From: Desulfocarbo indianensis
GTDB lineage: Bacteria > Desulfobacterota > Desulfarculia > Desulfarculales > Desulfarculaceae
Assembly: GCA_001184205.1 (NCBI GenBank)
Contig: LBMP01000001.1
Coordinates: 62,001-126,000 of the forward strand
DNA length: 64,000 nt
Reading direction: 5' to 3'
Positions within the stretch are counted from its first letter, which is position 1. Each line of letters opens with the position of its first letter. The notes under the pieces are model-generated. The model was not told where the DNA came from, searched no databases, and was given only the letters and a program-made list of their open reading frames with translations. A program made the translations under genes and the position numbers. This document shows positions 1 to 64,000 of the stretch, piece after piece.

Positions 1-549
1 TTCCACGGCCATGGCCGCGTGGTGGGCGTAGAATTTCACCCAGAGCTTCTCCCGCTCGCCAAAGGGAACCACCTCGCCCTGGGCGTTTTTGGCGTTGATG
101 ATTTGCAGCACCCCCACGTTGCGCCCCTGGGAGGTGGTCAAGGGGGCCACCAGCATGGAACGGGTGCGGTAGCCGCTGGCCTCATCGAAGCTGCGGTTGA
201 ACACGTAGGGCCTCTCGGGGCCGAGGAGATACACGTCGTCTATGACCAGGGTCTCGCCGGTGGCGGCGGCGAACCCGGCCAGGGAGCTCTGGTCCACCGC
301 CATCTCCTCGCCCACGTATTGCCGGGCCGGGGCCGAGCCGGGATAGAGCAAATCGTTCTGCACGTAGCAGAAACGCAGGCGGCCCTCCTGCAAAAGGAAT
401 ATGCTGCCGGCCTCGGCCGAGGCCAGTTCGCGGGCCTCCGACAGGATGCGGTTCAGCAATAGATCCAGATCGTGGGTGGCGCTCAAGTCTCCGGACAGGG
501 CGGTGAGCTTGGCCAACAAGGGGGGGCTGACTTCCAAGGCGGCGGACAT
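1..549 (-). CDS. GAF-domain sensor protein, C-terminus off the window
   Basis: The first 183 codons of a minus-strand gene are visible, starting at the ATG at 549-547 and running off the left edge. The product begins MSAALEVSPPLLAKL and then shows a GAF domain at about residues 20-175: an LNRILSEARELASAEAGSIF helix-strand, a central SLAGFAAATGETLVI segment and RSMLVAPL. GAF domains bind small ligands or mediate dimerisation ahead of an output domain. The output domain lies outside the window, so I cannot say whether this is a phosphodiesterase, cyclase, kinase or phosphatase regulator. The GAF assignment is secure from the pattern; the role is open. Confidence 0.8.
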   Translation of the reverse strand, partial: MSAALEVSPPLLAKLTALSGDLSATHDLDLLLNRILSEARELASAEAGSIFLLQEGRLRFCYVQNDLLYPGSAPARQYVGEEMAVDQSSLAGFAAATGETLVIDDVYLLGPERPYVFNRSFDEASGYRTRSMLVAPLTTSQGRNVGVLQIINAKNAQGEVVPFGEREKLWVKFYAHHAAMAVE

Positions 550-695
550 GAATCTATCCTTGATGCGCGGGGGGTGAGTTAACGGGGCGGGCCTCGCCAA
601 CGCCGGTGATGGCGGGGCCGGCCCCGCGCCATGTTGAAACCGGGGCCGCCCGCGCCGGCGCCATAATTAAGAGCGATTATTAAAGCATCATGCCC

Positions 696-719
696 GGCCT
701 TGCCCGCAAAGGCAAGGCC
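696..719 (-). terminator. Hairpin downstream of punA
   Basis: GGCCTTGCC (696-704) pairs perfectly with GGCAAGGCC (711-719) across a 6-nt loop, 13 bases beyond the punA stop. On the minus strand it is followed by a CTTTAATAAT stretch rather than a clean U-run, so it is a plausible but imperfect intrinsic terminator. Confidence 0.4.
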
Positions 720-732
720 CGCATCCGGCGGC

Positions 733-1557
733 TCACATGGCCTTGGCCACCGCCGCGATCAAACGGACCAGGTCCTCCCCAGCCTTGGCGGCGTTTTCGA
801 TGACCAGGTCTATGGGCGCCGGCTCCATGGCCTCCGGCCGGTTCACGTTGCTGATGGCGGAAAGGGCCAGCACCTTGAGGCCGTGATGCCGGGCGGCGAT
901 GACTTCCAGCACCGTGGACATGCCCACCGCGTCGGCTCCGAAGCCGCGCAGCATGCGGGTTTCGGCCGGGGTCTCCATGGAAGGGCCCTTCAGCCCCACG
1001 TACACCCCTTCGTACATCTCCACCCCCAGTTGGGAGGCGGCCCGCCGGGCCAAGGCCAGGAGGCCGGGGTCGTAGACCTGGCTCATGTCGGGGAAACGCT
1101 CGCCCCATTCCTCCACGTTGTCGCCCACCAGGGGGTTCTCGCCCGTGAAATTGATATGATCGGCGATGAGCATCACCCGGCCCGAGGTCATGGCCGGGTC
1201 CAGGCCGCCGGCGGCGTTGCTGAAAATGAAAGCCTCCACCCCCAAAGCCGCCAACACCCGCACCGGCAGGGTGACTTTCTGGGGGCTGTAGCCCTCGTAG
1301 AGGTGAAAGCGCCCGGCCAGGGCGGCCACGGGCTTGCCCTCCAGCCAGCCCAGGATCAATTCTCCGGCGTGGCTCTGCACGGTGGAGACGGGAAAGCCGG
1401 GAATCTCTCCGTAGGGTATGCTGTCCAAGACCTTTATTTGGTTGGCCAAACCGGAAAGACCCGTGCCCAGGGTGAGGCCCAGGCGGGGCCGGAAGTCTCT
1501 CGGCAGCCTGTTGGCCAGCCAGGCGGCAGCCTGCTTAACGCTTTGCAATTGTTCCAT
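733..1557 (-). CDS. punA: Purine nucleoside phosphorylase, class I trimeric type
   Basis: A 274-residue cytoplasmic enzyme for phosphorolysis of (deoxy)inosine and guanosine to free base and (deoxy)ribose-1-phosphate in purine salvage. The length is normal for the class. Visible family motifs are the phosphate-binding LGTGLS segment near residue 30, GRFHLYEGY in the middle, SNAAGGL, the purine-site KGPSMETPAE and GMSTVLEV, and ALSAISNVNR near the C-terminus. The ATG at 1557 is the only in-frame start consistent with the family N-terminus; GGGAGGT lies 14 bases upstream, which is longer than ideal. It stands alone, with a sigma70-like promoter upstream and a hairpin downstream. Confidence 0.95.
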   Translation of the reverse strand: MEQLQSVKQAAAWLANRLPRDFRPRLGLTLGTGLSGLANQIKVLDSIPYGEIPGFPVSTVQSHAGELILGWLEGKPVAALAGRFHLYEGYSPQKVTLPVRVLAALGVEAFIFSNAAGGLDPAMTSGRVMLIADHINFTGENPLVGDNVEEWGERFPDMSQVYDPGLLALARRAASQLGVEMYEGVYVGLKGPSMETPAETRMLRGFGADAVGMSTVLEVIAARHHGLKVLALSAISNVNRPEAMEPAPIDLVIENAAKAGEDLVRLIAAVAKAM

Positions 1558-1609
1558 TAATCAGTTATGACCTCCCGGAGAATTCCTTTTTGCCTTTTTA
1601 TCACCCTGA

Positions 1610-1639
1610 AACCTAGCCATTCGGCGGCCGGGGTGTCAA
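1610..1639 (-). promoter_or_regulatory. Putative sigma70 promoter for punA
   Basis: On the minus strand TTGACA (1639-1634) is followed 17-18 bases later by CTAGGT/TAGGTT (about 1616-1610), about 55 bases upstream of the punA ATG. A consensus -35 with a moderate -10. Confidence 0.45.
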
Positions 1640-1713
1640 TTTTTTTCGGGTCCTAAGCATTGTGAAAGTCTTACCATAACCAGATCGGCCCCGTTGGGGG
1701 GAGCCACCCCGTC

Positions 1714-1742
1714 TTGACACGCCCCCCCACCCCCTTCATAGT
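1714..1742 (+). promoter_or_regulatory. Putative sigma70 promoter for the lytic transglycosylase
   Basis: TTGACA at 1714-1719, a 17-base C-rich spacer and CATAGT at 1737-1742, about 100 bases upstream of the chosen transglycosylase start. The spacing is ideal and the -35 perfect. Confidence 0.5.
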
Positions 1743-1845
1743 TGGCACCAAGACGTAACCCAGGCATCACCCCAGAGGCGGCCCGCCGTGGTCCCCAAGG
1801 GCACAGCGGTTGCCGAAGAATATCCTCAACGAGGAGCCCCGGGCT

Positions 1846-2472
1846 ATGTATTTAACCGCCCTGAAACGAACATCCAGTTGCCTTTTGGTGCCCGGCTTTT
1901 TCTTATGCCTGATCGCGGTGGCGGTGCTGGCTGTTTTGTGTTTCGACGCTCCGGCCTACCGCCGGGTGGAATACGATCCGCCTTTCAGCCCCATGCCCCT
2001 CAGGGATCTGCCCGCGTGGACCCATTCCGCCGAGTCCCCCTTGCCCGATCTGGAGATTCGCCAGCGCCGCTGGTGGCCGCTGGTGCGCAAGCTGGCCAGG
2101 CGCCACGGCCTGGACCCCGCCCTGGTGATGGCCGTCATCCAGGTGGAAAGCGGCTTCGATCCCTGGGCGGTGAGCCACAAGGGCGCCCAGGGCCTCATGC
2201 AGATCGTTCCCGGCACCGCCTTGCACCTGGGCCTCAGGAATCCCTTCGACGCCAAGGCCAATCTCCGGGCCGGCGTGCGCTATCTGGCGCAGCTTAAAAA
2301 GGCCTTCAAGGGAGACCTGGTGTTGACCCTGGCCGCCTACAACGCCGGCCCCACCAAGGTTTCCGCCCTGGGCGCGGTGCCCGATCATCAGGAAACCCGC
2401 GATTTCGTGGTGAAAGTATTGGCCATGGCCGATATTTTCCGCGGCCGCTTCCAGACCCTGGCCAGCAAGTAG
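1846..2472 (+). CDS. Membrane-anchored lytic transglycosylase, Slt/MltC-like
   Basis: A 208-residue enzyme predicted to cleave the MurNAc-GlcNAc bond of peptidoglycan with 1,6-anhydro product formation, acting outside the inner membrane. An N-terminal signal-anchor (residues about 12-35, LVPGFFLCLIAVAVLAVLC) precedes a soluble SLT domain. The catalytic Glu lies in IQVESGFDP, followed by the family motifs KGAQGLMQIVP and LAAYNAGP. I chose the ATG at 1846 because GAGGAG lies 9 bases upstream; an in-frame TTG at 1810 would add 12 residues but has no ribosome site. The gene is monocistronic, so no partner complex is implied. Confidence 0.9.
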   Translation: MYLTALKRTSSCLLVPGFFLCLIAVAVLAVLCFDAPAYRRVEYDPPFSPMPLRDLPAWTHSAESPLPDLEIRQRRWWPLVRKLARRHGLDPALVMAVIQVESGFDPWAVSHKGAQGLMQIVPGTALHLGLRNPFDAKANLRAGVRYLAQLKKAFKGDLVLTLAAYNAGPTKVSALGAVPDHQETRDFVVKVLAMADIFRGRFQTLASK

Positions 2473-2777
2473 CCCGGCCTAAAAGCCCAAACCCAGCCTG
2501 AATACCAACCGGCATCGAGCGGACGTTTAAGACTCCGGCCGCCGATTTGTCGATGAGCGAAACTCAGCCATAAAACAAGCCGGCATTGAGCGGGCCCCGG
2601 GCCCGCGCGCGGCCCGCACCCCGCCCGTGGCCGGGGCATAAAAGACCCGATCCCGCTAGGCTGCTCTCCGCCGGCGGTCCCTGGGGCTTGAAAGCCAGGG
2701 TCCGGCAATGGTCGGCCTGCCGGGTTCGGGTCCATATCGCCCGGAGTTTTCACCTCCGGGCGCTAATGATTCGCTGA
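2473..2777. other. Intergenic region with a possible degenerate repeat fragment
   Basis: No credible gene in these 305 bases. The stretch at about 2540-2580 (CCGATTTGTCGATGAGCG and following) shares the 12-mer CGATTTGTCGAT or a near match with the left part of the inverted-repeat elements at 22.4, 35.8 and 43.2 kb. It lacks their terminal inverted repeats, so it could be a decayed copy or chance. Confidence 0.3.
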
Positions 2778-2870
2778 CTACTTCCTGCGCTGATGGCGCG
2801 TGCGCTTCAACAGCTTGCGGTGCTTGTGCTTGCGGATCTTCTTGCGCCGCTTTTTGATTACGCTGCCCAT
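2778..2870 (-). CDS. bS22-type / AURKAIP1-COX24 domain small ribosomal protein
   Basis: A 30-codon gene: it starts MGSVIKKRRKKIRKHKHRKL and ends LLKRTRHQRRK. This is the signature of the tiny, highly basic bacterial AURKAIP1/COX24-domain proteins, of which mycobacterial bS22, a small-subunit ribosomal protein, is the characterised example. In line with the family, more than half the residues are Lys, Arg or His and it opens with the invariant MGSVIKKRR. AGGTGA lies 5 bases before the ATG at 2870, and a good promoter lies about 90 bases further upstream. It is shorter than usual gene-calling cutoffs and easily missed. Association with the 30S subunit is inferred from the family. Confidence 0.9.
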   Translation of the reverse strand: MGSVIKKRRKKIRKHKHRKLLKRTRHQRRK

Positions 2871-2962
2871 AAAATCACCTTTCGCCGGTGCCGGGCCCAG
2901 GTTCAGGTCCCAGACCAACTAAAGTTCGAGTCACCTGTGCTGATAAATAATTCGAAAATGGC

Positions 2963-2991
2963 TATATACCCGATATCGGCCGGCGCGGCAA
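2963..2991 (-). promoter_or_regulatory. Putative sigma70 promoter for the small ribosomal protein
   Basis: On the minus strand TTGCCG (2991-2986), a 17-base spacer and TATATA (2968-2963). The predicted leader is about 85 bases before the ATG at 2870. The spacer contains a CCGATATCGG palindrome (2970-2979). Confidence 0.55.
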
Positions 2992-3107
2992 GGGATAATC
3001 GGCTTTAAAGGCGCGATGACCGCCCGCCGCGCGGCTAAAACATCCCCTCGCCCCCCTGGATATTGGGCCTCAGCGGCGGCCAGGCCGGCCGGCCCCGGGC
3101 TTTTAGC

Positions 3108-3548
3108 CTAGGGCAGCGCGGTTTCGTGCACCACCTCCACCTGGCCGGCCTCGCGCAGCTTGGCGTAGAGTGCGCGGCAGGCCTTCAGTTCGGGGCCTTC
3201 CTCCTGGGGCAACAGCAGAATCAGCAAAGCGAAGCCCCCGCCGGGCAGGGGGTCCTGGTGGTGCAGGAGGATCAGGGCCTCGGCCTGGTTGGGGTTGCCG
3301 GGCTGATGGGCGATCAACACCGGCTCCCGGCCCTCCTCCGGCCCTCCCGCCAGGGCGTGGGGCACGAAGGAGCCCTCGTCAAAGGTCCACAAGCGCCGGT
3401 CCATCTCCTCGGCCTCGGCGGCGTCGCGGGCCAGGATCAACACCCGGCGGCCCTGCTCATGGTGATGGGCCGCCAGCCGGGCGGCGGCGCCGAGCGCGTC
3501 GCTGCCGGCCTGGCGCAGGTTGATGAACTCCACCCGCTGGCGGCTCAC
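3108..3548 (-). CDS. holC: DNA polymerase III subunit chi
   Basis: A 146-residue accessory subunit of the clamp loader that links it to single-strand binding protein through psi/chi. The family is recognisable from the opening VEFINLRQ, the long helix ending RRVLILARDAAEAEEMDRR, the highly conserved LWTFDEGSFVPH, the PVLI segment and a Rossmann-like C-terminal half (ALLILLLPQEEGP). The length is typical. It is monocistronic on the minus strand, divergent from the HDOD pair. The psi partner is not in this window. Confidence 0.9.
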   Translation of the reverse strand: MSRQRVEFINLRQAGSDALGAAARLAAHHHEQGRRVLILARDAAEAEEMDRRLWTFDEGSFVPHALAGGPEEGREPVLIAHQPGNPNQAEALILLHHQDPLPGGGFALLILLLPQEEGPELKACRALYAKLREAGQVEVVHETALP

Positions 3549-3665
3549 GGCCCGGCCTCCGGCGGGGAGATATGGCGATCTTTAGTGCCCATGGCGCTTC
3601 GATCATAGCACAGGGCCGCCGGCCGGCAAACCGCCCACAGCCCTTGGCCGGCCGTGCCGCCCCCT

Positions 3666-3695
3666 TTGCCCGGCGCATGGATTATCTGATAGGAT
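3666..3695 (+). promoter_or_regulatory. Putative promoter for the HDOD pair
   Basis: TTGCCC (3666-3671), an 18-base spacer and TAGGAT (3690-3695), 22 bases before the first ATG, with AAGGAGG just ahead of that ATG. The leader would be very short. Confidence 0.4.
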
Positions 3696-3717
3696 TAAGC
3701 CTGTCAAGGAGGCGGCC

Positions 3718-4095
3718 ATGATACGTCTTACCGTGGACAAGCTGACCACCGGCATGGTGCTGGCCCAGGACGTCACCCGGGATGACGGGGTGATCCTCAT
3801 GGGCAAGGGCGCCGCCGTGAGCGAGGACGCCATCCGCCTCCTGGAGCGGCTGGACATAGAATCGGTGGTGGTGGAGGGCGATCTGTTCGCCTCGGAGGAA
3901 GAGCGCCAGGCCTACCTCAAGGAGGCCGAGGAACAGCTCGACCTCCGCTTTTCCAGGGTGGAGGACGACAAGGTGCTCATGGCCATCCGCGAGATGTTCC
4001 GGGCGCGCATAAAAAAAGGCTGCCTGCCGCCGCCGCCCCCCAAGCCGGAGCCCGAGGAAACAGACGGCTTCGTCGTCCGTTTCGATGGAGAGTAG
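3718..4095 (+). CDS. Stand-alone HD-GYP/HDOD N-terminal-like module
   Basis: 125 residues. Residues 1-50 match the small beta-rich module normally found at the N-terminus of HD-GYP and HDOD proteins: GMVLAQDV, then MGKGAAVSEDAIRLLERLDIES and VVVEG. A helical stretch follows, then a proline-rich tail (PPPPPKPEPEE). Nothing catalytic is present. It ends three bases before the GTG of an HDOD gene, has a strong AAGGAGG ribosome site, and almost certainly works with that neighbour. The arrangement looks like a natural split of a usually fused protein. Function is inferred from module and context only. Confidence 0.75.
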   Translation: MIRLTVDKLTTGMVLAQDVTRDDGVILMGKGAAVSEDAIRLLERLDIESVVVEGDLFASEEERQAYLKEAEEQLDLRFSRVEDDKVLMAIREMFRARIKKGCLPPPPPKPEPEETDGFVVRFDGE

Positions 4096-4098
4096 GCC

Positions 4099-4938
4099 GT
4101 GGTGCTGGAGGAGGCGGCGGCCAAAAAACGCGTTCAGCTTCTGAAAAACCTGCCCACCCTGCCCGGCATGATAGACAAGATAAGCCGGGCGGTGGAATCC
4201 AAGCGCTTTTCCGCCGCGGACATCGGCAAGCTCATCAGCCGCGACCAAGTGCTCACCGCCAAGGTGCTCAAGCTGGCCAACAGCGCCTTTTTCGGCTTTT
4301 CGCGCAAGGTGGGCTCCCTAACCCAGGCCCTGGTGCTTTTGGGCTTCGACGTGGTCAAGGGCCTGATCCTGACCTCCAGCGTGTTCGACCTCATGAAAAA
4401 CAAGGGCGAGGACCTGTGGCGGCATTCCATGGGCGTGGCCAGCGCCGCGGCCATCATCGCCACCGAGGTCGGCATGCCCGACGCCGAGGAGGCCTCCCTG
4501 GCCGGCCTGCTGCACGATCTGGGCAAGGTGGTGATCCGGGTGCACATGCCCGACGATTCGGCCTCCATCAACGAGTTGGTGGAGGTGGAGGGCCTGGCCC
4601 TGCGCGAGGCGGAAAGGGAAGTCCTGGGGTTCAATCACACCCAGGTGGGCCAATGGCTGGCCGAAAGCTGGAAGCTGCCCGAACAGTTGTCCGAGCCGAT
4701 CCGCTGGCATCACAAGCCCGAGGGCTCCCGCGCCGCCCCCCAAATGACCGCGGCGGTGCATCTGGCGGATTGCCTGGTGCGCGGTTTCGGCTATGGCGAC
4801 GGCGGCGACCCCTGGGTGCCGCCCCTGGACCGCTTCGCCTTGAAACAACTGGGTTTGAACTCGCAAAAACTGGAAAATATCGTCGCCGAGTTGTGCGAGA
4901 AGCTTTCCTCGGCCAATGGCGCCAGCATGGGCTCCTAA
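4099..4938 (+). CDS. HDOD-domain signalling protein
   Basis: 279 residues, GTG start three bases after the preceding stop. The HDOD domain spans about residues 10-215: LKNLPTLPGMIDKI, SRDQVLTAKVLKLANSAFFG, SLTQALVLLGFDVV, then WRHSMGVA, AGLLHDLGKVV and RWHHKP. HDOD proteins are regulators related to HD phosphohydrolases. Unusually this one keeps an HDxGK motif, so residual metal binding cannot be excluded. The downstream gene has its own promoter, so the pair is probably a two-gene operon. Confidence 0.9.
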   Translation: MVLEEAAAKKRVQLLKNLPTLPGMIDKISRAVESKRFSAADIGKLISRDQVLTAKVLKLANSAFFGFSRKVGSLTQALVLLGFDVVKGLILTSSVFDLMKNKGEDLWRHSMGVASAAAIIATEVGMPDAEEASLAGLLHDLGKVVIRVHMPDDSASINELVEVEGLALREAEREVLGFNHTQVGQWLAESWKLPEQLSEPIRWHHKPEGSRAAPQMTAAVHLADCLVRGFGYGDGGDPWVPPLDRFALKQLGLNSQKLENIVAELCEKLSSANGASMGS

Positions 4939-4980
4939 GGTTAACCTATCCGATTCACGGTATAATTGCCCCCAGGCCGC

Positions 4981-5009
4981 TTGACAGCCCCCAGGCGTGA
5001 ACTTATATT
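4981..5009 (+). promoter_or_regulatory. Strong sigma70-like promoter for the DnaJ-family gene
   Basis: A consensus TTGACA (4981-4986), a 17-base spacer and TATATT (5004-5009). It lies upstream of both a small open frame at 5031 and the DnaJ-family gene at 5116. One of the best promoter matches in the window; no heat-shock-specific motif is evident. Confidence 0.65.
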
Positions 5010-5030
5010 GCTTGTTAAGCGGAGGCGGCG

Positions 5031-5135
5031 ATGAGCCGGGAGGGGACCACCCGGGAAAGCCGCCGATATCCTTATGAATTACAGCCGCCGGCCGGTCCGG
5101 CGCGGTTAGGTAGCGATGTCCAAGGACTATTATAA
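5031..5135 (+). CDS. Possible 34-residue upstream ORF overlapping the cbpA start
   Basis: An ATG with a well-placed GGAGG (5021-5025) opens a 34-codon frame, [20 protein letters not shown] and so on. It ends at the TAA at 5133-5135, inside the DnaJ-family gene in another frame. The DnaJ-family gene has only a weak ribosome site (AGGT), so this frame could couple its translation. No homology is recognised; it may not be a stable protein. Confidence 0.4.
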
Positions 5136-6078
5136 AATCCTGGGCGTGGAAAAAAGCGCCTCGCAAGATGAAATAAAAAAGGCTTACCGCAAGCTGGCCC
5201 TCAAGTATCACCCCGACCGCAACAAGGACGACAAGAGCGCCGAAGAGCGCTTCAAGGAGGTGGGAGAGGCCTACGCCGTTCTGTCCGATGCTGAAAAGCG
5301 CAAGCAATACGACACCTTCGGCAGCACGGACTTCCGCCAGCGCTACAGCCAGGAAGATATTTTCCAGGGCAGCGACATCTCCGATATCCTGCGCGAGATG
5401 GGCCTGGGCGGCGATTTTTTCTCCCGCTTCTCCGGGGGCCGGGGCGGCAGGGGCTTCCGCACCTACACCTTCGGCGGCGGCCGGCCCGCCGGCGGTCCAG
5501 GCATGGGCGGCTTCGACTTTGACCAAGCCTACGGCGGCTACGGCCCCGGCATGGCCAAGGGCACGGATCTGGTTTACGAGCTGCCCGTGAGCCTGGCGGA
5601 AACCCTGCTGGGCGCCACCAAGATGGTTTCCTACCGCCGCGGCGGCCAAATGGAACGGGTCAGCGTGAAGATCCCGCCCGGCATCGCCACCGGCCAAAAG
5701 CTGCGGCTTTCCGGCAAGGGCGAACCCGGCCCCCAGGGGGCTCCGGCCGGAGACCTTTTCATCCGGGTGCGGGTGCTGGACGAGCCCGGCTGGCGGCGCG
5801 ACGGCGACGACCTGGAAAAGAGCGAGGAGATCACCTTCAGCCAGGCCGCCCTGGGCCACGCCTTGGACGTAGCCACCCTGGACGGCAAGACGCTCTCGGT
5901 GAAGGTGCCCAAGGGAGCGCAGAACGGCTCCCGCCTGCGCCTCAAGGGCCAGGGCCTGCCCAAATTCAAGGGCGCGGGGCGGGGAGACCTTTACGTGAAG
6001 CTGAACGTGCAGGTGCCCAAGAAGCTGAGCAAGCGCCAGAAGGAACTCCTGGAGGAGCTGGCCGCCGAAGGCTTGTAA
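5116..6078 (+). CDS. cbpA: DnaJ-family co-chaperone without zinc finger, CbpA type
   Basis: 320 residues. The J domain (about 1-68) starts DYYKILGV and contains YHPDRN with the HPD triad that stimulates the DnaK ATPase. A Gly/Phe-rich linker follows (about 85-145, many GGR, GGF and GGP repeats). Then come the two beta-barrel client-binding domains, with [45 protein letters not shown] and RLKGQGLP. The Cys4 zinc fingers of DnaJ proper are absent, making it class B. It is monocistronic; no dnaK or grpE is nearby. The gene symbol follows domain architecture. Confidence 0.92.
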
Positions 6079-6142
6079 GCGCCGGCGCCCACCGCCGGCG
6101 GTCTCGCCGGCCGGCCCCCAACCCTAAAGAAGGATCGCTGAC

Positions 6143-6949
6143 ATCAAATACGCCAACGCCAAATACCGGCCGGCCAAATCCCTCCTTATCCTCTGCCTGC
6201 TCCTGGTCTCGCTGCTGGTGCCGGCCCTGGCGGTCCAGGCCGCGGAATGGCCCCGGCCCCAGGGAGCGGTGGGCGATTACGCGGAAGTGATACCCCCCAA
6301 ATACCGCCAGGGCATAGCCGCCGCCGCCACCGAGCTTTGGCAAAAGACCGGGGACGCCCTGGTGGTGGCCACCATTCCCAGCCTGGACGGCGACACCATA
6401 GAAGACACGGCGGTGCGGCTCTTTCAGCAATGGGGCATCGGGCAAAAGGGAGACGACCGGGGCGTGCTGTTTCTGGTGGCCGTCCAGGAGCGCCGGCTGC
6501 GCATCGAGGTGGGCTACGGCCTGGAAGGCCTCATAACCGACGCCAAGGCCGGCATGATCCGCGACCAGGCCGTGGTGCCCTTTCTCAAGAAAAACGATTA
6601 CGGCCAGGGCCTCTACGCCGGCGTGGCCGCCACCGCCCAGATCATCGCCAAGGAGCGCGGCGTGCAACTGACCGGGGTGCCCCAGGTCAACCTGCGCCAG
6701 CCTTCTCGCGGCCTGGCCGTGGGCGGCCTGTTCCTTATCTTCCTGGTGCTGTTCATCCTGCTCACTTCCCTGCGCCGGGGCTCGGCCCGGGGAGTGCTGC
6801 CCGCCATCATCCTGGGCTCCCTTCTGGGCGGCGGCCATCGCGGCGGCGGCTTCGGCGGCGGCGGTGGCTTCGGCGGTTTCGGCGGCGGCGGCTTCGGGGG
6901 ATTCGGCGGCGGCATGAGCGGCGGCGGCGGCGCCTCGGGCGGTTTTTAG
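6143..6949 (+). CDS. TPM-domain (YgcG-like) membrane protein with Gly-rich tail, apparent non-AUG start
   Basis: The reading frame encodes a signal peptide (KYRPAKSLLILCLLLVSLLVPALAVQA), a TPM domain (VGDYAEVIPP, DALVVATIPSLDGDTIED, GDDRGVLFLVA, RRLRIEVGYGLEGLITDAKAG), one transmembrane helix (VGGLFLIFLVLFILLTSL) and a Gly/Phe-rich tail ending SGGF. TPM proteins commonly accompany LemA, as here. No ATG, GTG or TTG precedes the signal peptide: the first conventional start (GTG 6218) falls inside it. AAGAAGG (6127-6133) sits 9 bases before an ATC at 6143, so initiation there, or an ATG misread as ATC, is the simplest explanation. The product is certain; the start is not. Confidence 0.8.
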   Translation: MKYANAKYRPAKSLLILCLLLVSLLVPALAVQAAEWPRPQGAVGDYAEVIPPKYRQGIAAAATELWQKTGDALVVATIPSLDGDTIEDTAVRLFQQWGIGQKGDDRGVLFLVAVQERRLRIEVGYGLEGLITDAKAGMIRDQAVVPFLKKNDYGQGLYAGVAATAQIIAKERGVQLTGVPQVNLRQPSRGLAVGGLFLIFLVLFILLTSLRRGSARGVLPAIILGSLLGGGHRGGGFGGGGGFGGFGGGGFGGFGGGMSGGGGASGGF

Positions 6950-7040
6950 GCAACCTGGCGCGCGGTCCGGCCAACCAACCCAAACTTTTTCCGCCCGCGC
7001 TCCCCAAGGGCCGCTAGCGACAATCGCGCGGCAAAGGAAA

Positions 7041-7790
7041 ATGGAAATGAAACCAAAACCACCCGAGAGTCCGGAAGACATCTATCCCCAGTTGCTCAAG
7101 GAATTGCAGGAGATCTTGGGGGAGGACCTGCTGGGCGTGGCCGTGTTCGGTTCGGCGGCCGGGGGCCGCTACATCAAGGGCCGCAGCGACATCAATCTCA
7201 TGATCCTGAAACAAGACGACGCCGGGCATCGCCTGGCCAGGCTCATGCCCTTTTGCGAGCGCTGGGCCCCGGCCGGGGTGGCCGCGCCGCTGGTGGTCAC
7301 TCCCCAATATCTGGCCGCCAGCCGGGACGTCTTTCCCATCGAGCTTTTGGTCATGTCGGCCGAGCACAAGCGCCTTTTCGGCCAGGACCCCTTGGCGGAT
7401 ATTTCCATAGAGCCGGATCTTTTGCGCCTGCAATTGGAACGCGAACTCAAGGCCAAGCTGATGGCCATGCGCGGCCGGCTGCTTATAAGCGGCGGCAGGA
7501 AGGATGACCTCAAGCGCCTCATGGCCGAAGCGCTGCCCGCCTTCACCGCCCTGTTCAAGGCTTACCTGTATCTGGTGAACCAGGAGTTCCCCAAGCACCC
7601 GGCCTCGGTGCTGGAGGCCATGGTGGCCGCCGGCGTCAACCTTGACGCCTTCCGCCTCATGGACCGGGTGCGCGCCGGCGATTTGAAGCTTTCCGCCGGC
7701 CAAATGGCCGAGGTGGTGGAAAAAGCCTTGGCCCAACTGGATGATTTGAGCAAGAATGTAGATCAACTGGATACTGCAAAGGAGTCTTGA
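7041..7790 (+). CDS. Nucleotidyltransferase-fold protein with altered active site
   Basis: 249 residues. The N-terminal third shows the pol-beta nucleotidyltransferase pattern VAVFGSAAGGRYIKGRSDIN. The usual GS and spaced SDxD are nearly intact, but the second carboxylate is Asn (SDIN instead of SDID), so catalysis is doubtful. The rest is helical (ELKAKLMAMRGRLLI, AEALPAFTALFKAYLYLV). AAAGGAAA precedes the ATG. It lies between the TPM and LemA genes, its stop only two bases before lemA's ATG, so it is part of that group. Substrate unknown. Confidence 0.75.
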   Translation: MEMKPKPPESPEDIYPQLLKELQEILGEDLLGVAVFGSAAGGRYIKGRSDINLMILKQDDAGHRLARLMPFCERWAPAGVAAPLVVTPQYLAASRDVFPIELLVMSAEHKRLFGQDPLADISIEPDLLRLQLERELKAKLMAMRGRLLISGGRKDDLKRLMAEALPAFTALFKAYLYLVNQEFPKHPASVLEAMVAAGVNLDAFRLMDRVRAGDLKLSAGQMAEVVEKALAQLDDLSKNVDQLDTAKES

Positions 7791-7792
7791 AC

Positions 7793-8356
7793 ATGAGCCG
7801 CGGAGCCAAGATTGCCATAGGCATCGGCGTTCTGGTGCTGATCATCTACTTCCTCCTGGCCAATCCCTACAACCGCCTGGTGAGCCTGGAAGAGCAGGTA
7901 AATCAGGCCGGGGCCAACGTGGAAGTGCAATTGAACCGCCGCCTGGACCTGATCCCCAACCTGGTGGAGACGGTGAAGGGCTATGCCTCCCACGAGCGCG
8001 AGACCCTGGAGGCCGTGGTCAAGGCCCGCCAGCAGGCGGTATCCGCCGGCAACCTTCCCCAGAAGCTGGAAGCCAACCAGCAACTCACCAGCGCCCTTTC
8101 CCGTCTTTTGGTGGTGGTGGAGCGCTATCCGGATCTCAAGGCCAGCCAGAATTTCCGCGCCTTGCAGGACCAACTGGAAGGCACGGAGAACCGCATCAGC
8201 GTGGCCCGCACCCGCTACAACGAGGCGGTGCGGCAGCTCAACACCACCATAAGAAGCTTCCCCACGGTTCTTTTGGCCAAGATGATGGGCTTCGAGGCCA
8301 AGCCGCTTTTCGCGGCGCCGGAAGCGGCCAAGGAAGCGCCCAAGGTGAAGTTCTAG
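7793..8356 (+). CDS. lemA: LemA family membrane protein
   Basis: 187 residues. An N-terminal signal-anchor (IAIGIGVLVLIIYFLLANPY) leads into the coiled LemA domain: YNRLVSLEEQVNQAGANVEV, QLNRRLDLIPNLVETVKGYA, ASHERETLEAVVKAR, then YPDLKASQNFRALQDQLEGT and the C-terminal RTRYNEAVRQLNTTIRSFP. The biochemical role of LemA is unsettled; it repeatedly co-occurs with TPM proteins as here. I chose the ATG at 7793 (AGGAG 8 bases upstream) over an in-frame TTG at 7787 that overlaps the preceding stop. Confidence 0.93.
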   Translation: MSRGAKIAIGIGVLVLIIYFLLANPYNRLVSLEEQVNQAGANVEVQLNRRLDLIPNLVETVKGYASHERETLEAVVKARQQAVSAGNLPQKLEANQQLTSALSRLLVVVERYPDLKASQNFRALQDQLEGTENRISVARTRYNEAVRQLNTTIRSFPTVLLAKMMGFEAKPLFAAPEAAKEAPKVKF

Positions 8357-8386
8357 CCCGGCGCGGATAGGGTCCGGATAACTGGC

Positions 8387-9079
8387 ATGGATGTCGACCA
8401 GCTCACCATGATCGGGCGCATCGCCCTGGCCGCTCTCTTGGGCCTGCTCATAGGCTGGGAGCGCGAGCGCCACGGCAGGGCCGCAGGGCTAAGGACCTGC
8501 ATGCTGGTGGCCATGGCCGGGGCCCTCATCATGAGCCTGTCCCTCTACCTGAGCCAGGTGTTCGCCCCGGCCGGGGTCAATTCCATGATCCGCATGGACC
8601 CGGGCCGCCTGGCCTCCTACGCCATCGCCGGCATGGGTTTCCTGGGGGCGGGGGCCATCATTCAGGGCCGGGCCTCGGCTCGGGGGGTTACCACCGGCGC
8701 GGCCATGTGGACCTGCACCGTGGTGGGCCTGGCCGTGGGCGCGGGGCTTTATCTGCCGGCCCTGGCCTCGGTGATCATGGTGCTGGCGGCCCTGGTATTG
8801 CTGAGGGGCGTGGCCCGCCGCCTGCGTCAGGATCAATACGTTTCCCTGGAAGTGGAAAGCAGCGATCTCGCGGTGCGCCCCGCCCTGCGCGAACTGTGCC
8901 GGCGCTATAAAGCCCGCATATTGTTCGCCGGCCGCGACCGCTGCCTGGAGACCGACACGGTGAAGCTCACCTATTCCCTGGCCATAGAATCAGGCCCCAA
9001 CTGGGGCGAATTCCTGGCCGAGCTGGAAGCCCTGCCCGGCGTCACCTGCTATAGCTGGCAGGAGGCCAAGGTGCCCTGA
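8387..9079 (+). CDS. MgtC/SapB family inner-membrane protein
   Basis: 230 residues. The N-terminal half has the MgtC family core: LLGLLIGWERERHGRAAGLR, LVAMAGALIM, YAIAGMGFLGAGAIIQ, RGVTTGAAMW and VVGLAVGAGLYL, across four or five transmembrane segments. The C-terminal cytoplasmic part (about 145-230) has an ACT-like pattern. MgtC proteins influence Mg2+ homeostasis and F1Fo-ATPase activity in pathogens; the role in an anaerobe is unknown. It follows lemA by 30 bases on the same strand and may be cotranscribed. Confidence 0.88.
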   Translation: MDVDQLTMIGRIALAALLGLLIGWERERHGRAAGLRTCMLVAMAGALIMSLSLYLSQVFAPAGVNSMIRMDPGRLASYAIAGMGFLGAGAIIQGRASARGVTTGAAMWTCTVVGLAVGAGLYLPALASVIMVLAALVLLRGVARRLRQDQYVSLEVESSDLAVRPALRELCRRYKARILFAGRDRCLETDTVKLTYSLAIESGPNWGEFLAELEALPGVTCYSWQEAKVP

Positions 9080-9197
9080 GCCGAAAAACCCGTTGACCTG
9101 GAATCCCTTACAGCCTGCCGGTTGGAACGCTTGACGCGCCGCCGACGGGAAAAGCGCGGCCAAGGCTTGTTTTCAAGCCCCGCGCCTTGACCTTGGC

Positions 9198-9226
9198 TTG
9201 CCCGCTCCGGCGCCCTGCATTAGACT
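9198..9226 (+). promoter_or_regulatory. Putative promoter for the DUF434 operon
   Basis: TTGCCC (9198-9203), a 17-base spacer and TAGACT (9221-9226), 25 bases before the chosen ATG at 9252. Its position argues against the upstream in-frame start at 9198. Confidence 0.4.
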
Positions 9227-9251
9227 TGGCCCACGCCCATCAGGAAACCCA

Positions 9252-9929
9252 ATGGGAGCAGGCATGGCCCCCTTGCCGGAAGCATTGCTCAGGGCCGCGG
9301 AAGACGCCCGCTATCTCTTGGCCCGCGGCTATCCCCGCGAAAGGGTGCTGCGCGTGGTGGGCGACCGCTGGAACCTGGACGCCGCCGGCCGCCATTTGTT
9401 GCGGCGCGGGGCCTTCGCCCCGGACCAGGCCCAGGCCAGGCAAGAGAGGCTTGTGCGCCTGGAGGCCTGCCGAGGCCGGGCGGTGGGGGTGGATGGCCAC
9501 AACGTGCTCATCACCCTGGAAAGCGCCCTGACCGGCTGCCCCCTGCTCATGGCCGACGACGGCCTGGTGCGGGACATCGCCGGCCGGGGGGCCAATCACC
9601 GCCCCGGAGCGGCCACCCTGCAAGCGGCGGAGATGATGATAAACGCCCTGGCAAAAGCCGGCGCGGCCTCGGCCCATATATTCCTGGACGCGCCGCTTCC
9701 CAAAAGCGGCGAACTGGCCGCCCGGCTGCGCGGCCTCCTGGCCCGGGCCGGCCTGGCCGGCCAGGCCCTGGCCGTGCCGGTGCCGGAGAAAAACCTGGCC
9801 TGCCACTGCGGCCCGGTGGCCAGCAGCGATTCGGCCTTGCTGGACCGGGTGGCGGAGCCCCTGGATTTGGCCGGCGAAATAATCCGGGGGCTGGAGCCCC
9901 CCATCACCTTGGAGAGATTAACCTCATGA
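9252..9929 (+). CDS. DUF434 / DUF5616 protein
   Basis: 225 residues. The N-terminal DUF434-like helix-turn-helix region is LLRAAEDARYLLARGYPRER with VLRVVGDRWNL. The C-terminal DUF5616-like region has VGVDGHNVLITLES, LMADDGLVRDIAG, IFLDAPLPKSGELA and ASSDSALL. The conserved Asp-rich DG, DAP and SDS motifs suggest a PIN-like or nuclease-related metal site, but no biochemistry is known to me. Two starts are possible: ATG 9252 (AGGAAA upstream) or ATG 9264 (GGAG upstream). It heads an operon with a PP-loop enzyme and an SRPBCC protein. Confidence 0.8.
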   Translation: MGAGMAPLPEALLRAAEDARYLLARGYPRERVLRVVGDRWNLDAAGRHLLRRGAFAPDQAQARQERLVRLEACRGRAVGVDGHNVLITLESALTGCPLLMADDGLVRDIAGRGANHRPGAATLQAAEMMINALAKAGAASAHIFLDAPLPKSGELAARLRGLLARAGLAGQALAVPVPEKNLACHCGPVASSDSALLDRVAEPLDLAGEIIRGLEPPITLERLTS

Positions 9930-9980
9930 GCGCGCTGCCATCAGACAAGCCGGCCCCTGCCTATGAACTTGAGGTCCGCC

Positions 9981-10946
9981 ATGGCTAAGGCCCTGGGCCT
10001 TTTTTCCGGCGGGCTGGATTCCATGCTGGCCGCCCTGGTCCTGAGAAGGGCCGGGGTGGAGGTGGAAGGCGTCACCTTCGTGACTCCTTTTTTCGACGAC
10101 CAGCGGGCCCGCCAGAGCGCGGAGCACATCGGCCTGAACCTGAGCGTCTTGCAGGTGGGGCCGGAGCATCTGGAAACCGTGGTCAAGGCCCCGCGTTACG
10201 GCTACGGCTCCAACATGAACCCCTGCATCGACTGCCACGGCTACATGTTCCGCAAGGCCGGCGAGCTGCTGGAAGAGCGCGGCTTTGATTTTCTGTTTTC
10301 CGGCGAGGTGCTGGGCCAGCGGCCCATGAGCCAGAACCGGCAGGCCCTGGGCCTGGTGGCCAAGCTTTCCGGCCGGCCCGAGCTGATCCTGCGGCCCCTT
10401 TCCGCCCTGTCGCTGCCCATCACCTCCATGGAGGAGGCCGGCCTGGTGGACCGCGCCAAGCTGGCCGGCCTCAGCGGCCGCTCCCGCAAGCCCCAGATGG
10501 AGCTGGCCGCCCAACTGGGCGTGAGCGACTACCCCGCCCCGGCCGGCGGCTGTCTGCTCACCGAGCCGGGCTTCAGCCGCCGCCTCAAGGACCTGTTGGC
10601 CCATGCCCCCCAGGCCGGCGTGGACCAGGTGGAGATATTGAAGCATGGCCGCCACCTGCGGCTGTCGCCCAGCGCCAAGCTGGCGGTGGGGCGCAACCAG
10701 GCGGAAAACCAGATACTGGAAACCCTGCTCCCGGCCGGCAGCCTGCGCCTGGTGGCGGTGGGGGTGCCCGGCCCCTTGGGGGTGTATCAAGGCCCCGCCC
10801 AAGGGCCCGATCTGGAGCTGGCCGCCAGGGTGGTGGCCGGCTATGGCAAGGCCCCGGCCGATAAGCCGCTGGAGGTCAGGGCCGGCGAGCAAAGCCTGAC
10901 CGTGACGCCCATGCCCCGGCGTCAAGCCCACGGGATGCTGCTGTGA
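9981..10946 (+). CDS. PP-loop ATP pyrophosphatase, MnmA/ThiI-like tRNA-thiolation family
   Basis: 321 residues. The PP-loop LGLFSGGLDSMLAAL at the N-terminus activates a substrate by adenylation. A YGSNMNPCIDCHGYM motif follows, with a CxxC pair, then FLFSGEVLGQRPMSQN and PAPAGGCLLTEP with another Cys. This is the pattern of stand-alone thiouridylase-like proteins often annotated as MnmA/ThiI relatives. The tRNA-binding and rhodanese domains of those enzymes are not evident, so the precise substrate is unresolved. The ATG at 9981 has GAGG 6 bases upstream. It overlaps the next gene by four bases (GTGA), implying translational coupling. Confidence 0.75.
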   Translation: MAKALGLFSGGLDSMLAALVLRRAGVEVEGVTFVTPFFDDQRARQSAEHIGLNLSVLQVGPEHLETVVKAPRYGYGSNMNPCIDCHGYMFRKAGELLEERGFDFLFSGEVLGQRPMSQNRQALGLVAKLSGRPELILRPLSALSLPITSMEEAGLVDRAKLAGLSGRSRKPQMELAAQLGVSDYPAPAGGCLLTEPGFSRRLKDLLAHAPQAGVDQVEILKHGRHLRLSPSAKLAVGRNQAENQILETLLPAGSLRLVAVGVPGPLGVYQGPAQGPDLELAARVVAGYGKAPADKPLEVRAGEQSLTVTPMPRRQAHGMLL

Positions 10947-11347
10947 GCCTTTCCTTGGCCATGAGCGCCGCCCGCCTGATCACCGTGCCCAGGGAAAAGG
11001 CCTGGTCCGCCTTCCTGGATATGATGGGCTGGGACGCCCTGCGCCGGGAGGAAGGGCCGCGGCCCGTCCTGGAGCTGTGCGTCCGGCCCCTGGGCCGGCG
11101 GGTGAGGGCGGAGGCCGCCGGGCTGGAGATCGACCCCGGCCGCCGGCTCTCCTGGCGGGGCCAGGCCTGGGGGCTCAGCGTGCGGCGAGATTTCATCTTC
11201 CGCGGCGCGCCCAAGGGCACCCTGGTGGAATCCCGGGAAAAGATCAGCGGCTGGCCGCTTCTCTTACTGCGGCCCTTTATCTCGCCCAGGGCCATGGGCC
11301 AGGCCAACCAGGCCTGGCTGGAGGATCTGGCCCGCCGGGCGGCGTAA
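10943..11347 (+). CDS. SRPBCC-like (START-fold) small protein
   Basis: 134 residues, GTG start overlapping the preceding stop by four bases. The pattern is that of a polyketide-cyclase/SRPBCC helix-grip protein: an N-terminal VPREKAWSAFLDMMGW, a middle strand pair LSWRGQAWGLSVRRDFIF, a VESREKISGWPLLLLRPFIS segment and a C-terminal amphipathic helix (ANQAWLEDLARRA). No ligand or reaction can be read from the sequence. It is the last gene of the DUF434 operon, converging on the phosphate transporter. Confidence 0.6.
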   Translation: MSLSLAMSAARLITVPREKAWSAFLDMMGWDALRREEGPRPVLELCVRPLGRRVRAEAAGLEIDPGRRLSWRGQAWGLSVRRDFIFRGAPKGTLVESREKISGWPLLLLRPFISPRAMGQANQAWLEDLARRAA

Positions 11348-12583
11348 TTAAAGGAACAAGCCGCGCAACAGCCAGTAGATCAGCATGCAGGAAAAAGCGG
11401 AAACCGGCACGGTGAGCACCCAGTAGAGAAAGATGCGGCGCAGGACCGAGACGTCGATATGGGAAACGCCCCGCGCCAGGCCCACCCCGGTGACCGCGCC
11501 CACGGCGGCGGTGGTGGAGGAGACCGGCAGTCCCAAATCCGAGGCCGCCATGATGGTGGTGGCGGTGGCCAAATCCGCGGAAAAACCCCGCCGGTTGTCC
11601 AGGTTGGTAATGCCCTCGCCCACGGTTTTCATCACCTTGTGGCCCAAGAGCAAGATGCCGGCGGCGATGCCCAATCCCCCCAGAAGAAGGACGGGCCAGG
11701 GGATGTCCGCGCTGCTCACCAGTTGGTGATGCTTGGCCAGGGTGTAGATGGCCACCACCGGCCCCAGGGCGTTGGCCACGTCATTGGAGCCGTGGGCCAG
11801 GGCCACGTAGCAGGAGGTCAGCACCTGCAGGCGCCTGAAGCGCTCCTCCACCGGATCGGCGCTCTCCTCTTTTGGCTTGGACAGGCGGTTGCGCAGGGCC
11901 CGGCCGGCGATCCAGGTCGTGAGCGCCACCGCCAGGGAAGCGCCCGAGGCGGCCGGCCCGGATAGGTCCAGCTCCTGCCCTATATTGGTGTGGAACAGAA
12001 ACGAATAGGCCACCACCCCGGCGATGACCGCCAGCCAAACGGGAATCCAACGCGTCAGTTGCCTCGTCTGGTCGGGGCCGGCCTGGATGGTGCGCCGGAT
12101 GAGCTTGTAAAGGCCGAAGGAAATGGCCGCCGCGATAAAGGGGCTCACGATCCAGGAAAGGGCGATGGTTAGCAGGGTGGGCCAGTGCACCGCCGCCGGG
12201 CCCGCGGTGACCAGGCCGAAACCCATCATGGCGCCCACCACCGAGTGGGTGGAACTGACCGGCAGGGAAGCCAGGGTGGAGAACAGCACCCAGAACACGG
12301 CGGCCAAAAGCGCCGCGCACAAACCCAGGGTGAGCGCCTGGGGATCGCCCACCGCGGCCGGGTCCACGATGTCGGAGCTGATGGTGGCGGTTACCCGCGA
12401 GCCCAGGAAAACCGCGCCGACGAAGTTGAGCACCGCGGCTATGCTCACCGCCTGCCGGATGGTGATGGCCTTGGCCCCCACGGCCTAGGCCATGGAATTG
12501 GCCACGTCGTTGGCGCCCAGGTTGAAAGCCACCAGGAAACCCAGACCCGCGGCGAAGTAGAACGACAGCTCGAAGAAATCCAC
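11348..12583 (-). pseudogene. PiT-family inorganic phosphate permease interrupted by an in-frame amber codon
   Basis: A 411-residue frame starting at GTG 12583 (GGGGAG 7 bases upstream) encodes a complete PiT transporter except for a TAG at codon 33 (12487-12485). It falls inside the first signature: GANDVANSMA, stop, AVGAKAITI. The rest is intact: PVSSTHSVVGAMMGFG, the second signature GSNDVANALGPVV, PVSSTTAAVGAVTG and about ten transmembrane segments to the TAA at 11348-11350. Homologues have Ser or Thr at the stop position; a single TCG to TAG change would explain it. A restart at GTG 12481 would lose the first helix and first signature. A recent nonsense mutation or a base-call error are the main options. 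Confidence 0.85.
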
Positions 12584-12625
12584 GGCCCAGCTCCCCTAGC
12601 ACGGATGGAAAAACGGCGGTTAACG

Positions 12626-13363
12626 CTATAACAAAGCCAATGGCCGGGGCAACTTAAATAAGGAGCGGGCGTTGGCGCCGGTGACCGCGGCCACTTGCGG
12701 CACGGCCAGGCCCTTGATCTCGGCCACCAGGCGGCAGGTTTCGATCACGCGGCCCGGTTCGCTGGGCTGGCCGGCGTGGGCCACCGGCGTATCGGTTTCC
12801 AACACCAGCCGCTCCAGGGGGCAGGCCTCTATTGCGGCCCGGTGGGGCGGGCTCACCGCCGCCGAGGGCGTGGCCGAAATGAAATGCCCGGCGGCCAGCA
12901 CCTCCGCCAGCAGCTCCGGCGCGGCGAACCAATGAAACACCGCCCTGACCCCGGCCTCTTTCAGCATGGCCAGCACCCGGCGCTCGGAAAAGCGGCAATG
13001 CACCAGGGCGGTGAGCCCCTGCGCGGCGGCCAAGTCCAGTTGAGCGGCCAGGGCCGCCCGCTGGATTTGCTTTTTCACCTTTTTCTTGTAATCCAGGCCC
13101 ACCTCGCCCAGGGCGGCGGCCTGGGCCAGGTGGCGGGCCACGAAATCCACCTCCTGCCGCCAGGTCTCCTGGGTCACCCGCCAGGGGTGCAGGCCCAGGC
13201 AGGGCCAGACTCTCTGGTCTTCCCGGGCCAGCCTCAAAGCCAGGCGTCCGCCGGCCGCGTCCATGGCCACCGCGGCCACCGCCTCCACCCCCTGCTCCCA
13301 GGCCCGGCCCAGGGCGGCGCGGGGATCGTCCAGGCCGTCCAAATGGGCGTGGGTGTCTATCAC
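12626..13363 (-). CDS. TatD-family metal-dependent hydrolase
   Basis: 245 residues of an amidohydrolase-type TIM barrel. It opens MIDTHAHLDGLD (HxH metal ligands), with ALGEVGLDYKKKV (Glu/Asp ligand), ALVHCRFSERR (His), FHWFAA (His) and LVLETDTPVA (catalytic Asp). TatD enzymes are 3'-5' exonucleases or related phosphodiesterases. Here Lys occurs in GLDYKKKVKKQ where YY is more usual. The start overlaps the upstream phosphoesterase stop by four bases (ATGA), so the two are translationally coupled. Confidence 0.88.
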   Translation of the reverse strand: MIDTHAHLDGLDDPRAALGRAWEQGVEAVAAVAMDAAGGRLALRLAREDQRVWPCLGLHPWRVTQETWRQEVDFVARHLAQAAALGEVGLDYKKKVKKQIQRAALAAQLDLAAAQGLTALVHCRFSERRVLAMLKEAGVRAVFHWFAAPELLAEVLAAGHFISATPSAAVSPPHRAAIEACPLERLVLETDTPVAHAGQPSEPGRVIETCRLVAEIKGLAVPQVAAVTGANARSLFKLPRPLALL

Positions 13364-14085
13364 GTGCCGGTGCGGAGCTTTTGCACGGTCTCGGCGGGGA
13401 AGCCCGCCTCCAGGAGCAACTGGGCCTCGCTCTCCAGGTCGTACTCCAGGCGCACGATCTCGGCCTCCAGGCTTTCCAGGTCCACCAGGGCGTAGGAGGC
13501 CCGCGGGTCGCCGTCCTTGGGCTGGCCCAAGCTGCCGGGATTAACCGCCAAACCGCCCGGGAGCCTGCGCACGAAAGGAATGTGGGTATGTCCCATGAAC
13601 AGGCAGTGGGCCCCCGCCTCCTCCAGCCAGGCGCTCAGATCGCGCTCGGGCCGATCCGGAAAAACATAGTCCAGCGCCCCCAGGGGGCTGCCATGCACCG
13701 CTAAACAGCTCCGCCCGCCCAGCTCGAAGCGCAGCTCCGGGGGCAGAAGGCCCAATAATTCCTTTATTTGGGGATTTACCTTGCGGCAGGTCCAAAGGAA
13801 AACCTGGCGGGCCACCTCGCCGATGCCGGGTTTGAGAAAGCGGTCCGCGCCTTCCTCGCCCCCCAGGGCCACTCCCAGGTCGTGGTTGCCCGCCAACGTC
13901 AGCCAGCCCCTCTGGGCCATGCGCAGGGCGACCCTTTGCGCCACCCGGTTGGGCCGGGTCAGATAGCCCACCAGATCGCCCAGCACCGCCACCTTGTCCA
14001 CCCGGCGGCGGGACAAGTCTTCTTCCCAGGCCTCCAGGGCGCTCAAATTGCCGTGAAGGTCGGAAACAAGGGCCAGCGTGGTCAT
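13360..14085 (-). CDS. Calcineurin-like metallophosphoesterase, YfcE/MJ0936-like
   Basis: 241 residues with the dinuclear-metal motif series in order: ALVSDLHGNLSAL (DxH), VAVLGDLVGYL (GD), LAGNHDLGVA (GNHD), LAVHGSPLG and FMGHTHIPF (GHxH), then NPGSLGQPKDGDPRASYALV, which is typical of the YfcE branch. It is likely a cytoplasmic phosphodiesterase; substrate unknown. It lies 24 bases after the IHF-like gene and overlaps tatD by four bases, in an apparent operon ihf - phosphoesterase - tatD - phosphate permease. Confidence 0.9.
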   Translation of the reverse strand: MTTLALVSDLHGNLSALEAWEEDLSRRRVDKVAVLGDLVGYLTRPNRVAQRVALRMAQRGWLTLAGNHDLGVALGGEEGADRFLKPGIGEVARQVFLWTCRKVNPQIKELLGLLPPELRFELGGRSCLAVHGSPLGALDYVFPDRPERDLSAWLEEAGAHCLFMGHTHIPFVRRLPGGLAVNPGSLGQPKDGDPRASYALVDLESLEAEIVRLEYDLESEAQLLLEAGFPAETVQKLRTGT

Positions 14086-14109
14086 GGCTCCCCGGGCGCG
14101 GCAGGCTAA

Positions 14110-14508
14110 CTAGAAATAGCCGCGCCTTATAACGCCGCCGCCAGCCTCGCCGTTTTCCGCCGGGGCCGAGCCTTGCGGCTGGGCCGGGGCGGCCGCGGGC
14201 CTGGCCTGCTCCGGGCTTTCCGAAGGCGCGTTCTGAACCTTGGCCTTAAGCACCCGTGAGGGGCGGAAGGTGACCACCTTGCGCGGAGGCAAGGTCAAGG
14301 GATCGCCGGTCTGGGGGTTGCGGCCCCGTCGGGCGGCTTTGCGCCGCACCGACCATTTGCCGAAACCGCTAACCAGGACCTCCTCCTCATTGGCCAGGGC
14401 TTCCTTCACCAGGTCCAGGGACCGCTCCACCGCGTCGGCAGCCTCGGCCTTGGTGAGCATGCCTTCGGAGTAAACCCGGGCGACGATGTCCGCCTTGGTC
14501 AACGTCAT
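14110..14508 (-). CDS. HU/IHF-family DNA-bending protein with Ala/Pro-rich tail
   Basis: 132 residues. The first 95 are a full HU/IHF fold: LTKADIVARVYSEGMLTKAE, VSGFGKWSVRRKAARRGRNP with the beta-arm tip RNPQTGD, and TFRPSRVLKAKV. RNPQTG contains the intercalating proline. The sequence is closest in flavour to IHF alpha. A C-terminal extension of about 35 residues rich in Ala, Pro, Gly and Glu is unusual for the family and ends RRGYF. It heads the minus-strand operon running into the phosphoesterase. Confidence 0.9.
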   Translation of the reverse strand: MTLTKADIVARVYSEGMLTKAEAADAVERSLDLVKEALANEEEVLVSGFGKWSVRRKAARRGRNPQTGDPLTLPPRKVVTFRPSRVLKAKVQNAPSESPEQARPAAAPAQPQGSAPAENGEAGGGVIRRGYF

Positions 14509-15190
14509 GTGTAGCTCTCCCAGCTAGATGCACATTTACCAGTACACATGATAGTATGCCATTTGGGGTGGTTACGTCAACCACGCCGCGCAAGGGGCCG
14601 CTGATTATTAAAAGGGGCCCTCTCTAGCGGCCCTGGCGGCCGAATCCGGTTGACGTTTATCCTGGGAACCGGTAGATATACCAGACTGTGCATGATGTTG
14701 AGCGTCAAAGGGTCCGGGCGGTCGTCGGGTTGCTATAAAAAGGCGAGCGTGACGGCCCTTGACGCCGGATTTAAACGCGGCGGGCGCTATTTCCCGCCGC
14801 AAAATGACAAAGGGGGCTCCCATGTAACGGCCCCCCGCCGGTCCGGCACTGTTAGGCCCCCGAGGCCGCCGGCCAAAGGCGGGCAAGGCTAGTACCAGGT
14901 CGCGCATAGCTACACCGCAGGCCGGTTTGCCGAAAGCATCTACCGGCCACCGCGCTCCCGCTCGGCGGGCGCGTTGCGGCTTTTGCGGCCCAACATTATC
15001 AGGGCGTTATGGCCCCTAAAGCCTTCGAGGCATGGCGGGCCAGGCAAAAGCCGATTTTTTTAGGTAGCTCCGACAGGGCTTTTCAAGCCCGGCCCCCCTT
15101 TTACATACCTTCGGCAACCCGGCGCGGTTTTCGGTTCCAGCGGCAATGGCCGAACCTCGAACCGGCGCTGATTTGGAAGGGGGCCATGCC
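14509..15190. other. Long non-coding region between ihf-like gene and speD
   Basis: About 680 bases without a convincing gene. It holds the ihf-like promoter region (minus strand, from 14509), a sigma70-like promoter at 14650-14678, a perfect GC hairpin GCGGCGGG/CCCGCCGC near 14780-14800, and T-rich sequence (GATTTTTTTAGG) near 15053. It could carry a small RNA or a roughly 500-base speD leader. I recognise no known riboswitch fold in it. Confidence 0.4.
14650..14678 (+). promoter_or_regulatory. Putative sigma70 promoter in the speD upstream region
   Basis: TTGACG (14650-14655), a 17-base spacer and TAGATA (14673-14678). It faces speD but lies about 510 bases from its start, so it would drive either a long leader or an independent small RNA. 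Confidence 0.45.
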
Positions 15191-15610
15191 ATGAAATCCC
15201 TGGGTAGCCACCTGATCCTCGAACTCTATGATTGCCCCGCCAGCCTGCTGGACGATCCCCGCCACGTGGCCGACACCATGCTCGGCGCGGTCAAAGCCTC
15301 GGGCGCCACGGTTATCCAGCCTTTTTTCCACCAGTTCGCGCCCCAGGGCGTGAGCGGGGTGGTGATAATCAGCGAATCCCATTTTTCCATACACACCTGG
15401 CCTGAATACGGCTACGCCGCCATCGACGTGTTCACCTGCGGCGACGTCATAGACATGGACGCGGCGGCCGAATCCCTGCGCCAAGGCTTCCGGGCCGGCT
15501 CGCTCCAGAAAATGCTGTTCAGCCGGGGCATGCTGAACCTGCCCCCGGAGATGATCCGCCACAAACCCGAGGAAATGAAACAGCCCCTGGACCCTTGCGC
15601 GAGGAACTGA
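15191..15610 (+). CDS. speD: S-adenosylmethionine decarboxylase proenzyme, bacterial short type
   Basis: 139 residues, the usual length of the class IB enzyme that self-cleaves to create a pyruvoyl cofactor and decarboxylates SAM to the aminopropyl donor. The processing site is visible as ESHFSIHTWPE with Ser63 as the new N-terminus, followed by YAAIDVFTCGD containing the catalytic Cys. I chose the ATG at 15191, preceded by GGAAGGGGG, over an in-frame ATG 45 bases upstream that would add a non-homologous leader. It is followed by speE, completing the aminopropyl-transfer step of polyamine synthesis. Confidence 0.95.
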   Translation: MKSLGSHLILELYDCPASLLDDPRHVADTMLGAVKASGATVIQPFFHQFAPQGVSGVVIISESHFSIHTWPEYGYAAIDVFTCGDVIDMDAAAESLRQGFRAGSLQKMLFSRGMLNLPPEMIRHKPEEMKQPLDPCARN

Positions 15611-15667
15611 CCCCAGCCAAGCCAAGCCGGGGCCGGCCCCCGGCTAAAGCCCCAAGGAGCGCGCCCC

Positions 15668-16573
15668 ATGTCTCAAACCGCCGGCGGCGAGCCGCGCGAA
15701 GGCGGCCTCTTTCTGGAACCGCCCGAATTGGAAGGCTATCTGGGCCTGGCCCTCAAGGTGGACCGGGTTCTCTTTCATAAAAAAACGCCGTTTCAGGAAC
15801 TGCACGTGGTGGAGGCCGGGCCCTTGGGCCGGGTGCTCCTGCTGGATGGGGCCATCCAGCTCACCACCTGGGACGAGCCGGCCTATCACGAGATGCTGGC
15901 CCATGTGCCGCTCTTGACCCACCCCGACCCCAAGCGGGTGCTCATTATCGGCGGCGGCGACGGCGGCACCCTGCGCGAGGTGGTCAAGCATCCCGGTCTG
16001 CAACGATGCGACCTGTGCGAGATCGACGGCGAGGTGATTGAGGCGGCCCGCCGCTTCATGCCCGGCGTGGCGGCGGCTATGGATCATGCCAAGGCCAGGG
16101 TCCTGGTGGAAGACGGCCTGGCCTTTATCAAAAAAGCCGAGGCATCCTATGATGTTATCCTGGTGGACAGCTCCGACCCCCAGGGACCGGCCCAAGGGCT
16201 CTTCGGCCCGGATTTCTACCGGGATGTGAAAAAGGCCCTCAAGCCCGGCGGCCTGGCGGTGAGCCAGGCTGAATCCTGTAATTTTTTCGGTCCGTTACTG
16301 AAAGATATGTTCGGTTTCCTGGGCGGGCTTTTCCCGCTCACCCTCTATTACCTGGCCCTGGTGCCCACCTATTTGGGCGGCACCATCGGCTTCGCCCTCA
16401 ATTCCCTGGGGCCGGACCCCTTGGCCGCCCGGCCCGCGGGCCGGCGCCTGGCCGGCCTGGGCCGCCTACGCTATTACACGCCGGCGCTGCATCGGGCCGC
16501 CTTCGCCCTGCCGGCGGGCTACCGCGAATTCTTGAGCGACGCCATGGCCCGCCGCCAGTTGGGCGAGGGATAG
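15668..16573 (+). CDS. speE: Spermidine synthase-family aminopropyltransferase
   Basis: 301 residues. It transfers an aminopropyl group from decarboxylated SAM to putrescine or a related amine. Motifs are FQELHVVEAGPLGRVLLLDG, the cofactor loop VLIIGGGDGGTLREVVKHP, CEIDGEVIEAARRF, the ILVDSSDPQGPAQGLF gate with the catalytic Asp, and LYYLALVPTYLGGTIGFALNS. The AAGGAGC ribosome site is well placed, 58 bases after speD. Substrate specificity (spermidine versus a thermospermine-type product) cannot be read from the sequence. Confidence 0.95.
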   Translation: MSQTAGGEPREGGLFLEPPELEGYLGLALKVDRVLFHKKTPFQELHVVEAGPLGRVLLLDGAIQLTTWDEPAYHEMLAHVPLLTHPDPKRVLIIGGGDGGTLREVVKHPGLQRCDLCEIDGEVIEAARRFMPGVAAAMDHAKARVLVEDGLAFIKKAEASYDVILVDSSDPQGPAQGLFGPDFYRDVKKALKPGGLAVSQAESCNFFGPLLKDMFGFLGGLFPLTLYYLALVPTYLGGTIGFALNSLGPDPLAARPAGRRLAGLGRLRYYTPALHRAAFALPAGYREFLSDAMARRQLGEG

Positions 16574-16695
16574 ATCGGGCCCTGGGGGGCTGCTCCTCCG
16601 GGCTGACCGCTTATTTCATGAGTGCCGGGGCATTATCGAGGGCGAGTTCGTGGCATCCGGCCCGGCTTGTCAGCCGCCGGCTGGCGGCGGCAGGG

Positions 16696-16935
16696 TTAGC
16701 CGCCGCCCATGGCGGGGAACAGACCCAACCGGTCGCCGTCCTTGATAAAGGACTCCCGCGCGGCGGTTTGGCCGTTCAGCACGATTATCTTCACTTCCTG
16801 GGGCGCAAGCCCCAGAGAGGTGATAAGCTCCAGGACGGTCAGTTCCGGCCTGGGCTCGACCTTGAGGCCCCGCAGGGGATGGTAGCCCGACGCCTGGGCG
16901 CGCAGCGAAGAGCTGAGCTTTACTTCGATGGCCAT
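16696..16935 (-). CDS. MoaD/ThiS-like beta-grasp sulfur carrier
   Basis: 79 residues ending MGGG, the Gly-Gly tail that is adenylated and thiocarboxylated in MoaD, ThiS and related carriers. The middle shows LTVLELITSLGLAPQEVKII and VLNGQTAARE, then IKDGDRLGLFPAMGGG, typical of the beta-grasp fold. AAGGAGGG lies 9 bases before the ATG at 16935, excluding the longer in-frame versions. No adenylating E1 partner (MoeB/ThiF) or synthase subunit is nearby, so its acceptor (molybdopterin, thiamine, tungsten cofactor or tRNA) is unknown. Confidence 0.82.
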   Translation of the reverse strand: MAIEVKLSSSLRAQASGYHPLRGLKVEPRPELTVLELITSLGLAPQEVKIIVLNGQTAARESFIKDGDRLGLFPAMGGG

Positions 16936-17096
16936 GAACAAAGCCCTCCTTAAAGGGGTTCGGGGGCCCAAGAGATTGCAGGAGCTTAATCTTCGCCGCT
17001 TGCATCTATATTATTATTGTTTAGACCTGGCCGGGGCGGCAAGCGCGCAGCCCAGGGCCCCGCTCGGGTGAACATAATTTTTTAACGGAGGTGCCC

Positions 17097-17963
17097 TTGC
17101 CGGCGCGGGTGGTTTCCTTTCATCCCTTGATCGAGGCGGCCGACCACAGGCTCTTGGTTTCCCAGAGGCCCCTGGACGAGGCCGACCGGGCGGCGGTGGC
17201 CCAGGCCGACGCGGTGGTATTGCCCCACATCTGCCGAAGCGATCTTTACGAAATGGTCAGCGGCCTTAAGAAACCGCTTTTCCCGCGCCAGGCGGCGCGC
17301 CTGGGCCAGGACGGCAAGGTGGGGGCCCTGCGCCTTTTTTCCCGGCTGGGCCTGCCCCAGCCCAGGGGCCTGGAATTCCCGGCGCTGGCCGAGGCCGTCC
17401 GGGCCTGGCGGCAAGGCGGGCTGGCCGCGGCCGGTCTGGAGCCGCCTCTGGTGGCCAAGGGCGCGGGCGGCGGCATGGGCGACAACGTGTTTTTGGCGCG
17501 AAGCCCCGAGGAACTGGAGGGCCTGGCCGGCAGGCTGGACATCGCCTGCGCCCACGGCCCCCAAGGCCTGGTTCTGCAGGAATACGTGGAAGCCGGGGGC
17601 CGCGACTGCCGGGTGATTTTCATCGGCGGCTGGCGGGACGCCTTCTGGCGGGTGGGTCCGCCCGGCGAGTTCCGGGCCAACCTCAGCCAGGGCGGCCAGG
17701 TGGTGCGCCATGAGAACCCAACGGGCCTGGCCAAGGCCAAGGCCCTGGCCGAGCGCCTGCGCCGGGAGGCCGAGCTGGACGTGGCCGCGGTGGATCTCCT
17801 GCTGACCGGGCAGGGCGAACCCTTGCTGTTGGAGATCAATCATTATTTCGGCCGCGAGGCCATGGGCGGCGGCGAGGTTTTCCGAAGCCGCTATTTCCGG
17901 GCGGTGCAGGGCTGGCTGGCCGGCCTGGGCATCGATCCCAGCCTGGTGCGCTTCGTCCAATAA
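17097..17963 (+). CDS. RimK-like ATP-grasp ligase
   Basis: 288 residues from a TTG at 17097, chosen because GGAGG (17087-17091) is 5 bases upstream; a GTG at 17091 overlaps that site. The ATP-grasp core has PPLVAKGAGGGMGDNVFLA (nucleotide loop), LVLQEYVEAGGRDCRVIFIG, VAAVDLLLTGQGEPLLLEIN (metal-binding Glu/Asn) and HYFGREAMGG. It resembles RimK/glutathione-synthase-type enzymes that join an amine to an acyl phosphate. The N-terminal about 80 residues (SFHPLIEAADHRLLV) are family-specific. No neighbour reveals the substrate. Confidence 0.8.
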   Translation: MPARVVSFHPLIEAADHRLLVSQRPLDEADRAAVAQADAVVLPHICRSDLYEMVSGLKKPLFPRQAARLGQDGKVGALRLFSRLGLPQPRGLEFPALAEAVRAWRQGGLAAAGLEPPLVAKGAGGGMGDNVFLARSPEELEGLAGRLDIACAHGPQGLVLQEYVEAGGRDCRVIFIGGWRDAFWRVGPPGEFRANLSQGGQVVRHENPTGLAKAKALAERLRREAELDVAAVDLLLTGQGEPLLLEINHYFGREAMGGGEVFRSRYFRAVQGWLAGLGIDPSLVRFVQ

Positions 17964-17981
17964 CAGCCTGGCCGGAGGTCC

Positions 17982-18207
17982 GGCCGCGCCAGCCGCCGGC
18001 AAACCAGGCGCCCGGCAAGCAAGGGCCGTTGGTTGGCCCAAGCCGGATCGAGAACCGCGCGCGGGTCAGCGACGCAGGGTGCCGGGTCCGGCCGCGCCAG
18101 CCGCCGGCAAACAAGGCGTCCGGCAAGCGAGGGCCGTAGGCGTAGTTAAAACTACGTCGAGGCCCGAGCGTGGCCAGCAACGCAGGGTGCCGGCGGCTGG
18201 CGCGGCC
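17982..18207. repeat. Tandem hairpin repeat, second family of the structured module
   Basis: Two imperfect copies of about 107-118 bases. Both begin with GGCCGCGCCAGCCGCCGGC (17982-18000 and 18090-18108). The second ends with the perfect reverse complement (18189-18207), a 19-bp terminal stem. Inside the second copy GGGCC pairs with GGCCC around a CGTAGTT/AACTACG stem. The flanking boxes AAGGCGTCCGGCAAGC and GCAACGCAGG are shared with the 35.9 and 43.3 kb elements. It sits between convergent genes, three bases from the cobO stop, and may act as a bidirectional terminator. Confidence 0.85.
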
Positions 18208-18210
18208 GGC

Positions 18211-18777
18211 CTAGTATTCTATGCCCCGCCGGGCCATATGCCCTTCATAATAGGGATGCTTGCGCTGGACGAACTCGGTGACGTAGTCGGCCTGGTCGCG
18301 GATTTCCGGCGCGGCGTCCGCCCCGCTCATGACCAGCTCGGTCTTGCCCCGGCAAAGTTCCATCAGGTCCAGGAGCTGGGATTTCTGTAAAACCCCGAAA
18401 AGCAGGGTGTTCAGAATCTCGTCGCAGATCAGCAAATCCGCGCCCTCCTCCGCCGCCTGGCGGGCGAATCGCAAGGCGGATTCGGCGTGCTCGTAATGAA
18501 CGCTGGTGGGGCCCTTGCTCAGGATAAAGGGGTGCTTGCCCGGAGAGCGGTAGGTTATGCCGGGCAGGCCGGCCAAGATCCCGGCCTCGCTGGATTGGCC
18601 GTCCTTCATGAACTGGGACCACACCACCTTCAAGCCCGCGCCGGAGGCCCGCACCGCCAGACCGATGCAGCGGGAGGTCTTGCCCACGCCCTGTCCATAG
18701 CAAACGTGAATGAGCCCGTAGCGCGCCTCCCGCACCGTGTCCGAGCGCTCTTCGGGATAATAAACCCGGTCTCCCAT
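18211..18777 (-). CDS. cobO: ATP:corrinoid adenosyltransferase, divergent CobO paralogue
   Basis: 188 residues. It transfers 5'-deoxyadenosyl from ATP to cob(I)alamin or a cobyrinic-acid precursor. It has the P-loop HVCYGQGVGKTSRCIGLAVR (family consensus GxGKGKTT, here GQGVGKTS), KVVWSQFMKDG, ADLLICDEILNTLLFG (Walker B), ELVMSGADAAPEI and the C-terminal HMARRGIEY resembling the family's GIEY/GVEY ending. Its stop lies 3 bases from the hairpin repeat. It is divergently transcribed from a second, more canonical CobO gene; the P-loop and middle are less conserved, suggesting a specialised substrate. Confidence 0.85.
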   Translation of the reverse strand: MGDRVYYPEERSDTVREARYGLIHVCYGQGVGKTSRCIGLAVRASGAGLKVVWSQFMKDGQSSEAGILAGLPGITYRSPGKHPFILSKGPTSVHYEHAESALRFARQAAEEGADLLICDEILNTLLFGVLQKSQLLDLMELCRGKTELVMSGADAAPEIRDQADYVTEFVQRKHPYYEGHMARRGIEY

Positions 18778-18870
18778 AGGCTAAGCCCCCCTTTAAATGC
18801 CGGCGGCGGGCGTTTGAAACTAAAATTATTTAATAGCACACCCCGCGGCAAAGGCAAGCCAAAGCCCGGT

Positions 18871-18899
18871 TTGACAGGCCCCGCGCCATGGGGTATGGC
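18871..18899 (+). promoter_or_regulatory. Putative sigma70 promoter for the second cobO
   Basis: TTGACA (18871-18876), a 17-base spacer and TATGGC (18894-18899), about 60 bases before the ATG at 18958. I saw no cobalamin riboswitch pattern in this 180-base divergent interval. Confidence 0.5.
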
Positions 18900-18957
18900 A
18901 ATCAAGGGGCAAGCGGTTGACTCGGCGCATTATCAATCAGGCAAGGAGCGATAGGGC

Positions 18958-19479
18958 ATGGACCGGCGGCGCGGCGTGGTGATGATCAATACCGGCCATG
19001 GCAAGGGCAAGACCACCGCCGCCCTGGGCGCGGTCTTGCGGGCGGCGGGCCAGGGGCTCTCCTGCCTGGTGTTGCAGTTCATTAAAAGCGACGGCGGCTA
19101 TGGCGAGATCAAGAGCCTGAGCCGCCTGCCCGGCGTGGAAACCCGCTCCCTGGGCTTGGGCCTCATGGGCAAGGGCGATTTGACGCCGCACCGGGAGGCG
19201 GCGCGCGACGCCTGGCGCCAGGCCCAGGACGCGGTGCGCTCCGGCGCTTGGGATTTGATCGTGCTGGACGAGCTTTGCATCGCCATGCGCCACGGCTTCG
19301 TCAGCCTGGAAGAGGTGGTGGAGCTGATCAAGGCCAAGCCGGCGGAGCTTATCCTGATAATCACGGGCCGCGATTGCCCGCCCGAGCTTTTTGCCCACGC
19401 CGACGCCGTCACCGAGATGAAGATGATCAAGCACCATCTGAACGCCGGCATCAGCAGCCAGGCCGGGGTGGAATACTAG
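18958..19479 (+). CDS. cobO: ATP:corrinoid adenosyltransferase, canonical CobO
   Basis: 173 residues with the full CobO/BtuR signature: the P-loop INTGHGKGKTTAALGAVLRA, LVLQFIKSDGGYGEI, DLIVLDELCIAMRHGFV (Walker B), LILIITGRDCPPELF, DAVTEMKMIKHHLNAG and the terminal QAGVEY. AAGGAG precedes the ATG. It catalyses adenosylation of Co(I) corrinoids for coenzyme B12 synthesis or salvage. The divergent arrangement with another cobO suggests joint control or two corrinoid substrates. No other cobalamin biosynthesis gene is in the window. Confidence 0.93.
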   Translation: MDRRRGVVMINTGHGKGKTTAALGAVLRAAGQGLSCLVLQFIKSDGGYGEIKSLSRLPGVETRSLGLGLMGKGDLTPHREAARDAWRQAQDAVRSGAWDLIVLDELCIAMRHGFVSLEEVVELIKAKPAELILIITGRDCPPELFAHADAVTEMKMIKHHLNAGISSQAGVEY

Positions 19480-19539
19480 CTCTGCAACTATCGCGGCGCG
19501 CTCCGGCGGCTGAGGCCGGCGCCGGCCGGCGCTAACGCC

Positions 19540-20229
19540 TCACTCCAACAGATCGCGCACCGTGAGCAGGAAGCGGCCCAAGGGGCGCGCGTTGCCGTAT
19601 TGATGGCTGAAGCAGAGGGTCAGCGGCAGGCGGCCCTCCTGGGGCCAGCCCGGATAGAGCGCCAGCGAGGTGGTGGGGGTGAAGGACACCTCCTCGATGC
19701 CCGGCAGGCCCAGCATGGAGATGAACACGGGGGCGCTGTGGCGCATCACCTGCCGATCCCAATACCTGGTCCAGCGCTCCAATCTGAAACAGGCGGCGGG
19801 AAAGGTTTGCCGCAGCCGGTTGGCCAGCCCTTGCGGAGGTTGGCCGTCGCGCTGTAAAAGCGCCTCGGCCAGGTCCGCCCGGCCCATCTCGTGCGCCTCC
19901 CGCACCACCACCATGTCGCAGGTCAGGTCCTGGTTTTCCATGACCACCGCCACCCGCTGGCCCGGGCCGGCCCAGCGCATGCGGCCGTCGAAATTGAAGA
20001 AGTTCAACCTGGGATGCAGCTTCAGCGCGGCCGAGGCGGCCTGGGTTACGCTTAGGAGCAGTTGCAGCGGAGGTTGGCCCACCTCCGCCAGGCCGGGCCG
20101 CAGGCGGGCGGTGGTGCGCAGCCGCACCGGCGGCACCAGGCCCGAGCCGCGCCACACGCCCCGGCGGGGGTAGCGGTCGCCTCCCGGCCATATGGGCAGC
20201 GGCAGCGGCGTTTGCTTGCGGGAAATCAT
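19540..20229 (-). CDS. E2-acyltransferase-fold protein lacking the catalytic aspartate
   Basis: 229 residues. The order of motifs resembles the catalytic domain of 2-oxoacid dehydrogenase acyltransferases: LKLHPRLNFFNFDGRMRW, VAVVMENQDLTCDMVVVREA, ISMLGLPGIEEVSFTPTTSL, then LTLCFSHQYGNARPLGRF and LLTVRDLLE. In active enzymes the last motif is HxxxDG; here it is HQYGNA, so the catalytic Asp is Asn. There is no lipoyl or subunit-binding domain. It may be a structural or ligand-binding relative of the chloramphenicol-acetyltransferase fold. Family assignment is by pattern and moderately confident. Confidence 0.55.
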   Translation of the reverse strand: MISRKQTPLPLPIWPGGDRYPRRGVWRGSGLVPPVRLRTTARLRPGLAEVGQPPLQLLLSVTQAASAALKLHPRLNFFNFDGRMRWAGPGQRVAVVMENQDLTCDMVVVREAHEMGRADLAEALLQRDGQPPQGLANRLRQTFPAACFRLERWTRYWDRQVMRHSAPVFISMLGLPGIEEVSFTPTTSLALYPGWPQEGRLPLTLCFSHQYGNARPLGRFLLTVRDLLE

Positions 20230-20364
20230 GGGCCGGCGCTCCTGGCTTGCTTGGGTTCACGAGCCTAAACCAATACCCTTTCGAGCGGTTTCTGGCAAGA
20301 GAGCTTGACCAGCTTCCTCTCAGGCGGGAAACTGAATAAATTAACCTGTGCAAGGAGGCGGTCG

Positions 20365-21045
20365 TTGAAGACCTCGCAGATCATACAGGAGGCTGAAAAG
20401 CTGGCGGACACCTTCATCGCCAAGGGCATGGACTCGGTGCGGCTGCCGGTGTTCGATTTCATGGACTGGTGCGCCATATACAAGCGCCCCTCCGAGGGCT
20501 CTTCCATCGCCGCCTTCCGCCAGCAGGTGCGCCGCACCTGGTATTTGTTGCATTTTCTCCGGGCCAAGGGCGTCGAGGTCTTCACGGTGCCGGTGCGCCA
20601 GAGCGAATTCCTCGCCTGGACCGAAGGCGGCGAGCACGACCTGAGCGACGGCCACGAGATAGCCCACGCGGTGGGGGAATACGTCAATGACCAGGCGGTG
20701 CCGGTGAGCCGCTGCAACCACACGGGCGTGCCCAAGGAGGTGCTGGATCAGTTGGGGCCCAACCTGGCCACCATCACCGTCTTCGGCGAAGACCCGGAGG
20801 AGCCCGAGGCCATCGTAACCGTGATCCACCGCTCCGACGGAGCGGTGCTGAACCGCATCCAGGTGCTGGCCATCGAAAGCACTCCCCAGGAAGCCTGGGA
20901 CAAGATCAAAGATTTCCTGGACGGCCACAAGCTGGAGCGGGTTTTCCACGACCAGGACGTGCGCCGGCCCGAGTTCTGTCCGGATTGCAACTCGCTGATG
21001 GGCAACGTGGCCTCATTGCAGGACATCAAGGCCGCCGGCTTGTAG
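20365..21045 (+). CDS. Conserved-looking protein of unknown function with Cys pairs
   Basis: 226 residues from a TTG at 20365 with AAGGAGG 6 bases upstream; the longer in-frame version from 20305 has no ribosome site. I do not recognise the family. Visible features are an acidic body, SRCNHTG near residue 115, FGEDPEEPEAIVTVIHRSDG with strand character, and a C-terminal FCPDCNSLMGN resembling one half of a zinc or iron knuckle. Codon use matches its neighbours. The divergent E2-fold neighbour gives no clue to function. Confidence 0.7.
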   Translation: MKTSQIIQEAEKLADTFIAKGMDSVRLPVFDFMDWCAIYKRPSEGSSIAAFRQQVRRTWYLLHFLRAKGVEVFTVPVRQSEFLAWTEGGEHDLSDGHEIAHAVGEYVNDQAVPVSRCNHTGVPKEVLDQLGPNLATITVFGEDPEEPEAIVTVIHRSDGAVLNRIQVLAIESTPQEAWDKIKDFLDGHKLERVFHDQDVRRPEFCPDCNSLMGNVASLQDIKAAGL

Positions 21046-21445
21046 ACCGGGCCGCGCAGGCGGCGGGCCGGCCTTATGCCCGGCTGGCGGCCGGTCGGCT
21101 GTTTTCAGCCGGCGGGAGTTGCACAGCGCTTCAGCCTGAAGATATATGATCAAGGCGAAGCGCCTTCCCGTCGGCTGTCGCCGGGGAGCGCGGACCTTGC
21201 GCCCCCCCGGCGTTCCATCCCTTTGAGGCCCCGCGCCGGGCTGCCCGGCGGCTGTGCCCTTTCCCTGCTTCACGACCTCTCCCCAGGCGACGCCAGGCCC
21301 CGCGATCCGGCCGGGCGCTACGGTGACGGCCATTTAGCCGAGCCCGCAAGGCATGGGCGGTGATTCTGGCGATCAGCGATCCCGGCGCCTGGCAGGGCGT
21401 TGCAAAACACCCTGCGCCGCCGGGCCAGGGACAACCTTTCGGCTT
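21046..21445. other. Intergenic region, nothing identified
   Basis: 400 GC-rich bases between convergent genes. I see no ribosome-site-supported frame, no RNA gene and no convincing promoter; only short GC inverted repeats such as GGCGAAGCGCC near 21155. Confidence 0.4.
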
Positions 21446-22369
21446 TTAGCCCTTGGGGCTGTGCTCTTCCAGGAAGCGCCGCGCCGCCTCCCTCGCTTTT
21501 GGCGCGTGGCGGTTGAGCCAAAAGGCCAGATGCGATCCCTCCTCGATCCAGAAGCGCTGGCTGTTTTTTATGTTTTCATGGGCGTACACCCCGTCGTAGA
21601 ACTTCACGTCCGCGTCGTGGGTGCCGTGGATGATCAAGCTGGGGCAGGTTATATTCTCCACCGGCAAATGATGCAGCCGGCGGTATTGCTCCATGTCGTT
21701 TTCCGTGCCGGCTTTGCGCGGTTGGTAGGGGTTCATGGTGTTCATGAACGCCTTGACGAAATCCTTGGCCATGGGCGAGTTCATGGCGAAATCCAGGTGC
21801 TCCTTCATCTGCTTCTTGGTCAGGTAGGCCTCGGCCTGGAATATCTGCTTGAGAAAAATATCCGGCCGGGCCTCGCCGATCATCTTGAGAAGCTTCTGCC
21901 CCCATTGGGTGGTGAAAATGGCCTGGGCTATGGGCCCCGCCGTCTCGGGCATGTCGTAATAACCGCTTACCGCGTCAATGGCCACCAGGGCCCAAACCCT
22001 CTGGGGGTGGCGGATGGCCAGCATGTAGGCCGGCGGCCCCCCGGCCGAGGCCGAAACCACCGCCGCCTGGTCTATATGCAAGGCGTCCAAAAGCGCCGCC
22101 ATGAGATCGGCCTGCTCCTCAACGCCGCGGCCGCTGGACAAGGGGGTGCCCAGATAACCGGGCCGGCTCAGCGACAGCACGCGATAGGAGCCCGTGTCCA
22201 CCCAATCGGCCAGGACACGGGCCTGATCCACTCCGCCGATGCCTCCGTGGCAGGAGAGCACCACCGGCCCCTGCCCCTCGGTGAGATCGTACTCCACTTG
22301 GCCCAGGCTGGTCTGGACCACCTTGGGCTCGATGCTTATTCCCGGCAGGACTTCCTTTGCTTGGGCCAC
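21446..22369 (-). CDS. Alpha/beta-hydrolase
   Basis: 307 residues. The fold is clear from VVLSCHGGIGGVDQA (oxyanion loop), YRVLSLSRPGYLG, the nucleophile elbow VVSASAGGPPAYML (Ser in SxSxG), ITCPSLIIHGTHDADV (acid Asp) and EEGSHLAFWLN (catalytic His). A lid inserted between about residues 145 and 230 is helical and Met/Lys-rich. It is probably an esterase, thioesterase or C-C hydrolase. It lies upstream of the CoA-thioester gene block but is separated from it by a repeat and a palindrome, so a shared role is only suggested. Confidence 0.85.
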   Translation of the reverse strand: MAQAKEVLPGISIEPKVVQTSLGQVEYDLTEGQGPVVLSCHGGIGGVDQARVLADWVDTGSYRVLSLSRPGYLGTPLSSGRGVEEQADLMAALLDALHIDQAAVVSASAGGPPAYMLAIRHPQRVWALVAIDAVSGYYDMPETAGPIAQAIFTTQWGQKLLKMIGEARPDIFLKQIFQAEAYLTKKQMKEHLDFAMNSPMAKDFVKAFMNTMNPYQPRKAGTENDMEQYRRLHHLPVENITCPSLIIHGTHDADVKFYDGVYAHENIKNSQRFWIEEGSHLAFWLNRHAPKAREAARRFLEEHSPKG

Positions 22370-22386
22370 GTTTTCCTCTCAGGTTG

Positions 22387-22535
22387 AACCCGCATATTTC
22401 ATGCGGGTTGGGTGGTCATGGCGGATTTGTCGATCATGGTGGGCTGTTTTAAAAACGAGCCTCATATTCAAGGATCGCGATTTGTCACCCCAACCGGCAC
22501 AGCCGGACACCCGGCCTTCATGAAATATGCGGGTT
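22387..22535. repeat. Inverted-repeat element, short copy without the central module
   Basis: 149 bases bounded by a perfect 17-bp terminal inverted repeat, AACCCGCATATTTCATG (22387-22403) and CATGAAATATGCGGGTT (22519-22535). The interior matches the 35.8 and 43.2 kb copies (GCGGATTTGTCGATCATGG, GAGCCTCATATTCAAGG, CCGGCACAGCCGGAC) but lacks their 106-base central hairpin module. The junction lies at a CAGCC that flanks the module on both sides in the long copies. Terminal-repeat bases differing from the other copies change in pairs, keeping the stem perfect. Confidence 0.88.
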
Positions 22536-22565
22536 AAGGGCCTGCTCCCCGCCAGATTGCAATAT

Positions 22566-22601
22566 AGCCAGCCGTCAAGGGCGCGCCCTTGACGGCTGGC
22601 T
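22566..22601. repeat. 36-bp perfect palindrome, possible bidirectional terminator
   Basis: AGCCAGCCGTCAAGGGCG is followed directly by its exact reverse complement, with no unpaired centre. It sits 60 bases downstream of the thiolase stop (minus strand), facing a short T-rich stretch (TGTTTCTTG) on the plus side. The length and perfection suggest a terminator or a recombination/protein-binding site. Confidence 0.8.
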
Positions 22602-22661
22602 GTTTCTTGCCTGACGTCCGGCGGCGGGGGTTGACAAACTCCGCGCGCCGGGTTCGTCCGC

Positions 22662-23855
22662 TTAGTTGACCTTGATCACCACCGCGGCGCCGGTGTCGCC
22701 GGCCGCGCAGCCCGCGAACAGGCCGTAGCCGCCGCCCTTTTTCACCAGTTCCTCGATCAGCTCCACCATGCAGCGGGCGCCGGTGGGGCCCTGGGGATGG
22801 CCGAAGACCAGGGAGGAACCGTAGTTATTGAGGATCTCCTCCGGAATCTTGGTGATGCGGCACATCACGATGTCGTTGACCGAAAACGGATTGTGGGTCT
22901 TTACCGCGGCCAGGTCCTTGACCTCGATGTTGGCGTTCTTCAGGGCCATGAGGGCCGAGGGAGAAACCGCCGCGGCCATGCGGGCTTTCGGCGCGCGGGC
23001 ATAGCCGTAGGATCTGATCTGGATGGTGACGCCGGGGTCCTTGCTCAGTTCCTTGGCCTTGTCCTGGGTGGTGACGATCATGCCCGCGTTGCCGTCGGCC
23101 GGGTGGGTCTGGGCGCCGAAGGTGAGCGCGCCGTCCGGGATGATGGGTTTCAGCTTGGCCAGCCCCTCGGCGGTGATGGGCATGATGCCTTCATCCTCCG
23201 CCAGGGTCAGGGTCTTTTTCTTGCTGAGCTGCACTTCCAGGGGAATCATGTAGCCCTTCTGGAACTCGCGGTCGTTGGCCAGGGCCTGCAGGTATTTTTC
23301 ATACAGCTTCACCGACCAGGCGTCGGACTCTTCCTTGCTCACGCCGCCGTTGTCCTTGGCCACCAGCTCGGCGGTCATGAACATGGCCTTGCCGCCGTAG
23401 GGGTCGTTGTTGAAGTTGTCCATCAGCCAGTTTTCGCTGATCACCTCGCCGCCGGGGCCGTTGGGGTTGGGCCAAACGCTGTGGGGGCCGTTGGAGCAGC
23501 GGTCGGCCGTGGCCACCAGCACGTTGGAGTAGGCGCCCACTTCCACGTCGCAGGCGGCCTTGTAAACCGCGGTGGCGCTGGTGGCGCAGGCCTGGCTCAG
23601 GGTGGGGCCGGAAACCTTATCGTTGCCCATCAGCGCGCAGAACCAGGGGTTGGCGTAGAACCAATGCGGCATGCCGATGGTTTGGCCGTATACGCAGCCA
23701 TCCAGCATCAACGGGTCGTAGCCCCTGAGTTCCATGAACTTCTTGGCAGTGGCCGCCGCCAGTTTGATGGGGTGTTCGTTTTGCAGGCTGCCCTGCCACC
23801 GGGAAAAAGGTGACGACCAGTAGCCCTTGTAAGGAATGTAGGCTTTGTTGAACAT
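22662..23855 (-). CDS. Thiolase-superfamily acyltransferase
   Basis: 397 residues. Degradative or biosynthetic thiolases exchange acyl groups between CoA thioesters. Visible are the nucleophile Cys90 in TLSQACATSAT, GKAMFMTAELVA, the loop VKTHNPFSVND (where classical thiolases have NEAFA), FGHPQGPTGARCMVEL with the catalytic His, and the second catalytic Cys in YGLFAGCAAGDTGAAVV. The HNPFS change marks a divergent subfamily. It is the promoter-distal gene of the minus-strand CoA block, with its own possible promoter upstream and an intervening terminator after the ligase. Confidence 0.88.
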   Translation of the reverse strand: MFNKAYIPYKGYWSSPFSRWQGSLQNEHPIKLAAATAKKFMELRGYDPLMLDGCVYGQTIGMPHWFYANPWFCALMGNDKVSGPTLSQACATSATAVYKAACDVEVGAYSNVLVATADRCSNGPHSVWPNPNGPGGEVISENWLMDNFNNDPYGGKAMFMTAELVAKDNGGVSKEESDAWSVKLYEKYLQALANDREFQKGYMIPLEVQLSKKKTLTLAEDEGIMPITAEGLAKLKPIIPDGALTFGAQTHPADGNAGMIVTTQDKAKELSKDPGVTIQIRSYGYARAPKARMAAAVSPSALMALKNANIEVKDLAAVKTHNPFSVNDIVMCRITKIPEEILNNYGSSLVFGHPQGPTGARCMVELIEELVKKGGGYGLFAGCAAGDTGAAVVIKVN

Positions 23856-23935
23856 AACTTGCTTCCTCGCTTAGCTGTTGGGACTCGCTTGACCGGGAGA
23901 GAAACTTCGGCGCGGCGCCCCCCCCGGAGCTACAT

Positions 23936-23964
23936 CGCATACTGTATACCAATTATCCTCTCAA
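23936..23964 (-). promoter_or_regulatory. Putative promoter for the thiolase
   Basis: On the minus strand TTGAGA (23964-23959), a 17-base spacer and TATGCG (23941-23936), about 80 bases before the thiolase ATG. The spacer carries GGTATAC, and the region is AT-rich compared with its surroundings. Confidence 0.35.
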
Positions 23965-23996
23965 CTGAACCACTATTTCTTATACCAATCAGAAAA

Positions 23997-24029
23997 GCCG
24001 GGAGCCATCTAAGCGCCGGAGCCCCCGGC
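23997..24029 (-). terminator. Terminator after the acyl-CoA ligase
   Basis: On the minus strand GCCGGG (24029-24024) and CCCGGC (24002-23997) enclose a 21-base GC-rich loop, with TTTTCT immediately after. It begins 13 bases beyond the ligase stop. Confidence 0.5.
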
Positions 24030-24041
24030 CTTTCTTAACCG

Positions 24042-25628
<1,587 letters not shown>

Positions 25629-25697
25629 TAATACCTCCCTAGTTCCTGTGTGCCGCGCTACGCCGGCCGCGGCGGCTGGTCCCTTTAGCCCTTGTTT

Positions 25698-26507
25698 TCA
25701 GCCTTGGGACGTTTTCGATGTCTGCGCGTGGTCGCGCAACGCCAAAAGCGCGGCGCCTTCAGCGCCGGTTAGCTGAGGCCGCGGCGGTGCTAAAACCTCC
25801 CTGCCCAGTTCAGCGGCCATCATCTCCATGAGATAGGGGTTGTGGGCCACCACTCCCCCCGTCATGATCACAGCGTTCTCCAGGGTGTCCATCTCGCGCA
25901 CCCGCTTCAGCACCGAGGCGAACAGCCCCTTGATCAAGGCCTCCACGGGCACTCCGTTGCGTATCTTGCCCAGCACTTCGGTGGCGGTGAAAACCGTGCA
26001 GAAGGCCCCCAGGGGCTCCTCTTTTTCGGCCTGCCGGGCCAGGTGGTTGAAACGGGCCAGGTCCAGATCCAGGCGCAGGGCCATCTCCTCCAGAAACGCC
26101 CCGGTGCCGGCGGCGCACTTCCGGTTCATCTTGAAGGAAATCCGGTTGCCCTTGGCGTCCAGCTTGATGATCTTGTTGTCCTGGCCGCCGATATCCACCA
26201 CGGTGAGCGCCCGGGGAAAATGATGATAGGCTCCGGCGGCGTGGCAGGCGATCTCGGTGCGGGTGTCGTGGGCAAAGGCCACGTTGCGCCGGCCGTAGCC
26301 GCAGGAAAACACCCGGTCCACCTGGCCCGCCTGCAAGCCGGCTTCCCGCAGGGCCTCGGCAAAGCCCCGCTCCGCGCTTTTGGCGAAATCCACGCCCGAG
26401 CGCCGGATGGAGGAGCCCAAGAGATCGCCCTCCTGGTCCAGGATGGCCACCTTGGTGGCCGAGGCTCCGATGTCTATGCCCGCGCAAATTATCGCCAACG
26501 CTGTCAA
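25698..26507 (-). CDS. 2-hydroxyacyl-CoA dehydratase activator ATPase (BadF/HgdC family)
   Basis: 269 residues. Homodimeric ASKHA-fold ATPases of this family carry one [4Fe-4S] cluster between subunits and inject an electron into the dehydratase or reductase using ATP. Motifs are AGIDIGASATKVAILD, VDIGGQDNKIIKLD, the cluster ligands Cys131 (NRKCAAGTGAFLE) and Cys170 (AFCTVFTATEV), and MTGGVVAHNPYL. It sits 17 bases downstream of the dehydratase subunit on the same strand, the usual pairing. Confidence 0.95.
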   Translation of the reverse strand: MTALAIICAGIDIGASATKVAILDQEGDLLGSSIRRSGVDFAKSAERGFAEALREAGLQAGQVDRVFSCGYGRRNVAFAHDTRTEIACHAAGAYHHFPRALTVVDIGGQDNKIIKLDAKGNRISFKMNRKCAAGTGAFLEEMALRLDLDLARFNHLARQAEKEEPLGAFCTVFTATEVLGKIRNGVPVEALIKGLFASVLKRVREMDTLENAVIMTGGVVAHNPYLMEMMAAELGREVLAPPRPQLTGAEGAALLALRDHAQTSKTSQG

Positions 26508-26524
26508 GCTCCCCTGGCGGCGCC

Positions 26525-27760
26525 TCAGGCGGCGGCCTCCAGCAACTGCTCCACGAATGCTTCTATATTGGTCTTGGCCTGCTCGTCGCTGAAACAGCGC
26601 AGGTCGTTAAGGTCGCCGTTGATGATGATGGTAGGTATGCCCAGCTCCTTGGAAAGCCGGTTGGGCAGGGCGAAGCGGCTGTTGGTGTTGTAGGGACAGG
26701 TCTTGGAGTCGTGAAAGACCAGCCCCTGCACGCCGCAGCGTTGCACCCATTCCTTTATGTAGCCTTCCTTGAAATCCTCGTCCCGCACGTTGAAGATTTC
26801 CAGGGCGGCGCGGGCCATGGACTCGAAGGGGTCCTTGGGGTCCAAGGGATCGAATATCCAGGAGTTGCAATAAGTTGATGACACCACCGGCGCTTTCAGC
26901 TCCATGAACAGATCGCTGAGCATGCGCAGCCGGCCCCACACCGGCATGCCGTCCCAATAGAGGCGGATCTTTTCGCCGGGCACCGCGGCGACGCCCGCCT
27001 TCAGGCGCTCGTCCAGCTCGGCCAGCAATAGATCATAATAATCGACCGCTTGCTGGGTGCCGCGCAGCACCACCGCCGGGGCCATGTGGATACAGTGGTC
27101 GAAGAAGTGCATGGGGGTGGGGCGGTTGGCCGCCGCTTCCAGCACCTTGCGCCAGCGGATGGTGCATTCCTTGGAAAGCCCCACCGCCTCGCGGAAACGG
27201 TCGATGTCGAATTTGACGCCGCTCACCTCTTCCAGGACGGGCACCATGCCTTCCAGCTGGCTTCGCACGTCCATGAGGTGGCTTTTCTTGACTTCGCCAA
27301 TCATCCTGGGGTTTTGGATGCCGACGATCGGCACGCCCCACTCTCTGGCGTAGAAGCTGAACCAGTCCTGCACCTCGCGGCATTGATTGTTGTTGTAAAC
27401 CAGCACGTCGGCCTTGGGGATGGCTTCCATGCCATAAGCCTTGGCGAGGGGGGTGACGTTTTGCAGATAGGCCCCGATGTCGGAGGTGAGGTAGGAACAG
27501 ATATCGGGCGAATAACCCGCCGCGTTGGCCACGGGGATGACGTCGCTGGCCATCCTGGTGGCCCCCAGCATGGCGCCGTGGTTCTCCGGATAATACACCT
27601 CGAAACCCATGCCCAGGAGCAGCTCGCCGGGCCCCACGCTGGTGCACCAGGCCACCTTGGGGCTGCCTTCTTTTTTTGCCCGGTCCAGACCCGCGAAGTA
27701 GTCGGCCATGATTTTTCTCATTTGTTTCGTGGCCTTAATCGGTGGCACTTCTTGGGTCAT
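26525..27760 (-). CDS. 2-hydroxyacyl-CoA dehydratase D-component subunit
   Basis: 411 residues from ATG 27760 (GGGGGAG 8 bases upstream; a longer frame to 27817 lacks a ribosome site). It belongs to the HgdB/BcrB/BcrC/FldBC family: VAWCTSVGPGELLLGMGFEV, CSYLTSDIGAYL, VLVYNNNQCREVQDWF, PVVSSTYCNSWIFDPL and GLVFHDSKTCPYNTNSRF, with several conserved Cys as likely [4Fe-4S] ligands. Known dehydratases are heterodimers, but only one subunit gene is present, so the protein may be homodimeric like double-cubane-cluster proteins, or its partner is elsewhere. Adjacency to the activator is diagnostic. Confidence 0.9.
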   Translation of the reverse strand: MTQEVPPIKATKQMRKIMADYFAGLDRAKKEGSPKVAWCTSVGPGELLLGMGFEVYYPENHGAMLGATRMASDVIPVANAAGYSPDICSYLTSDIGAYLQNVTPLAKAYGMEAIPKADVLVYNNNQCREVQDWFSFYAREWGVPIVGIQNPRMIGEVKKSHLMDVRSQLEGMVPVLEEVSGVKFDIDRFREAVGLSKECTIRWRKVLEAAANRPTPMHFFDHCIHMAPAVVLRGTQQAVDYYDLLLAELDERLKAGVAAVPGEKIRLYWDGMPVWGRLRMLSDLFMELKAPVVSSTYCNSWIFDPLDPKDPFESMARAALEIFNVRDEDFKEGYIKEWVQRCGVQGLVFHDSKTCPYNTNSRFALPNRLSKELGIPTIIINGDLNDLRCFSDEQAKTNIEAFVEQLLEAAA

Positions 27761-27862
27761 CGCAGACGCTCCCCCTGACTGCCCCGCCGGGCCGCCCTTT
27801 TCATGCACGCTCGGCAAAAAAGCGGCGGCAGAGGTGAAAAACGGTGGACAAAATGGTTACAT

Positions 27863-27883
27863 GTTAGCTACAATCTAGCTAAC
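27863..27883. promoter_or_regulatory. Operator-like inverted repeat between divergent operons
   Basis: GTTAGCTA (27863-27870), a 5-base spacer and TAGCTAAC (27876-27883): a perfect 8+8 palindrome 103 bases before the dehydratase ATG and 110 before the first Hdr-like gene. It stands out as AT-rich in GC-rich surroundings and is followed by a possible -10 (TATAGA, about 27890). Size and symmetry suit a TetR/MarR-type dimeric repressor; no such regulator gene is nearby. Confidence 0.6.
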
Positions 27884-27993
27884 TCGCACTATAGACAGCC
27901 ATAAAAGAGCTTGTCAAGCCCAAAACAATGTGTGTCAAAGGCTGGAGCCAGGCCTGAAGCTGCGTCGAAGGCTCGTAGCAGGAAGGAAGCCGC

Positions 27994-29082
27994 GTGACCA
28001 TTATCAGCACACCGGTTTTGATCTTGGGCGGGGGGGTGGCCGGCGTTTCCGCCGCCCTGGAACTGGCTCGGCGGGGGGTGCCCTCGGTGCTGGCGGAAAA
28101 GGGACCGCGTTTGGGCGGCCGGGTTCGGGATTTCTGTTGCAAGGCCACCCAGGCCTGCGTGCATTGCGGAGCCTGCCGCCTGGGCGATCTCCTGGCCGAG
28201 GCGGCCGCCCGGCCCGAGGCCGCCTTCCGCAGCCTCGCCCTGGCCGCCGAAGCGCAGAGAGAGGGCGGCGTCTGGCAGGTGGAGCTGCGGCCCCAGCCCG
28301 ACGAGGGCGAGGCCGACCCCCTGGCCCAGCCGCTGGCCGAGAAAACCACGGTCAACGCCCAGGCCGTCATCCTGGCCGTGGGCTACGAGCCCTTCGATCC
28401 CCGCCGCAAGACCCGCTTCGGCTACGGCCGGGTGCCCGGCGTCATGACCGCCCTGGAGCTGGAGGCCATGCTGGGCCAGGGGGTCCTGGTGGGCCACGAC
28501 GGCCAACCGCCCGAAAGCGTGGCTTTTATCCAATGCGTGGGCTCGCGGGACGAGAGCCTGGGCAATCTCTACTGTTCCCGCGTCTGTTGCGGCTTCGCCC
28601 TCGACATGGCCGGGCTCATCAAGGAGGGCTGGCCGGAGACCGCGGTGACTTTCTTCCACATGGACGTGCAGGGCTACGGCCCCTCCTGGGAGGAGGCCCT
28701 GCCCCACATGCGCCAGGCCATCGATTTCGTGCGGGCCATGCCCGGCGAGGTCAGCGCCGGCGAAAACGGCCCCCGGGTCTGTTTCGCCGGCCCGGACGGC
28801 CAGCCCCGGAGCAGGGAATTCGGCCTGGTGGCGCTTTCCCAGGGCTTGACCCCGCCGGCCAGCGCCGGCGCTTTGAGCGAGATGTTCGGCCTTAACCGCA
28901 ACCAAGACGGCTTCCTGGGCGAGGACGCGGCCCTGGCCGTAAGCGGGGCGCAAGGGGTGTTCGTGGCCGGAACCGCCCAGGGCCCAAGGGGAATCGTGGA
29001 ATCCATAGACCACGCGGCCCTGGCCGCCGGCGCGGCCATGGAATCCCTTTTCCGCGCCGGAAAGGAGGCGGCCCATGGCTAG
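27994..29082 (+). CDS. HdrA/QmoA-like FAD oxidoreductase
   Basis: 362 residues from GTG 27994 (AAGGAAG upstream). The FAD-binding Rossmann motif VLILGGGVAGVSAALELARR and EKGPRLGGRVRDF are followed at once by a Cys-rich stretch (CCKATQACVHCGAC). Then come AVILAVGYEPFDP, SVAFIQCVGSRDE with LYCSRVCCGFALDMA (the conserved HdrA Cys region) and a C-terminal GVFVAGTAQGPRGIVES. HdrA is the flavin-based electron-bifurcating core of soluble heterodisulfide reductases; QmoA is its counterpart in the sulfate-reduction Qmo complex. It lacks the ferredoxin domains, which are in the next gene. It overlaps that gene by 8 bases. Confidence 0.88.
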   Translation: MTIISTPVLILGGGVAGVSAALELARRGVPSVLAEKGPRLGGRVRDFCCKATQACVHCGACRLGDLLAEAAARPEAAFRSLALAAEAQREGGVWQVELRPQPDEGEADPLAQPLAEKTTVNAQAVILAVGYEPFDPRRKTRFGYGRVPGVMTALELEAMLGQGVLVGHDGQPPESVAFIQCVGSRDESLGNLYCSRVCCGFALDMAGLIKEGWPETAVTFFHMDVQGYGPSWEEALPHMRQAIDFVRAMPGEVSAGENGPRVCFAGPDGQPRSREFGLVALSQGLTPPASAGALSEMFGLNRNQDGFLGEDAALAVSGAQGVFVAGTAQGPRGIVESIDHAALAAGAAMESLFRAGKEAAHG

Positions 29083-30925
29083 GGTTTGCCTCATCTGGGT
29101 GGAGCGCCCCGGCTTGGAGGGTTTGGACCCGGCCGAGGTGGCTAAAAGGGCCGGCCTGAGCCTGGACCCCGGCGGAGCCATTCCGGCCGCGGTGGTGACC
29201 GCGCCCGAGTGGGCCGCGCCGCCGGCGGTGCGTTCGCGCCTGGCCGGCAAGCCGGCGCAATGGCTGGATTTGGCCGGCGAGGTAGGCGGAGGCCCGGCGG
29301 AAAAGCGCCTGGCGCGGGCCGCGGCGGCGGTGGCGCGGGCCGCGGGCCGGGCGGCCCTGGGCACCCTGCCCCAGGTCTACACCGCCCAGCCGGCCCAGAC
29401 GGTGCTGGTGGCCGGGGCCGGTTTGGCCGCGGTGGCCGCCGCCCGCCAGGCCGGTCTCTTGGGCCATCCCGTGATTCTGGCCACGCCCTTTGGCCGGGCG
29501 GCCCAGGCCGGAGCGGACGACGAGGCCGAGGAGGTCTCCCTCCTGGCCGCCCAACTACCGGCCCAGGTGGAGGTTTTGGCCGAGGCCGAACTGCGCCACC
29601 TCAGCGGCGCGGCCGGCGATTTCACGGCCGAGCTGCAAACCCCGCAGGGCGCGCAGCTCAAGCGCTTCGGCGCGGTGGTGCTGGCTCCGGCCGGCGGCTA
29701 CGCCCCGCCGGAGCTGGGGCTCGATCCCGAGTTGGCCAAGCCCGTGGCCGATCTCCCGCCGGAAGGCCTGGCCGGCTCCCCGGATAAATGGCTGCAAGCG
29801 GCGGTCATCGCCGGGGTGGACGCGCCAGCCACGGCCGACGCCTTTGCCCGGGCGGTGGAGGCGGCCCTGGCCCTGCAAGCGCGGGACTTCGTGCAGACCA
29901 CCCTGCTTTTCAGCGAGGCCCGGGTGGCCAGCGAGGGCGGCGAGCGCCGCTACCGCGAGGCCCGCCAGGCCGGCGTCATCGCCGCGCGGGTGGCCGCGGG
30001 AGGCCTGGAGGTGGCCCAAGGCGGCCGGCTGCTCAAGTGGCGCGACCTTCTCCTGGACGAGGAGGTCCAGCTCCGGCCGGATTTGCTGGCCGTGGCCGGC
30101 CCGGTGGCCGCGGCCTTGCCCGCCTTCCTGGCCAACCCGGTGCTGTGGCCGGCCTGGCCCCAGTTGGTTCCCGAAGGCCCCCGCTTTTCCGGCGGGCGCA
30201 CCGCCCGCAGCGGGCTCTACATCATCGGCGCGCTCAGGGGCACCGCCCCCGGCCGGGCCCGCCGGGTGGAGGCCGCCGCCGCCGCGGCGGATTTGCACGA
30301 CCGCCTCACCCAGGGGCGCGCCACGCCGGTGCCCAGCGTGCGCAATACCGCCTGCGCCTCCTGTCTCACCTGCGTGCGGGTGTGCGCCCACGGGGTGCCC
30401 CGTTACGGAAGCGACGCCATCGTGTGCGCGCCGGCGGCCTGCGTGGCCTGCGGCATGTGCGCGGCCGAATGCCCGGCCGAGGCCATAGCGCCGCCGGGTT
30501 GGTCCAATCCCGAGCTGATCGCCGGCCTGGAGGCGGGCCTGGCCAAGTCGGCGGGGACCAAGGCGGTGCTGTTCGCCTGCGGCCAATCCGGGGCCCAGGC
30601 CTTCGCCGAGCTTTGCCGGCAGGGGCATGAGTGGCCCGAGGGCCTGCTGCTCTATCCGGTGCCCTGCGCCGGGCGGGTGGGCATGCAGCTCATCATGAAG
30701 GCGCTCAGCTCCGGCGCGGCCGGGATCATGGTGGCCGGCTGTCACGACGGCAACTGCCGGTCGGTGAGCGGCAACCTGCGGGCCCGTCTGCGCGCGGGCG
30801 AGACCGCCGCGCTTTTGGAGCGGCTGGGCCTGGGGCCGGAGCGGGTGGAGTTCCTGCACCTGGCCTCCAACCAGCCCCGCCGCCTGGCCCAGGCCGTTGA
30901 CCGCTTCGTTTCCACCCTGGGATGA
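29075..30925 (+). CDS. HdrA-like flavoprotein with two [4Fe-4S] sites fused to an MvhD-like domain (QmoB type)
   Basis: 616 residues. The first 400 resemble a degenerate HdrA FAD domain (TVLVAGAGLAAVAAARQAGL, then YIIGALRGTAPGRARRVE). Two ferredoxin motifs follow: NTACASCLTCVRVCAHGVP and CVACGMCAAECPAEAI. The C-terminal about 140 residues match MvhD/FrhD-type [2Fe-2S] proteins (VLFACGQSGAQAF, VPCAGRVGMQLIMKALSSGA, VAGCHDGNCRSVSGN), which link Hdr to a hydrogenase, formate dehydrogenase or other donor. QmoB has the same layout. Overlapping starts and stops on both sides indicate one operon. No aprAB genes are present, so a Qmo role in sulfate reduction is not implied. Confidence 0.88.
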   Translation: MARVCLIWVERPGLEGLDPAEVAKRAGLSLDPGGAIPAAVVTAPEWAAPPAVRSRLAGKPAQWLDLAGEVGGGPAEKRLARAAAAVARAAGRAALGTLPQVYTAQPAQTVLVAGAGLAAVAAARQAGLLGHPVILATPFGRAAQAGADDEAEEVSLLAAQLPAQVEVLAEAELRHLSGAAGDFTAELQTPQGAQLKRFGAVVLAPAGGYAPPELGLDPELAKPVADLPPEGLAGSPDKWLQAAVIAGVDAPATADAFARAVEAALALQARDFVQTTLLFSEARVASEGGERRYREARQAGVIAARVAAGGLEVAQGGRLLKWRDLLLDEEVQLRPDLLAVAGPVAAALPAFLANPVLWPAWPQLVPEGPRFSGGRTARSGLYIIGALRGTAPGRARRVEAAAAAADLHDRLTQGRATPVPSVRNTACASCLTCVRVCAHGVPRYGSDAIVCAPAACVACGMCAAECPAEAIAPPGWSNPELIAGLEAGLAKSAGTKAVLFACGQSGAQAFAELCRQGHEWPEGLLLYPVPCAGRVGMQLIMKALSSGAAGIMVAGCHDGNCRSVSGNLRARLRAGETAALLERLGLGPERVEFLHLASNQPRRLAQAVDRFVSTLG

Positions 30926-31428
30926 ATGCCATGATATCGCTTAACGACTGCGACCCCGGCTTTAAGTTTGAAGTGGCGGCCGAGCCCGGCGGCGCCGGCA
31001 TCAAGGCCTGTTTCGCCTGCGCGGCCTGCAGCGCCCGCTGCCCGGTGGCGGGCCACCGCGAGGAGTACGACCCCCGGCGCATAATCCGGCTGACGCTTCT
31101 GGGCCGGCGCGAGGAGGTGCTTTCCTCGCCGCTGATCTGGCTGTGCTCGGCCTGCTATTCCTGCCAGGAGGTGTGCCCCCAACAGGTGCGCTTCACCGAG
31201 GTGCTCACCGCCATCAAGAACCTGGCCGCCAAGGCTGGCTACGCCCCGCCCTCGGCCAAGCAGATAGCCGGGCTCCTGGCCGGCCACGGCCGGCTCCTGG
31301 CGGTGACCGAATTCGAGAACGAGAAGCGCGCCGAACTGGGGCTGCCGGCGGTGGAGGAACGCGGCGCGGACTACGCCGCCATTCTGGGCATCGCGCCCGA
31401 GGCCGCCGAGGCCGGGGAGGAGGCGTGA
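30922..31428 (+). CDS. HdrC-like Fe-S subunit
   Basis: 168 residues. Two [4Fe-4S] motifs with HdrC spacing: CFACAACSARCPV (Cys 30, 33, 36, 40) and CSACYSCQEVCPQQV (Cys 75, 78, 81, 85), connected by RRIIRLTLLGRREEVLSSPLIW. The tail is a typical HdrC helical region. It passes electrons between the HdrA-like flavoprotein and HdrB. The ATG at 30922 overlaps the previous stop by four bases (ATGA). There is no membrane domain, so this is the soluble type rather than QmoC. Confidence 0.92.
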   Translation: MNAMISLNDCDPGFKFEVAAEPGGAGIKACFACAACSARCPVAGHREEYDPRRIIRLTLLGRREEVLSSPLIWLCSACYSCQEVCPQQVRFTEVLTAIKNLAAKAGYAPPSAKQIAGLLAGHGRLLAVTEFENEKRAELGLPAVEERGADYAAILGIAPEAAEAGEEA

Positions 31429-32303
31429 TGCGGGCGCTCTTGTTCCTGGGCTGCACCGTGCCGGTGCGCAATCTCAATTACGAGCTGTCCGCCCGCAAGG
31501 TGGCCGAGGCCCTGGGCGTGGAATTGCAGGATTTGGCCGAGTTCGGCTGCTGCGGCTACCCGCTGAAAAGCACCGACCAGGACAAGGCCCTGGTCATCGC
31601 CGCCCGGGCCCTGGCCCAGGCCCATGGCAGCGGCCTGCCCCTGGTGGCCCTGTGCTCGGCCTGCGCCGGCACCCTGGCCGAGGCCGAGCATCAGCTGGCC
31701 CACCACGGCGAACTGCGCGCCAAGGTCAACCAGCAGCTGGCTCCCTTGGGCCTCGCCTATGAGCCCGGCGTCAAGGTCCGCCATTTCATGCGGTTCCTCC
31801 TGGAGGAAGTGGGGCTGGAGGCCATCCGGGCCAAGGTTACCCGCAAGCTGGAGGGCTTCAGCTTCGCGCCCCACTACGGCTGCCATTACCTGAAGCCCAG
31901 CGAAATCACCGGCGGCTTCGACGATCCCGAGGACCCGCGAAGCCTGGCCAGTTTCATAGAAGCGACTGGCGCCCAGGCGGTGGACTATGCCAGCATGAAG
32001 GAGTGTTGCGGCGGCGGCGTGCTGGGGGCGGACGAGGATTTGGCCTCGGCCATGGCCGGCAAAAAGCTGGCCGAACTGGACGCCAAGGGCGTCACCGCCC
32101 TGGCGCTCATCTGTCCTTTCTGCAACGTGATGTACGAAGGGCAGCAAAAGGCCATCGGCAAGAAGCTCGACCTGAAACTGAAGGTGCCGGTGGTGTACGT
32201 TACCCAGCTTCTGGGCTTGGCCATGGGGCTTTCCCCCGACGAGGTGGGGCTCAAGCTGAACCGGGCCAAGCCCAAGGAGCTTTTGGCGGCATTCAAGAGC
32301 TGA
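31428..32303 (+). CDS. HdrB-like subunit with CCG cysteine motifs
   Basis: 291 residues from ATG 31428, sharing one base with the hdrC stop. Two CCG modules are visible: FGCCGYPL with ALCSACAGTL, and APHYGCHYLKPSE with MKECCGGGVLG and ICPFCNVMYEGQ. In HdrB these ligate noncubane [4Fe-4S] clusters that reduce heterodisulfides. The ribosome site is GGGGAGGAGG. Its natural acceptor need not be CoM-S-S-CoB: in bacteria HdrB homologues act on other disulfides or on lipoyl groups. The next gene is a lipoyl-carrier-like protein. Confidence 0.92.
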   Translation: MRALLFLGCTVPVRNLNYELSARKVAEALGVELQDLAEFGCCGYPLKSTDQDKALVIAARALAQAHGSGLPLVALCSACAGTLAEAEHQLAHHGELRAKVNQQLAPLGLAYEPGVKVRHFMRFLLEEVGLEAIRAKVTRKLEGFSFAPHYGCHYLKPSEITGGFDDPEDPRSLASFIEATGAQAVDYASMKECCGGGVLGADEDLASAMAGKKLAELDAKGVTALALICPFCNVMYEGQQKAIGKKLDLKLKVPVVYVTQLLGLAMGLSPDEVGLKLNRAKPKELLAAFKS

Positions 32304-32398
32304 GGACGGCGGGCCGGGCTTTCAGGGATTCAAGCCCCGCCCCCGCCAACGGCGGCGTCCTCTATGATAATCGACCAGCATTGGGGAGGATCAGGTCC

Positions 32399-32827
32399 AT
32401 GAAGGTTAAAGACTACAATTTCCCGGATGAGCTCTATTACGACGGCAATCACTTTTGGGCCAGGGTGGAGGGCGACGTGGTGGTGATGGGCACCACGGAC
32501 CTCACCCAGAGCATGGCTGGCGAGATCACCTTTGTGGACGTGCCCGAGGAAGGCGACGACGTGACCCAGGGCAAGCCCTTCGGCTCCATCGAGAGCGGCA
32601 AATGGGTGGGCCGGGTCTACGCCCCGGTCTCCGGCGAGATCGCCGAGGGCAACGAGGACCTGGAAGACGAGCCGGAATTGATCAACCAGGATTGCTACGG
32701 CAAGGGCTGGATCTGCAAGATCACGCCCAGCAATCTGGACGGCGACTTGAAGAAGCTCATGCAGGGCGACGCCTACCAGGATTGGGTGGAAAAGGAAATC
32801 GCCAAGACCGCGCTGGAGAGCAAATAA
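32399..32827 (+). CDS. GcvH-like lipoyl carrier protein associated with hdr genes
   Basis: 142 residues with the GcvH fold: YYDGNHFWARVEGDVVVMG, TTDLTQSMAGEITFVDVPEE, and the lipoyl-bearing loop GSIESGKWVGRVYAPVSGEI with Lys68. It ends ELINQDCYGKGWICKITP. GcvH proteins usually have ESVKA at that loop; the ESGKW form is unusual. No glycine-cleavage genes (gcvT or gcvP) are nearby, but HdrB lies 95 bases upstream, recalling the lipoate-binding proteins of sHdr sulfur-oxidation clusters. I infer a dithiol/disulfide carrier for the Hdr complex. A strong terminator follows. The RBS GGGGAGGA precedes ATG 32399. Confidence 0.88.
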   Translation: MKVKDYNFPDELYYDGNHFWARVEGDVVVMGTTDLTQSMAGEITFVDVPEEGDDVTQGKPFGSIESGKWVGRVYAPVSGEIAEGNEDLEDEPELINQDCYGKGWICKITPSNLDGDLKKLMQGDAYQDWVEKEIAKTALESK

Positions 32828-32937
32828 GCAGCCATGGCCGCCGCCAGATCGCGCAGCAGGCTGCCCAATTCCGTGGGAGGTAGTCCGGGGCTTCCGCCCC
32901 ATGGCTATTTTTACGGGTTGCGGTAATCGTCATCAAG

Positions 32938-32971
32938 GGGAGCGGGCGCGAGCCGCTCCCTGTTTTTTTTT
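32938..32971 (+). terminator. Rho-independent terminator after the lipoyl-protein gene
   Basis: GGGAGCGG (32938-32945) and CCGCTCCC (32953-32960) form a perfect 8-bp stem with a 7-base loop, followed by TG and nine T. It separates the hdr operon from the FAD oxidase gene 48 bases downstream, which may therefore need its own promoter or read-through. Confidence 0.85.
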
Positions 32972-33018
32972 AGAGCGCCCGGCGAAGAAGAGAGCGTCCG
33001 GGCTGGGAGGTGTGAGCA

Positions 33019-35601
33019 ATGGACCTTGTCGCCCAAATGCAAAAAATCGTAGGGGCTGAAAACGTGGTCACCGGCAAGGTGGACTGCCTGGGCTATTCCC
33101 GCGACATGTCGGTGCACATGGGAGTGCCGGACATGGTGGTGTTCGCCACCACCGTGGAGCAGATTTCCGACGTAATGAAAGCCTGTTCCAAGGCCAAGGT
33201 GCCGGTGATCCCCAGGGGTGGCGGCACCAGCGTCACCGGCGCGGCCCTGCCCATGGACGGCGGCGTGCTGCTGAACCTCATCAAGATGAACCAGATCATC
33301 GAGGTGAACCTGCCCGACCGCTACGTGAAAGTGCAGCCCGGCCTGGTGTGCGGCGCGCTCAACGCGGTGCTGGCCAAGGATAATTATTTCTTCCCGCCCG
33401 ATCCCGGCTCGGCGGCCATCGCCACCCTGGGCGGCATGATCAACACCAACGCCTCGGGCATCCGGGCGGTGAAATACGGCACCACCCGCGATTTCGTGAT
33501 GGGCCTCAAGGTGGTGCTGGCCGACGGCCGGGTGCTGCATACCGGCGCCATCGCCCCCAAGACCTCCAGCGGCTACGACCTCACCCATCTGTTCTGTTCC
33601 TCCGAGGGCACCCTGGGCGTCATCGCCGAGGCCACCCTCAAAATATTGCCCCTGCCCGAATACAGCATTTCCTCGCGCCTGGAGTTCCCCACCATCGAGA
33701 GCGCCGGCGCGGCGGTCACCGACATGATCACCTCCGGCATCCCCATCGCCACCTGCGAGATTTTGGACAACGTCTCCATAGACGTGCTCAGGAAGGCCAT
33801 CAAGCTGGAGGTGGACCAGGGCGTGGGCTGCATGCTCATGATGGAGCTGGACGGGGCCAGGAGCGCGGTGGAGGGCGACGTCAAGAAGGTGGACGCCATC
33901 GGCGCCAAGCACGGCATGCTGGCCAGCCGCTGGACCGACGACCCGGCCGAGAAGGCCCCCCTCTGGGAGGCCCGCCACAAGCTGGTGCCGGCCATGAGCC
34001 GCCTGAAGCCCGGCTACCGCTTGGTGCCTCTCATGGAGGATTTCGGCGTGCCGCTCACCAAGATACCGGCCACCATCAACGCCATCCAGAGCATCGGCCA
34101 GAAGCACGGCTTCCCCATCGCCACCTTCGGCCACATCGGCGACGGCAACCTGCACGCCACCTTCATCATGGACGTGAAGAACAAGGACGAGTGGGACGCG
34201 GTTAAAAAGATCGCCTTCGAGCTGGTGGAGGTCACCGCCGAGATGGGCGGCACCATGAGCGCCGAGCACGGCCTGGGCATGGCCAAGGCCCCCTACATCA
34301 GCACCGAGGTGGGCGACATCGGCCTGGAGGTGATGGGCAAGATCAAAAAGGCCCTGGACCCCAAGAACATCCTGAACCCCAGCAAGCTGGGCCTGGAAGG
34401 CTCCATCAAGGACGTCTACGACCACAGCGCCTTCGACGCCCTGCGCAAGGGATCGAAAAAGGTCCAGTCCTTCGGCGAGGTGGACAACGAGATCGTGGCC
34501 TGCATCCAGTGCGGCTTCTGCCGGCTGGGCTGCCCCACCTACGCCCAGAGCGGCCTGGAGGCCATGAACGCCCGCGGGCGGGTGAGCCTGGCCTTCCACA
34601 TGCTTTCCGGCAATTTGAGCCCCAGCAAGGACGTGGCCGAGCGCCTTTATCAGTGCATGCTCTGCCTGAACTGCAAGTTCACCTGCCCGGCCCAGGTGGA
34701 CGTGGCCTCCATCGTGCAGGCCGCCCGCAAGCGCCTGGTGGAAAAGGGCTACCTGCCCAAGACCTTCAAGCAGCTAATGGCCGACATGATCGACATGGGC
34801 AACCCCTTCAGCCAGCCCAAGGCCACCAGGGCCGACTCCTACCCCGAGGGCGCGCCGGTGGGCAAAAAGGCCCCCACCCTGCTGCATCTGGGATGCTCGG
34901 CCTCCTACCAGGACGTGAAGATCATCCCCAGCGTCATGAAAATCCTGGAGGCGGCGGGCATCGACTTCACCGCCCTGGGCGAGGAAGAAATCTGCTGCGG
35001 CTACCTGGCCTATCTGGTGGGCGACATGACCACCTTCCATAAGGTGGCCGACTCCAACCTGGCCATCTTCAAGGACAAGGGCATCGACCGGGTGCTGACC
35101 ACCTGCGCCGGCTGCCACCGCACCTTCGCCGAGATATATCCCCACGAGGGCCACCAGGACGGCTACCGGGCCGAGCACATCGTGGAGACCATGGAGCGGC
35201 TCATCAACGAGGGCAAGCTCGCGCTCAAGGAGAAAAAGCCCCTCAAGGTCATCTACCACGATCCCTGCGACCTGGGCCGCCATTTGGGAGTGTACGAGCC
35301 TCCCCGCAACGTGATCAGCGCCATCCCCGGCGTGGAGCTGGTGGAGTTCGCCCAGAACCGGGCCCTGGCCAAGTGCTGCGGCGGCGGCGGCGGGGTGAAA
35401 GCCTTTGACAACGAGCTGGGCGGCGACGTGGCCTTCGAGCGGGTGAAGCAGGCCATAGCCTCCGGCGCGGACAGCCTGGTGTCGGCCTGCCCCTCCTGCA
35501 AGAACTCGCTCAACCAGGCGGCGGCGCGCGCGCGCCGGGAGGGCCTGGGCAAGATAAAGGTGCAGGACATCACCGAGCTGGTGGCGGCCCACTTGGCCTG
35601 A
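33019..35601 (+). CDS. GlcD-type FAD-linked oxidase fused to an Fe-S/CCG (GlcF/HdrD-like) module
   Basis: 860 residues. The N-terminal 460 are a vanillyl-alcohol-oxidase-fold 2-hydroxyacid dehydrogenase: VPVIPRGGGTSVTGAALP, FPPDPGSAAIATLGGMINTN, SSEGTLGVIAEATLKI, FGHIGDGNLHATFI and MSAEHGLG. Then follow two [4Fe-4S] motifs (CIQCGFCRLGCPTYA, CMLCLNCKFTCPAQ) and two CCG repeats (LHLGCSASYQD, EICCGYLAY, CAGCHRTFAEI, CDLGRHLGVYE, KCCGGGGGVKAF, SACPSCKNSL). It probably oxidises a D-2-hydroxyacid such as lactate or glycolate and passes electrons to an Hdr-like partner. The neighbouring hdr operon is the obvious candidate. Confidence 0.92.
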   Translation: MDLVAQMQKIVGAENVVTGKVDCLGYSRDMSVHMGVPDMVVFATTVEQISDVMKACSKAKVPVIPRGGGTSVTGAALPMDGGVLLNLIKMNQIIEVNLPDRYVKVQPGLVCGALNAVLAKDNYFFPPDPGSAAIATLGGMINTNASGIRAVKYGTTRDFVMGLKVVLADGRVLHTGAIAPKTSSGYDLTHLFCSSEGTLGVIAEATLKILPLPEYSISSRLEFPTIESAGAAVTDMITSGIPIATCEILDNVSIDVLRKAIKLEVDQGVGCMLMMELDGARSAVEGDVKKVDAIGAKHGMLASRWTDDPAEKAPLWEARHKLVPAMSRLKPGYRLVPLMEDFGVPLTKIPATINAIQSIGQKHGFPIATFGHIGDGNLHATFIMDVKNKDEWDAVKKIAFELVEVTAEMGGTMSAEHGLGMAKAPYISTEVGDIGLEVMGKIKKALDPKNILNPSKLGLEGSIKDVYDHSAFDALRKGSKKVQSFGEVDNEIVACIQCGFCRLGCPTYAQSGLEAMNARGRVSLAFHMLSGNLSPSKDVAERLYQCMLCLNCKFTCPAQVDVASIVQAARKRLVEKGYLPKTFKQLMADMIDMGNPFSQPKATRADSYPEGAPVGKKAPTLLHLGCSASYQDVKIIPSVMKILEAAGIDFTALGEEEICCGYLAYLVGDMTTFHKVADSNLAIFKDKGIDRVLTTCAGCHRTFAEIYPHEGHQDGYRAEHIVETMERLINEGKLALKEKKPLKVIYHDPCDLGRHLGVYEPPRNVISAIPGVELVEFAQNRALAKCCGGGGGVKAFDNELGGDVAFERVKQAIASGADSLVSACPSCKNSLNQAAARARREGLGKIKVQDITELVAAHLA

Positions 35602-35623
35602 TCCGATTAAGTATGCGGGTGAA

Positions 35624-35662
35624 GGGGGGAGCCCCATTGGGCGGCTTCCCGGGGTTCCCCCC
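35624..35662. other. GC-rich hairpin downstream of the FAD oxidase
   Basis: GGGGGGAGCCCC (35624-35635) pairs with GGGGTTCCCCCC (35651-35662) through 11 Watson-Crick pairs and one G-T, around a 15-base loop. No T-run follows, so it may be a barrier or mRNA-stabilising structure rather than an intrinsic terminator. Confidence 0.5.
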
Positions 35663-35806
35663 TCGCGCCCGCTTTCCCATCGCCGCCGCCCGACAAGCCG
35701 GCGCATCAGTCGCTAAGCCACTACTCAAGCGCGCATGGTCGCCATCACGGGGCCGCCGCGATTTTTTAATTGAGAAGAAGCAGGTTAGGCGAGGGGTTGC
35801 GGCGTC

Positions 35807-36060
35807 AGCCCGCTTATTTCATGAGGGTTGGGCGATCATGGCGGGTTTGTCGATCAAGGCGAACGGGTTAAAGAACGAGCCTCATATTCAAAGGCCGCGA
35901 TTCGTCGCCTGGACCGGCACAGCCAGTTGGCCGCTGCCAAGGCGACCGGCAAGCCAAGGAGGCAGGTGTAGTTTTAACTACATCGACGACTTGGCGCAGC
36001 CGGCAACGCCGGCAGCGGTCATCTGGCGCAGCCGGACGCCCATCATGAAATAGGCGGGCT
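35807..36060. repeat. Inverted-repeat element, long copy with central hairpin module
   Basis: 254 bases with terminal repeats AGCCCGCTTATTTCATG (35807-35823) and CATGAAATAGGCGGGCT (36044-36060), one mismatch. The 106-base module (35922-36027) has an outer stem GCCAGxxGGCCGCTGCC/GGCAGCGGxxxxCTGGC, an inner CCAAG/CTTGG, and a TGTAGTT-TT-AACTACA hairpin. Compared with the 43.2 kb copy, the C-to-T change in the left arm is matched by G-to-A in the right arm. The right end supplies AG of the TAG stop of the adjacent minus-strand gene. Confidence 0.9.
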
Positions 36061-36328
36061 AATAAACGTAGCGGTCCAGGAAGAATCCGGAGGAGCGATA
36101 GGCGCTCTTCCTGGCCGGGCCATAGCTGGGTTGGGGCGTGGGCGGCAAAGCGCAGTCGGGGCCGGCCAGCGGGCCCAGAGGCTCCAGGGGCTCCGGCTGG
36201 GGCGCGGCCTCCGCCACCGGCTCCAGGGTGTTAAGCTGGTCGGAATGCACCAGGTAGTAGCGGCCCGGCTTGAGACCCGGAACCCGGCGGGCGCTCTCTC
36301 TGGCTCTTCTGTCCGTTCTTTCAGCCAT
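36059..36328 (-). CDS. Small Pro-rich protein of unknown function
   Basis: 89 residues: a basic N-terminus (MAERTDRRARESARRVPGLK), a short PGRYYLVHSDQLNTL segment that could be a strand-helix unit, then a proline-rich low-complexity stretch and a C-terminal FFLDRYVY. AAAGGAAG precedes the ATG. Its stop TAG overlaps the last two bases of the inverted-repeat element. It is 22 bases downstream of the J-domain gene and probably cotranscribed. I do not recognise the family. Confidence 0.65.
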   Translation of the reverse strand: MAERTDRRARESARRVPGLKPGRYYLVHSDQLNTLEPVAEAAPQPEPLEPLGPLAGPDCALPPTPQPSYGPARKSAYRSSGFFLDRYVY

Positions 36329-36350
36329 GGCCGTCTTCCTTTCCGCGCCC

Positions 36351-37292
36351 TTAAGCCCGGTTCAGTTCCACCACGATCTCGTGATCGGGATTGCAGGCCG
36401 GGGCCTTGACCCGCTGGCCGGGTTGCCAGTTGGCGGGCAGCTCCACCAGGACCCGGTCGGCCCTGGTCACCCGTCCCCTGCCGCCGCAGGCCGGGCAGCG
36501 GTGCAGGCGGCCGGCCTGATCGCCGTAGCGGCCGCTGCCCTCGCATTGCCGGCAGGGGCGGCAGCAGCGCACCGGCAGGTGCAGGGAGGCGGGGTTGCCG
36601 TTCAGCTCCACCCGGTAGACCAGGACGCCGTCTTCCTGGGCCAGGCCCAGGAGCCGCCAGCCGTTATGGGGGCCGGGGGTCACGCTTAAGGGACCGGGGG
36701 CTGGCTTTTCTACTTGGTCAACCATTGGTTGGGGATTGACCCTGGGATCGCCGGGGCTCTTCACCTGGGTTTCATCGGCCCAGCGGGGGGCGGGCCCGGC
36801 GGCTTGCGCCTGGGCTTCCCTCTCTTGGGCGCGGGCCGCGGCCTTGCTCTCGGCGGCGGCTTGGGCCGCGGCCTGGGCCGCCTGGGCGGCCTGGCGGAAA
36901 AAGCGGCGCTTGGCTTCCTGCCAGGCGGAGAAGCGCCGGGCGTGCTCGCCGTGGGCCTCGCGCCGGGCCTCGAACTCTTCGTATTGATAAGCGCTGTATT
37001 GGCCGCCCTCGGGCCGGGCCTGGGGCCGGGCGGCCGAGGCCTTTTGCGGACGGGGCTGGCTGGCGGGGCGGGCCGGGCCGGCCTGATGGGGAGCCCCGCC
37101 TTCCAGGTGCTTCACCAGCTTGTCATAGGCCTGGTTGACCCGGCTCATGAGAGCGCCCAAGGTGCCGGGGTGCAGATCCGGGTGCAGGGCCCTGGCCAGG
37201 CGGCGGTAGGCGGTCTTGACTTCTTCCAGGGAAGCGCCGGGGGTGAGGTCCAGCTCCTGGTAGGCCTTTTGGATGTCTCGCGCCAGGTCCAT
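36351..37292 (-). CDS. J-domain protein with a C-terminal CxxC zinc-finger region
   Basis: 313 residues from ATG 37292 (GGGAG 6 bases upstream). The N-terminal J domain (about 5-65, ALHPDLHPG with the HPD motif) is followed by a long Ala/Gln-rich helical linker with QAAQAAQAAAQAAAESKAAA. A DnaJ-like cysteine region comes next (CCRPCRQCEGSGRYG, CPACGGRGRV), then a short beta tail. DnaJ proper has four CxxCxGxG repeats; here there are two, so it is a minimal or atypical DnaK co-chaperone. It is paired with a small Pro-rich protein downstream. Confidence 0.82.
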   Translation of the reverse strand: MDLARDIQKAYQELDLTPGASLEEVKTAYRRLARALHPDLHPGTLGALMSRVNQAYDKLVKHLEGGAPHQAGPARPASQPRPQKASAARPQARPEGGQYSAYQYEEFEARREAHGEHARRFSAWQEAKRRFFRQAAQAAQAAAQAAAESKAAARAQEREAQAQAAGPAPRWADETQVKSPGDPRVNPQPMVDQVEKPAPGPLSVTPGPHNGWRLLGLAQEDGVLVYRVELNGNPASLHLPVRCCRPCRQCEGSGRYGDQAGRLHRCPACGGRGRVTRADRVLVELPANWQPGQRVKAPACNPDHEIVVELNRA

Positions 37293-37619
37293 GGTCAACT
37301 CCCTTCCCGTAAATTCAGGTTGGTCGCGACCATCCAGGGTGCAAGGCCAATGCCAGAAACGGATGATTATGCTATCTAGCCGTTAAAGCTGGCTTTATGG
37401 GTTGGCGTCGCTGCTCGGCCTCGCCTTGGGCGTGAAACCGGCTTCACACCGGCTGAACCGCGCTCAGCGCCGCATCCCTTGGCCCCGGGCCTTCCCTGGC
37501 CCTGGCTGGCGGATGATTTTAGCTTACCTTTCAGATAGTTGACTCAAGTGTGCACCCGCCTGCGCACGCCTTGCCCCCTTGCTTCACACCCTGGTGCGCT
37601 TGCCAGCGCCGGGCCCGCC
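37293..37619. other. Intergenic region between J-domain gene and ntrC-type regulator
   Basis: 327 bases between two minus-strand genes, containing the upstream region of the J-domain gene and the downstream region of the regulator. An AT-rich patch (TAGATAGCATAATCATCC on the minus strand, about 37360-37380) could be a -10 region. No hairpin with a U-run was found after the regulator gene. Confidence 0.35.
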
Positions 37620-39014
<1,395 letters not shown>

Positions 39015-39193
39015 GGTGCCATCCGTACTCAATAGGCCCAGCTCGGCCCTTTGCTCGTTAAGTTCGCCAGCAAAAGCTGTCGCGCCGCCTTGCGCTGCCC
39101 ACCTTCAGCCACGGCGCGCTGGATTATCCTTGCGGGTGGGGCCGCCTGGCTTTTCCGCATGAAATCATTATGCCCTAAAATCCCCCCTCAGAC

Positions 39194-40906
39194 TCAAGCA
39201 TCGGCCCCCGGCAGCCAGACCCGGAAGGTGGCTCCCCGGCCCAGCCTGGATTTCACCTCGATGCGGCCGCCGGCCTGGCTGATTATCCTATCACAGATGG
39301 AGAGCCCCAGGCCGGTGCCCTGGCCCGGCGGCTTGGTGGTGAAAAAGGGATCGAACAGGTTGCGCATGTTCTCCGGCGCGATGCCCGGCCCGGTGTCGGC
39401 GAAGTTTATGGTCAGCCAGTTGCCTTGCTCAAGCGCGGTGGCGATGGTGAGCACCCCGCCGCCCTCCATGGCCTGGGCCGCGTTCATCACCATGTTCAGC
39501 ACCACCTGCTGGAGCTGGTCGCGGTCCATGCGCACCGGGGGAAGCTGGCGGGCCAGGTCGCGGTTGATGGTGAGGTTGTGGGAGCTGAGCCGCTTGGAGG
39601 TGAAGAACATGTTCAGCACCGCCTCGATGGCCAGGTTCACCTCCACCAGTTGATCCTGGAAAGGGCTGGGCCGGGAATATTCCAGGAGGTCGCGGATGAT
39701 CTTGTCTATGCGCTGGGCCAGATCGAAGATGGCCTCGGCGAACTCCCGGCGCTCCCCGTCGCCCACGCCCTCCTTGGCCAAGAGCTGGGCGTAGCCGCTC
39801 ACCGCCGAAAGGGGGTTGCCTATCTCGTGGGCCACGCCTGCGGCTAAAATGCCCACCGAGGAGAGCTTTTCCGCGTGCACCAACTGGCGCTCCAGGGCCC
39901 GGCGGCGGGTGATGTCGCGCAGGATGGCCAGCACCTCGCCGGAATCGGGCAGGGGGGTGGCGCTCACCAGCATGAGCCGCGACCCTCCGTCGGGCAGGGG
40001 CAGCTCCAGCTCCTGTTCGCGGCGCTGGCCGGAGCCGAACAGCTCGGCGGCGCGCTCCGGGTCGGAGAAAAGCCCGGTCAGGCTGCGCTTCTCCAGATCG
40101 CCGCCGCTGAGGCCGATGCCCGCGGCGGCCTGGTTGGCGTATTTGATGCGGCCGTCGGCCTGGGTGATGATGATGAGATCGCTGGCCGTGTCCAGGAGTC
40201 GCTGCAAGTATTCCTTGTGCTTGTGGGCCTCCAGCTCGCTTTCCAGAAGCTGCTCGTTTATCTCGCCCAATTGCTGGATGAGCCGCACGTTGGCCAGGGC
40301 CGCGGCCGCGTGGTCGCAGAGGATGGTGAGGATGCGGGTCTGCTCCTGGCCGAAGGCCGCGGCCGCCAGGCTGGTGAGGATCATGACCCCCAGCATCTGC
40401 TGGCGGGCCACCAGGGGCAGGGCCATGAAGGAGCGGGATTCCGGCGGCAGCAGGGCTGGCCAGGGTTCCAAGGGCTCCCTGGCCAGATCGGGCGCCAGGA
40501 TTACCCGCCCCGCGCCCAGGGCCTGGCCCAGTTCGCCGTGCAGCAGCGATACCTCGTCCTCGGCAGGCGAGTCTCTTAAAGGACGGGGCGCGTCCCAGGC
40601 CTGGCTCATGGAGGCCTCCGGCGTTAGCCGGGTCATCTCCGGATCGGCCAGCATCAGGCAGGCGAAATCGGCGGGCAGCTCGCTGATGAAGACCTCCACC
40701 AGGCCCAGGGCCAGGCCGGACAAATCCTCGGCCTGGCGCAGGGCGTCCGACACCCGGCGGATGAGGGAAAGTTCCTCGATCTTGGCGTCGAATTCCTGGT
40801 AGATGCGGCCCAGGGTCTCCTTGTAGGTGGAAAGGGCCGCCTCCTGCTCGCGCACCAGTTCCAGCAGCTCGGAGCGGCTCATGTCCTGGTGCTTGGGATT
40901 GGTCAA
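39194..40906 (-). CDS. GAF-PAS sensor histidine kinase
   Basis: 570 residues, TTG start at 40906 (GAGG about 6 bases upstream; an ATG at 40882 is the alternative). A coiled N-terminus leads into a GAF domain (about 50-215, ending LTILCDHAAAALANVRLI), a PAS domain (about 240-345, TASDLIIITQADGRIKYANQ), a HisKA dimerisation helix with GVAHEIGNPLSAV (His) and an ATPase domain with N-box NMVMNAAQAME, DTGPGIAPE, FFTTKPPGQGTGLGL. It is soluble, with no transmembrane helix of its own; the upstream 46-residue membrane peptide may anchor or signal to it. It pairs with the downstream NtrC-type regulator. Confidence 0.93.
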   Translation of the reverse strand: MTNPKHQDMSRSELLELVREQEAALSTYKETLGRIYQEFDAKIEELSLIRRVSDALRQAEDLSGLALGLVEVFISELPADFACLMLADPEMTRLTPEASMSQAWDAPRPLRDSPAEDEVSLLHGELGQALGAGRVILAPDLAREPLEPWPALLPPESRSFMALPLVARQQMLGVMILTSLAAAAFGQEQTRILTILCDHAAAALANVRLIQQLGEINEQLLESELEAHKHKEYLQRLLDTASDLIIITQADGRIKYANQAAAGIGLSGGDLEKRSLTGLFSDPERAAELFGSGQRREQELELPLPDGGSRLMLVSATPLPDSGEVLAILRDITRRRALERQLVHAEKLSSVGILAAGVAHEIGNPLSAVSGYAQLLAKEGVGDGERREFAEAIFDLAQRIDKIIRDLLEYSRPSPFQDQLVEVNLAIEAVLNMFFTSKRLSSHNLTINRDLARQLPPVRMDRDQLQQVVLNMVMNAAQAMEGGGVLTIATALEQGNWLTINFADTGPGIAPENMRNLFDPFFTTKPPGQGTGLGLSICDRIISQAGGRIEVKSRLGRGATFRVWLPGADA

Positions 40907-40916
40907 GGTTTCGCCT

Positions 40917-41057
40917 CTATTTCAAGGGCGTGCGGTTGGTCAGTTTGCGGAAAAAATGGCTCAGCAACAGGCCCAAGCCCAAGACCAGCAGCAGACCCAA
41001 GCCGGCGGCCAGGAGCTTGATGAGCCACAGGGGCATGTCCTGGGGAATGGCGGCCAT
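40917..41057 (-). CDS. 46-residue single-pass membrane peptide upstream of the kinase
   Basis: The frame begins MAAIPQDMPLWLIKLLAAGL, continues through GLLLVLGLGLLLSHFF and ends RKLTNRTPLK. It has one hydrophobic helix followed by a basic tail, giving a predicted cytoplasmic C-terminus. AAAAGGAAAG precedes the ATG at 41057, and the stop is 10 bases before the kinase start. The close spacing suggests cotranscription and perhaps interaction with the otherwise soluble kinase. No known family is recognised. Confidence 0.75.
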   Translation of the reverse strand: MAAIPQDMPLWLIKLLAAGLGLLLVLGLGLLLSHFFRKLTNRTPLK

Positions 41058-41146
41058 TGATACTTTCCTTTTCGCAATTTATGCGATACTGTTAATTATC
41101 ACTGCTCCATGGTATCCGAGCCGCCAAATCGGTTCAAGTTGAGAGA

Positions 41147-43090
41147 ATGGCTCTTTTGCAAACAGAAAGATTCCATTCCTTTCTTTATATCTGGGGGCCT
41201 GACGAGCAGGGCTTGGCAGAGGCCCTGGCCGGGCAGGGCATCCCCATCGAGGTTTTGCCTCCCGGCGAAGAGGGCCTGGAGCGCGTGCGCCTGAACGGCA
41301 GCGGCGTTCTGGTTTGCCCGCCCTTGGAGGAGAAAGACCGCCGCCAAGCCGCCAAGCTGGGCCCCAGCGTGGTGATTCTGGAGATAATGCCCGACCTGGC
41401 CAGTCCCCGGCGGGTATTGAACTCCGGCGGAGCCCAGCATCTCCAATTGCCTTCCCAATTATTGGGCGGGGCCACGGTGGCCCTGGCCTGGATCGGGGTG
41501 CTGGCCAGCGACCAGAGCCGCACGGTGGAGCGCCTGGGCAAGATGCTCAAGGTGATCAGCGCCTTTCGCCTGGCCGGCGGCGCCGAGGCCATTTACGACC
41601 AGCTCACCCAAGAGCTGGTGGCCAATTTCGGTTTCAAGCGCTCCATGCTTTTCCTGCGCCGGGGCGGGCAGATGGAGTTGCGCTCCTTCAGTTGGCCCAG
41701 CGGCAGTCCCGAACTCATAGAAATGCTGAGCGAGGCGCTGGAGGACGATCCTCCCCGCCTGCGGCCGGAAGCGCCGGAATTCGAGGCCCTGTCCCTGGGC
41801 ATGGCCACCCCCATCCCCATCGTGGAATGCGGCTTTCTGCCCGCGCCGGCCCGCGAGATGATGGCTCCCACCAGGGAGCTGGCCCTGGTGCCGCTTTTCA
41901 GCGACCAGGAGCTTTTGGGCGTGCTCACCGTGGATTACGGCGACCAGAAGGACCGCATGCTCACCCAGGGCGATCTGGCGCTCTTGGACACCCTGGCTTC
42001 CCTGGCCGGGGCCATGATCTACAATTCCTGGCTGTATCTGGAGCTGGAGGAGCGCAACCGCGAGCTGGAGCGCAAGGTTCGGGAGCTCACCGTGGTCAGC
42101 GAAATGACCCGCATCCTGAACAGCGGCGACGACCCCCGCGAGGGCGCGGGCGAGATGCTGGCCGTGGTGGCCAAGGTGCTGGAGGCTGATTCGGGCTTCC
42201 TGTTCATCTATGACGAGGAGCGCGAGGAGCTGCGCCTGGCGGGCGATTACAACCTGCCGCCCCACGCCCACGGCCTGTGGCAGCGCATTCCGGGCCTGCC
42301 CATGGAGGTCTTGCGCGAGTTGCCCGAATCCACCCAGCGCCGCCTGGCCCACGGCGATCCCGCCACGGATTGGCCCATGCTGCCGGGCATAAACGGCCCG
42401 GCCCTGGTGCACGTGCTGCGCACCCAGGCCAGGGTGGTGGGCCTGTGGGGCCTGGGCCGCCAGTCCGGCCGCCAAGCCTTTGACGAAGGCGATGAGCAGA
42501 TTTCGGCCATCGCCGACAACCAGATCACCGTGGCCCTCAACTCCCTGCGCCTGCGCCATCTGGCCAGCACCGACGCGCTCACCGGCCTTTACGGCCGCCG
42601 CCATTTCCGGGACGCCCTGGAGCAGGAGCTGAAGCTGGGCTGCCGCCTGGGCTACCCCGTGTCCCTGGCCCTGATCGACGTGGACCTTTTCAAGAAGGTG
42701 AACGACACCCACGGCCACCCGGCGGGCGACGCGGTGCTGGCCAACCTGGGGGCCTGTTTCCGCGCCTGCATCCGGCGCAGCGACATCTGCGCCCGCATCG
42801 GCGGCGAGGAGTTCGCCGTCATCATCCCGCGCTGCGGCGAGGAATGCGCCTGGTCCGTGGCGGAAAAAATCCGGGGCCGGGTCTTGGAAAACCCCACCCG
42901 CTGGGGCGATCACGACCTGCCGGTGTCGGTTAGCCTGGGGCTGGCCACCCAGGAGGCGAGCCGGGAGCTCACCCGCGAGGAGATCATCCGCCGGGCCGAC
43001 GCGGCGCTGTACGTGTCCAAGCGCCGGGGCCGCGACCGGGCCACCATCTATGACCCGGCCGAAGACCAGGAGACCTGGGGCACCCTTTAA
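41147..43090 (+). CDS. GAF-GAF-GGDEF diguanylate cyclase
   Basis: 647 residues. An N-terminal region (1-105) resembles a receiver-like or unknown domain without obvious phospho-Asp. Two GAF domains follow (about 125-300 and 320-475) separated by a coiled segment (ELEERNRELERKVREL). The C-terminal GGDEF domain (about 485-640) has STDALTGLYGRRHF, LIDVDLFKKVNDTHGHPAGD and the active site ARIGGEEFAVII. An inhibitory-site RRSD lies five residues before GGEEF, so product feedback is expected. It synthesises c-di-GMP. It is divergent from the kinase operon; a TCGCA-N5-TGCGA inverted repeat lies between them (41072-41086). Confidence 0.93.
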   Translation: MALLQTERFHSFLYIWGPDEQGLAEALAGQGIPIEVLPPGEEGLERVRLNGSGVLVCPPLEEKDRRQAAKLGPSVVILEIMPDLASPRRVLNSGGAQHLQLPSQLLGGATVALAWIGVLASDQSRTVERLGKMLKVISAFRLAGGAEAIYDQLTQELVANFGFKRSMLFLRRGGQMELRSFSWPSGSPELIEMLSEALEDDPPRLRPEAPEFEALSLGMATPIPIVECGFLPAPAREMMAPTRELALVPLFSDQELLGVLTVDYGDQKDRMLTQGDLALLDTLASLAGAMIYNSWLYLELEERNRELERKVRELTVVSEMTRILNSGDDPREGAGEMLAVVAKVLEADSGFLFIYDEEREELRLAGDYNLPPHAHGLWQRIPGLPMEVLRELPESTQRRLAHGDPATDWPMLPGINGPALVHVLRTQARVVGLWGLGRQSGRQAFDEGDEQISAIADNQITVALNSLRLRHLASTDALTGLYGRRHFRDALEQELKLGCRLGYPVSLALIDVDLFKKVNDTHGHPAGDAVLANLGACFRACIRRSDICARIGGEEFAVIIPRCGEECAWSVAEKIRGRVLENPTRWGDHDLPVSVSLGLATQEASRELTREEIIRRADAALYVSKRRGRDRATIYDPAEDQETWGTL

Positions 43091-43118
43091 CGAGCCGCCA
43101 GATAATGCGCCGACGCGA

Positions 43119-43150
43119 CGAAGCGGACCCGCGGGCCCGCTTCGTTTTTT
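43119..43150 (+). terminator. Rho-independent terminator after the GGDEF gene
   Basis: CGAAGCGG (43119-43126) and CCGCTTCG (43137-43144) form a perfect 8-bp stem with a GC-rich 10-base loop, followed by six T. Confidence 0.85.
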
Positions 43151-43164
43151 GCTGATGAACGCCC

Positions 43165-43422
43165 AGCCCGCCTATTTCATGAGGGTTGGGCGGCCATGGC
43201 GGATTTGTCGATCATGGCGGTCTGACTAAAGAACTAGGCCAGCGCTTAAAAGTCGCAATTTGTCACGCTGACCGGCACAGCCAGTTGGCCGCCGCCAAGG
43301 CGACCGGCAAGCCAAGGAGGCAGGTGTAGTTGTTACTACATCGACGACTTGGCGCAGCCGGCAACGCAGGCGGCGGGCATCTGGCGCAGCCGGACGCCCG
43401 GCCTTCATGAAATAGGCGGGCT
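43165..43422. repeat. Inverted-repeat element, long copy with central hairpin module
   Basis: 258 bases bounded by a perfect 17-bp inverted repeat, AGCCCGCCTATTTCATG (43165-43181) and CATGAAATAGGCGGGCT (43406-43422). The central 106-base module (43280-43385) has an outer stem GCCAGxxGGCCGCCGCC/GGCGGCGGGxxCTGGC, then AAGGCGACCGGCAAGC, CCAAG/CTTGG and TGTAGT-TGTT-ACTACA. It begins 15 bases after the GGDEF terminator. Its right end supplies AG of the metG TAG stop. No transposase or open frame is inside, so it is a non-autonomous MITE- or REPIN-like unit. Confidence 0.9.
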
Positions 43423-45490
43423 AACGCACCTTGGAGCCTGGCTTCATCTCCATGTCCGGCGAGACCACCCGCACCGCGCCGCCATCCACGCAGGCCAGCA
43501 CCATGCCCCGGCTCTCCACGCCGCGCAGGCTCACGGGCTTGAGATTGGCCACCACCACCACCTGGCGGCCCCTGATCTCCTCGGGCGCGTAGTGCTGAGC
43601 GATGCCGGCCACCACCTGGCGGGGCTGGTCCTCGCCCAGGTCGATGAGAAGCTTCAAGAGCTTGTCCGCCCCCTGGATGCGCTCGGCTTCCAGCACCCTG
43701 CCCAGCTTGAGGTCGATGCGGGCGAACTCATCGATGGCTATCTCCGGAGCCGGCCCGGCCGGGGCCGCCTTTTTGGCGGGCTTGGCCTTTTGCGGCTTGC
43801 CGGCCTCCGGCGGCGCCTGGTCCGCCTTGGCCTCTTTCTTGGCCGCCTTGGCCTGCACCTTGTCGGTCTCCACCCTGGGGAACAGGGCCTTGGGCTTGGC
43901 GGTGCGGGCACCGGCGGGCAGGAGATCCTGCGAGTCCAGAATCCGCTGGGCCATGCCCGGGACGATATCGCCCAGCCCCAGGGTGTGGGCCATGGCTTGG
44001 GCGGTTTCGGGCATGAAGGGCCAGATCAGCACCGCGATGTCGGCCAGGCGCTGGCACAGCAGGTAAAGCGCGTGATCCAGCTCGCGGGCCTTGTCCGGCT
44101 CCTTGGCCAGGGCCCAGGGCTCCCGCCGCACCACGAACTTGTTGGCCGCGTCGATGAGGTCCCAAACCCAGGCCAGGGCCTGGCTGAAGGCGAAGCCCTC
44201 CAGGGAAGCCTTATACGCGGCCGCCGTTTCAAAGGAGGCCATATGCTGATGCGCGGCGCTGCTGAAGATGTGCCCCTTGTGCGGCTCCGCCTCGATATTT
44301 TCCCCCTGCCAGCCCTGGGCGGCCTCCGGGCAGGGCTGCGGCACGATTCCATCCCGGTAGCGGTGCAGCATGTTCAGCACCCGGGAGAAAAGATTGCCGA
44401 TGTCGTTGGCCAGATCGGCGTTGTAGCGCTCCACCATGAGGTCTTCGCTAAAGGCGGAATCCAGGCCGAAGGTCATCTCGCGCATGAGGAAATAGCGGAA
44501 GGCGTCCACCCCGTACTTGTCCTTGAGTTCCAGGGGCCGCACCACGTTGCCCAGGCTCTTGGACATCTTGCCCTCGCCCACCTGCCAATAGCCGTGCACG
44601 TTGAGGTGGTCGTAGAGATAGTAGTCCGGCTCGCGGCCCTCGGCTCGGGCCAGGGCCATGAGCATGGTGGGCCAGTAGATGCCGTGGGGCTTTAAGATGT
44701 CCTTGGCGATGAGGTGCTGGGGGCTGGCCCCCGGTCCGGCCCAGAATTTCTGGAACAGCTCGCCGTCCGGCCAGCCCAGGCCGGTGATGTAGTTGATGAG
44801 CGCGTCGAACCAGACGTAGGTCACGAAGTTCTCGTCAAAGGGCATCTCGATGCCCCAGGTCAGCCGGCTTTTGGGGCGGCTGATGCACAAATCCTCCAGG
44901 CCCTGTTCCAGGATGGCCAGCACCTCGTTGCGGTAGCGCTCGGGCCGGATGAAATCGGGATGCTCCTGAAGGTGCTTTTTCAGGGCCTCGGTGTAGCCGG
45001 TCATCTTGAAGAAATAATTTTCTTCCTCCTGATAAACTGGGGGTACGCCGTGGTCCGGGCATTTGCCGTCCACCAATTCGTGATCGGTGAGAAAGCGCTC
45101 GCAGCCCACGCAATAGTTGCCGCCGTATTTGGCGAAATAGATATCTCCCGCGTCGAACACCTTTTGCAGGATGCTCCGCACCACCTTTACGTGGCCGGGG
45201 TCCGTGGTGCGGATGAAATTGTCGGGCTGGATGCCCAGGGCCGGCCAGGTCTGGCGGAACAGACCGCTTATGCGGTCGGCGTAGGCCTGGGGCTCGATGC
45301 CTTCCTTGGCGGCGGCCTGGGCTATCTTGTCGCCGTGCTCGTCGGTGCCGGTCTGCATGCGGGCGGGCACGCCCAAAAGCCGGTGAAAACGCGCGGCCAC
45401 GTCGGCCACGATGGTGGTGTAGGCGTGGCCCAGATGGGGCTCCGCGTTCACGTAATAGATGGGAGTGGTGATGTAAAAGGTCTTGTCCAT
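43421..45490 (-). CDS. metG: Methionyl-tRNA synthetase with C-terminal tRNA-binding domain
   Basis: 689 residues, class I. The HIGH-type motif is PHLGHAYT (His19-His22), zinc-knuckle cysteines are in NYCVGCERFL and GKCPDHG, and the KMSKS loop is GKMSKSLGN. A Lys/Ala/Pro-rich linker (about 545-590) joins a Trbp111-like OB-fold (IDLKLGRVLEAERIQGADKL, ARVVAGIAQHYAPE-type strand, PVSLRGVESRGMVLA) that aids tRNA binding and dimerisation. Its stop TAG uses the last two bases of the adjacent repeat. It is 10 bases downstream of a GNAT gene, in the minus-strand block with ricT, holB and tmk. Confidence 0.97.
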   Translation of the reverse strand: MDKTFYITTPIYYVNAEPHLGHAYTTIVADVAARFHRLLGVPARMQTGTDEHGDKIAQAAAKEGIEPQAYADRISGLFRQTWPALGIQPDNFIRTTDPGHVKVVRSILQKVFDAGDIYFAKYGGNYCVGCERFLTDHELVDGKCPDHGVPPVYQEEENYFFKMTGYTEALKKHLQEHPDFIRPERYRNEVLAILEQGLEDLCISRPKSRLTWGIEMPFDENFVTYVWFDALINYITGLGWPDGELFQKFWAGPGASPQHLIAKDILKPHGIYWPTMLMALARAEGREPDYYLYDHLNVHGYWQVGEGKMSKSLGNVVRPLELKDKYGVDAFRYFLMREMTFGLDSAFSEDLMVERYNADLANDIGNLFSRVLNMLHRYRDGIVPQPCPEAAQGWQGENIEAEPHKGHIFSSAAHQHMASFETAAAYKASLEGFAFSQALAWVWDLIDAANKFVVRREPWALAKEPDKARELDHALYLLCQRLADIAVLIWPFMPETAQAMAHTLGLGDIVPGMAQRILDSQDLLPAGARTAKPKALFPRVETDKVQAKAAKKEAKADQAPPEAGKPQKAKPAKKAAPAGPAPEIAIDEFARIDLKLGRVLEAERIQGADKLLKLLIDLGEDQPRQVVAGIAQHYAPEEIRGRQVVVVANLKPVSLRGVESRGMVLACVDGGAVRVVSPDMEMKPGSKVR

Positions 45491-45500
45491 GGTTACATGC

Positions 45501-46001
45501 CTATCCGCTTGAGTCGCCTATTTTCTTTTGCAGGAACACCACGCCGAAATCGCGCCCGAACTTGCGGCCGGCCGGGTCCACCCGGCCGCAAGGGGTGAAT
45601 CCCCTGCGCTCATGAAAGGCCAGGCTCTCGGCGTTGTGGGAGATCACCGGCGCGATCAGATTATCCACCCCCCTGGCCGCGGCCGCTTGTTGCAGGGCCT
45701 CCAGCAACCGGGTGCCCAGGCCGCGCCCCCGTTCATCTTGGCGCAGAAAATAGGAGGTCATGGCCGCCCGCCGCATAAGGGGCGAAAAATGAAAAGGCCG
45801 CAGCAAGGCGTAGCCCGCCAGGCGACCCTGCCCTTCGGCCACCAGGGAAGGATAGCCTTGGGCTTCCTGGTGCATGGCCTGAAAGGCCTCCACGCTGAGG
45901 GGCTCATCGAAAAAGGTGGCCCAGCCGCCGGCGTAGCTGTTGAAGATGCCGGCCAGCTCCCCGATGTCGGCTTCCCGCGCGTCCCTGATCAGGTATGCCA
46001 T
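45501..46001 (-). CDS. GNAT-family acetyltransferase
   Basis: 166 residues from ATG 46001 (GAGGAAG upstream; the longer frame to 46046 lacks a site). GNAT features: IRDAREADIGELAGIFNSYA, TSYFLRQDERGRGLGTRLLE with the acetyl-CoA loop RGRGLG, GVDNLIAPVISHNAESLAFH and ERRGFTPCGRV. It resembles the phosphinothricin-acetyltransferase/YncA-type branch. The neighbouring gene encodes a clear paralogue, so this is a local tandem duplication. Substrate unknown. Confidence 0.88.
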   Translation of the reverse strand: MAYLIRDAREADIGELAGIFNSYAGGWATFFDEPLSVEAFQAMHQEAQGYPSLVAEGQGRLAGYALLRPFHFSPLMRRAAMTSYFLRQDERGRGLGTRLLEALQQAAAARGVDNLIAPVISHNAESLAFHERRGFTPCGRVDPAGRKFGRDFGVVFLQKKIGDSSG

Positions 46002-46226
46002 GGCTCTTCCTCGGCCCTCAACCTGAGCGCCGGCCCCGCGCCCCATGGCCGGGCCGCTTGCCCAATCGGGATGGACCGGCGCAATATCACCCGCCCCCCG
46101 CGGTACGCCCCCTGTTTACGCCGGCCCGCGCTCTCTTTTCTCTGCCCCGGTTCGCCCCCCCCGTTTACGCCGGCCCGGTTCGCGCCCTGTTTATCCTGGC
46201 CGCGTTGGCCAACGCCCCCCGGCCGG

Positions 46227-46721
46227 CTACGGGGCCAGGTGCTTCTGCATGAGCACCACGTCGAAATCGCGCCCGTTCTTGCGGCCGGCCTTGAGCAGCC
46301 TTCCCCGCTCCACGAAGCCGCGCCGCAGATGAAACGAGAGGCTCTCGCCGTTTTCGGAGCTGACTTCGGCCAAGAGGTTGTCCACGCCCCTGGCCCCCGC
46401 CTCCATCTCCAGGACGGCCAGCAGTTTGCTGCCCAGGCCCCGGCCCCTGGCCGCGGGGTCCAGAAAATAGGTCACCATGGCGGTGCGCCGCATGGGCGCC
46501 CCCGGATGATAGGGCCGCGCCAGGCAGAATCCCTTGACGCGCCCATCCTGCTCGGCCACCCAAAAGGGATAGCCCTCCATGGCCCGGCTCAGGCCGGCGA
46601 AAGATTCCAGGGGCAGCTCATGATCATAAAAGGAAGCGAAGCTCTCCAGGGCGTAGCTGTTCAGAATGGCCATCACCGCGGCCGCGTCGCTATCGCTGGC
46701 CGGCCTGATCTCCAAGCCCAT
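46227..46721 (-). CDS. GNAT-family acetyltransferase, paralogue of the adjacent gene
   Basis: 164 residues. It is co-linear with the downstream paralogue: IRPASDSDAAAVMAILNSYA, VTYFLDPAARGRGLGSKLLA, GVDNLLAEVSSENGESLSFH, LRRGFVERGRLLKAGRKNGRD and a terminal VVLMQKHLAP matching VVFLQKKIG. Both keep the RGRGLG acetyl-CoA loop, so both are probably active. Divergence between them suggests separate substrates. A 225-base C-rich spacer with a 15-base direct repeat separates them. Confidence 0.88.
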   Translation of the reverse strand: MGLEIRPASDSDAAAVMAILNSYALESFASFYDHELPLESFAGLSRAMEGYPFWVAEQDGRVKGFCLARPYHPGAPMRRTAMVTYFLDPAARGRGLGSKLLAVLEMEAGARGVDNLLAEVSSENGESLSFHLRRGFVERGRLLKAGRKNGRDFDVVLMQKHLAP

Positions 46722-46738
46722 GGGTTCGTCTCCGTGGC

Positions 46739-47749
46739 TTAATTCTTGCGCCGCCGCCTGCGCCTGGGCTTGCCGCCCTCTCCCGGCTCCTCGCCGTCCC
46801 TGTCCGGCCCCTCGTCCGGCCTGTCGCTTTTATCCTCCGGCTCCGGCCTTGGAGGGGGGGGGCCCGGTTTGGCCCGCGGCCCCCGGCTGGGCTGCGCCTG
46901 CTGGGCCTGGGGCAAGGGCTCCAATTCGGCCAGCTCCTCCGGGGTGCAGGTCACCTCGCGCCCGTCGTTGAGGATCACCGTGACCTTGCGCTCCAAGACC
47001 ACCTGCCGGATGACCTTGCCCTCCAGGCCTTTTTGCAGGGTGATGCGCTTGCCCAGCTTCGGCATGTCGCGCTTAAGGTCCTGGTAGATGGGAAACTCAT
47101 AGGTCAGGCAGCACATGAGCCGGCCGCAAAGCCCGCTGATCTTGGTGGGGTTGAGGCTTAAGTTCTGCTCCTTGGCCATCTTCACCGAGACCGGTTCGAA
47201 ATCGCGCAAAAAGGTGGCGCAACAGAGCTCCCGGCCGCAGGAGCCCAGGCCGCCCAGGAGCTTGGCCTCGTGGCGCACCCCGATCTGGCGCATCTCCACC
47301 CGGGTGCGGAAACGGGCCACCAAATCCCGCACCAGTTCGCGGAAATCCAGACGGCCCTCGGCGGTGAAATAGAAAATAATCTTGGAGCGGTCGAAGAGGC
47401 ATTCCACCTTGACCAGGTTCATGTCCAGCTTGCGGGCGGCGATGCGCTCCAGGCAGTGGCGCTGGGCCTCTTTTTCAAGCTCGCGGTTCTGCCGGACCTG
47501 CTCCAGGTCCTCGTCGGTGGCCAGGCGGTAGACGTTTTTCAGTTGGAGGGCCTCGCCGTCCTCGCCGGCGGCGCTCTCGGCCGGGGGCGCATCGTCCGTT
47601 GCCTTGGGGGGGAAGGTCACTTCGCCCAGCGCCAGGCCGTACTCGGTTTCCACGATCACCATGTCGCCCTTGTTGAGCACGAAATGACCGGCGTCGAAGT
47701 CGTAAACCTTGGCCCCGCGTTGAAAGCTTATGCCTACCACCTTACCCAT
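46739..47749 (-). CDS. ricT: PSP1/RicT-family protein
   Basis: 336 residues. The PSP1 C-terminal-domain family (YaaT/RicT in Bacillus) is identified by VVGISFQRGAKVYDFDAG, KIIFYFTAEGRLDFRELVRD, GSCGRELCCATFL, KISGLCGRLMCCLTYE and a basic/Pro-rich tail (RRRRRKN). The conserved Cys (GSCGRELCC, GLCGRLMCC) ligate Fe-S clusters in the Bacillus RicAFT complex, which promotes mRNA processing. The neighbours (holB, tmk upstream; metG downstream) match the usual conserved order. RicA and RicF are not seen here, as in many non-Firmicutes. Confidence 0.92.
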   Translation of the reverse strand: MGKVVGISFQRGAKVYDFDAGHFVLNKGDMVIVETEYGLALGEVTFPPKATDDAPPAESAAGEDGEALQLKNVYRLATDEDLEQVRQNRELEKEAQRHCLERIAARKLDMNLVKVECLFDRSKIIFYFTAEGRLDFRELVRDLVARFRTRVEMRQIGVRHEAKLLGGLGSCGRELCCATFLRDFEPVSVKMAKEQNLSLNPTKISGLCGRLMCCLTYEFPIYQDLKRDMPKLGKRITLQKGLEGKVIRQVVLERKVTVILNDGREVTCTPEELAELEPLPQAQQAQPSRGPRAKPGPPPPRPEPEDKSDRPDEGPDRDGEEPGEGGKPRRRRRRKN

Positions 47750-47868
47750 TTGCCCGCCTTGCCTGACATTGATAATCGGCCCTGGTCAGCGGCCCGGCCC
47801 GGTAACTCGCGCTATCTATCTTACTGGTTTGGGCGCATAAATGCACCCCCGCCCCGCTTGGGGGGGCT

Positions 47869-48855
47869 TCAGGCCGCCGCCTCCTTGAGCTTGCGCAAAA
47901 GAACGGTGATGGCCAATTCAGGGGTGGCGTTGCCCAGTATCTGGGCCTGGGTACGGCGCACCTGCCAGAAGCCCCGGATGGCGGCTTGCAGGCTGAGGCC
48001 GGGCCCGCCTTGCGGCAGCAGGGCGCTTTCCGGCTTGCCCGCGGCGATCACCGCCTGGTCCCGCAGATACAAGGCCAAAAGGTCCAGGGCCTCGGCAAGG
48101 CCCTGGCGGTCGATGACCGCCCCCCGGAATTCCTTGACCAGCTCCTCGGCAAAGGCCCAATCGGCCAGGGAGCCTTCGCGCGAGGCCAGCCGGCGGGCCA
48201 TGCGCGCCAGGTCGGCGGCCAGGCGCTCCTCGTCCAGTTCCAGCGCCCGGCCCAGGGAGCCCCCGCTCATGGCGGCCTTCAGAGCGGCGGAGCCGGGCTC
48301 CACCCCGCGGCGGACCAGTTCCTCCGCTATCAAGGCCGGCTCCAGGGGCATGAGGTTCACCCGGCGGCAGCGGCTGACCAGGGTGGGCAGGATGCCCCGG
48401 GCGTCCTGCACGGTCAGCACGATGATGTTGCCCGGCGGCGGCTCCTCCAGGGTCTTCAAGAGCACGTTGGCGCTGGTGGGATTCAGATGCTCGGCCTCGC
48501 GGATCAGCACCAGGCGGACGCCGCCGCCGTAGGGGGCGAAGGAAAGCGCGCGGATCACCTCGCGCACCTCCTCGGCCTTGATCTGGGCCGAGGCCTGGGC
48601 CTCGGGCGGGGCCAAGACCAGGAGGTCCTCGTGCTGCCCGGCCAGGGCGCGGCGGCAGGGGCCGCATTGGCCGCAGGGCTGGTCGCCCTCCCGCTTATGG
48701 CAATTAAGCGCCCGGAACAGGGCCAGGGCGGTGGTGCCCCGGCCGCAGCCGGCCGGCCCCACGAACAGGTAGGCGTGGGCCAGGCGGCCGGAGGCCATCT
48801 CGGCCTCCAGTTGGGACCTGGCCCTTTCCTGGCCCAGCACCCCGTCCAGTCTCAT
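47869..48855 (-). CDS. holB: DNA polymerase III subunit delta prime
   Basis: 328 residues of the clamp loader. AAA+ features: HAYLFVGPAGCGRGTTALAL (a degenerate P-loop in which GCGRGTT replaces GxGKST, normal for delta prime, which does not hydrolyse ATP), the zinc-binding CGQCGPCRRALAGQHEDLL, RLVLIREAEHLNPTSANVLL, KTLEEPPPGNIIVL and SRCRRVNLMPL. The C-terminal helical collar domain follows. It overlaps tmk by four bases (ATGA), a common tmk-holB order. Confidence 0.93.
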   Translation of the reverse strand: MRLDGVLGQERARSQLEAEMASGRLAHAYLFVGPAGCGRGTTALALFRALNCHKREGDQPCGQCGPCRRALAGQHEDLLVLAPPEAQASAQIKAEEVREVIRALSFAPYGGGVRLVLIREAEHLNPTSANVLLKTLEEPPPGNIIVLTVQDARGILPTLVSRCRRVNLMPLEPALIAEELVRRGVEPGSAALKAAMSGGSLGRALELDEERLAADLARMARRLASREGSLADWAFAEELVKEFRGAVIDRQGLAEALDLLALYLRDQAVIAAGKPESALLPQGGPGLSLQAAIRGFWQVRRTQAQILGNATPELAITVLLRKLKEAAA

Positions 48856-49505
48856 GGCCGCCGCCCCTCCGAAACCAGCTCCACCTGGGCCCAGATTTTC
48901 GCGGCCACCTCATCCGGGGGCAGGCCGGCGTTCACCAGCGTGACCCGCTCCGGCTCGGCCGCGGCCTGGTCCAGGAAGCCCTTGCGCACCCGGCGGTGGA
49001 ACTCCAGGTCCTCCGATTCCAGGCGGTCCAAGCCCAGGCCCAGGCTGTCCTGGCGCTCCAGCGCCCTTTGCAGGCCGGTCTGGGGGTCCAGATCCAGCAC
49101 CAGGGTCAGATCGGGCCAGGTTTCGCCGCAGACCCATTGGTTGAGCCGGCGCACCTGCTCCGCGCCCAAGCCCCGGGCCCGGCCCTGGTACACCTCGCTG
49201 GAATCGGCGAAACGGTCGCAAACCACGGCCATGCCCTTGGCCAGGGCCGGCTGGATGACCCGCGCCACGTGCTGCGCCCGGTCGGCCAGGTAGAGCAGCA
49301 GCTCGGCCTTGTCCACCGGCCCGCCGCCGGCGGCCGAACGCACCATGTCGGATATGCGTTTGCCCAGGGCGGTGGCTCCCGGCTCGCGGGTGGCCTCCAC
49401 CTTCCAGCCCGCGCCCTCCAGCCGGCGCACCAGCATGCGGAGCTGGGTGGATTTGCCCACCCCCTCGCCGCCTTCCAGGGTTATGAACAGGCCGCCCCGG
49501 CTCAT
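48852..49505 (-). CDS. tmk: Thymidylate kinase
   Basis: 217 residues. It phosphorylates dTMP to dTDP. Motifs are the P-loop FITLEGGEGVGKSTQLRML, TREPGATALGKRIS (DRX-region Arg and Glu), AVVCDRFADSSEVYQG and LTLVLDLDPQTGLQRAL. The lid is short, with LGLGLDRLE. It is translationally coupled to holB and is the promoter-proximal gene of the tmk-holB-ricT block. Confidence 0.95.
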   Translation of the reverse strand: MSRGGLFITLEGGEGVGKSTQLRMLVRRLEGAGWKVEATREPGATALGKRISDMVRSAAGGGPVDKAELLLYLADRAQHVARVIQPALAKGMAVVCDRFADSSEVYQGRARGLGAEQVRRLNQWVCGETWPDLTLVLDLDPQTGLQRALERQDSLGLGLDRLESEDLEFHRRVRKGFLDQAAAEPERVTLVNAGLPPDEVAAKIWAQVELVSEGRRP

Positions 49506-49702
49506 GACGCGACGCCCCGTGGATAAATTAAATCAGGCGGTCTCACTTGATCCCTTTGGCGTTAAAAAAGGTTCCGTAGCGCTTGTGGTTTTCCATGCCG
49601 CGGTTTTGCGCCAATTTTTAGAAAGCCGCCGGCTTGGCGCTGGGGACTGTCTTGTCCCCCCCCTTGCAACCTGCCGCTCGCGGGCGCGAGCCGGGCCGAC
49701 CA

Positions 49703-50725
49703 TCAACTCGTGAACAGCTCCAAGCTTTGCGGCTGGGGCGCATCATCCTGGGGCGCGGCCTGCGACGGCGAGGCGTCCAGCGGCGAAGGCCCCGTATAAA
49801 GGAACCGCTCCAAAAGGCGGTTGAAGGAAGACCAATGGGAATCGCCGCCGCCCTCCCTGGCGATCACCTCTTGGATCATGGCGGTCTTGGCGTCCAGGTC
49901 GTCCAGCATGTGCAGCACCATGGCTTCCGGCGTCTTGGGCTTTTTGGGGCTGCCGAATTCATAGGCCCCGTGGTGGCTGATGATGAGATGCCGCAGGTGC
50001 GAGGCCAGGTCGGGAGGGAAGCCGCGCAGCCCGGCCAGGCGCTGATCCAGCATACGCACGCCCAGCACCACGTGACCCTCCAGGCGGCCGGCGTCGGTGT
50101 AGTCTATGGGCGGGCCCAGGTCGAACTCCTGGGTCTTGCCGATGTCGTGCAGCAGCGCGCCGCACACCAGGAGGTCGCGGTCAAGCTGCCGGTAGTGGCT
50201 GGCCACCTTGAGCGCCAGCTCGCCCACGCTCACCGTGTGCTCCAGGAGCCCGTGCACGTAGGCGTGATGGGCGCCCTTGGCCGCCGGCGCCGCGCCGAAC
50301 TGGCGGTGGAACTCCGCCTCCTCGAAAAAGGCCTTCAGGAGCCGGCGCAGGCGCTTGTGCTTAACGGCCAGGGTAAGCTCGGTGAGGCGGCCCCAAAGCT
50401 CGGCCTCGCCGACCGGGCTCTTGGGCATGAACTGCAGGGGATCGGCCTCGGGCGCCGCCGCGATGGAGTTCAGCACCAACTGGCGGCGGCCGTTGAAGGA
50501 ATCCACCCGCCCGCTGACCCGCACCGCCGCGCCGGGCTCCAGGCCGTTCAACAGGTCCTCGGCCTGGTCCCAGAGCTTGGCCTCCACCTCGCCGGAGCAA
50601 TCGGCCAGGCGCAGGGCCCCGTAGGGCTTGCCCGCCTTGGTCTGGCCGATCTGTTTGCGGGCCAGGAGGCAGACCAGCTCGGCCTGCTGTCCCTCGCTCA
50701 GTTGATTAAGCTCCGGGCCTGCCAT
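49703..50725 (-). CDS. OB-fold/HD-domain 3'-5' exonuclease, YhaM type
   Basis: 340 residues. An OB-fold (about 20-95: CLLARKQIGQTKAGKPYGAL, SGEVEAKLWDQAEDL, GAAVRVSGRVDSFNGRRQLV) is followed by an HD domain (YVHGLLEHTVSVGELALKVA, LLVCGALLHDIGKTQEFDLG, HHGAYEFGSPKKPKTPEAMV, HMLDDLDAKTAMI). This is the YhaM/CBF1 architecture, a manganese-dependent 3'-5' exoribonuclease. A C-terminal Pro/Gln/Ala tail is extra. It is 3 bases downstream of purQ, an unexpected but apparently cotranscribed placement. Confidence 0.9.
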   Translation of the reverse strand: MAGPELNQLSEGQQAELVCLLARKQIGQTKAGKPYGALRLADCSGEVEAKLWDQAEDLLNGLEPGAAVRVSGRVDSFNGRRQLVLNSIAAAPEADPLQFMPKSPVGEAELWGRLTELTLAVKHKRLRRLLKAFFEEAEFHRQFGAAPAAKGAHHAYVHGLLEHTVSVGELALKVASHYRQLDRDLLVCGALLHDIGKTQEFDLGPPIDYTDAGRLEGHVVLGVRMLDQRLAGLRGFPPDLASHLRHLIISHHGAYEFGSPKKPKTPEAMVLHMLDDLDAKTAMIQEVIAREGGGDSHWSSFNRLLERFLYTGPSPLDASPSQAAPQDDAPQPQSLELFTS

Positions 50726-50728
50726 GCG

Positions 50729-51559
50729 CTAGGCTCCTCTTGCCGCGGCCACCGCGTTGGCGAAAATCGCCAGCCCCCGGCCGGGCGCTTCCGGGTCCAG
50801 CTCCCGGCCCTTGCGGCGGGCCTTTTCCCGCTCCAGGGTCCAGGTGGGGTGCTGGCTCAGGCGGTAATAGCCCTCGGGATGGGGCATCAGGCCGAACACC
50901 CGGCCGCTGGGATCGCAGATGCCGGCGATGTCGTTCTGGCTGCCGTTGGGGTTTTGCGGCCAGCGCCCCTTGGCCGGCTTGCCGGCCGGCCCGGCGTAGC
51001 GCAGGGCGGTTAGCCCCCTGGCCTCGATCTCGGCCAGCACCGTTGGCTCGGCCACCAACTTGCCCTCGCCGTGGCGCACCGGCAGGGGCAGGCTCTTAAG
51101 GCCCCTGGTGAACACGCAGGGCGAAGCCGGCTCCACCGCCAGATCCACCCAGCGGTCCTGAAAGTTGCCGCAGTCGTTGGCCGTGAGCGCCACCGAGCGC
51201 TCCCAGCGCCCGTTGAGCAAGGGCAGGAGCCCCAGGTTGACCAGGGCCTGGAACCCGTTGCAGATGCCCATCACCAGCCCGCCCCGCCCCAGGAAATCCC
51301 GCAACTGATCGCGCAGGTGATTGCCCAGGCGGGTGGCCAGGAGCACGCCCGCCCCGTGGTCGTCGCCCCAGGAGAAGCCGCCGTCGAAAACCAGGATGTT
51401 GTAGCCCTCCAGGGTCTCGGTGGCCGGCTGGCCGGGGGCGCCGGTGAGCTGGCTGATATGCACCCGCCTGGCCTCGGCTCCGGCCAGGGTGAGGGCATGG
51501 GCGGTTTCGAAATCGCAGTTGATGCCGTAGCCGGCCAGCACCAGGGCCCGGGCGCTCAT
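50729..51559 (-). CDS. purQ: Phosphoribosylformylglycinamidine synthase glutaminase subunit
   Basis: 276 residues from ATG 51559, sharing the ATGA overlap with purL. It supplies ammonia from glutamine for step 4 of purine synthesis. Motifs are VLAGYGINCDFETAHALTL, FDGGFSWGDDHGAG, LVMGICNGFQALVNLGL with the nucleophile Cys and PVRHGEGKLV and LMPHPEGYYRLSQH with His and Glu. It is slightly longer than the Bacillus PurQ (about 227) and resembles the glutaminase domain of large PurL, matching the unusual PurL architecture next door. Confidence 0.95.
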   Translation of the reverse strand: MSARALVLAGYGINCDFETAHALTLAGAEARRVHISQLTGAPGQPATETLEGYNILVFDGGFSWGDDHGAGVLLATRLGNHLRDQLRDFLGRGGLVMGICNGFQALVNLGLLPLLNGRWERSVALTANDCGNFQDRWVDLAVEPASPCVFTRGLKSLPLPVRHGEGKLVAEPTVLAEIEARGLTALRYAGPAGKPAKGRWPQNPNGSQNDIAGICDPSGRVFGLMPHPEGYYRLSQHPTWTLEREKARRKGRELDPEAPGRGLAIFANAVAAARGA

Positions 51560-54500
51560 ACCATACCCCCAAAGCGTTTGGTGAAGGCTTTTCTGAGCTG
51601 GGAGATCGCCAAATCCGCCACCGTGCGGCCTTGGGCCGTGACCCGCAGCCTTTTTTCTTTCAGCACCCGGCCCACCCTGGCGTGGGGAATCCCGGCCAGG
51701 AGCGTTTCCAATTCTCCGGCCTTGGCCGGGTCCACGCTGACCACCAGGCGGCCGGTGCTTTCCGAGAACAAGCGGGCCAATGGCTTGAGCCCCGCCGGAG
51801 CGGGCAAAAGCTCCAGGTCCGCCTCCAGGCCCAGCTCGCCGGCCAGGGCCATGCGGGCCAGGGCCAGGCCCAGGCCCCCCCGGCTGGGCACGCAGACCGA
51901 GGCCAGCAAGCCGCGCTCCAGCGCCCTGGCCGTGGCCAGGCACAGGGCCAGGGAATCGTCCAGGCTGGTCTCCGGCACGTTGCGCCCCACCTGGCCCAGG
52001 AGGTTATAAAGCGCGCCGCCGCCCAGCTCGTCCCTGGTCCGGCCCAGCACGTAGAGCAGATCGCCGGCCAGCTTGGGCTCCAGGGTCTGGGCCCGTTTCA
52101 GATCGTGCACCGGCGCGGTGGCGGTGAACAGCATGGTGGGCGGCCCGCTCACCCGCTGCATGAGGCCGTGGCGGCCCTTGAGGCGGCCATCCACGTACAT
52201 GGAGTCCTTGCCCGAAAGCAAGGGAACGCCCAAGGCTTCGCAGGCGTCCTTGAGCCCCCAGCAGGCCCGCACCAACTGGGCCGCCTTGTAGCGGCCGTCC
52301 GGGTTTTCCCGGGGATCGTACTGCACGCTGGGCCAGCAGAAGTTATCCACCCCGCCCACTTGCATGGGATCACCGCCCACCGCGGTGACCCGGCGCAGGC
52401 CCTCCTCCACGCTGGCGGTGACCATGTGGTAGGCGTCGATGTCGCCGTATTCGAACAGAACCACCTGGGCCATGGCCAGGCCGGCCGGGCTTTCCAGCAC
52501 CGGCTTCAGCACCGCCGCCTCGCTGGGCACCTCCTGGCGCCTGCCCGCGAAGGGCTTGATGACGCTGGTGCCCTGCACCTCGTGGTCGTACTGGCGGTTG
52601 ATCCATTCCCGGCTGCAAAGATTGGGCGAATCCAAAAGGTCCAGCAGCAGGCCGCCCAGATCCTCCGGCGGGGTGAGGGCCGGCTCGGCCAGGCCGCGGG
52701 CCTCGGGCGGCAGCCAATGGGCCTCGAACTCCCACTGGGGGAAGCCCTTCTCCAGGAACTCCACGTCCACGTAGGCGCACACCTCGTCGCCGTAGCTGAG
52801 CTTGAGCTTGCCGTCGCCGGTGAAGCGGCCGATCACCGTGGATTCCACGTCGTGCTTTTCGGAGAGCGCCATGAAGGCGGCCTCGTCCTCGGGGGCCACG
52901 GCTACGGTCATGCGCTCCTGGCTCTCGCTCACCCAAATCTGCCAGGGGTCCAGGCCCTGGTATTTGAGAGGCACCTTTTGCAAATCCACCTCGGCGCCGG
53001 GGCTCAGGCGGGCGCTCTCGCCCACGCTGGAGGAAAGCCCGCCGCCGCCGTTGTCGGTGATGAAGCGGATCAGGCCGGCGTCGCGGGCCTCCAAAAGGAA
53101 GTCGTGCATTTTCTTCTGGGTGTAGGGGTCGCCGATCTGCACGTGGCCCGCCGGGGTGGATTCGGAATAGCCCGCGCTGGAGGCGGTGACGCCGTGGATG
53201 CCGTCGGCCCCCACCCGCCCCCCGCTCATGATCACCAGCTCGCCGGGGCTGGTGGTTTTCTCATGGCTGGGGAGGCCGCCCACCAGGGCCGGCATGACCC
53301 CCACCGCCGAGACGAAGACCAGGCATTTGCCTATGTAGCGCCGGTCGAAGGAGAGGGTGCCCAGGGCGGTGGGGATGCCGCTCTTGTTGCCGCCGTCGCG
53401 CACGCCCTCGATGATGCCGTCCAGGAGCCGGCGGGGATGCAGGGCCGGCCGCAGCTCGCCGTCGTAATCCCTGGGGCCCACGCAAAAGCCCCACATGCCC
53501 GCCACCAGCTTGGAGCCCAGGCCGGTGCCCATGGGATCGCGGTACACCCCCACGATGCCGGTGATGGCCCCGCCGTAGGCCTCCATGTTAGAGGGGCTGT
53601 TGTGGGTCTCGCCGGTGATGACGTAATGGTTCCGGCCGTCCAGGGCGGCCACCCCGGCGTTGTCCCACAGGACGCTCACCACCCAGTCGCGCTCGGCGGC
53701 CAGGCGCTCGGTGGGGTCTTTTATGCAGCGCTTGAAGAGATTGTCCACCTCGCGGCGCTCGCCGCTCAGAAGGTCCAGGTAGCGGAAGCGGCCGTTGAAG
53801 GTGTTGTGGTTGCAATGATCCGAGCGGGCCTGGCTCACGTACTCCAGCTCCACGTCGGTGGGGTCCCCCAGGCCCAGGCGCTCCCTTTGGGCCCGCACCC
53901 GGGGATCGTTGAAATAGGCCCGGATCACCGGCGCGTCGGCCGGGTTCAAAAACAAATGGCGCTGGTCGGAAAGGCTCAGAAGCTCCAGGTCCGATGGTAT
54001 GGGCAGGGTGGCCACGCTGGGGGTGTGGGCCAGGCGCACCTTGGGGATGACGATGCCCACGCCCGCCGCCGGGTCCCATTCCCCGCGGGGGATCACCCGC
54101 CACTGCTGGATGATGTCGTTGGCCAAAAGCTCGCGGCACAGGGCCTGGGCCGCGGCCAGGGAGAGCTTGGGCGCTTTCAGCAGGTACAGCTTGGAGGAAT
54201 AGACCGCCTCCTCCGAGCCGAAGCCGCGGCACAGGACGTCCCGCATGGCCTCCAGACCGGTGGCGCCCTCGTTGTCGCGCACGCCGGGCTTGAGGCCCAC
54301 CCACAGCGCCCAGTCGAAATCGGGCAAGACCTGGGCGGCCAGCGGCTGGAAGGAGCTTTGCTCGGTCACCGGATTGGTGAAGATGTCCCGGCGCGCCTTT
54401 TCCAGCTCCTCGCAGCTCAGCTCGGCGTCCAGGGTGAGCACCCTGAGCACCCTGGCCTTTTCAATGGACAAGCCCAGGTAGGCGCGGGCCTTGGCCATAA

Positions 54501-54561
54501 GCCCGCGGCCGGCCGGGTCGGGCAGGTCGGGTTTCAGCCCTATCTCCAGGCGTTCAGCCAT
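51556..54561 (-). CDS. purL: Phosphoribosylformylglycinamidine synthase, large subunit with PurS-like N-terminus
   Basis: 1001 residues: longer than small PurL (about 740) but lacking the glutaminase domain of the 1300-residue form. The first 170 or so residues look like two PurS-like modules (LEIGLKPDLPDPAGRGLMAK and LWVGLKPGVRDNEGATGLEA). Then come the synthase domains: YVSQARSDHCNHNTF, TGETHNSPSNMEAYGGAITG, PMGTGLGSKLV, IPTALGTLSFDRRY, GGRVGADGIHGVTASSA, LLSGKDSMY. It catalyses ATP-dependent conversion of FGAR to FGAM with ammonia channelled from PurQ. The fusion makes a separate purS unnecessary. Confidence 0.95.
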   Translation of the reverse strand: MAERLEIGLKPDLPDPAGRGLMAKARAYLGLSIEKARVLRVLTLDAELSCEELEKARRDIFTNPVTEQSSFQPLAAQVLPDFDWALWVGLKPGVRDNEGATGLEAMRDVLCRGFGSEEAVYSSKLYLLKAPKLSLAAAQALCRELLANDIIQQWRVIPRGEWDPAAGVGIVIPKVRLAHTPSVATLPIPSDLELLSLSDQRHLFLNPADAPVIRAYFNDPRVRAQRERLGLGDPTDVELEYVSQARSDHCNHNTFNGRFRYLDLLSGERREVDNLFKRCIKDPTERLAAERDWVVSVLWDNAGVAALDGRNHYVITGETHNSPSNMEAYGGAITGIVGVYRDPMGTGLGSKLVAGMWGFCVGPRDYDGELRPALHPRRLLDGIIEGVRDGGNKSGIPTALGTLSFDRRYIGKCLVFVSAVGVMPALVGGLPSHEKTTSPGELVIMSGGRVGADGIHGVTASSAGYSESTPAGHVQIGDPYTQKKMHDFLLEARDAGLIRFITDNGGGGLSSSVGESARLSPGAEVDLQKVPLKYQGLDPWQIWVSESQERMTVAVAPEDEAAFMALSEKHDVESTVIGRFTGDGKLKLSYGDEVCAYVDVEFLEKGFPQWEFEAHWLPPEARGLAEPALTPPEDLGGLLLDLLDSPNLCSREWINRQYDHEVQGTSVIKPFAGRRQEVPSEAAVLKPVLESPAGLAMAQVVLFEYGDIDAYHMVTASVEEGLRRVTAVGGDPMQVGGVDNFCWPSVQYDPRENPDGRYKAAQLVRACWGLKDACEALGVPLLSGKDSMYVDGRLKGRHGLMQRVSGPPTMLFTATAPVHDLKRAQTLEPKLAGDLLYVLGRTRDELGGGALYNLLGQVGRNVPETSLDDSLALCLATARALERGLLASVCVPSRGGLGLALARMALAGELGLEADLELLPAPAGLKPLARLFSESTGRLVVSVDPAKAGELETLLAGIPHARVGRVLKEKRLRVTAQGRTVADLAISQLRKAFTKRFGGMV

Positions 54562-54825
54562 GTCACTCCGCCGTTGGGAAAATTGCCATGCGGTATCGAA
54601 AGCTTGATCTTAACAAGGCCCGCTCCGGGTGGCAAGGGCGGCGGGAAGGGGGCCGCCCGGAGCCCGGCCCCGGGCCGCGGACCATAACCCAGCGGCTTAT
54701 ATATATTTTCGCCCCAATTAACCGCACGGGCGCCGCCCCAAAAGGACAGCGCCCGTATGATTATTTGGTTACCGGCCGGCGGCCCGGCCGCGCGGCCTTA
54801 ACGCGCGTAAGCGGAGGGCCTGTGC

Positions 54826-55272
54826 TTAGGCCGGCTCGAAAACGTAGTTGAGCTGGCCGTTGGGCAGCCGGTTGGCCTTGGCGCGCATTTCCTTGCCCAC
54901 GGCCACCTGGTCCATGGGCACCTTGGGGGCGATGCGGCCGAACACCTTGTAATCGCCGTAGTCCAGCACCGCGATGGCGTAGGGCAGGTCGTCGCCGAAC
55001 CCCACCGGCGCGTAGCTCAGCTCGCTGAAGGTGGCCAGCTTGCCGGTTCCCTCCACCACGAACCATTCCATCTCGGTCTTGTCCAGGCATTTATAGCACT
55101 GGGAGCGGGGCGGGAAATAATAGGTGCCGCAGGTCTTGCAGCGGGTGCCCGCCACCTTGCCGTCTTCCAGATAGTCGATGAAATCGTTAACCTTGGTGGT
55201 GGCCGTGAAGCTCACGGTGCCGAATTTTTTGAACCGGGCGTCTATTTCGGGTTTCTTCTTCTTGTCCGCCAT
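54826..55272 (-). CDS. DUF35 OB-fold protein with N-terminal zinc ribbon
   Basis: 148 residues. The zinc ribbon is GTRCKTCGTYYFPPRSQCYKC (two CxxC pairs, split here only by description), followed by an OB-fold acyl-CoA binding domain (GTGKLATFSELSYAPVG, LPYAIAVLDYGDYKVFGRIA). DUF35 proteins bind thiolases and channel acyl-CoA intermediates, as in archaeal HMG-CoA synthesis, BbsA in toluene degradation and steroid aldolase complexes. It lies 141 bases downstream of a thiolase on the same strand, the expected partner. Confidence 0.92.
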   Translation of the reverse strand: MADKKKKPEIDARFKKFGTVSFTATTKVNDFIDYLEDGKVAGTRCKTCGTYYFPPRSQCYKCLDKTEMEWFVVEGTGKLATFSELSYAPVGFGDDLPYAIAVLDYGDYKVFGRIAPKVPMDQVAVGKEMRAKANRLPNGQLNYVFEPA

Positions 55273-55413
55273 GGTTGGGCTCCTTCACTTTGGGTAGGCC
55301 GGGCGGTTTTTGGTCACTTGCCGGCTTCCCTTATCGAATATCTTTGGCGTGCCGGTTCCGCCGTGGCGGCCGGGGCCCCTTGGCCGGGGCGGGCCGCGGA
55401 ACCTTTTGCGCTC

Positions 55414-56568
55414 TTAAACACCCATGATGGTGACGTTGCCGTAGAGGCCCACGCCGCCGATGTTGTGCACCAGGCCGTACTTGGGATTCTTGACCTGCAT
55501 GTCGCCGGCCTCGCCCCTGAGCTGCAGCACGATGGTGCGGATCTGGGAGCCGCCGGTGGCGCCGATGGGATGGCCCTTGGACAAAAGCCCGCCGTCCACG
55601 TTGACCGGGATGGAGCCCTCGGCGTAGGTCTCCTTGTTGCGGATCAGGTCCTTGCCCTGGCCGGGCTTGGCGAAGCCCAGGTTCTCGTAGGCCATCATCT
55701 CGGCGATGGTGAAGCAGTCGTGCACCTCGGCCACGCTGATGTCCGAGGGCTTGAGGCCCGCCATCTGGAAGGCCTGCTGGCCGGCCAGCTCGGCCGCGCG
55801 CAGCCCGTGGAACTTGTCGCGGCCGGCCATGTTGACCGGCGCGCTGGCCGCGCCCACGCCCAGAATCCACACCGGTTTTTCGTTCTTCAGCTCCTTGATC
55901 TTCTTCTCGCTGGCCACGATGATGGCGCTGGAGCCGTCGGCGTTGGCGCAGCAGTCGAAAACCTTCAGCGGTTTGGAAACCGGGTCGGCGCTGAGGCAGG
56001 TCTCCAGATCCACCACCTTCTTGAAGCCGGCCTTGGGGTTTTTCTGGCCGTAGAAGGCGGCCTTCACCCGGATCAGGGCCAGGTCTTCCTCGGTGACCCC
56101 GAAGTGATCCAGATAGGCCCTGGCGTGCATGGCGTAATAGGCCGGCATCATGGTGCCGAAGGGGCTTTCCCACTGGATGTCGGCGCCGCGGCCCATGCGT
56201 TCCTGGCTCTCGGCCGAGGAAATCTCGCTCATTTTCTGGAAGCCCAGCACCATCACACAGTCGTGCAGGCCGCTTTCGACCAGGGCATAGGCCAGCTTGA
56301 GGCCGGTGCTCGAGGAAGAGCACAGGGTTTCGGTATAGAAAGTGGGCTGGGGGGTCAGGCCGCAATATTCGGCGATGACGCCAGCGGGCGAACGCTGCTT
56401 GTCGTATTCCGGCGAGGAACAAATGACCGTGGCGTCGATGTCCGTGGTTTGAACGCCGGAATCCATCATGGCCTCTTGAAAAGCCTCGAAAGCCAGTTCG
56501 CGAATGGAGCCGGGATAACCGCGGCTGAACGCCGACTGACCCACTCCGATGATGCCTACTTGGGACAT
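55414..56568 (-). CDS. SCP2-type thiolase partnering the DUF35 protein
   Basis: 384 residues. Thiolase-fold features are VGIIGVGQSAFSRGYPGSI at the N-terminus, Cys in ETLCSSSSTGLKLA (nucleophile position), FDCCANADGSSAIIVAS, AEVHDCFTIAEMM (HDCFT in the NEAF position), and GGLLSKGHPIGATGGSQIRT with catalytic His and C-terminal Gly-rich loop. This is the subgroup with a DUF35 partner, catalysing thiolysis or condensation of CoA thioesters. The substrate is not visible. The gene is a second thiolase in the window, not closely similar to the one at 22.7 kb. Confidence 0.9.
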   Translation of the reverse strand: MSQVGIIGVGQSAFSRGYPGSIRELAFEAFQEAMMDSGVQTTDIDATVICSSPEYDKQRSPAGVIAEYCGLTPQPTFYTETLCSSSSTGLKLAYALVESGLHDCVMVLGFQKMSEISSAESQERMGRGADIQWESPFGTMMPAYYAMHARAYLDHFGVTEEDLALIRVKAAFYGQKNPKAGFKKVVDLETCLSADPVSKPLKVFDCCANADGSSAIIVASEKKIKELKNEKPVWILGVGAASAPVNMAGRDKFHGLRAAELAGQQAFQMAGLKPSDISVAEVHDCFTIAEMMAYENLGFAKPGQGKDLIRNKETYAEGSIPVNVDGGLLSKGHPIGATGGSQIRTIVLQLRGEAGDMQVKNPKYGLVHNIGGVGLYGNVTIMGV

Positions 56569-56799
56569 GGTTCACTCCTTTTGATCTGGCAGCTCACTCG
56601 CTGTCGTTCTGGCCGCCGCAATACTGGCGGCATAACCATAGCTGCATTGTAGCGGGGAGCATAGAATAAAAACCGCCGGGACACAAGAAAAACCAGCCGG
56701 GCCCAGGGTTGGCGAGGCAAGCGGATGGGAGAGCTTGCTCGATTGTGATATGCTTTTGGCCGCCTCCCCGCGCCTGCCCCCGGCAAAGCTTGGTTTTGC

Positions 56800-56805
56800 T
56801 ATAAT
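56800..56805 (+). promoter_or_regulatory. Perfect -10 element upstream of the MASE3-PAS gene
   Basis: TATAAT at 56800-56805, 50 bases before the ATG at 56855, preceded by TTTTGC (an extended -10-like TGCTATAAT). No convincing -35 box is seen at the usual distance. Confidence 0.35.
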
Positions 56806-56854
56806 TAATAGTACGTTGTCCTATCGGTTTTCATAGACAAGGGATTTATCCGCC

Positions 56855-58246
56855 ATGCATGGCCGCGCTTCCGCCGCACCTCTTTTCCGGCTGATCCTGG
56901 TCTGGCTCGTGATCTTCGGCGGCATGTATTTGGCCAGTCTGTACGACTTCCACCTGTTTCACAGCCTGGCGGAGCTGTTTTCCATCGTGGTGGCTTGCGG
57001 CATCTTCGTGGTGGCCTGGAACACGCGGTCCTTCGGCCGCAGCCCCTTTCTGCTTTTTCTGGGCATAGCCTATTTGAACGTGGGGGTGCTGGATTTCCTG
57101 CACACCGCCACCTACAAGGGCATGGGCATCATGCCCGGCCTGGGGCCGGACCCGCCCATCCAGCTCTGGATCGCGGCCCGTTACATGGAAGCCATTTCCC
57201 TGCTGGCCGCTCCCCTGTTTTCGCGCCGCCAATTTCCGCCCAGGGCCTTGCTGGCCGTCTACGGGGTGGTGTGCGGCGGCCTGATCATGGCCATCTTCAG
57301 CGGCTGGTTTCCCTCCTGCTATCAGGAAGGAACCGGCGTCACCGCCTTCAAAACGATCAGCGAATACCTGATCTCGCTCGTCTTGCTGGCGGCCATCGGT
57401 CTTCTGCTCCAGCGCCGGCGGGACTTTCCGCCCCAGGTTTTGCGCATGATGATCGGCGCCTGCGGGCTCACCATCCTGGCCGAATTGAGCTTGAGCTCCT
57501 TCACCACCTTGTTCGGCTTTGCCAATCAACTGTGCCTTTACCTGAAAATTTTGTCCTTTTTCCTTATTTACCGGGCCACCATCCAGGCCAGCCTCAGCCA
57601 GCCCTATGAAGTGCTTTTCCGCGATTTGAAGGCCCGTGAACAAGCCCTGTCCGAAAGCGAGAGCCGCATACGGGCGCTGTTGCATCACACCGCCGCCGCG
57701 GTCATCTTCCTGGCCCCGGATTTCAAGGTGCATGAATTCAACTCGGGCGCCCAAAAGGTTTTCGGCTGGCAACGCTCGGAGATGCTGAACCACAATTTCC
57801 TGGCCCGCATGATCCCGGCCGAGGAGCAAAACGCCGTGCGCCAAACCCTGGAGCATACCCTGCAAGGCAGTGTGCAAAGCGGCCTGGAAACCCTGATGCT
57901 GAACAAGGCGGGCGAGGAAAAGGTTCTTTTATGGAACAGCTCGCCCTTGCATGACGCGGCGGGGCAGGCCCTGGGGGTGATCATCAGCGGCCAGGACATC
58001 ACCGCCCGCATCCTCATCGAAGAAGAGCGCGAACGTTTGATCGAATCCCTGCAAGCGGCCCTCAAGGAAATCAGCACCCTTTCGGGCCTATTGCCCATTT
58101 GCGCCAACTGCAAGAAAGTGCGCGACGACAGCGGCTATTGGCGGCAGATCGAATCCTACATCCAGGAGCATTCCCGGGCTCAATTCAGCCACGGCATCTG
58201 CCCGGAATGCGCCAAGAAGCTCTATCCGGACCTGTACAAGAAATAG
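56855..58246 (+). CDS. MASE3-PAS membrane sensor with C-terminal Cys4 domain
   Basis: 463 residues. The first 255 form a MASE3-like integral membrane sensor with about seven helices (LILVWLVIFGGMYLASLYDF, FLLFLGIAYLNVGVLDFLHT, GMGIMPGLGPDPPIQLWIAA). A PAS domain covers about 275-395 (ALLHHTAAAVIFLAPDFKVH). The C-terminus is LLPICANCKKVRDDSGYW, then HSRAQFSHGICPECAKKLYP, giving two CxxC pairs, a common deltaproteobacterial tail of unknown role, probably zinc- or Fe-S-binding. There is no kinase or cyclase domain, so it must signal through a partner. A hairpin terminator follows. Confidence 0.88.
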   Translation: MHGRASAAPLFRLILVWLVIFGGMYLASLYDFHLFHSLAELFSIVVACGIFVVAWNTRSFGRSPFLLFLGIAYLNVGVLDFLHTATYKGMGIMPGLGPDPPIQLWIAARYMEAISLLAAPLFSRRQFPPRALLAVYGVVCGGLIMAIFSGWFPSCYQEGTGVTAFKTISEYLISLVLLAAIGLLLQRRRDFPPQVLRMMIGACGLTILAELSLSSFTTLFGFANQLCLYLKILSFFLIYRATIQASLSQPYEVLFRDLKAREQALSESESRIRALLHHTAAAVIFLAPDFKVHEFNSGAQKVFGWQRSEMLNHNFLARMIPAEEQNAVRQTLEHTLQGSVQSGLETLMLNKAGEEKVLLWNSSPLHDAAGQALGVIISGQDITARILIEEERERLIESLQAALKEISTLSGLLPICANCKKVRDDSGYWRQIESYIQEHSRAQFSHGICPECAKKLYPDLYKK

Positions 58247-58271
58247 GCCCCGCGCCGGCCCGAGAGGGCAA

Positions 58272-58295
58272 CCAGGCCTTTTACCTGGCTTTTTT
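58272..58295 (+). terminator. Rho-independent terminator after the MASE3-PAS gene
   Basis: CCAGG (58272-58276) and CCTGG (58284-58288) pair around a 7-base loop, followed by C and six T. The stem is short but correctly placed 26 bases after the stop. Confidence 0.7.
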
Positions 58296-58396
58296 AGCCC
58301 AGCCCCCTTAAAAAGCCCTGACGAAATCCGCGCCGCGGGGTAAATTAGTATGTTGATATGGGCGGTTACGAACTTTGTCACCTTGTGAGCAAAGGT

Positions 58397-58425
58397 TTGA
58401 CACCCATCATGTTGTGTGTTAGCTT
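58397..58425 (+). promoter_or_regulatory. Putative promoter and leader of serS
   Basis: TTGACA (58397-58402), a 17-base spacer and TAGCTT (58420-58425). Downstream, CCCATTATATTGGG (about 58433-58446) followed by GTTTTTTAG looks like a small terminator, 75 bases before the start, so the leader may attenuate serS. No T-box sequence was recognised. Confidence 0.4.
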
Positions 58426-58528
58426 GGGTAAGCCCATTATATTGGGTGTTTTTTAGCCGTTGCAGCGCCTTAACGCGCGTGTCCCCCAGGCGCGGCGGCC
58501 TGCGCACAAGTCTTTGGGAGGCTCTCCC

Positions 58529-59812
58529 GTGTTGGATCTTAAATTTGTCCGTGAAAACCTGGACCTTGTACAAGATGCCGTGAAAAACCGGAAGGCCGAG
58601 GTCGATCTGGAGGCCTTCCGCCGCTTGGATGAGAATCGCCGTTCCATTCTGCCCGAACTGGAGGGCTTGCGGGCCCGGCGCAATGAGGTTAGCGCGGAGG
58701 TGGGGCGGGTCAAAAAGGCGGGCGGAGACCCCTCCGGGGTGTTCGCCGAGATGAAAGAGGTGGGCGGCCGCATAAAGGAGCTGGAAGACCAGCTCGGCGC
58801 GGTGGACGCCCGGCTGGGCGAGCTGCTCATGACCATCCCCAACCTGCCCCACCAATCGGTGCCCGTGGGCGGCGGGGAGGAGGACAACCCGGTGGTCTCC
58901 ACCTGGGGAGACCCGCCGAAGTTCGACTTCGAGCCGCTCAACCATTGGGACATCGGCGAAAACTTGGGCATCATCGATTTCGAGCGCGCCGCCCGCATGA
59001 CCGGGGCCCGTTTCGCGGTGCTCAAGGGCATGGGCGCCCGCCTGGAGCGGGCGCTGATCAATTTCATGCTGGACCTGCACACCGGGGAGCACGGCTACAC
59101 CGAGGTGCTGCCGCCTTTCATGGTCAATTCCCAGGCCATGACCGGCACCGGCCAACTGCCCAAGTTCGCCGAGGATTCCTTCAAGCTGGAAGGCACCGAC
59201 TATTGGCTGATTCCCACCGCCGAGGTGCCGGTGACCAACCTGCACATGCAGGAGGTGCTGGACGGGGCCAGGCTGCCCCTGTTCTACACGGCCTACACCC
59301 CCTGTTTCCGGGCAGAGGCCGGCAGCCACGGCAAGGACGTGCGCGGGCTCATCCGGCAGCATCAGTTCGACAAGGTGGAACTGGTGCGCTTCACCCGGCC
59401 CGAGGACAGCTACGAGCATCTGGAAAGCCTCACCGCCAACGCCGAGGAAGTGCTGCGCCGCCTGGAGCTGCCCTACCGCAAGGTGGTGCTGTGCACCGGC
59501 GACGTGGGCTTCAGCTCGGCCAAGACCTATGACCTGGAGGTGTGGCTGCCGGGCCAGGGGCGCTACCGGGAAATAAGCTCCTGCTCCAATTTCGAGGATT
59601 TCCAGGCCCGGCGCGCCGGCATCCGCTTCAAGGACAAGGGCCAGAAGGGCACCAGCCTGGCCCACACCCTGAACGGTTCGGGGCTGGCCGTGGGCCGCAC
59701 CCTGGTGGCCATACTGGAAAACGGACAACGGGCCGACGGATCGGTGATCCTGCCCAAGGCCTTGGCCCCCTACCTGGGGGGCGTCAGCGAGATCAAACCA
59801 GCTAGCGTCTGA
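58529..59812 (+). CDS. serS: Seryl-tRNA synthetase
   Basis: 427 residues from GTG 58529 (GGGAGG 7 bases upstream, product begins [14 protein letters not shown]); the ORF extends further upstream but with no ribosome site. The class II motifs are present: the N-terminal coiled-coil arm (about 30-100, [20 protein letters not shown]), motif 1 [20 protein letters not shown], motif 2 [11 protein letters not shown] followed by [14 protein letters not shown], and motif 3 [17 protein letters not shown]. The serine pocket ETCSN is replaced by [16 protein letters not shown], typical of bacterial SerRS. Confidence 0.97.
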
Positions 59813-59835
59813 GGGGAGGCGCGCGAGGAAAAAAC

Positions 59836-61086
59836 ATGAGCGGCAAACGCCCTCTATTGATAATGGCGGCAGTCCTTTTCTGCCTGCTCTGCCTGGCGGC
59901 GCCGGGCTTTGCGGCTCCGGCCGCGCCGGGCGCCAAGCAGACCACCCTGGACAAAAACACGGTGGCCGCTTTTTTGTCCGACAACCTGGATGAGATCACC
60001 CAGGGCCAACCCTTTTCCGTGAAGCACCCCCGCCTGGGGCCCCTGACCATCACCCCGGCCATCGACCCCCAGATGCAGCGCCGGGCCGAGGAGCTTCTGG
60101 CCAGCAACCGCGACCGGCGGGCGGCGCTGGTGGTGCTGGAGGCCGATACCGGCCGCGTGCTGGCCCTGGCCGGCATCAACCGCCGGCGCAAGGACCCCGG
60201 CGTGGGGCTGCGCGCCGACGCGCCGGCGGCCAGCCTTTTCAAGGTGGTCACCGCCGCCGCCGCCCTGGAGGAGGTCAGCCTGGACCCCTCCACCAGGCTC
60301 ACCTTCGTGGGCCGACCCCACACCCTTTTCCGTTATCAGTTGAACGAGCGCACCCGGCGGCGCGGCCGGGTGGTGACCCTTAGCAAGAGCTTCGCCGAAT
60401 CCAACAACCCCATCTTCGCCCGCCTGGGCGTGCACAAGATCGGCGGCGACCTGCTGGTCTGGTACGCCCGCGCCCTGGGGTTCGACCGGCGGCTGCCCTT
60501 CGAGCTGCCCCTGGCCGTCAGCAAGCTGCCGGAGCCGGCGGATGATTTCCAGCTGGGCGAACTGGCCTGCGGCTACCACCGCCACACCACCATGAGCCCG
60601 GTACACGCCGCGCTAATGGTTTCGGTGTTCATCAACGGCGGCCGCTTCGTGGAGCCTTTCGCGGTGAACAAGGTGACCGGGGCCGGCGAGGAGGTGCTCT
60701 ACCTGGGCCAGGTGCGCACCAAGGGCCGCCTGGTGAGCCAGGACACCTGCGAATCCATGCGCGAGCTTTTCGAGGCCACGGTGACCGAAGGCACCGCCCG
60801 CCGCGCCTTCAGCCGGGCCAACCGGGACAACATCCTGGGCGGTTTGCAACTGGGCGGCAAGACCGGCACCCTGCGCGGCCCGGATTTGACCGAGCTGTTC
60901 GAATGGTTCGCCGGCTATGGCCACGATCCCAACACGGGCAGGTCCCTGGCCATCTGCGCCCTGGTGGTGCACGGCAAGGTGCGCTATTCCAATCCCAAGC
61001 GCATGGCCCGCCAGATGCTGAAGGAGGCCTTCCGCATCACCCAGGCCAGGGCCGCCACCACGGTCAAGCGTCCTTCCAACTTGTAG
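59836..61086 (+). CDS. Stand-alone penicillin-binding transpeptidase
   Basis: 416 residues with a signal peptide (LLIMAAVLFCLLCLAAPGFA, cleavage about residue 26). The transpeptidase motifs are SxxK (ASLFK, nucleophile Ser133), SxN (FAESNNPIFA) and KTG (LGGKTGTLRG). There is no glycosyltransferase or PASTA domain, so it resembles class B or L,D-independent PBPs reduced to the catalytic domain. ALVVLEADTGRVLALAG is the family's strand before the active site. It starts 23 bases after serS and may be cotranscribed. Likely a periplasmic D,D-transpeptidase or carboxypeptidase; function inferred from fold. Confidence 0.85.
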   Translation: MSGKRPLLIMAAVLFCLLCLAAPGFAAPAAPGAKQTTLDKNTVAAFLSDNLDEITQGQPFSVKHPRLGPLTITPAIDPQMQRRAEELLASNRDRRAALVVLEADTGRVLALAGINRRRKDPGVGLRADAPAASLFKVVTAAAALEEVSLDPSTRLTFVGRPHTLFRYQLNERTRRRGRVVTLSKSFAESNNPIFARLGVHKIGGDLLVWYARALGFDRRLPFELPLAVSKLPEPADDFQLGELACGYHRHTTMSPVHAALMVSVFINGGRFVEPFAVNKVTGAGEEVLYLGQVRTKGRLVSQDTCESMRELFEATVTEGTARRAFSRANRDNILGGLQLGGKTGTLRGPDLTELFEWFAGYGHDPNTGRSLAICALVVHGKVRYSNPKRMARQMLKEAFRITQARAATTVKRPSNL

Positions 61087-61183
61087 AGCCGGCGGGCAAG
61101 GCCCGGCGAGGGTGGCAAAGGGGCGGCGGGGCAAGACAGCCCTGCCGCGCACCCTCGGACGGGGATTCCCCGTGGGGAAAGCC

Positions 61184-61705
61184 TTACTTGAGTTCCTTGC
61201 CCTGGGTGGGCAGCTTGCCCAGCATCATGGGCTGGCGGGGGGCGTTGAGCGAGGGGCGGTTGGCCATGAGGTTGAACTCGTTCCAGGTCTGGCTCAGCAC
61301 ATAGGTCTGCTCGTCACCCCGCAGGGGGCCGGCGGCCAGGAAGCCCTCGGCCTGCCAGCCCTCCACCATGCGGGCCGCGTCTTCCATGGGCATGGCCAGG
61401 GTGCGGGCGATCTCGGCCAGGGTGATCCGGTCGTTCTGGTCGAACATGGGCAATACGCGCTTCTGCGGCTTGGCAAGGCGGCGGCGCGCCATGGCCGCGG
61501 CCATCTCCCGTTCTTCCTTTTCGCTGGGGGCCTGGGGCCGGGGGATGCCCTCCTTCAGATAGCGCGGTATCTCGGCGATGAACCCCAGGCACATCCAGTC
61601 GCCCAGCAGCCCGGCCTCCACCAGACGCCCGGCGGGCTGGGTATGCATAAAGGCCCGCCACTGGGCATACACCTCGTCGCTAAGCTCAAGCTCTATGCGC
61701 GCCAT
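61184..61705 (-). CDS. Unrecognised protein with a winged-helix-like C-terminal half
   Basis: 173 residues from ATG 61705 (GGAGG and GGAAGGG upstream; the longer frame lacks support). The N-terminus (ARIELELSDEVYAQWRAFMH) and the motif LGDWMCLGFIAEIPRYLKEG suggest a ligand or metal site; the C-terminal half is helical with DQNDRITLAEIARTLAMPMEDAARMVEGWQAEGF, resembling a winged-helix or DtxR-like linker, then GPLRGDEQTYVLSQTW. I do not recognise the family. It is convergent with the PBP gene. Confidence 0.65.
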   Translation of the reverse strand: MARIELELSDEVYAQWRAFMHTQPAGRLVEAGLLGDWMCLGFIAEIPRYLKEGIPRPQAPSEKEEREMAAAMARRRLAKPQKRVLPMFDQNDRITLAEIARTLAMPMEDAARMVEGWQAEGFLAAGPLRGDEQTYVLSQTWNEFNLMANRPSLNAPRQPMMLGKLPTQGKELK

Positions 61706-61879
61706 GGCCCTTCCTCCTTCATGAGGCAATAATTACCATCCCGGCCGGCAAGTGTCCACACGGCGGCCGCCTTGTGCCCCGGCCCGGCCTGGACCATAAT
61801 TGGCTGGTAACGACCCGGCCCGGCGCGGACGAATCATCCCAGGCGCGTCAGGGGGGCGGCCGGTCTTTCAGGGGAAAGC

Positions 61880-63037
61880 TTGGAGAAGCGCATCTTGCAG
61901 CAACCCGTCATATGGATTTTCGCGCCGCCCGAAAAGCGCGACCAGGCCGAGGACCTGCAACGGGCCCTGCCCGGCGGCGCTCAGGCCCTGATCCTGGGGC
62001 CCGGCGGCCGGCCCGCGCCGGATTTGGATCTGGGCCCGGCGCCGGATTTGGCCCTGGCCCTGGAGGCCTGCCCGGCCGGACTCAGGCCCCGGGCCTGCCT
62101 CAACCTGGCCCCCGCCCCGCCCCAAGGAATGGACTGCCTGCCCTGCCCCACCCTGGGCTGGGCCGGCGGCCAGGGCTGGGAGGGCGTTCTGCCCGCCGAC
62201 GCCGGAGAAGCGGCGGAAGCCGCGCTAACGGCGGCGCGCCGGGGGTTCACATCGGAATGGCTGGAGCGGGTGCAGGTCAATCTGCCGCTAAACGATCTCC
62301 TGGGCCGCTACCGGCCCCTGGTCGAGGCCCTGCCCATCAACCTGGAGGTGGGCCTGGACGCCCAGGCCCTGGACCGCGTCAGCGCCGGGGAGACGCAGGC
62401 CGCCCGGCGCCTGCTCAAGGGCCGGCGGCTCACCGCCCATCTGCCCTTCATGGATTTAAGCCCCGGCAGCCGCGACCCCCAGGTGCGCGAACTGAGCCGG
62501 CAGCGCCTTTTGGCCGCGGCCGAGCTGGCCGGCCGCCTGGAGGCGGTGCAGGCGGTGGCCCACCTGGGATTCGATCACCGGGTTAATCCCGACCCGGCCC
62601 AATGGGTGGAGCGGGCCGCCCCGGTCTTCGCGGAGCTGGCCCAGCGCCTGGCCGGCCAGGGCTGCCGCCTGGCCCTGGAGAACGTGTTCGAGCTGGAGCC
62701 TTCCCTGCACCTCGCCCTGCTGGCGGCCCTGGACCACCTGGGCGAGGCCAAACCGGGCCTGTGCCTGGACGTGGGCCACGTCCTGGCCTTTTCCCAGAGC
62801 CGCCTGGCTGATTGGTGGGAGGTCTTCGCGCCCCGCTTGTGGGAGATGCACCTGCACGACAACCACGGCGGGGGCGACGAACACCTGCCCGTGGGCTGGG
62901 GAAAGGCGGATTGGCCTTTTTTACGAAAGGGGCTGGGAGAGCTGCAAACGCCACCGGTGCTGACCCTGGAGCCGCACCGCGAGCCCCACCTCTGGGGCTC
63001 GCTGCGGGGGCTGGCGCGGCATTTCGCCGGCCTGTGA
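61880..63037 (+). CDS. Xylose-isomerase-like TIM-barrel protein
   Basis: 385 residues, TTG start at 61880. The first about 120 residues are a Pro/Ala-rich, poorly conserved region. The rest is an AP-endonuclease-2/sugar-isomerase barrel: LEVGLDAQALDRV, RLTAHLPFMDLSPGSRDP (HxP), AVAHLGFDHRVN, LALENVFELEPSLH (Glu ligand), LCLDVGHVLAFSQS (DxGH) and EMHLHDNHGGGDEHLPVGWG (HxHDNxG, metal ligands). Such folds include sugar isomerases, endonucleases and the cobamide-remodelling phosphodiesterase CbiR, which this resembles in architecture. With two CobO genes in the window, a corrinoid link is possible but unproven. Confidence 0.78.
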   Translation: MEKRILQQPVIWIFAPPEKRDQAEDLQRALPGGAQALILGPGGRPAPDLDLGPAPDLALALEACPAGLRPRACLNLAPAPPQGMDCLPCPTLGWAGGQGWEGVLPADAGEAAEAALTAARRGFTSEWLERVQVNLPLNDLLGRYRPLVEALPINLEVGLDAQALDRVSAGETQAARRLLKGRRLTAHLPFMDLSPGSRDPQVRELSRQRLLAAAELAGRLEAVQAVAHLGFDHRVNPDPAQWVERAAPVFAELAQRLAGQGCRLALENVFELEPSLHLALLAALDHLGEAKPGLCLDVGHVLAFSQSRLADWWEVFAPRLWEMHLHDNHGGGDEHLPVGWGKADWPFLRKGLGELQTPPVLTLEPHREPHLWGSLRGLARHFAGL

Positions 63038-63102
63038 GGCCGGCGGCTGCTTATTCTTGAATGACCTAACGAGGCCCGGCCCACCCTCACCGCGCGGCCC
63101 CT

Positions 63103-63813
63103 CTATGCCTTCCCGAGCCCGCCGGGTTCCAGCGCCGCGCACCGCCGGGCCGTGATTGCCAGCCTGGCAAGCTGATACGCTCCACAGGCCACCAGGGCCA
63201 CGTCCACGTAGGCGCCCAACAGGAATATGCCGAACAACCCAAAATATACGCACACCGCGCCGGAGACCAACTCCAACCCGGAGGGCCGCTGGCTGGCCAG
63301 GCACAAGAACCCGCTTATGGTCAGCATGGTGGGGCAATTCACCACCCCCAGCGGCGAAAACAACAAGGCGTTCAACATGATTGGGCTCTGCACCCAATGC
63401 AAGTACCAGAAACCGAATATCAGGCCTATGAGGCCGAAAAGCCGATCCGCGGCGTTGGTCTTGCCCAGGTCCCAGCCCAGCCCGCCGCGCCGAAGGCCAT
63501 TCAGGATAAGCGCGAAGTAGAGCCCGAACAGCAATATATTGGGCAGGACGAAGTAGTAGAGCGCGACACCGGCGGCCGAGGCGGACAATAAGCCTAAGAA
63601 GCCGCCGAAAAGGCGGACCCGAGCGCCGGGCAGCAGCAGCCCGGCCGCCAGCACGGCCAAGAACGCCGCATGCATGAATAGCGAAAACATGGCAAGATCG
63701 CTCGCCACAACCGCCAGCATACGGCTGATTGCCTGCGGCGACCGCATGAGCGTCATGGCGAAAATAATAACCAGCATCCCTCCCGCTGCCCACCATTTCA
63801 CCTTGTCTCTCAT
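63103..63813 (-). CDS. Polytopic membrane protein, DUF6064-like
   Basis: 236 residues with about seven hydrophobic segments (AAGGMLVIIFAMTLM, AMFSLFMHAAFLAVLAAGLLL, GLLSASAAGVALYYFVLPNI, LFGLYFALILN, LFGLIGLIFGFWYLHWV, VSGAVCVYFGLFGIFLL). VQSPIMLNALLFSPLGVVNCPTML resembles the DUF6064 signature, but this is a pattern guess. AAAGGAGAG precedes the ATG. It overlaps the TGA of a methyltransferase remnant by four bases, suggesting an earlier operon. Confidence 0.7.
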   Translation of the reverse strand: MRDKVKWWAAGGMLVIIFAMTLMRSPQAISRMLAVVASDLAMFSLFMHAAFLAVLAAGLLLPGARVRLFGGFLGLLSASAAGVALYYFVLPNILLFGLYFALILNGLRRGGLGWDLGKTNAADRLFGLIGLIFGFWYLHWVQSPIMLNALLFSPLGVVNCPTMLTISGFLCLASQRPSGLELVSGAVCVYFGLFGIFLLGAYVDVALVACGAYQLARLAITARRCAALEPGGLGKA

Positions 63814-64000
63814 TGCTCTCTCCTTTCCGGTTTAATAAGCAGGGCCCGCAGCCCACGCCGAGGCTCCGCGGGGTCGGCTTCCAATCCCGCGCGGTGCGCC
63901 AACTCCAGGGATTCGGCGAAGTTATCCACGCTGACCTGCCCCCTGGGCTCGCACCTTTTGAAGCATCTTCGGTTGTATGTCCACCGCCAAGACCTTGCCC
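63810..64000 (-). pseudogene. Internally deleted class I SAM methyltransferase remnant, cut by the window edge
   Basis: Reading leftwards from the edge, one frame gives GKVLAVDIQPKMLQKV (the motif I-II region of UbiE-type methyltransferases) and hits TAA at about 63924. A second frame, shifted, continues VDNFAESLELAHRAGLE and then GLRALLIKPERREQ, ending at TGA 63812-63810; this matches the typical C-terminus of the same family. The middle roughly 90 residues are missing and the frames do not match, so it is a decayed gene. The upstream part lies outside the window. Confidence 0.7.

Follow-up and report, generated by a model that had tools for sequence, protein, structure and literature searches.

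The repeat beside cobO in Desulfocarbo indianensis is probably a naked copy of a non-autonomous, ERIC-like mobile element which acts, if it acts at all, as a hairpin transcribed at the 3′ end of mRNAs, that function being inferred. Copies of the module are dispersed and constant in length, their base pairs covary, one strand has a folding advantage and none lies in a gene; they are enriched between convergent genes, are placed at gene 3′ ends and are preferentially co-oriented with transcription. There is also a reasonable case for an ancient superfamily of mobile, RNA-forming hairpins of about 125 nt, present in several bacterial phyla in different transposon carriers, in which the internal-loop boxes would be invariant and probably recognised by some widely conserved protein, and ERIC would be one branch. 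The original prediction saw a conserved structure here, and missed the dispersed mobile repeat, the MITE setting of the copies at 35.9 and 43.3 kb and the homologues in other classes, among which ERIC probably belongs.

Within the window (the whole 64,000-nucleotide stretch of DNA analysed), positions 17980-18209 consist of an intact 122-nt imperfect palindrome and, upstream of it, a decayed tandem copy. The repeat occupies the 247-nt spacer of two convergent genes, one RimK-like with a stop codon ending at 17963 and the other cobO, whose stop codon (18211-18213, other strand) is 1 nt from the 3′ end of the repeat. The features there, and the carrier elements further along, are:

18088-18209, + strand: intact naked 122-nt module, an imperfect palindrome (model R1 120.6 bits, E 5.2e-17 genome-wide; model R2 116.7 bits; fold)
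17980-18087, + strand: degenerate first tandem copy, 5′ arm retained, apical hairpin and 3′ arm gone (repeat search, 52.3 bits, alignment)
18088-18109, + strand: 5′ outer arm (perfect inverted repeat with 18188-18209)
18113-18128, + strand: 5′ box AAGGCGTCCGGCAAGC with the internal-loop motif CAAGGCG (conserved across families)
18131-18135, + strand: middle stem GGGCC, pairing with 18161-18165 (fold)
18139-18158, + strand: apical hairpin GGCGTAGTTAAAACTACGTC, the predicted hairpin being at 18141-18156 (box positions, fold)
18161-18165, + strand: middle stem GGCCC (fold)
18177-18186, + strand: 3′ box GCAACGCAGG (box positions, conservation)
18188-18209, + strand: 3′ outer arm, 1 nt from the cobO stop codon (inverted repeat, gene context)
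17091-17963, + strand: RimK-like ATP-grasp gene, convergent neighbour (PF08443, E 2e-13)
18211-18777, - strand: cobO, ATP:corrinoid adenosyltransferase, convergent neighbour (PF02572, E 4e-41)
22387-22535, + strand: short MITE, module reduced to the scar CCGGCACAGCCGG (repeats, terminal-repeat search)
35807-36060, + strand: MITE with IS1380-type terminal repeats, module at 35914-36035 (repeats, terminal-repeat search)
43165-43422, + strand: MITE with IS1380-type terminal repeats, module at 43272-43393 (repeats, terminal-repeat search)

The module is one long hairpin with a fixed set of internal loops and a short apical hairpin, and the fold of the intact cobO copy reaches -95.6 kcal/mol (z -9.9 against shuffles; z -7.7 for the 43.3-kb module). 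An outer stem with its perfect reverse complement had been proposed, and the arms are indeed 22-nt inverted repeats at 100% identity, pairing 18188-18209 with both 18088-18109 and 17980-18001. The first tandem half had been judged degenerate, which is borne out: the direct repeat (56 nt, 93% identity, 108-nt spacing) covers the well-matched 5′ 56 nt, only 25 of the next 52 positions agree, the apical hairpin and 3′ arm are lost, and the model score is 52 bits for this copy and 121 for the intact one. Folding places the middle stem GGGCC/GGCCC in the same columns as CCAAG/CTTGG of the 43.3-kb copy, within the same architecture, as was claimed. The boxes and hairpin said to be common to the cobO, 35.9- and 43.3-kb copies do lie at corresponding places, but not with the same letters throughout; the 35.9-kb copy reads GCAACGCCGG and, while YGTAGTT/AACTACR is present at 18141-18156, the 43.3-kb hairpin is TGTAGT-TGTT-ACTACA. 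Beside the repeat, two CobO/BtuR paralogues (both PF02572) are adjacent and divergently transcribed, at 18211-18777 (-) and 18958-19479 (+).

Genome-wide searches found about 40 copies of the roughly 122-nt module in the same genome, and the 34 full copies that were aligned are all 121-122 nt long. The boxes that mark these full-length copies thus occur above chance genome-wide, as the original prediction needed, the intact cobO copy alone having an E of 5e-17 over the whole genome. Many copies, including those at 35.9 and 43.3 kb, are inside an element of about 255 bp with terminal repeats AGCCCGCATATTTCATGA, characteristic of IS1380-family MITEs. The cobO copy has no such terminal inverted repeats and is naked, and the module as a whole differs from that MITE family in occurring also in other carriers and without any. 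A form of about 145 bp, such as that at 22387-22535, is without the module, and its scar CCGGCACAGCCGG fits deletion between CAGCC direct repeats. The short MITEs were considered as the ancestral form and this was rejected; the scars at the CAGCC direct repeats differ from one another, which suggests that they are deletion products. A decayed terminal repeat is also present in the window at 16606-16642.

The terminal repeat of the MITE is that of an intact element in a Kordiimonas metagenome-assembled genome, which encodes an IS1380-type transposase (PF13701, E 1.4e-157) and has CTAG on both flanks; the repeat is found in many phyla, and a search of viral contigs gave none. In the genomes that bear the module the IS1380 transposase is absent or in fragments, with no intact copy, and a Y1 (RAYT) transposase (PF01797) had no match in the D. 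indianensis genome nor in four of eight copy-rich genomes of its sister genus. Movement is therefore not demonstrated to be current, and since no bearing genome was found to encode an intact IS1380 transposase of its own, and D. indianensis shows no RAYT either, the present copies may be relics. In one MITE (L045, 345-584) the inner part of the module is inverted, and in two others (L036, L047) there are deletions between internal GGCGCGGCCGG repeats, as expected for unstable palindromes. MITEs with the same TAGCCCGCATATTTCATGA ends in Gammaproteobacteria and other phyla (L108, L114, L164, L187, L203 and others) have different long palindromes, and these too have regularly spaced internal loops.

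There is strong support for the fold of the module, which compensating base changes preserve even between distant bacteria. In a plain MAFFT alignment of the 34 copies, 23 of 50 pairs vary on both sides, with covariation of 0.194 against 0.104 for shuffled and at most 0.075 for slid controls. The set of 48 diverged homologues shows covariation at 33 of 41 pairs, with a score of 0.443 (0.145 shuffled, at most 0.084 slid) and 289 compensated cells against 77. Covariation so rises as copies are added, and the claim of a conserved structure stands. It needs to be kept in mind that the alignment of the 48 was made to the model and is thereby biased towards the structure, and that the copies are related, so that counts from shuffling cannot be read as probabilities; relatedness is preserved in the slid controls. 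The boxes CAAGGCG and CAACGCAG, in internal loops, are near-invariant while the outer helix is rewritten. The + strand gives the better RNA fold in 94% of 121 copies and in all 16 distant homologues. Rfam has no match in the window above its curated thresholds, the best sub-threshold ones being eukaryotic miRNA models, and BLAST of plasmids and phages gave no useful match.

The genomic context was assessed with 121 distinct copies from D. indianensis and the sister genus, with genes called by codon usage. None of the 121 is inside a gene, and 44 of 120 lie between convergent genes, an arrangement that accounts for 15 of 164 among other gene pairs (p 2e-8). Where the spacer is tandem, the + strand is co-oriented with transcription by 52 to 16 (p 1.4e-5). 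Some copies in related species are possibly orthologous and were in part counted repeatedly, which makes the p values optimistic, and part of the convergent-gene bias is attributable to a stop-codon-like target and the absence of promoters there. With MITE copies the stop codons of flanking genes are at the edge of the element, 27 or 105-106 nt from the module; of 24 naked copies, 13 have the stop codon, and likewise YTAR, at a distance of 1-4 nt from their 3′ end, and no clean target duplication is readable. Synteny at cobO is lost in relatives, and hence neither an empty site nor a target duplication can be read for that copy.

Copies are inferred to have spread by transposition in trans, into sites often coinciding with stop codons (YTAR). 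The mover would have been an IS1380-family transposase for the MITE form and a still unknown enzyme for the naked one. Persisting copies would be transcribed at mRNA 3′ ends, for which there are no expression data, and the + strand hairpin may there alter 3′-end processing or stability; a precedent is ERIC in Yersinia, whose reported effect on mRNA stability depends on orientation (PMC2229807). At cobO the two convergent genes would share the module as their 3′ region, with the first tandem copy as a decayed duplicate.

A doubtful but still possible account is that the module is purely selfish DNA without host function, its palindrome being kept because the transposition machinery needs a folded strand, and its placement at stop codons mirroring only the YTAR target and selection against gene disruption. 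The coincidence of MITE edges with stop codons is what this would give, the carriers vary between families, the distribution is patchy, and the element tolerates scars as well as deletions between direct repeats. The co-orientation with transcription is nevertheless unexpected for an element that acts only as DNA, and so is the folding advantage of one strand, though folding of single-stranded DNA or an inherited asymmetry could produce the latter.

That the repeat is instead a bidirectional intrinsic terminator of the convergent pair, locally shaped by selection, is quite improbable. The idea is invited by the great stability of this GC-rich hairpin and its position between convergent genes, but the spacer has neither a U tract nor a terminator call, several other copies come after a canonical terminator that is already there, and the sequence belongs to a dispersed family and is no local invention; for want of the U tract, an intrinsic terminator was rejected. 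Scarcely credible is a REP or REPIN-type repeat moved by a RAYT transposase. Like REP, BIME and REPIN sequences the module is a dispersed, intergenic palindrome, and it has GTAG in its hairpin, yet it is a much longer, single 122-nt palindrome in place of paired hairpins of about 20 nt with flanking tetranucleotides, and the Y1 gene is missing from its own genome and from half of the eight sister-genus genomes. A mobile, ERIC-like element with a possible role as a transcribed 3′-end hairpin remains the preferred reading.

Among 40 relatives the module is confined to D. indianensis and all eight examined members of one sister genus, with at least 28-89 copies per species and about 100 in a deeper search; five other genera of the family yielded no copy. 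At orthologous sites, sister species have either no module or independent, even reversed, ones, and at one empty site the convergent genes overlap in a common CTAG. A search of 395 genomes of the phylum found distant full-length homologues in seven further families, with the same boxes and apical hairpin and with different outer arms and carriers. The carriers are TAGCCCGCATTTTTCACC repeats in one family and a TTGATGAACTCGTAAAAAGTC-type repeat in two; elsewhere the modules are naked or tandem. The module is within this second, unrelated terminal repeat at six loci of those two families (L275, L276, L279, L280, L284, L285), and one distant genome has three tandem modules at 169-nt spacing (L273, 1332-1787).

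ERIC, also known as IRU or RU-1, is a 127-bp repeat of Enterobacteriaceae, E. coli among them, and Vibrionaceae that has been known since 1990-91 and is widely used in strain typing. It appears to be, and on sequence comparison most probably is, a branch of the module superfamily, whose members occur in both Desulfobacterota and Gammaproteobacteria. ERIC was chosen by hand after a shared string was noticed, and was then tested. Sequence-only nhmmer searches for it were too insensitive, and covariance models and pair-preserving permutations were used instead. Model R2, built from Desulfobacterota copies only, matches all eight tested ERIC loci along model positions 1-122, the match boundaries falling at the ERIC ends. 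Its seven best matches are all among these loci (15.9-29.9 bits; the best E, in 8.8 kb, is 1e-4); ERIC flanks give at most 11.2 bits, and the eighth, divergent locus gives 11.1. The published consensus (PMC2759123), used as test sequence, contains GCAAGGCG and CAACGCAGC on one strand, and its box score of 30.0 exceeds the highest value, 27.5, among 5000 permutations preserving base pairs and composition (0/5000), the other strand being null; a majority consensus derived from seven ERIC copies picked by hand does less well (16/3000).

Intermediates exist: when 274 genomes of the class to which Pseudomarimonas belongs (Gammaproteobacteria) were searched with R2 at a per-genome E of 0.01, homologues turned up in 26, about three being expected, and some have ERIC-like ends TATACTC...GAGTATA and apical GGAG...TGA. 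Against a profile of seven such homologues the ERIC consensus has z 13.2 (0/3000) on one strand only, single ERIC copies 2.7-9.1, the cobO module 7.1 and seven unrelated palindromes -1.8 to 1.0. The covariance-model E-values are rough, and the intermediates are few and partly alike.

The module and ERIC are comparable in length (122 and 127), and each is a single imperfect palindrome with a terminal stem followed by a 3x3 loop, the boxes GCAAGGCG and CAACGCAG in the same places, the same strand folding better, and an intergenic, multicopy distribution. Their outer arms differ, as do the apical stem and the letters at the ends; TA termini and TA duplications are described for ERIC (PMC2759123) but not demonstrated for naked Desulfarculaceae copies, and the Desulfarculaceae module, unlike ERIC, is often in an IS1380-type MITE. 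Convergence of GC-balanced palindromes could in principle give such likeness without common descent, and the modest direct model scores (11-30 bits), the choice of ERIC by hand and outer arms that have nothing in common with those of the cobO copy leave room for it. It is unlikely all the same: permutations that keep pairs and composition never reach the ERIC score, only one strand matches, the unrelated palindromes are null and the intermediates have ERIC-like ends.

Small palindromic mobile repeats are a well-known kind (PMC2229807, PMC10969869). Among the closest precedents is the set of 24 'predicted short RNA elements' in Geobacter (Aklujkar et al. 2009, PMC2700814), proposed as regulatory RNA and not as a mobile superfamily. 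They are intergenic and multicopy with a central palindrome GRCGTAGCGCTGCTACGCC as in the apical hairpin, and very probably are of the same superfamily, though only the central palindrome was compared. In open-licence papers nothing was found that joins the Geobacter elements, the IS1380-type carrier and ERIC, and literature searches for an IS1380 MITE with the module, or for the boxes as strings, also found nothing; the kinship across classes, including the ERIC link, appears to be new. The origin, mover and role of ERIC are open, and a superfamily outside Enterobacterales supplies comparative material that is structured, anchored in sequence, in part within carriers whose transposase type can be recognised, and found in certain genera while missing from neighbouring ones. 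Comparison can then address what mobilises the elements, which protein recognises the conserved boxes, and whether mRNA 3′ ends are their site of action.

Other repeats in the window are a 49-bp direct repeat (45525-45573 and 46242-46290, 88%, spacing 717 nt) and a short, glycine-rich-looking GGCGGC array at 6829-6931.
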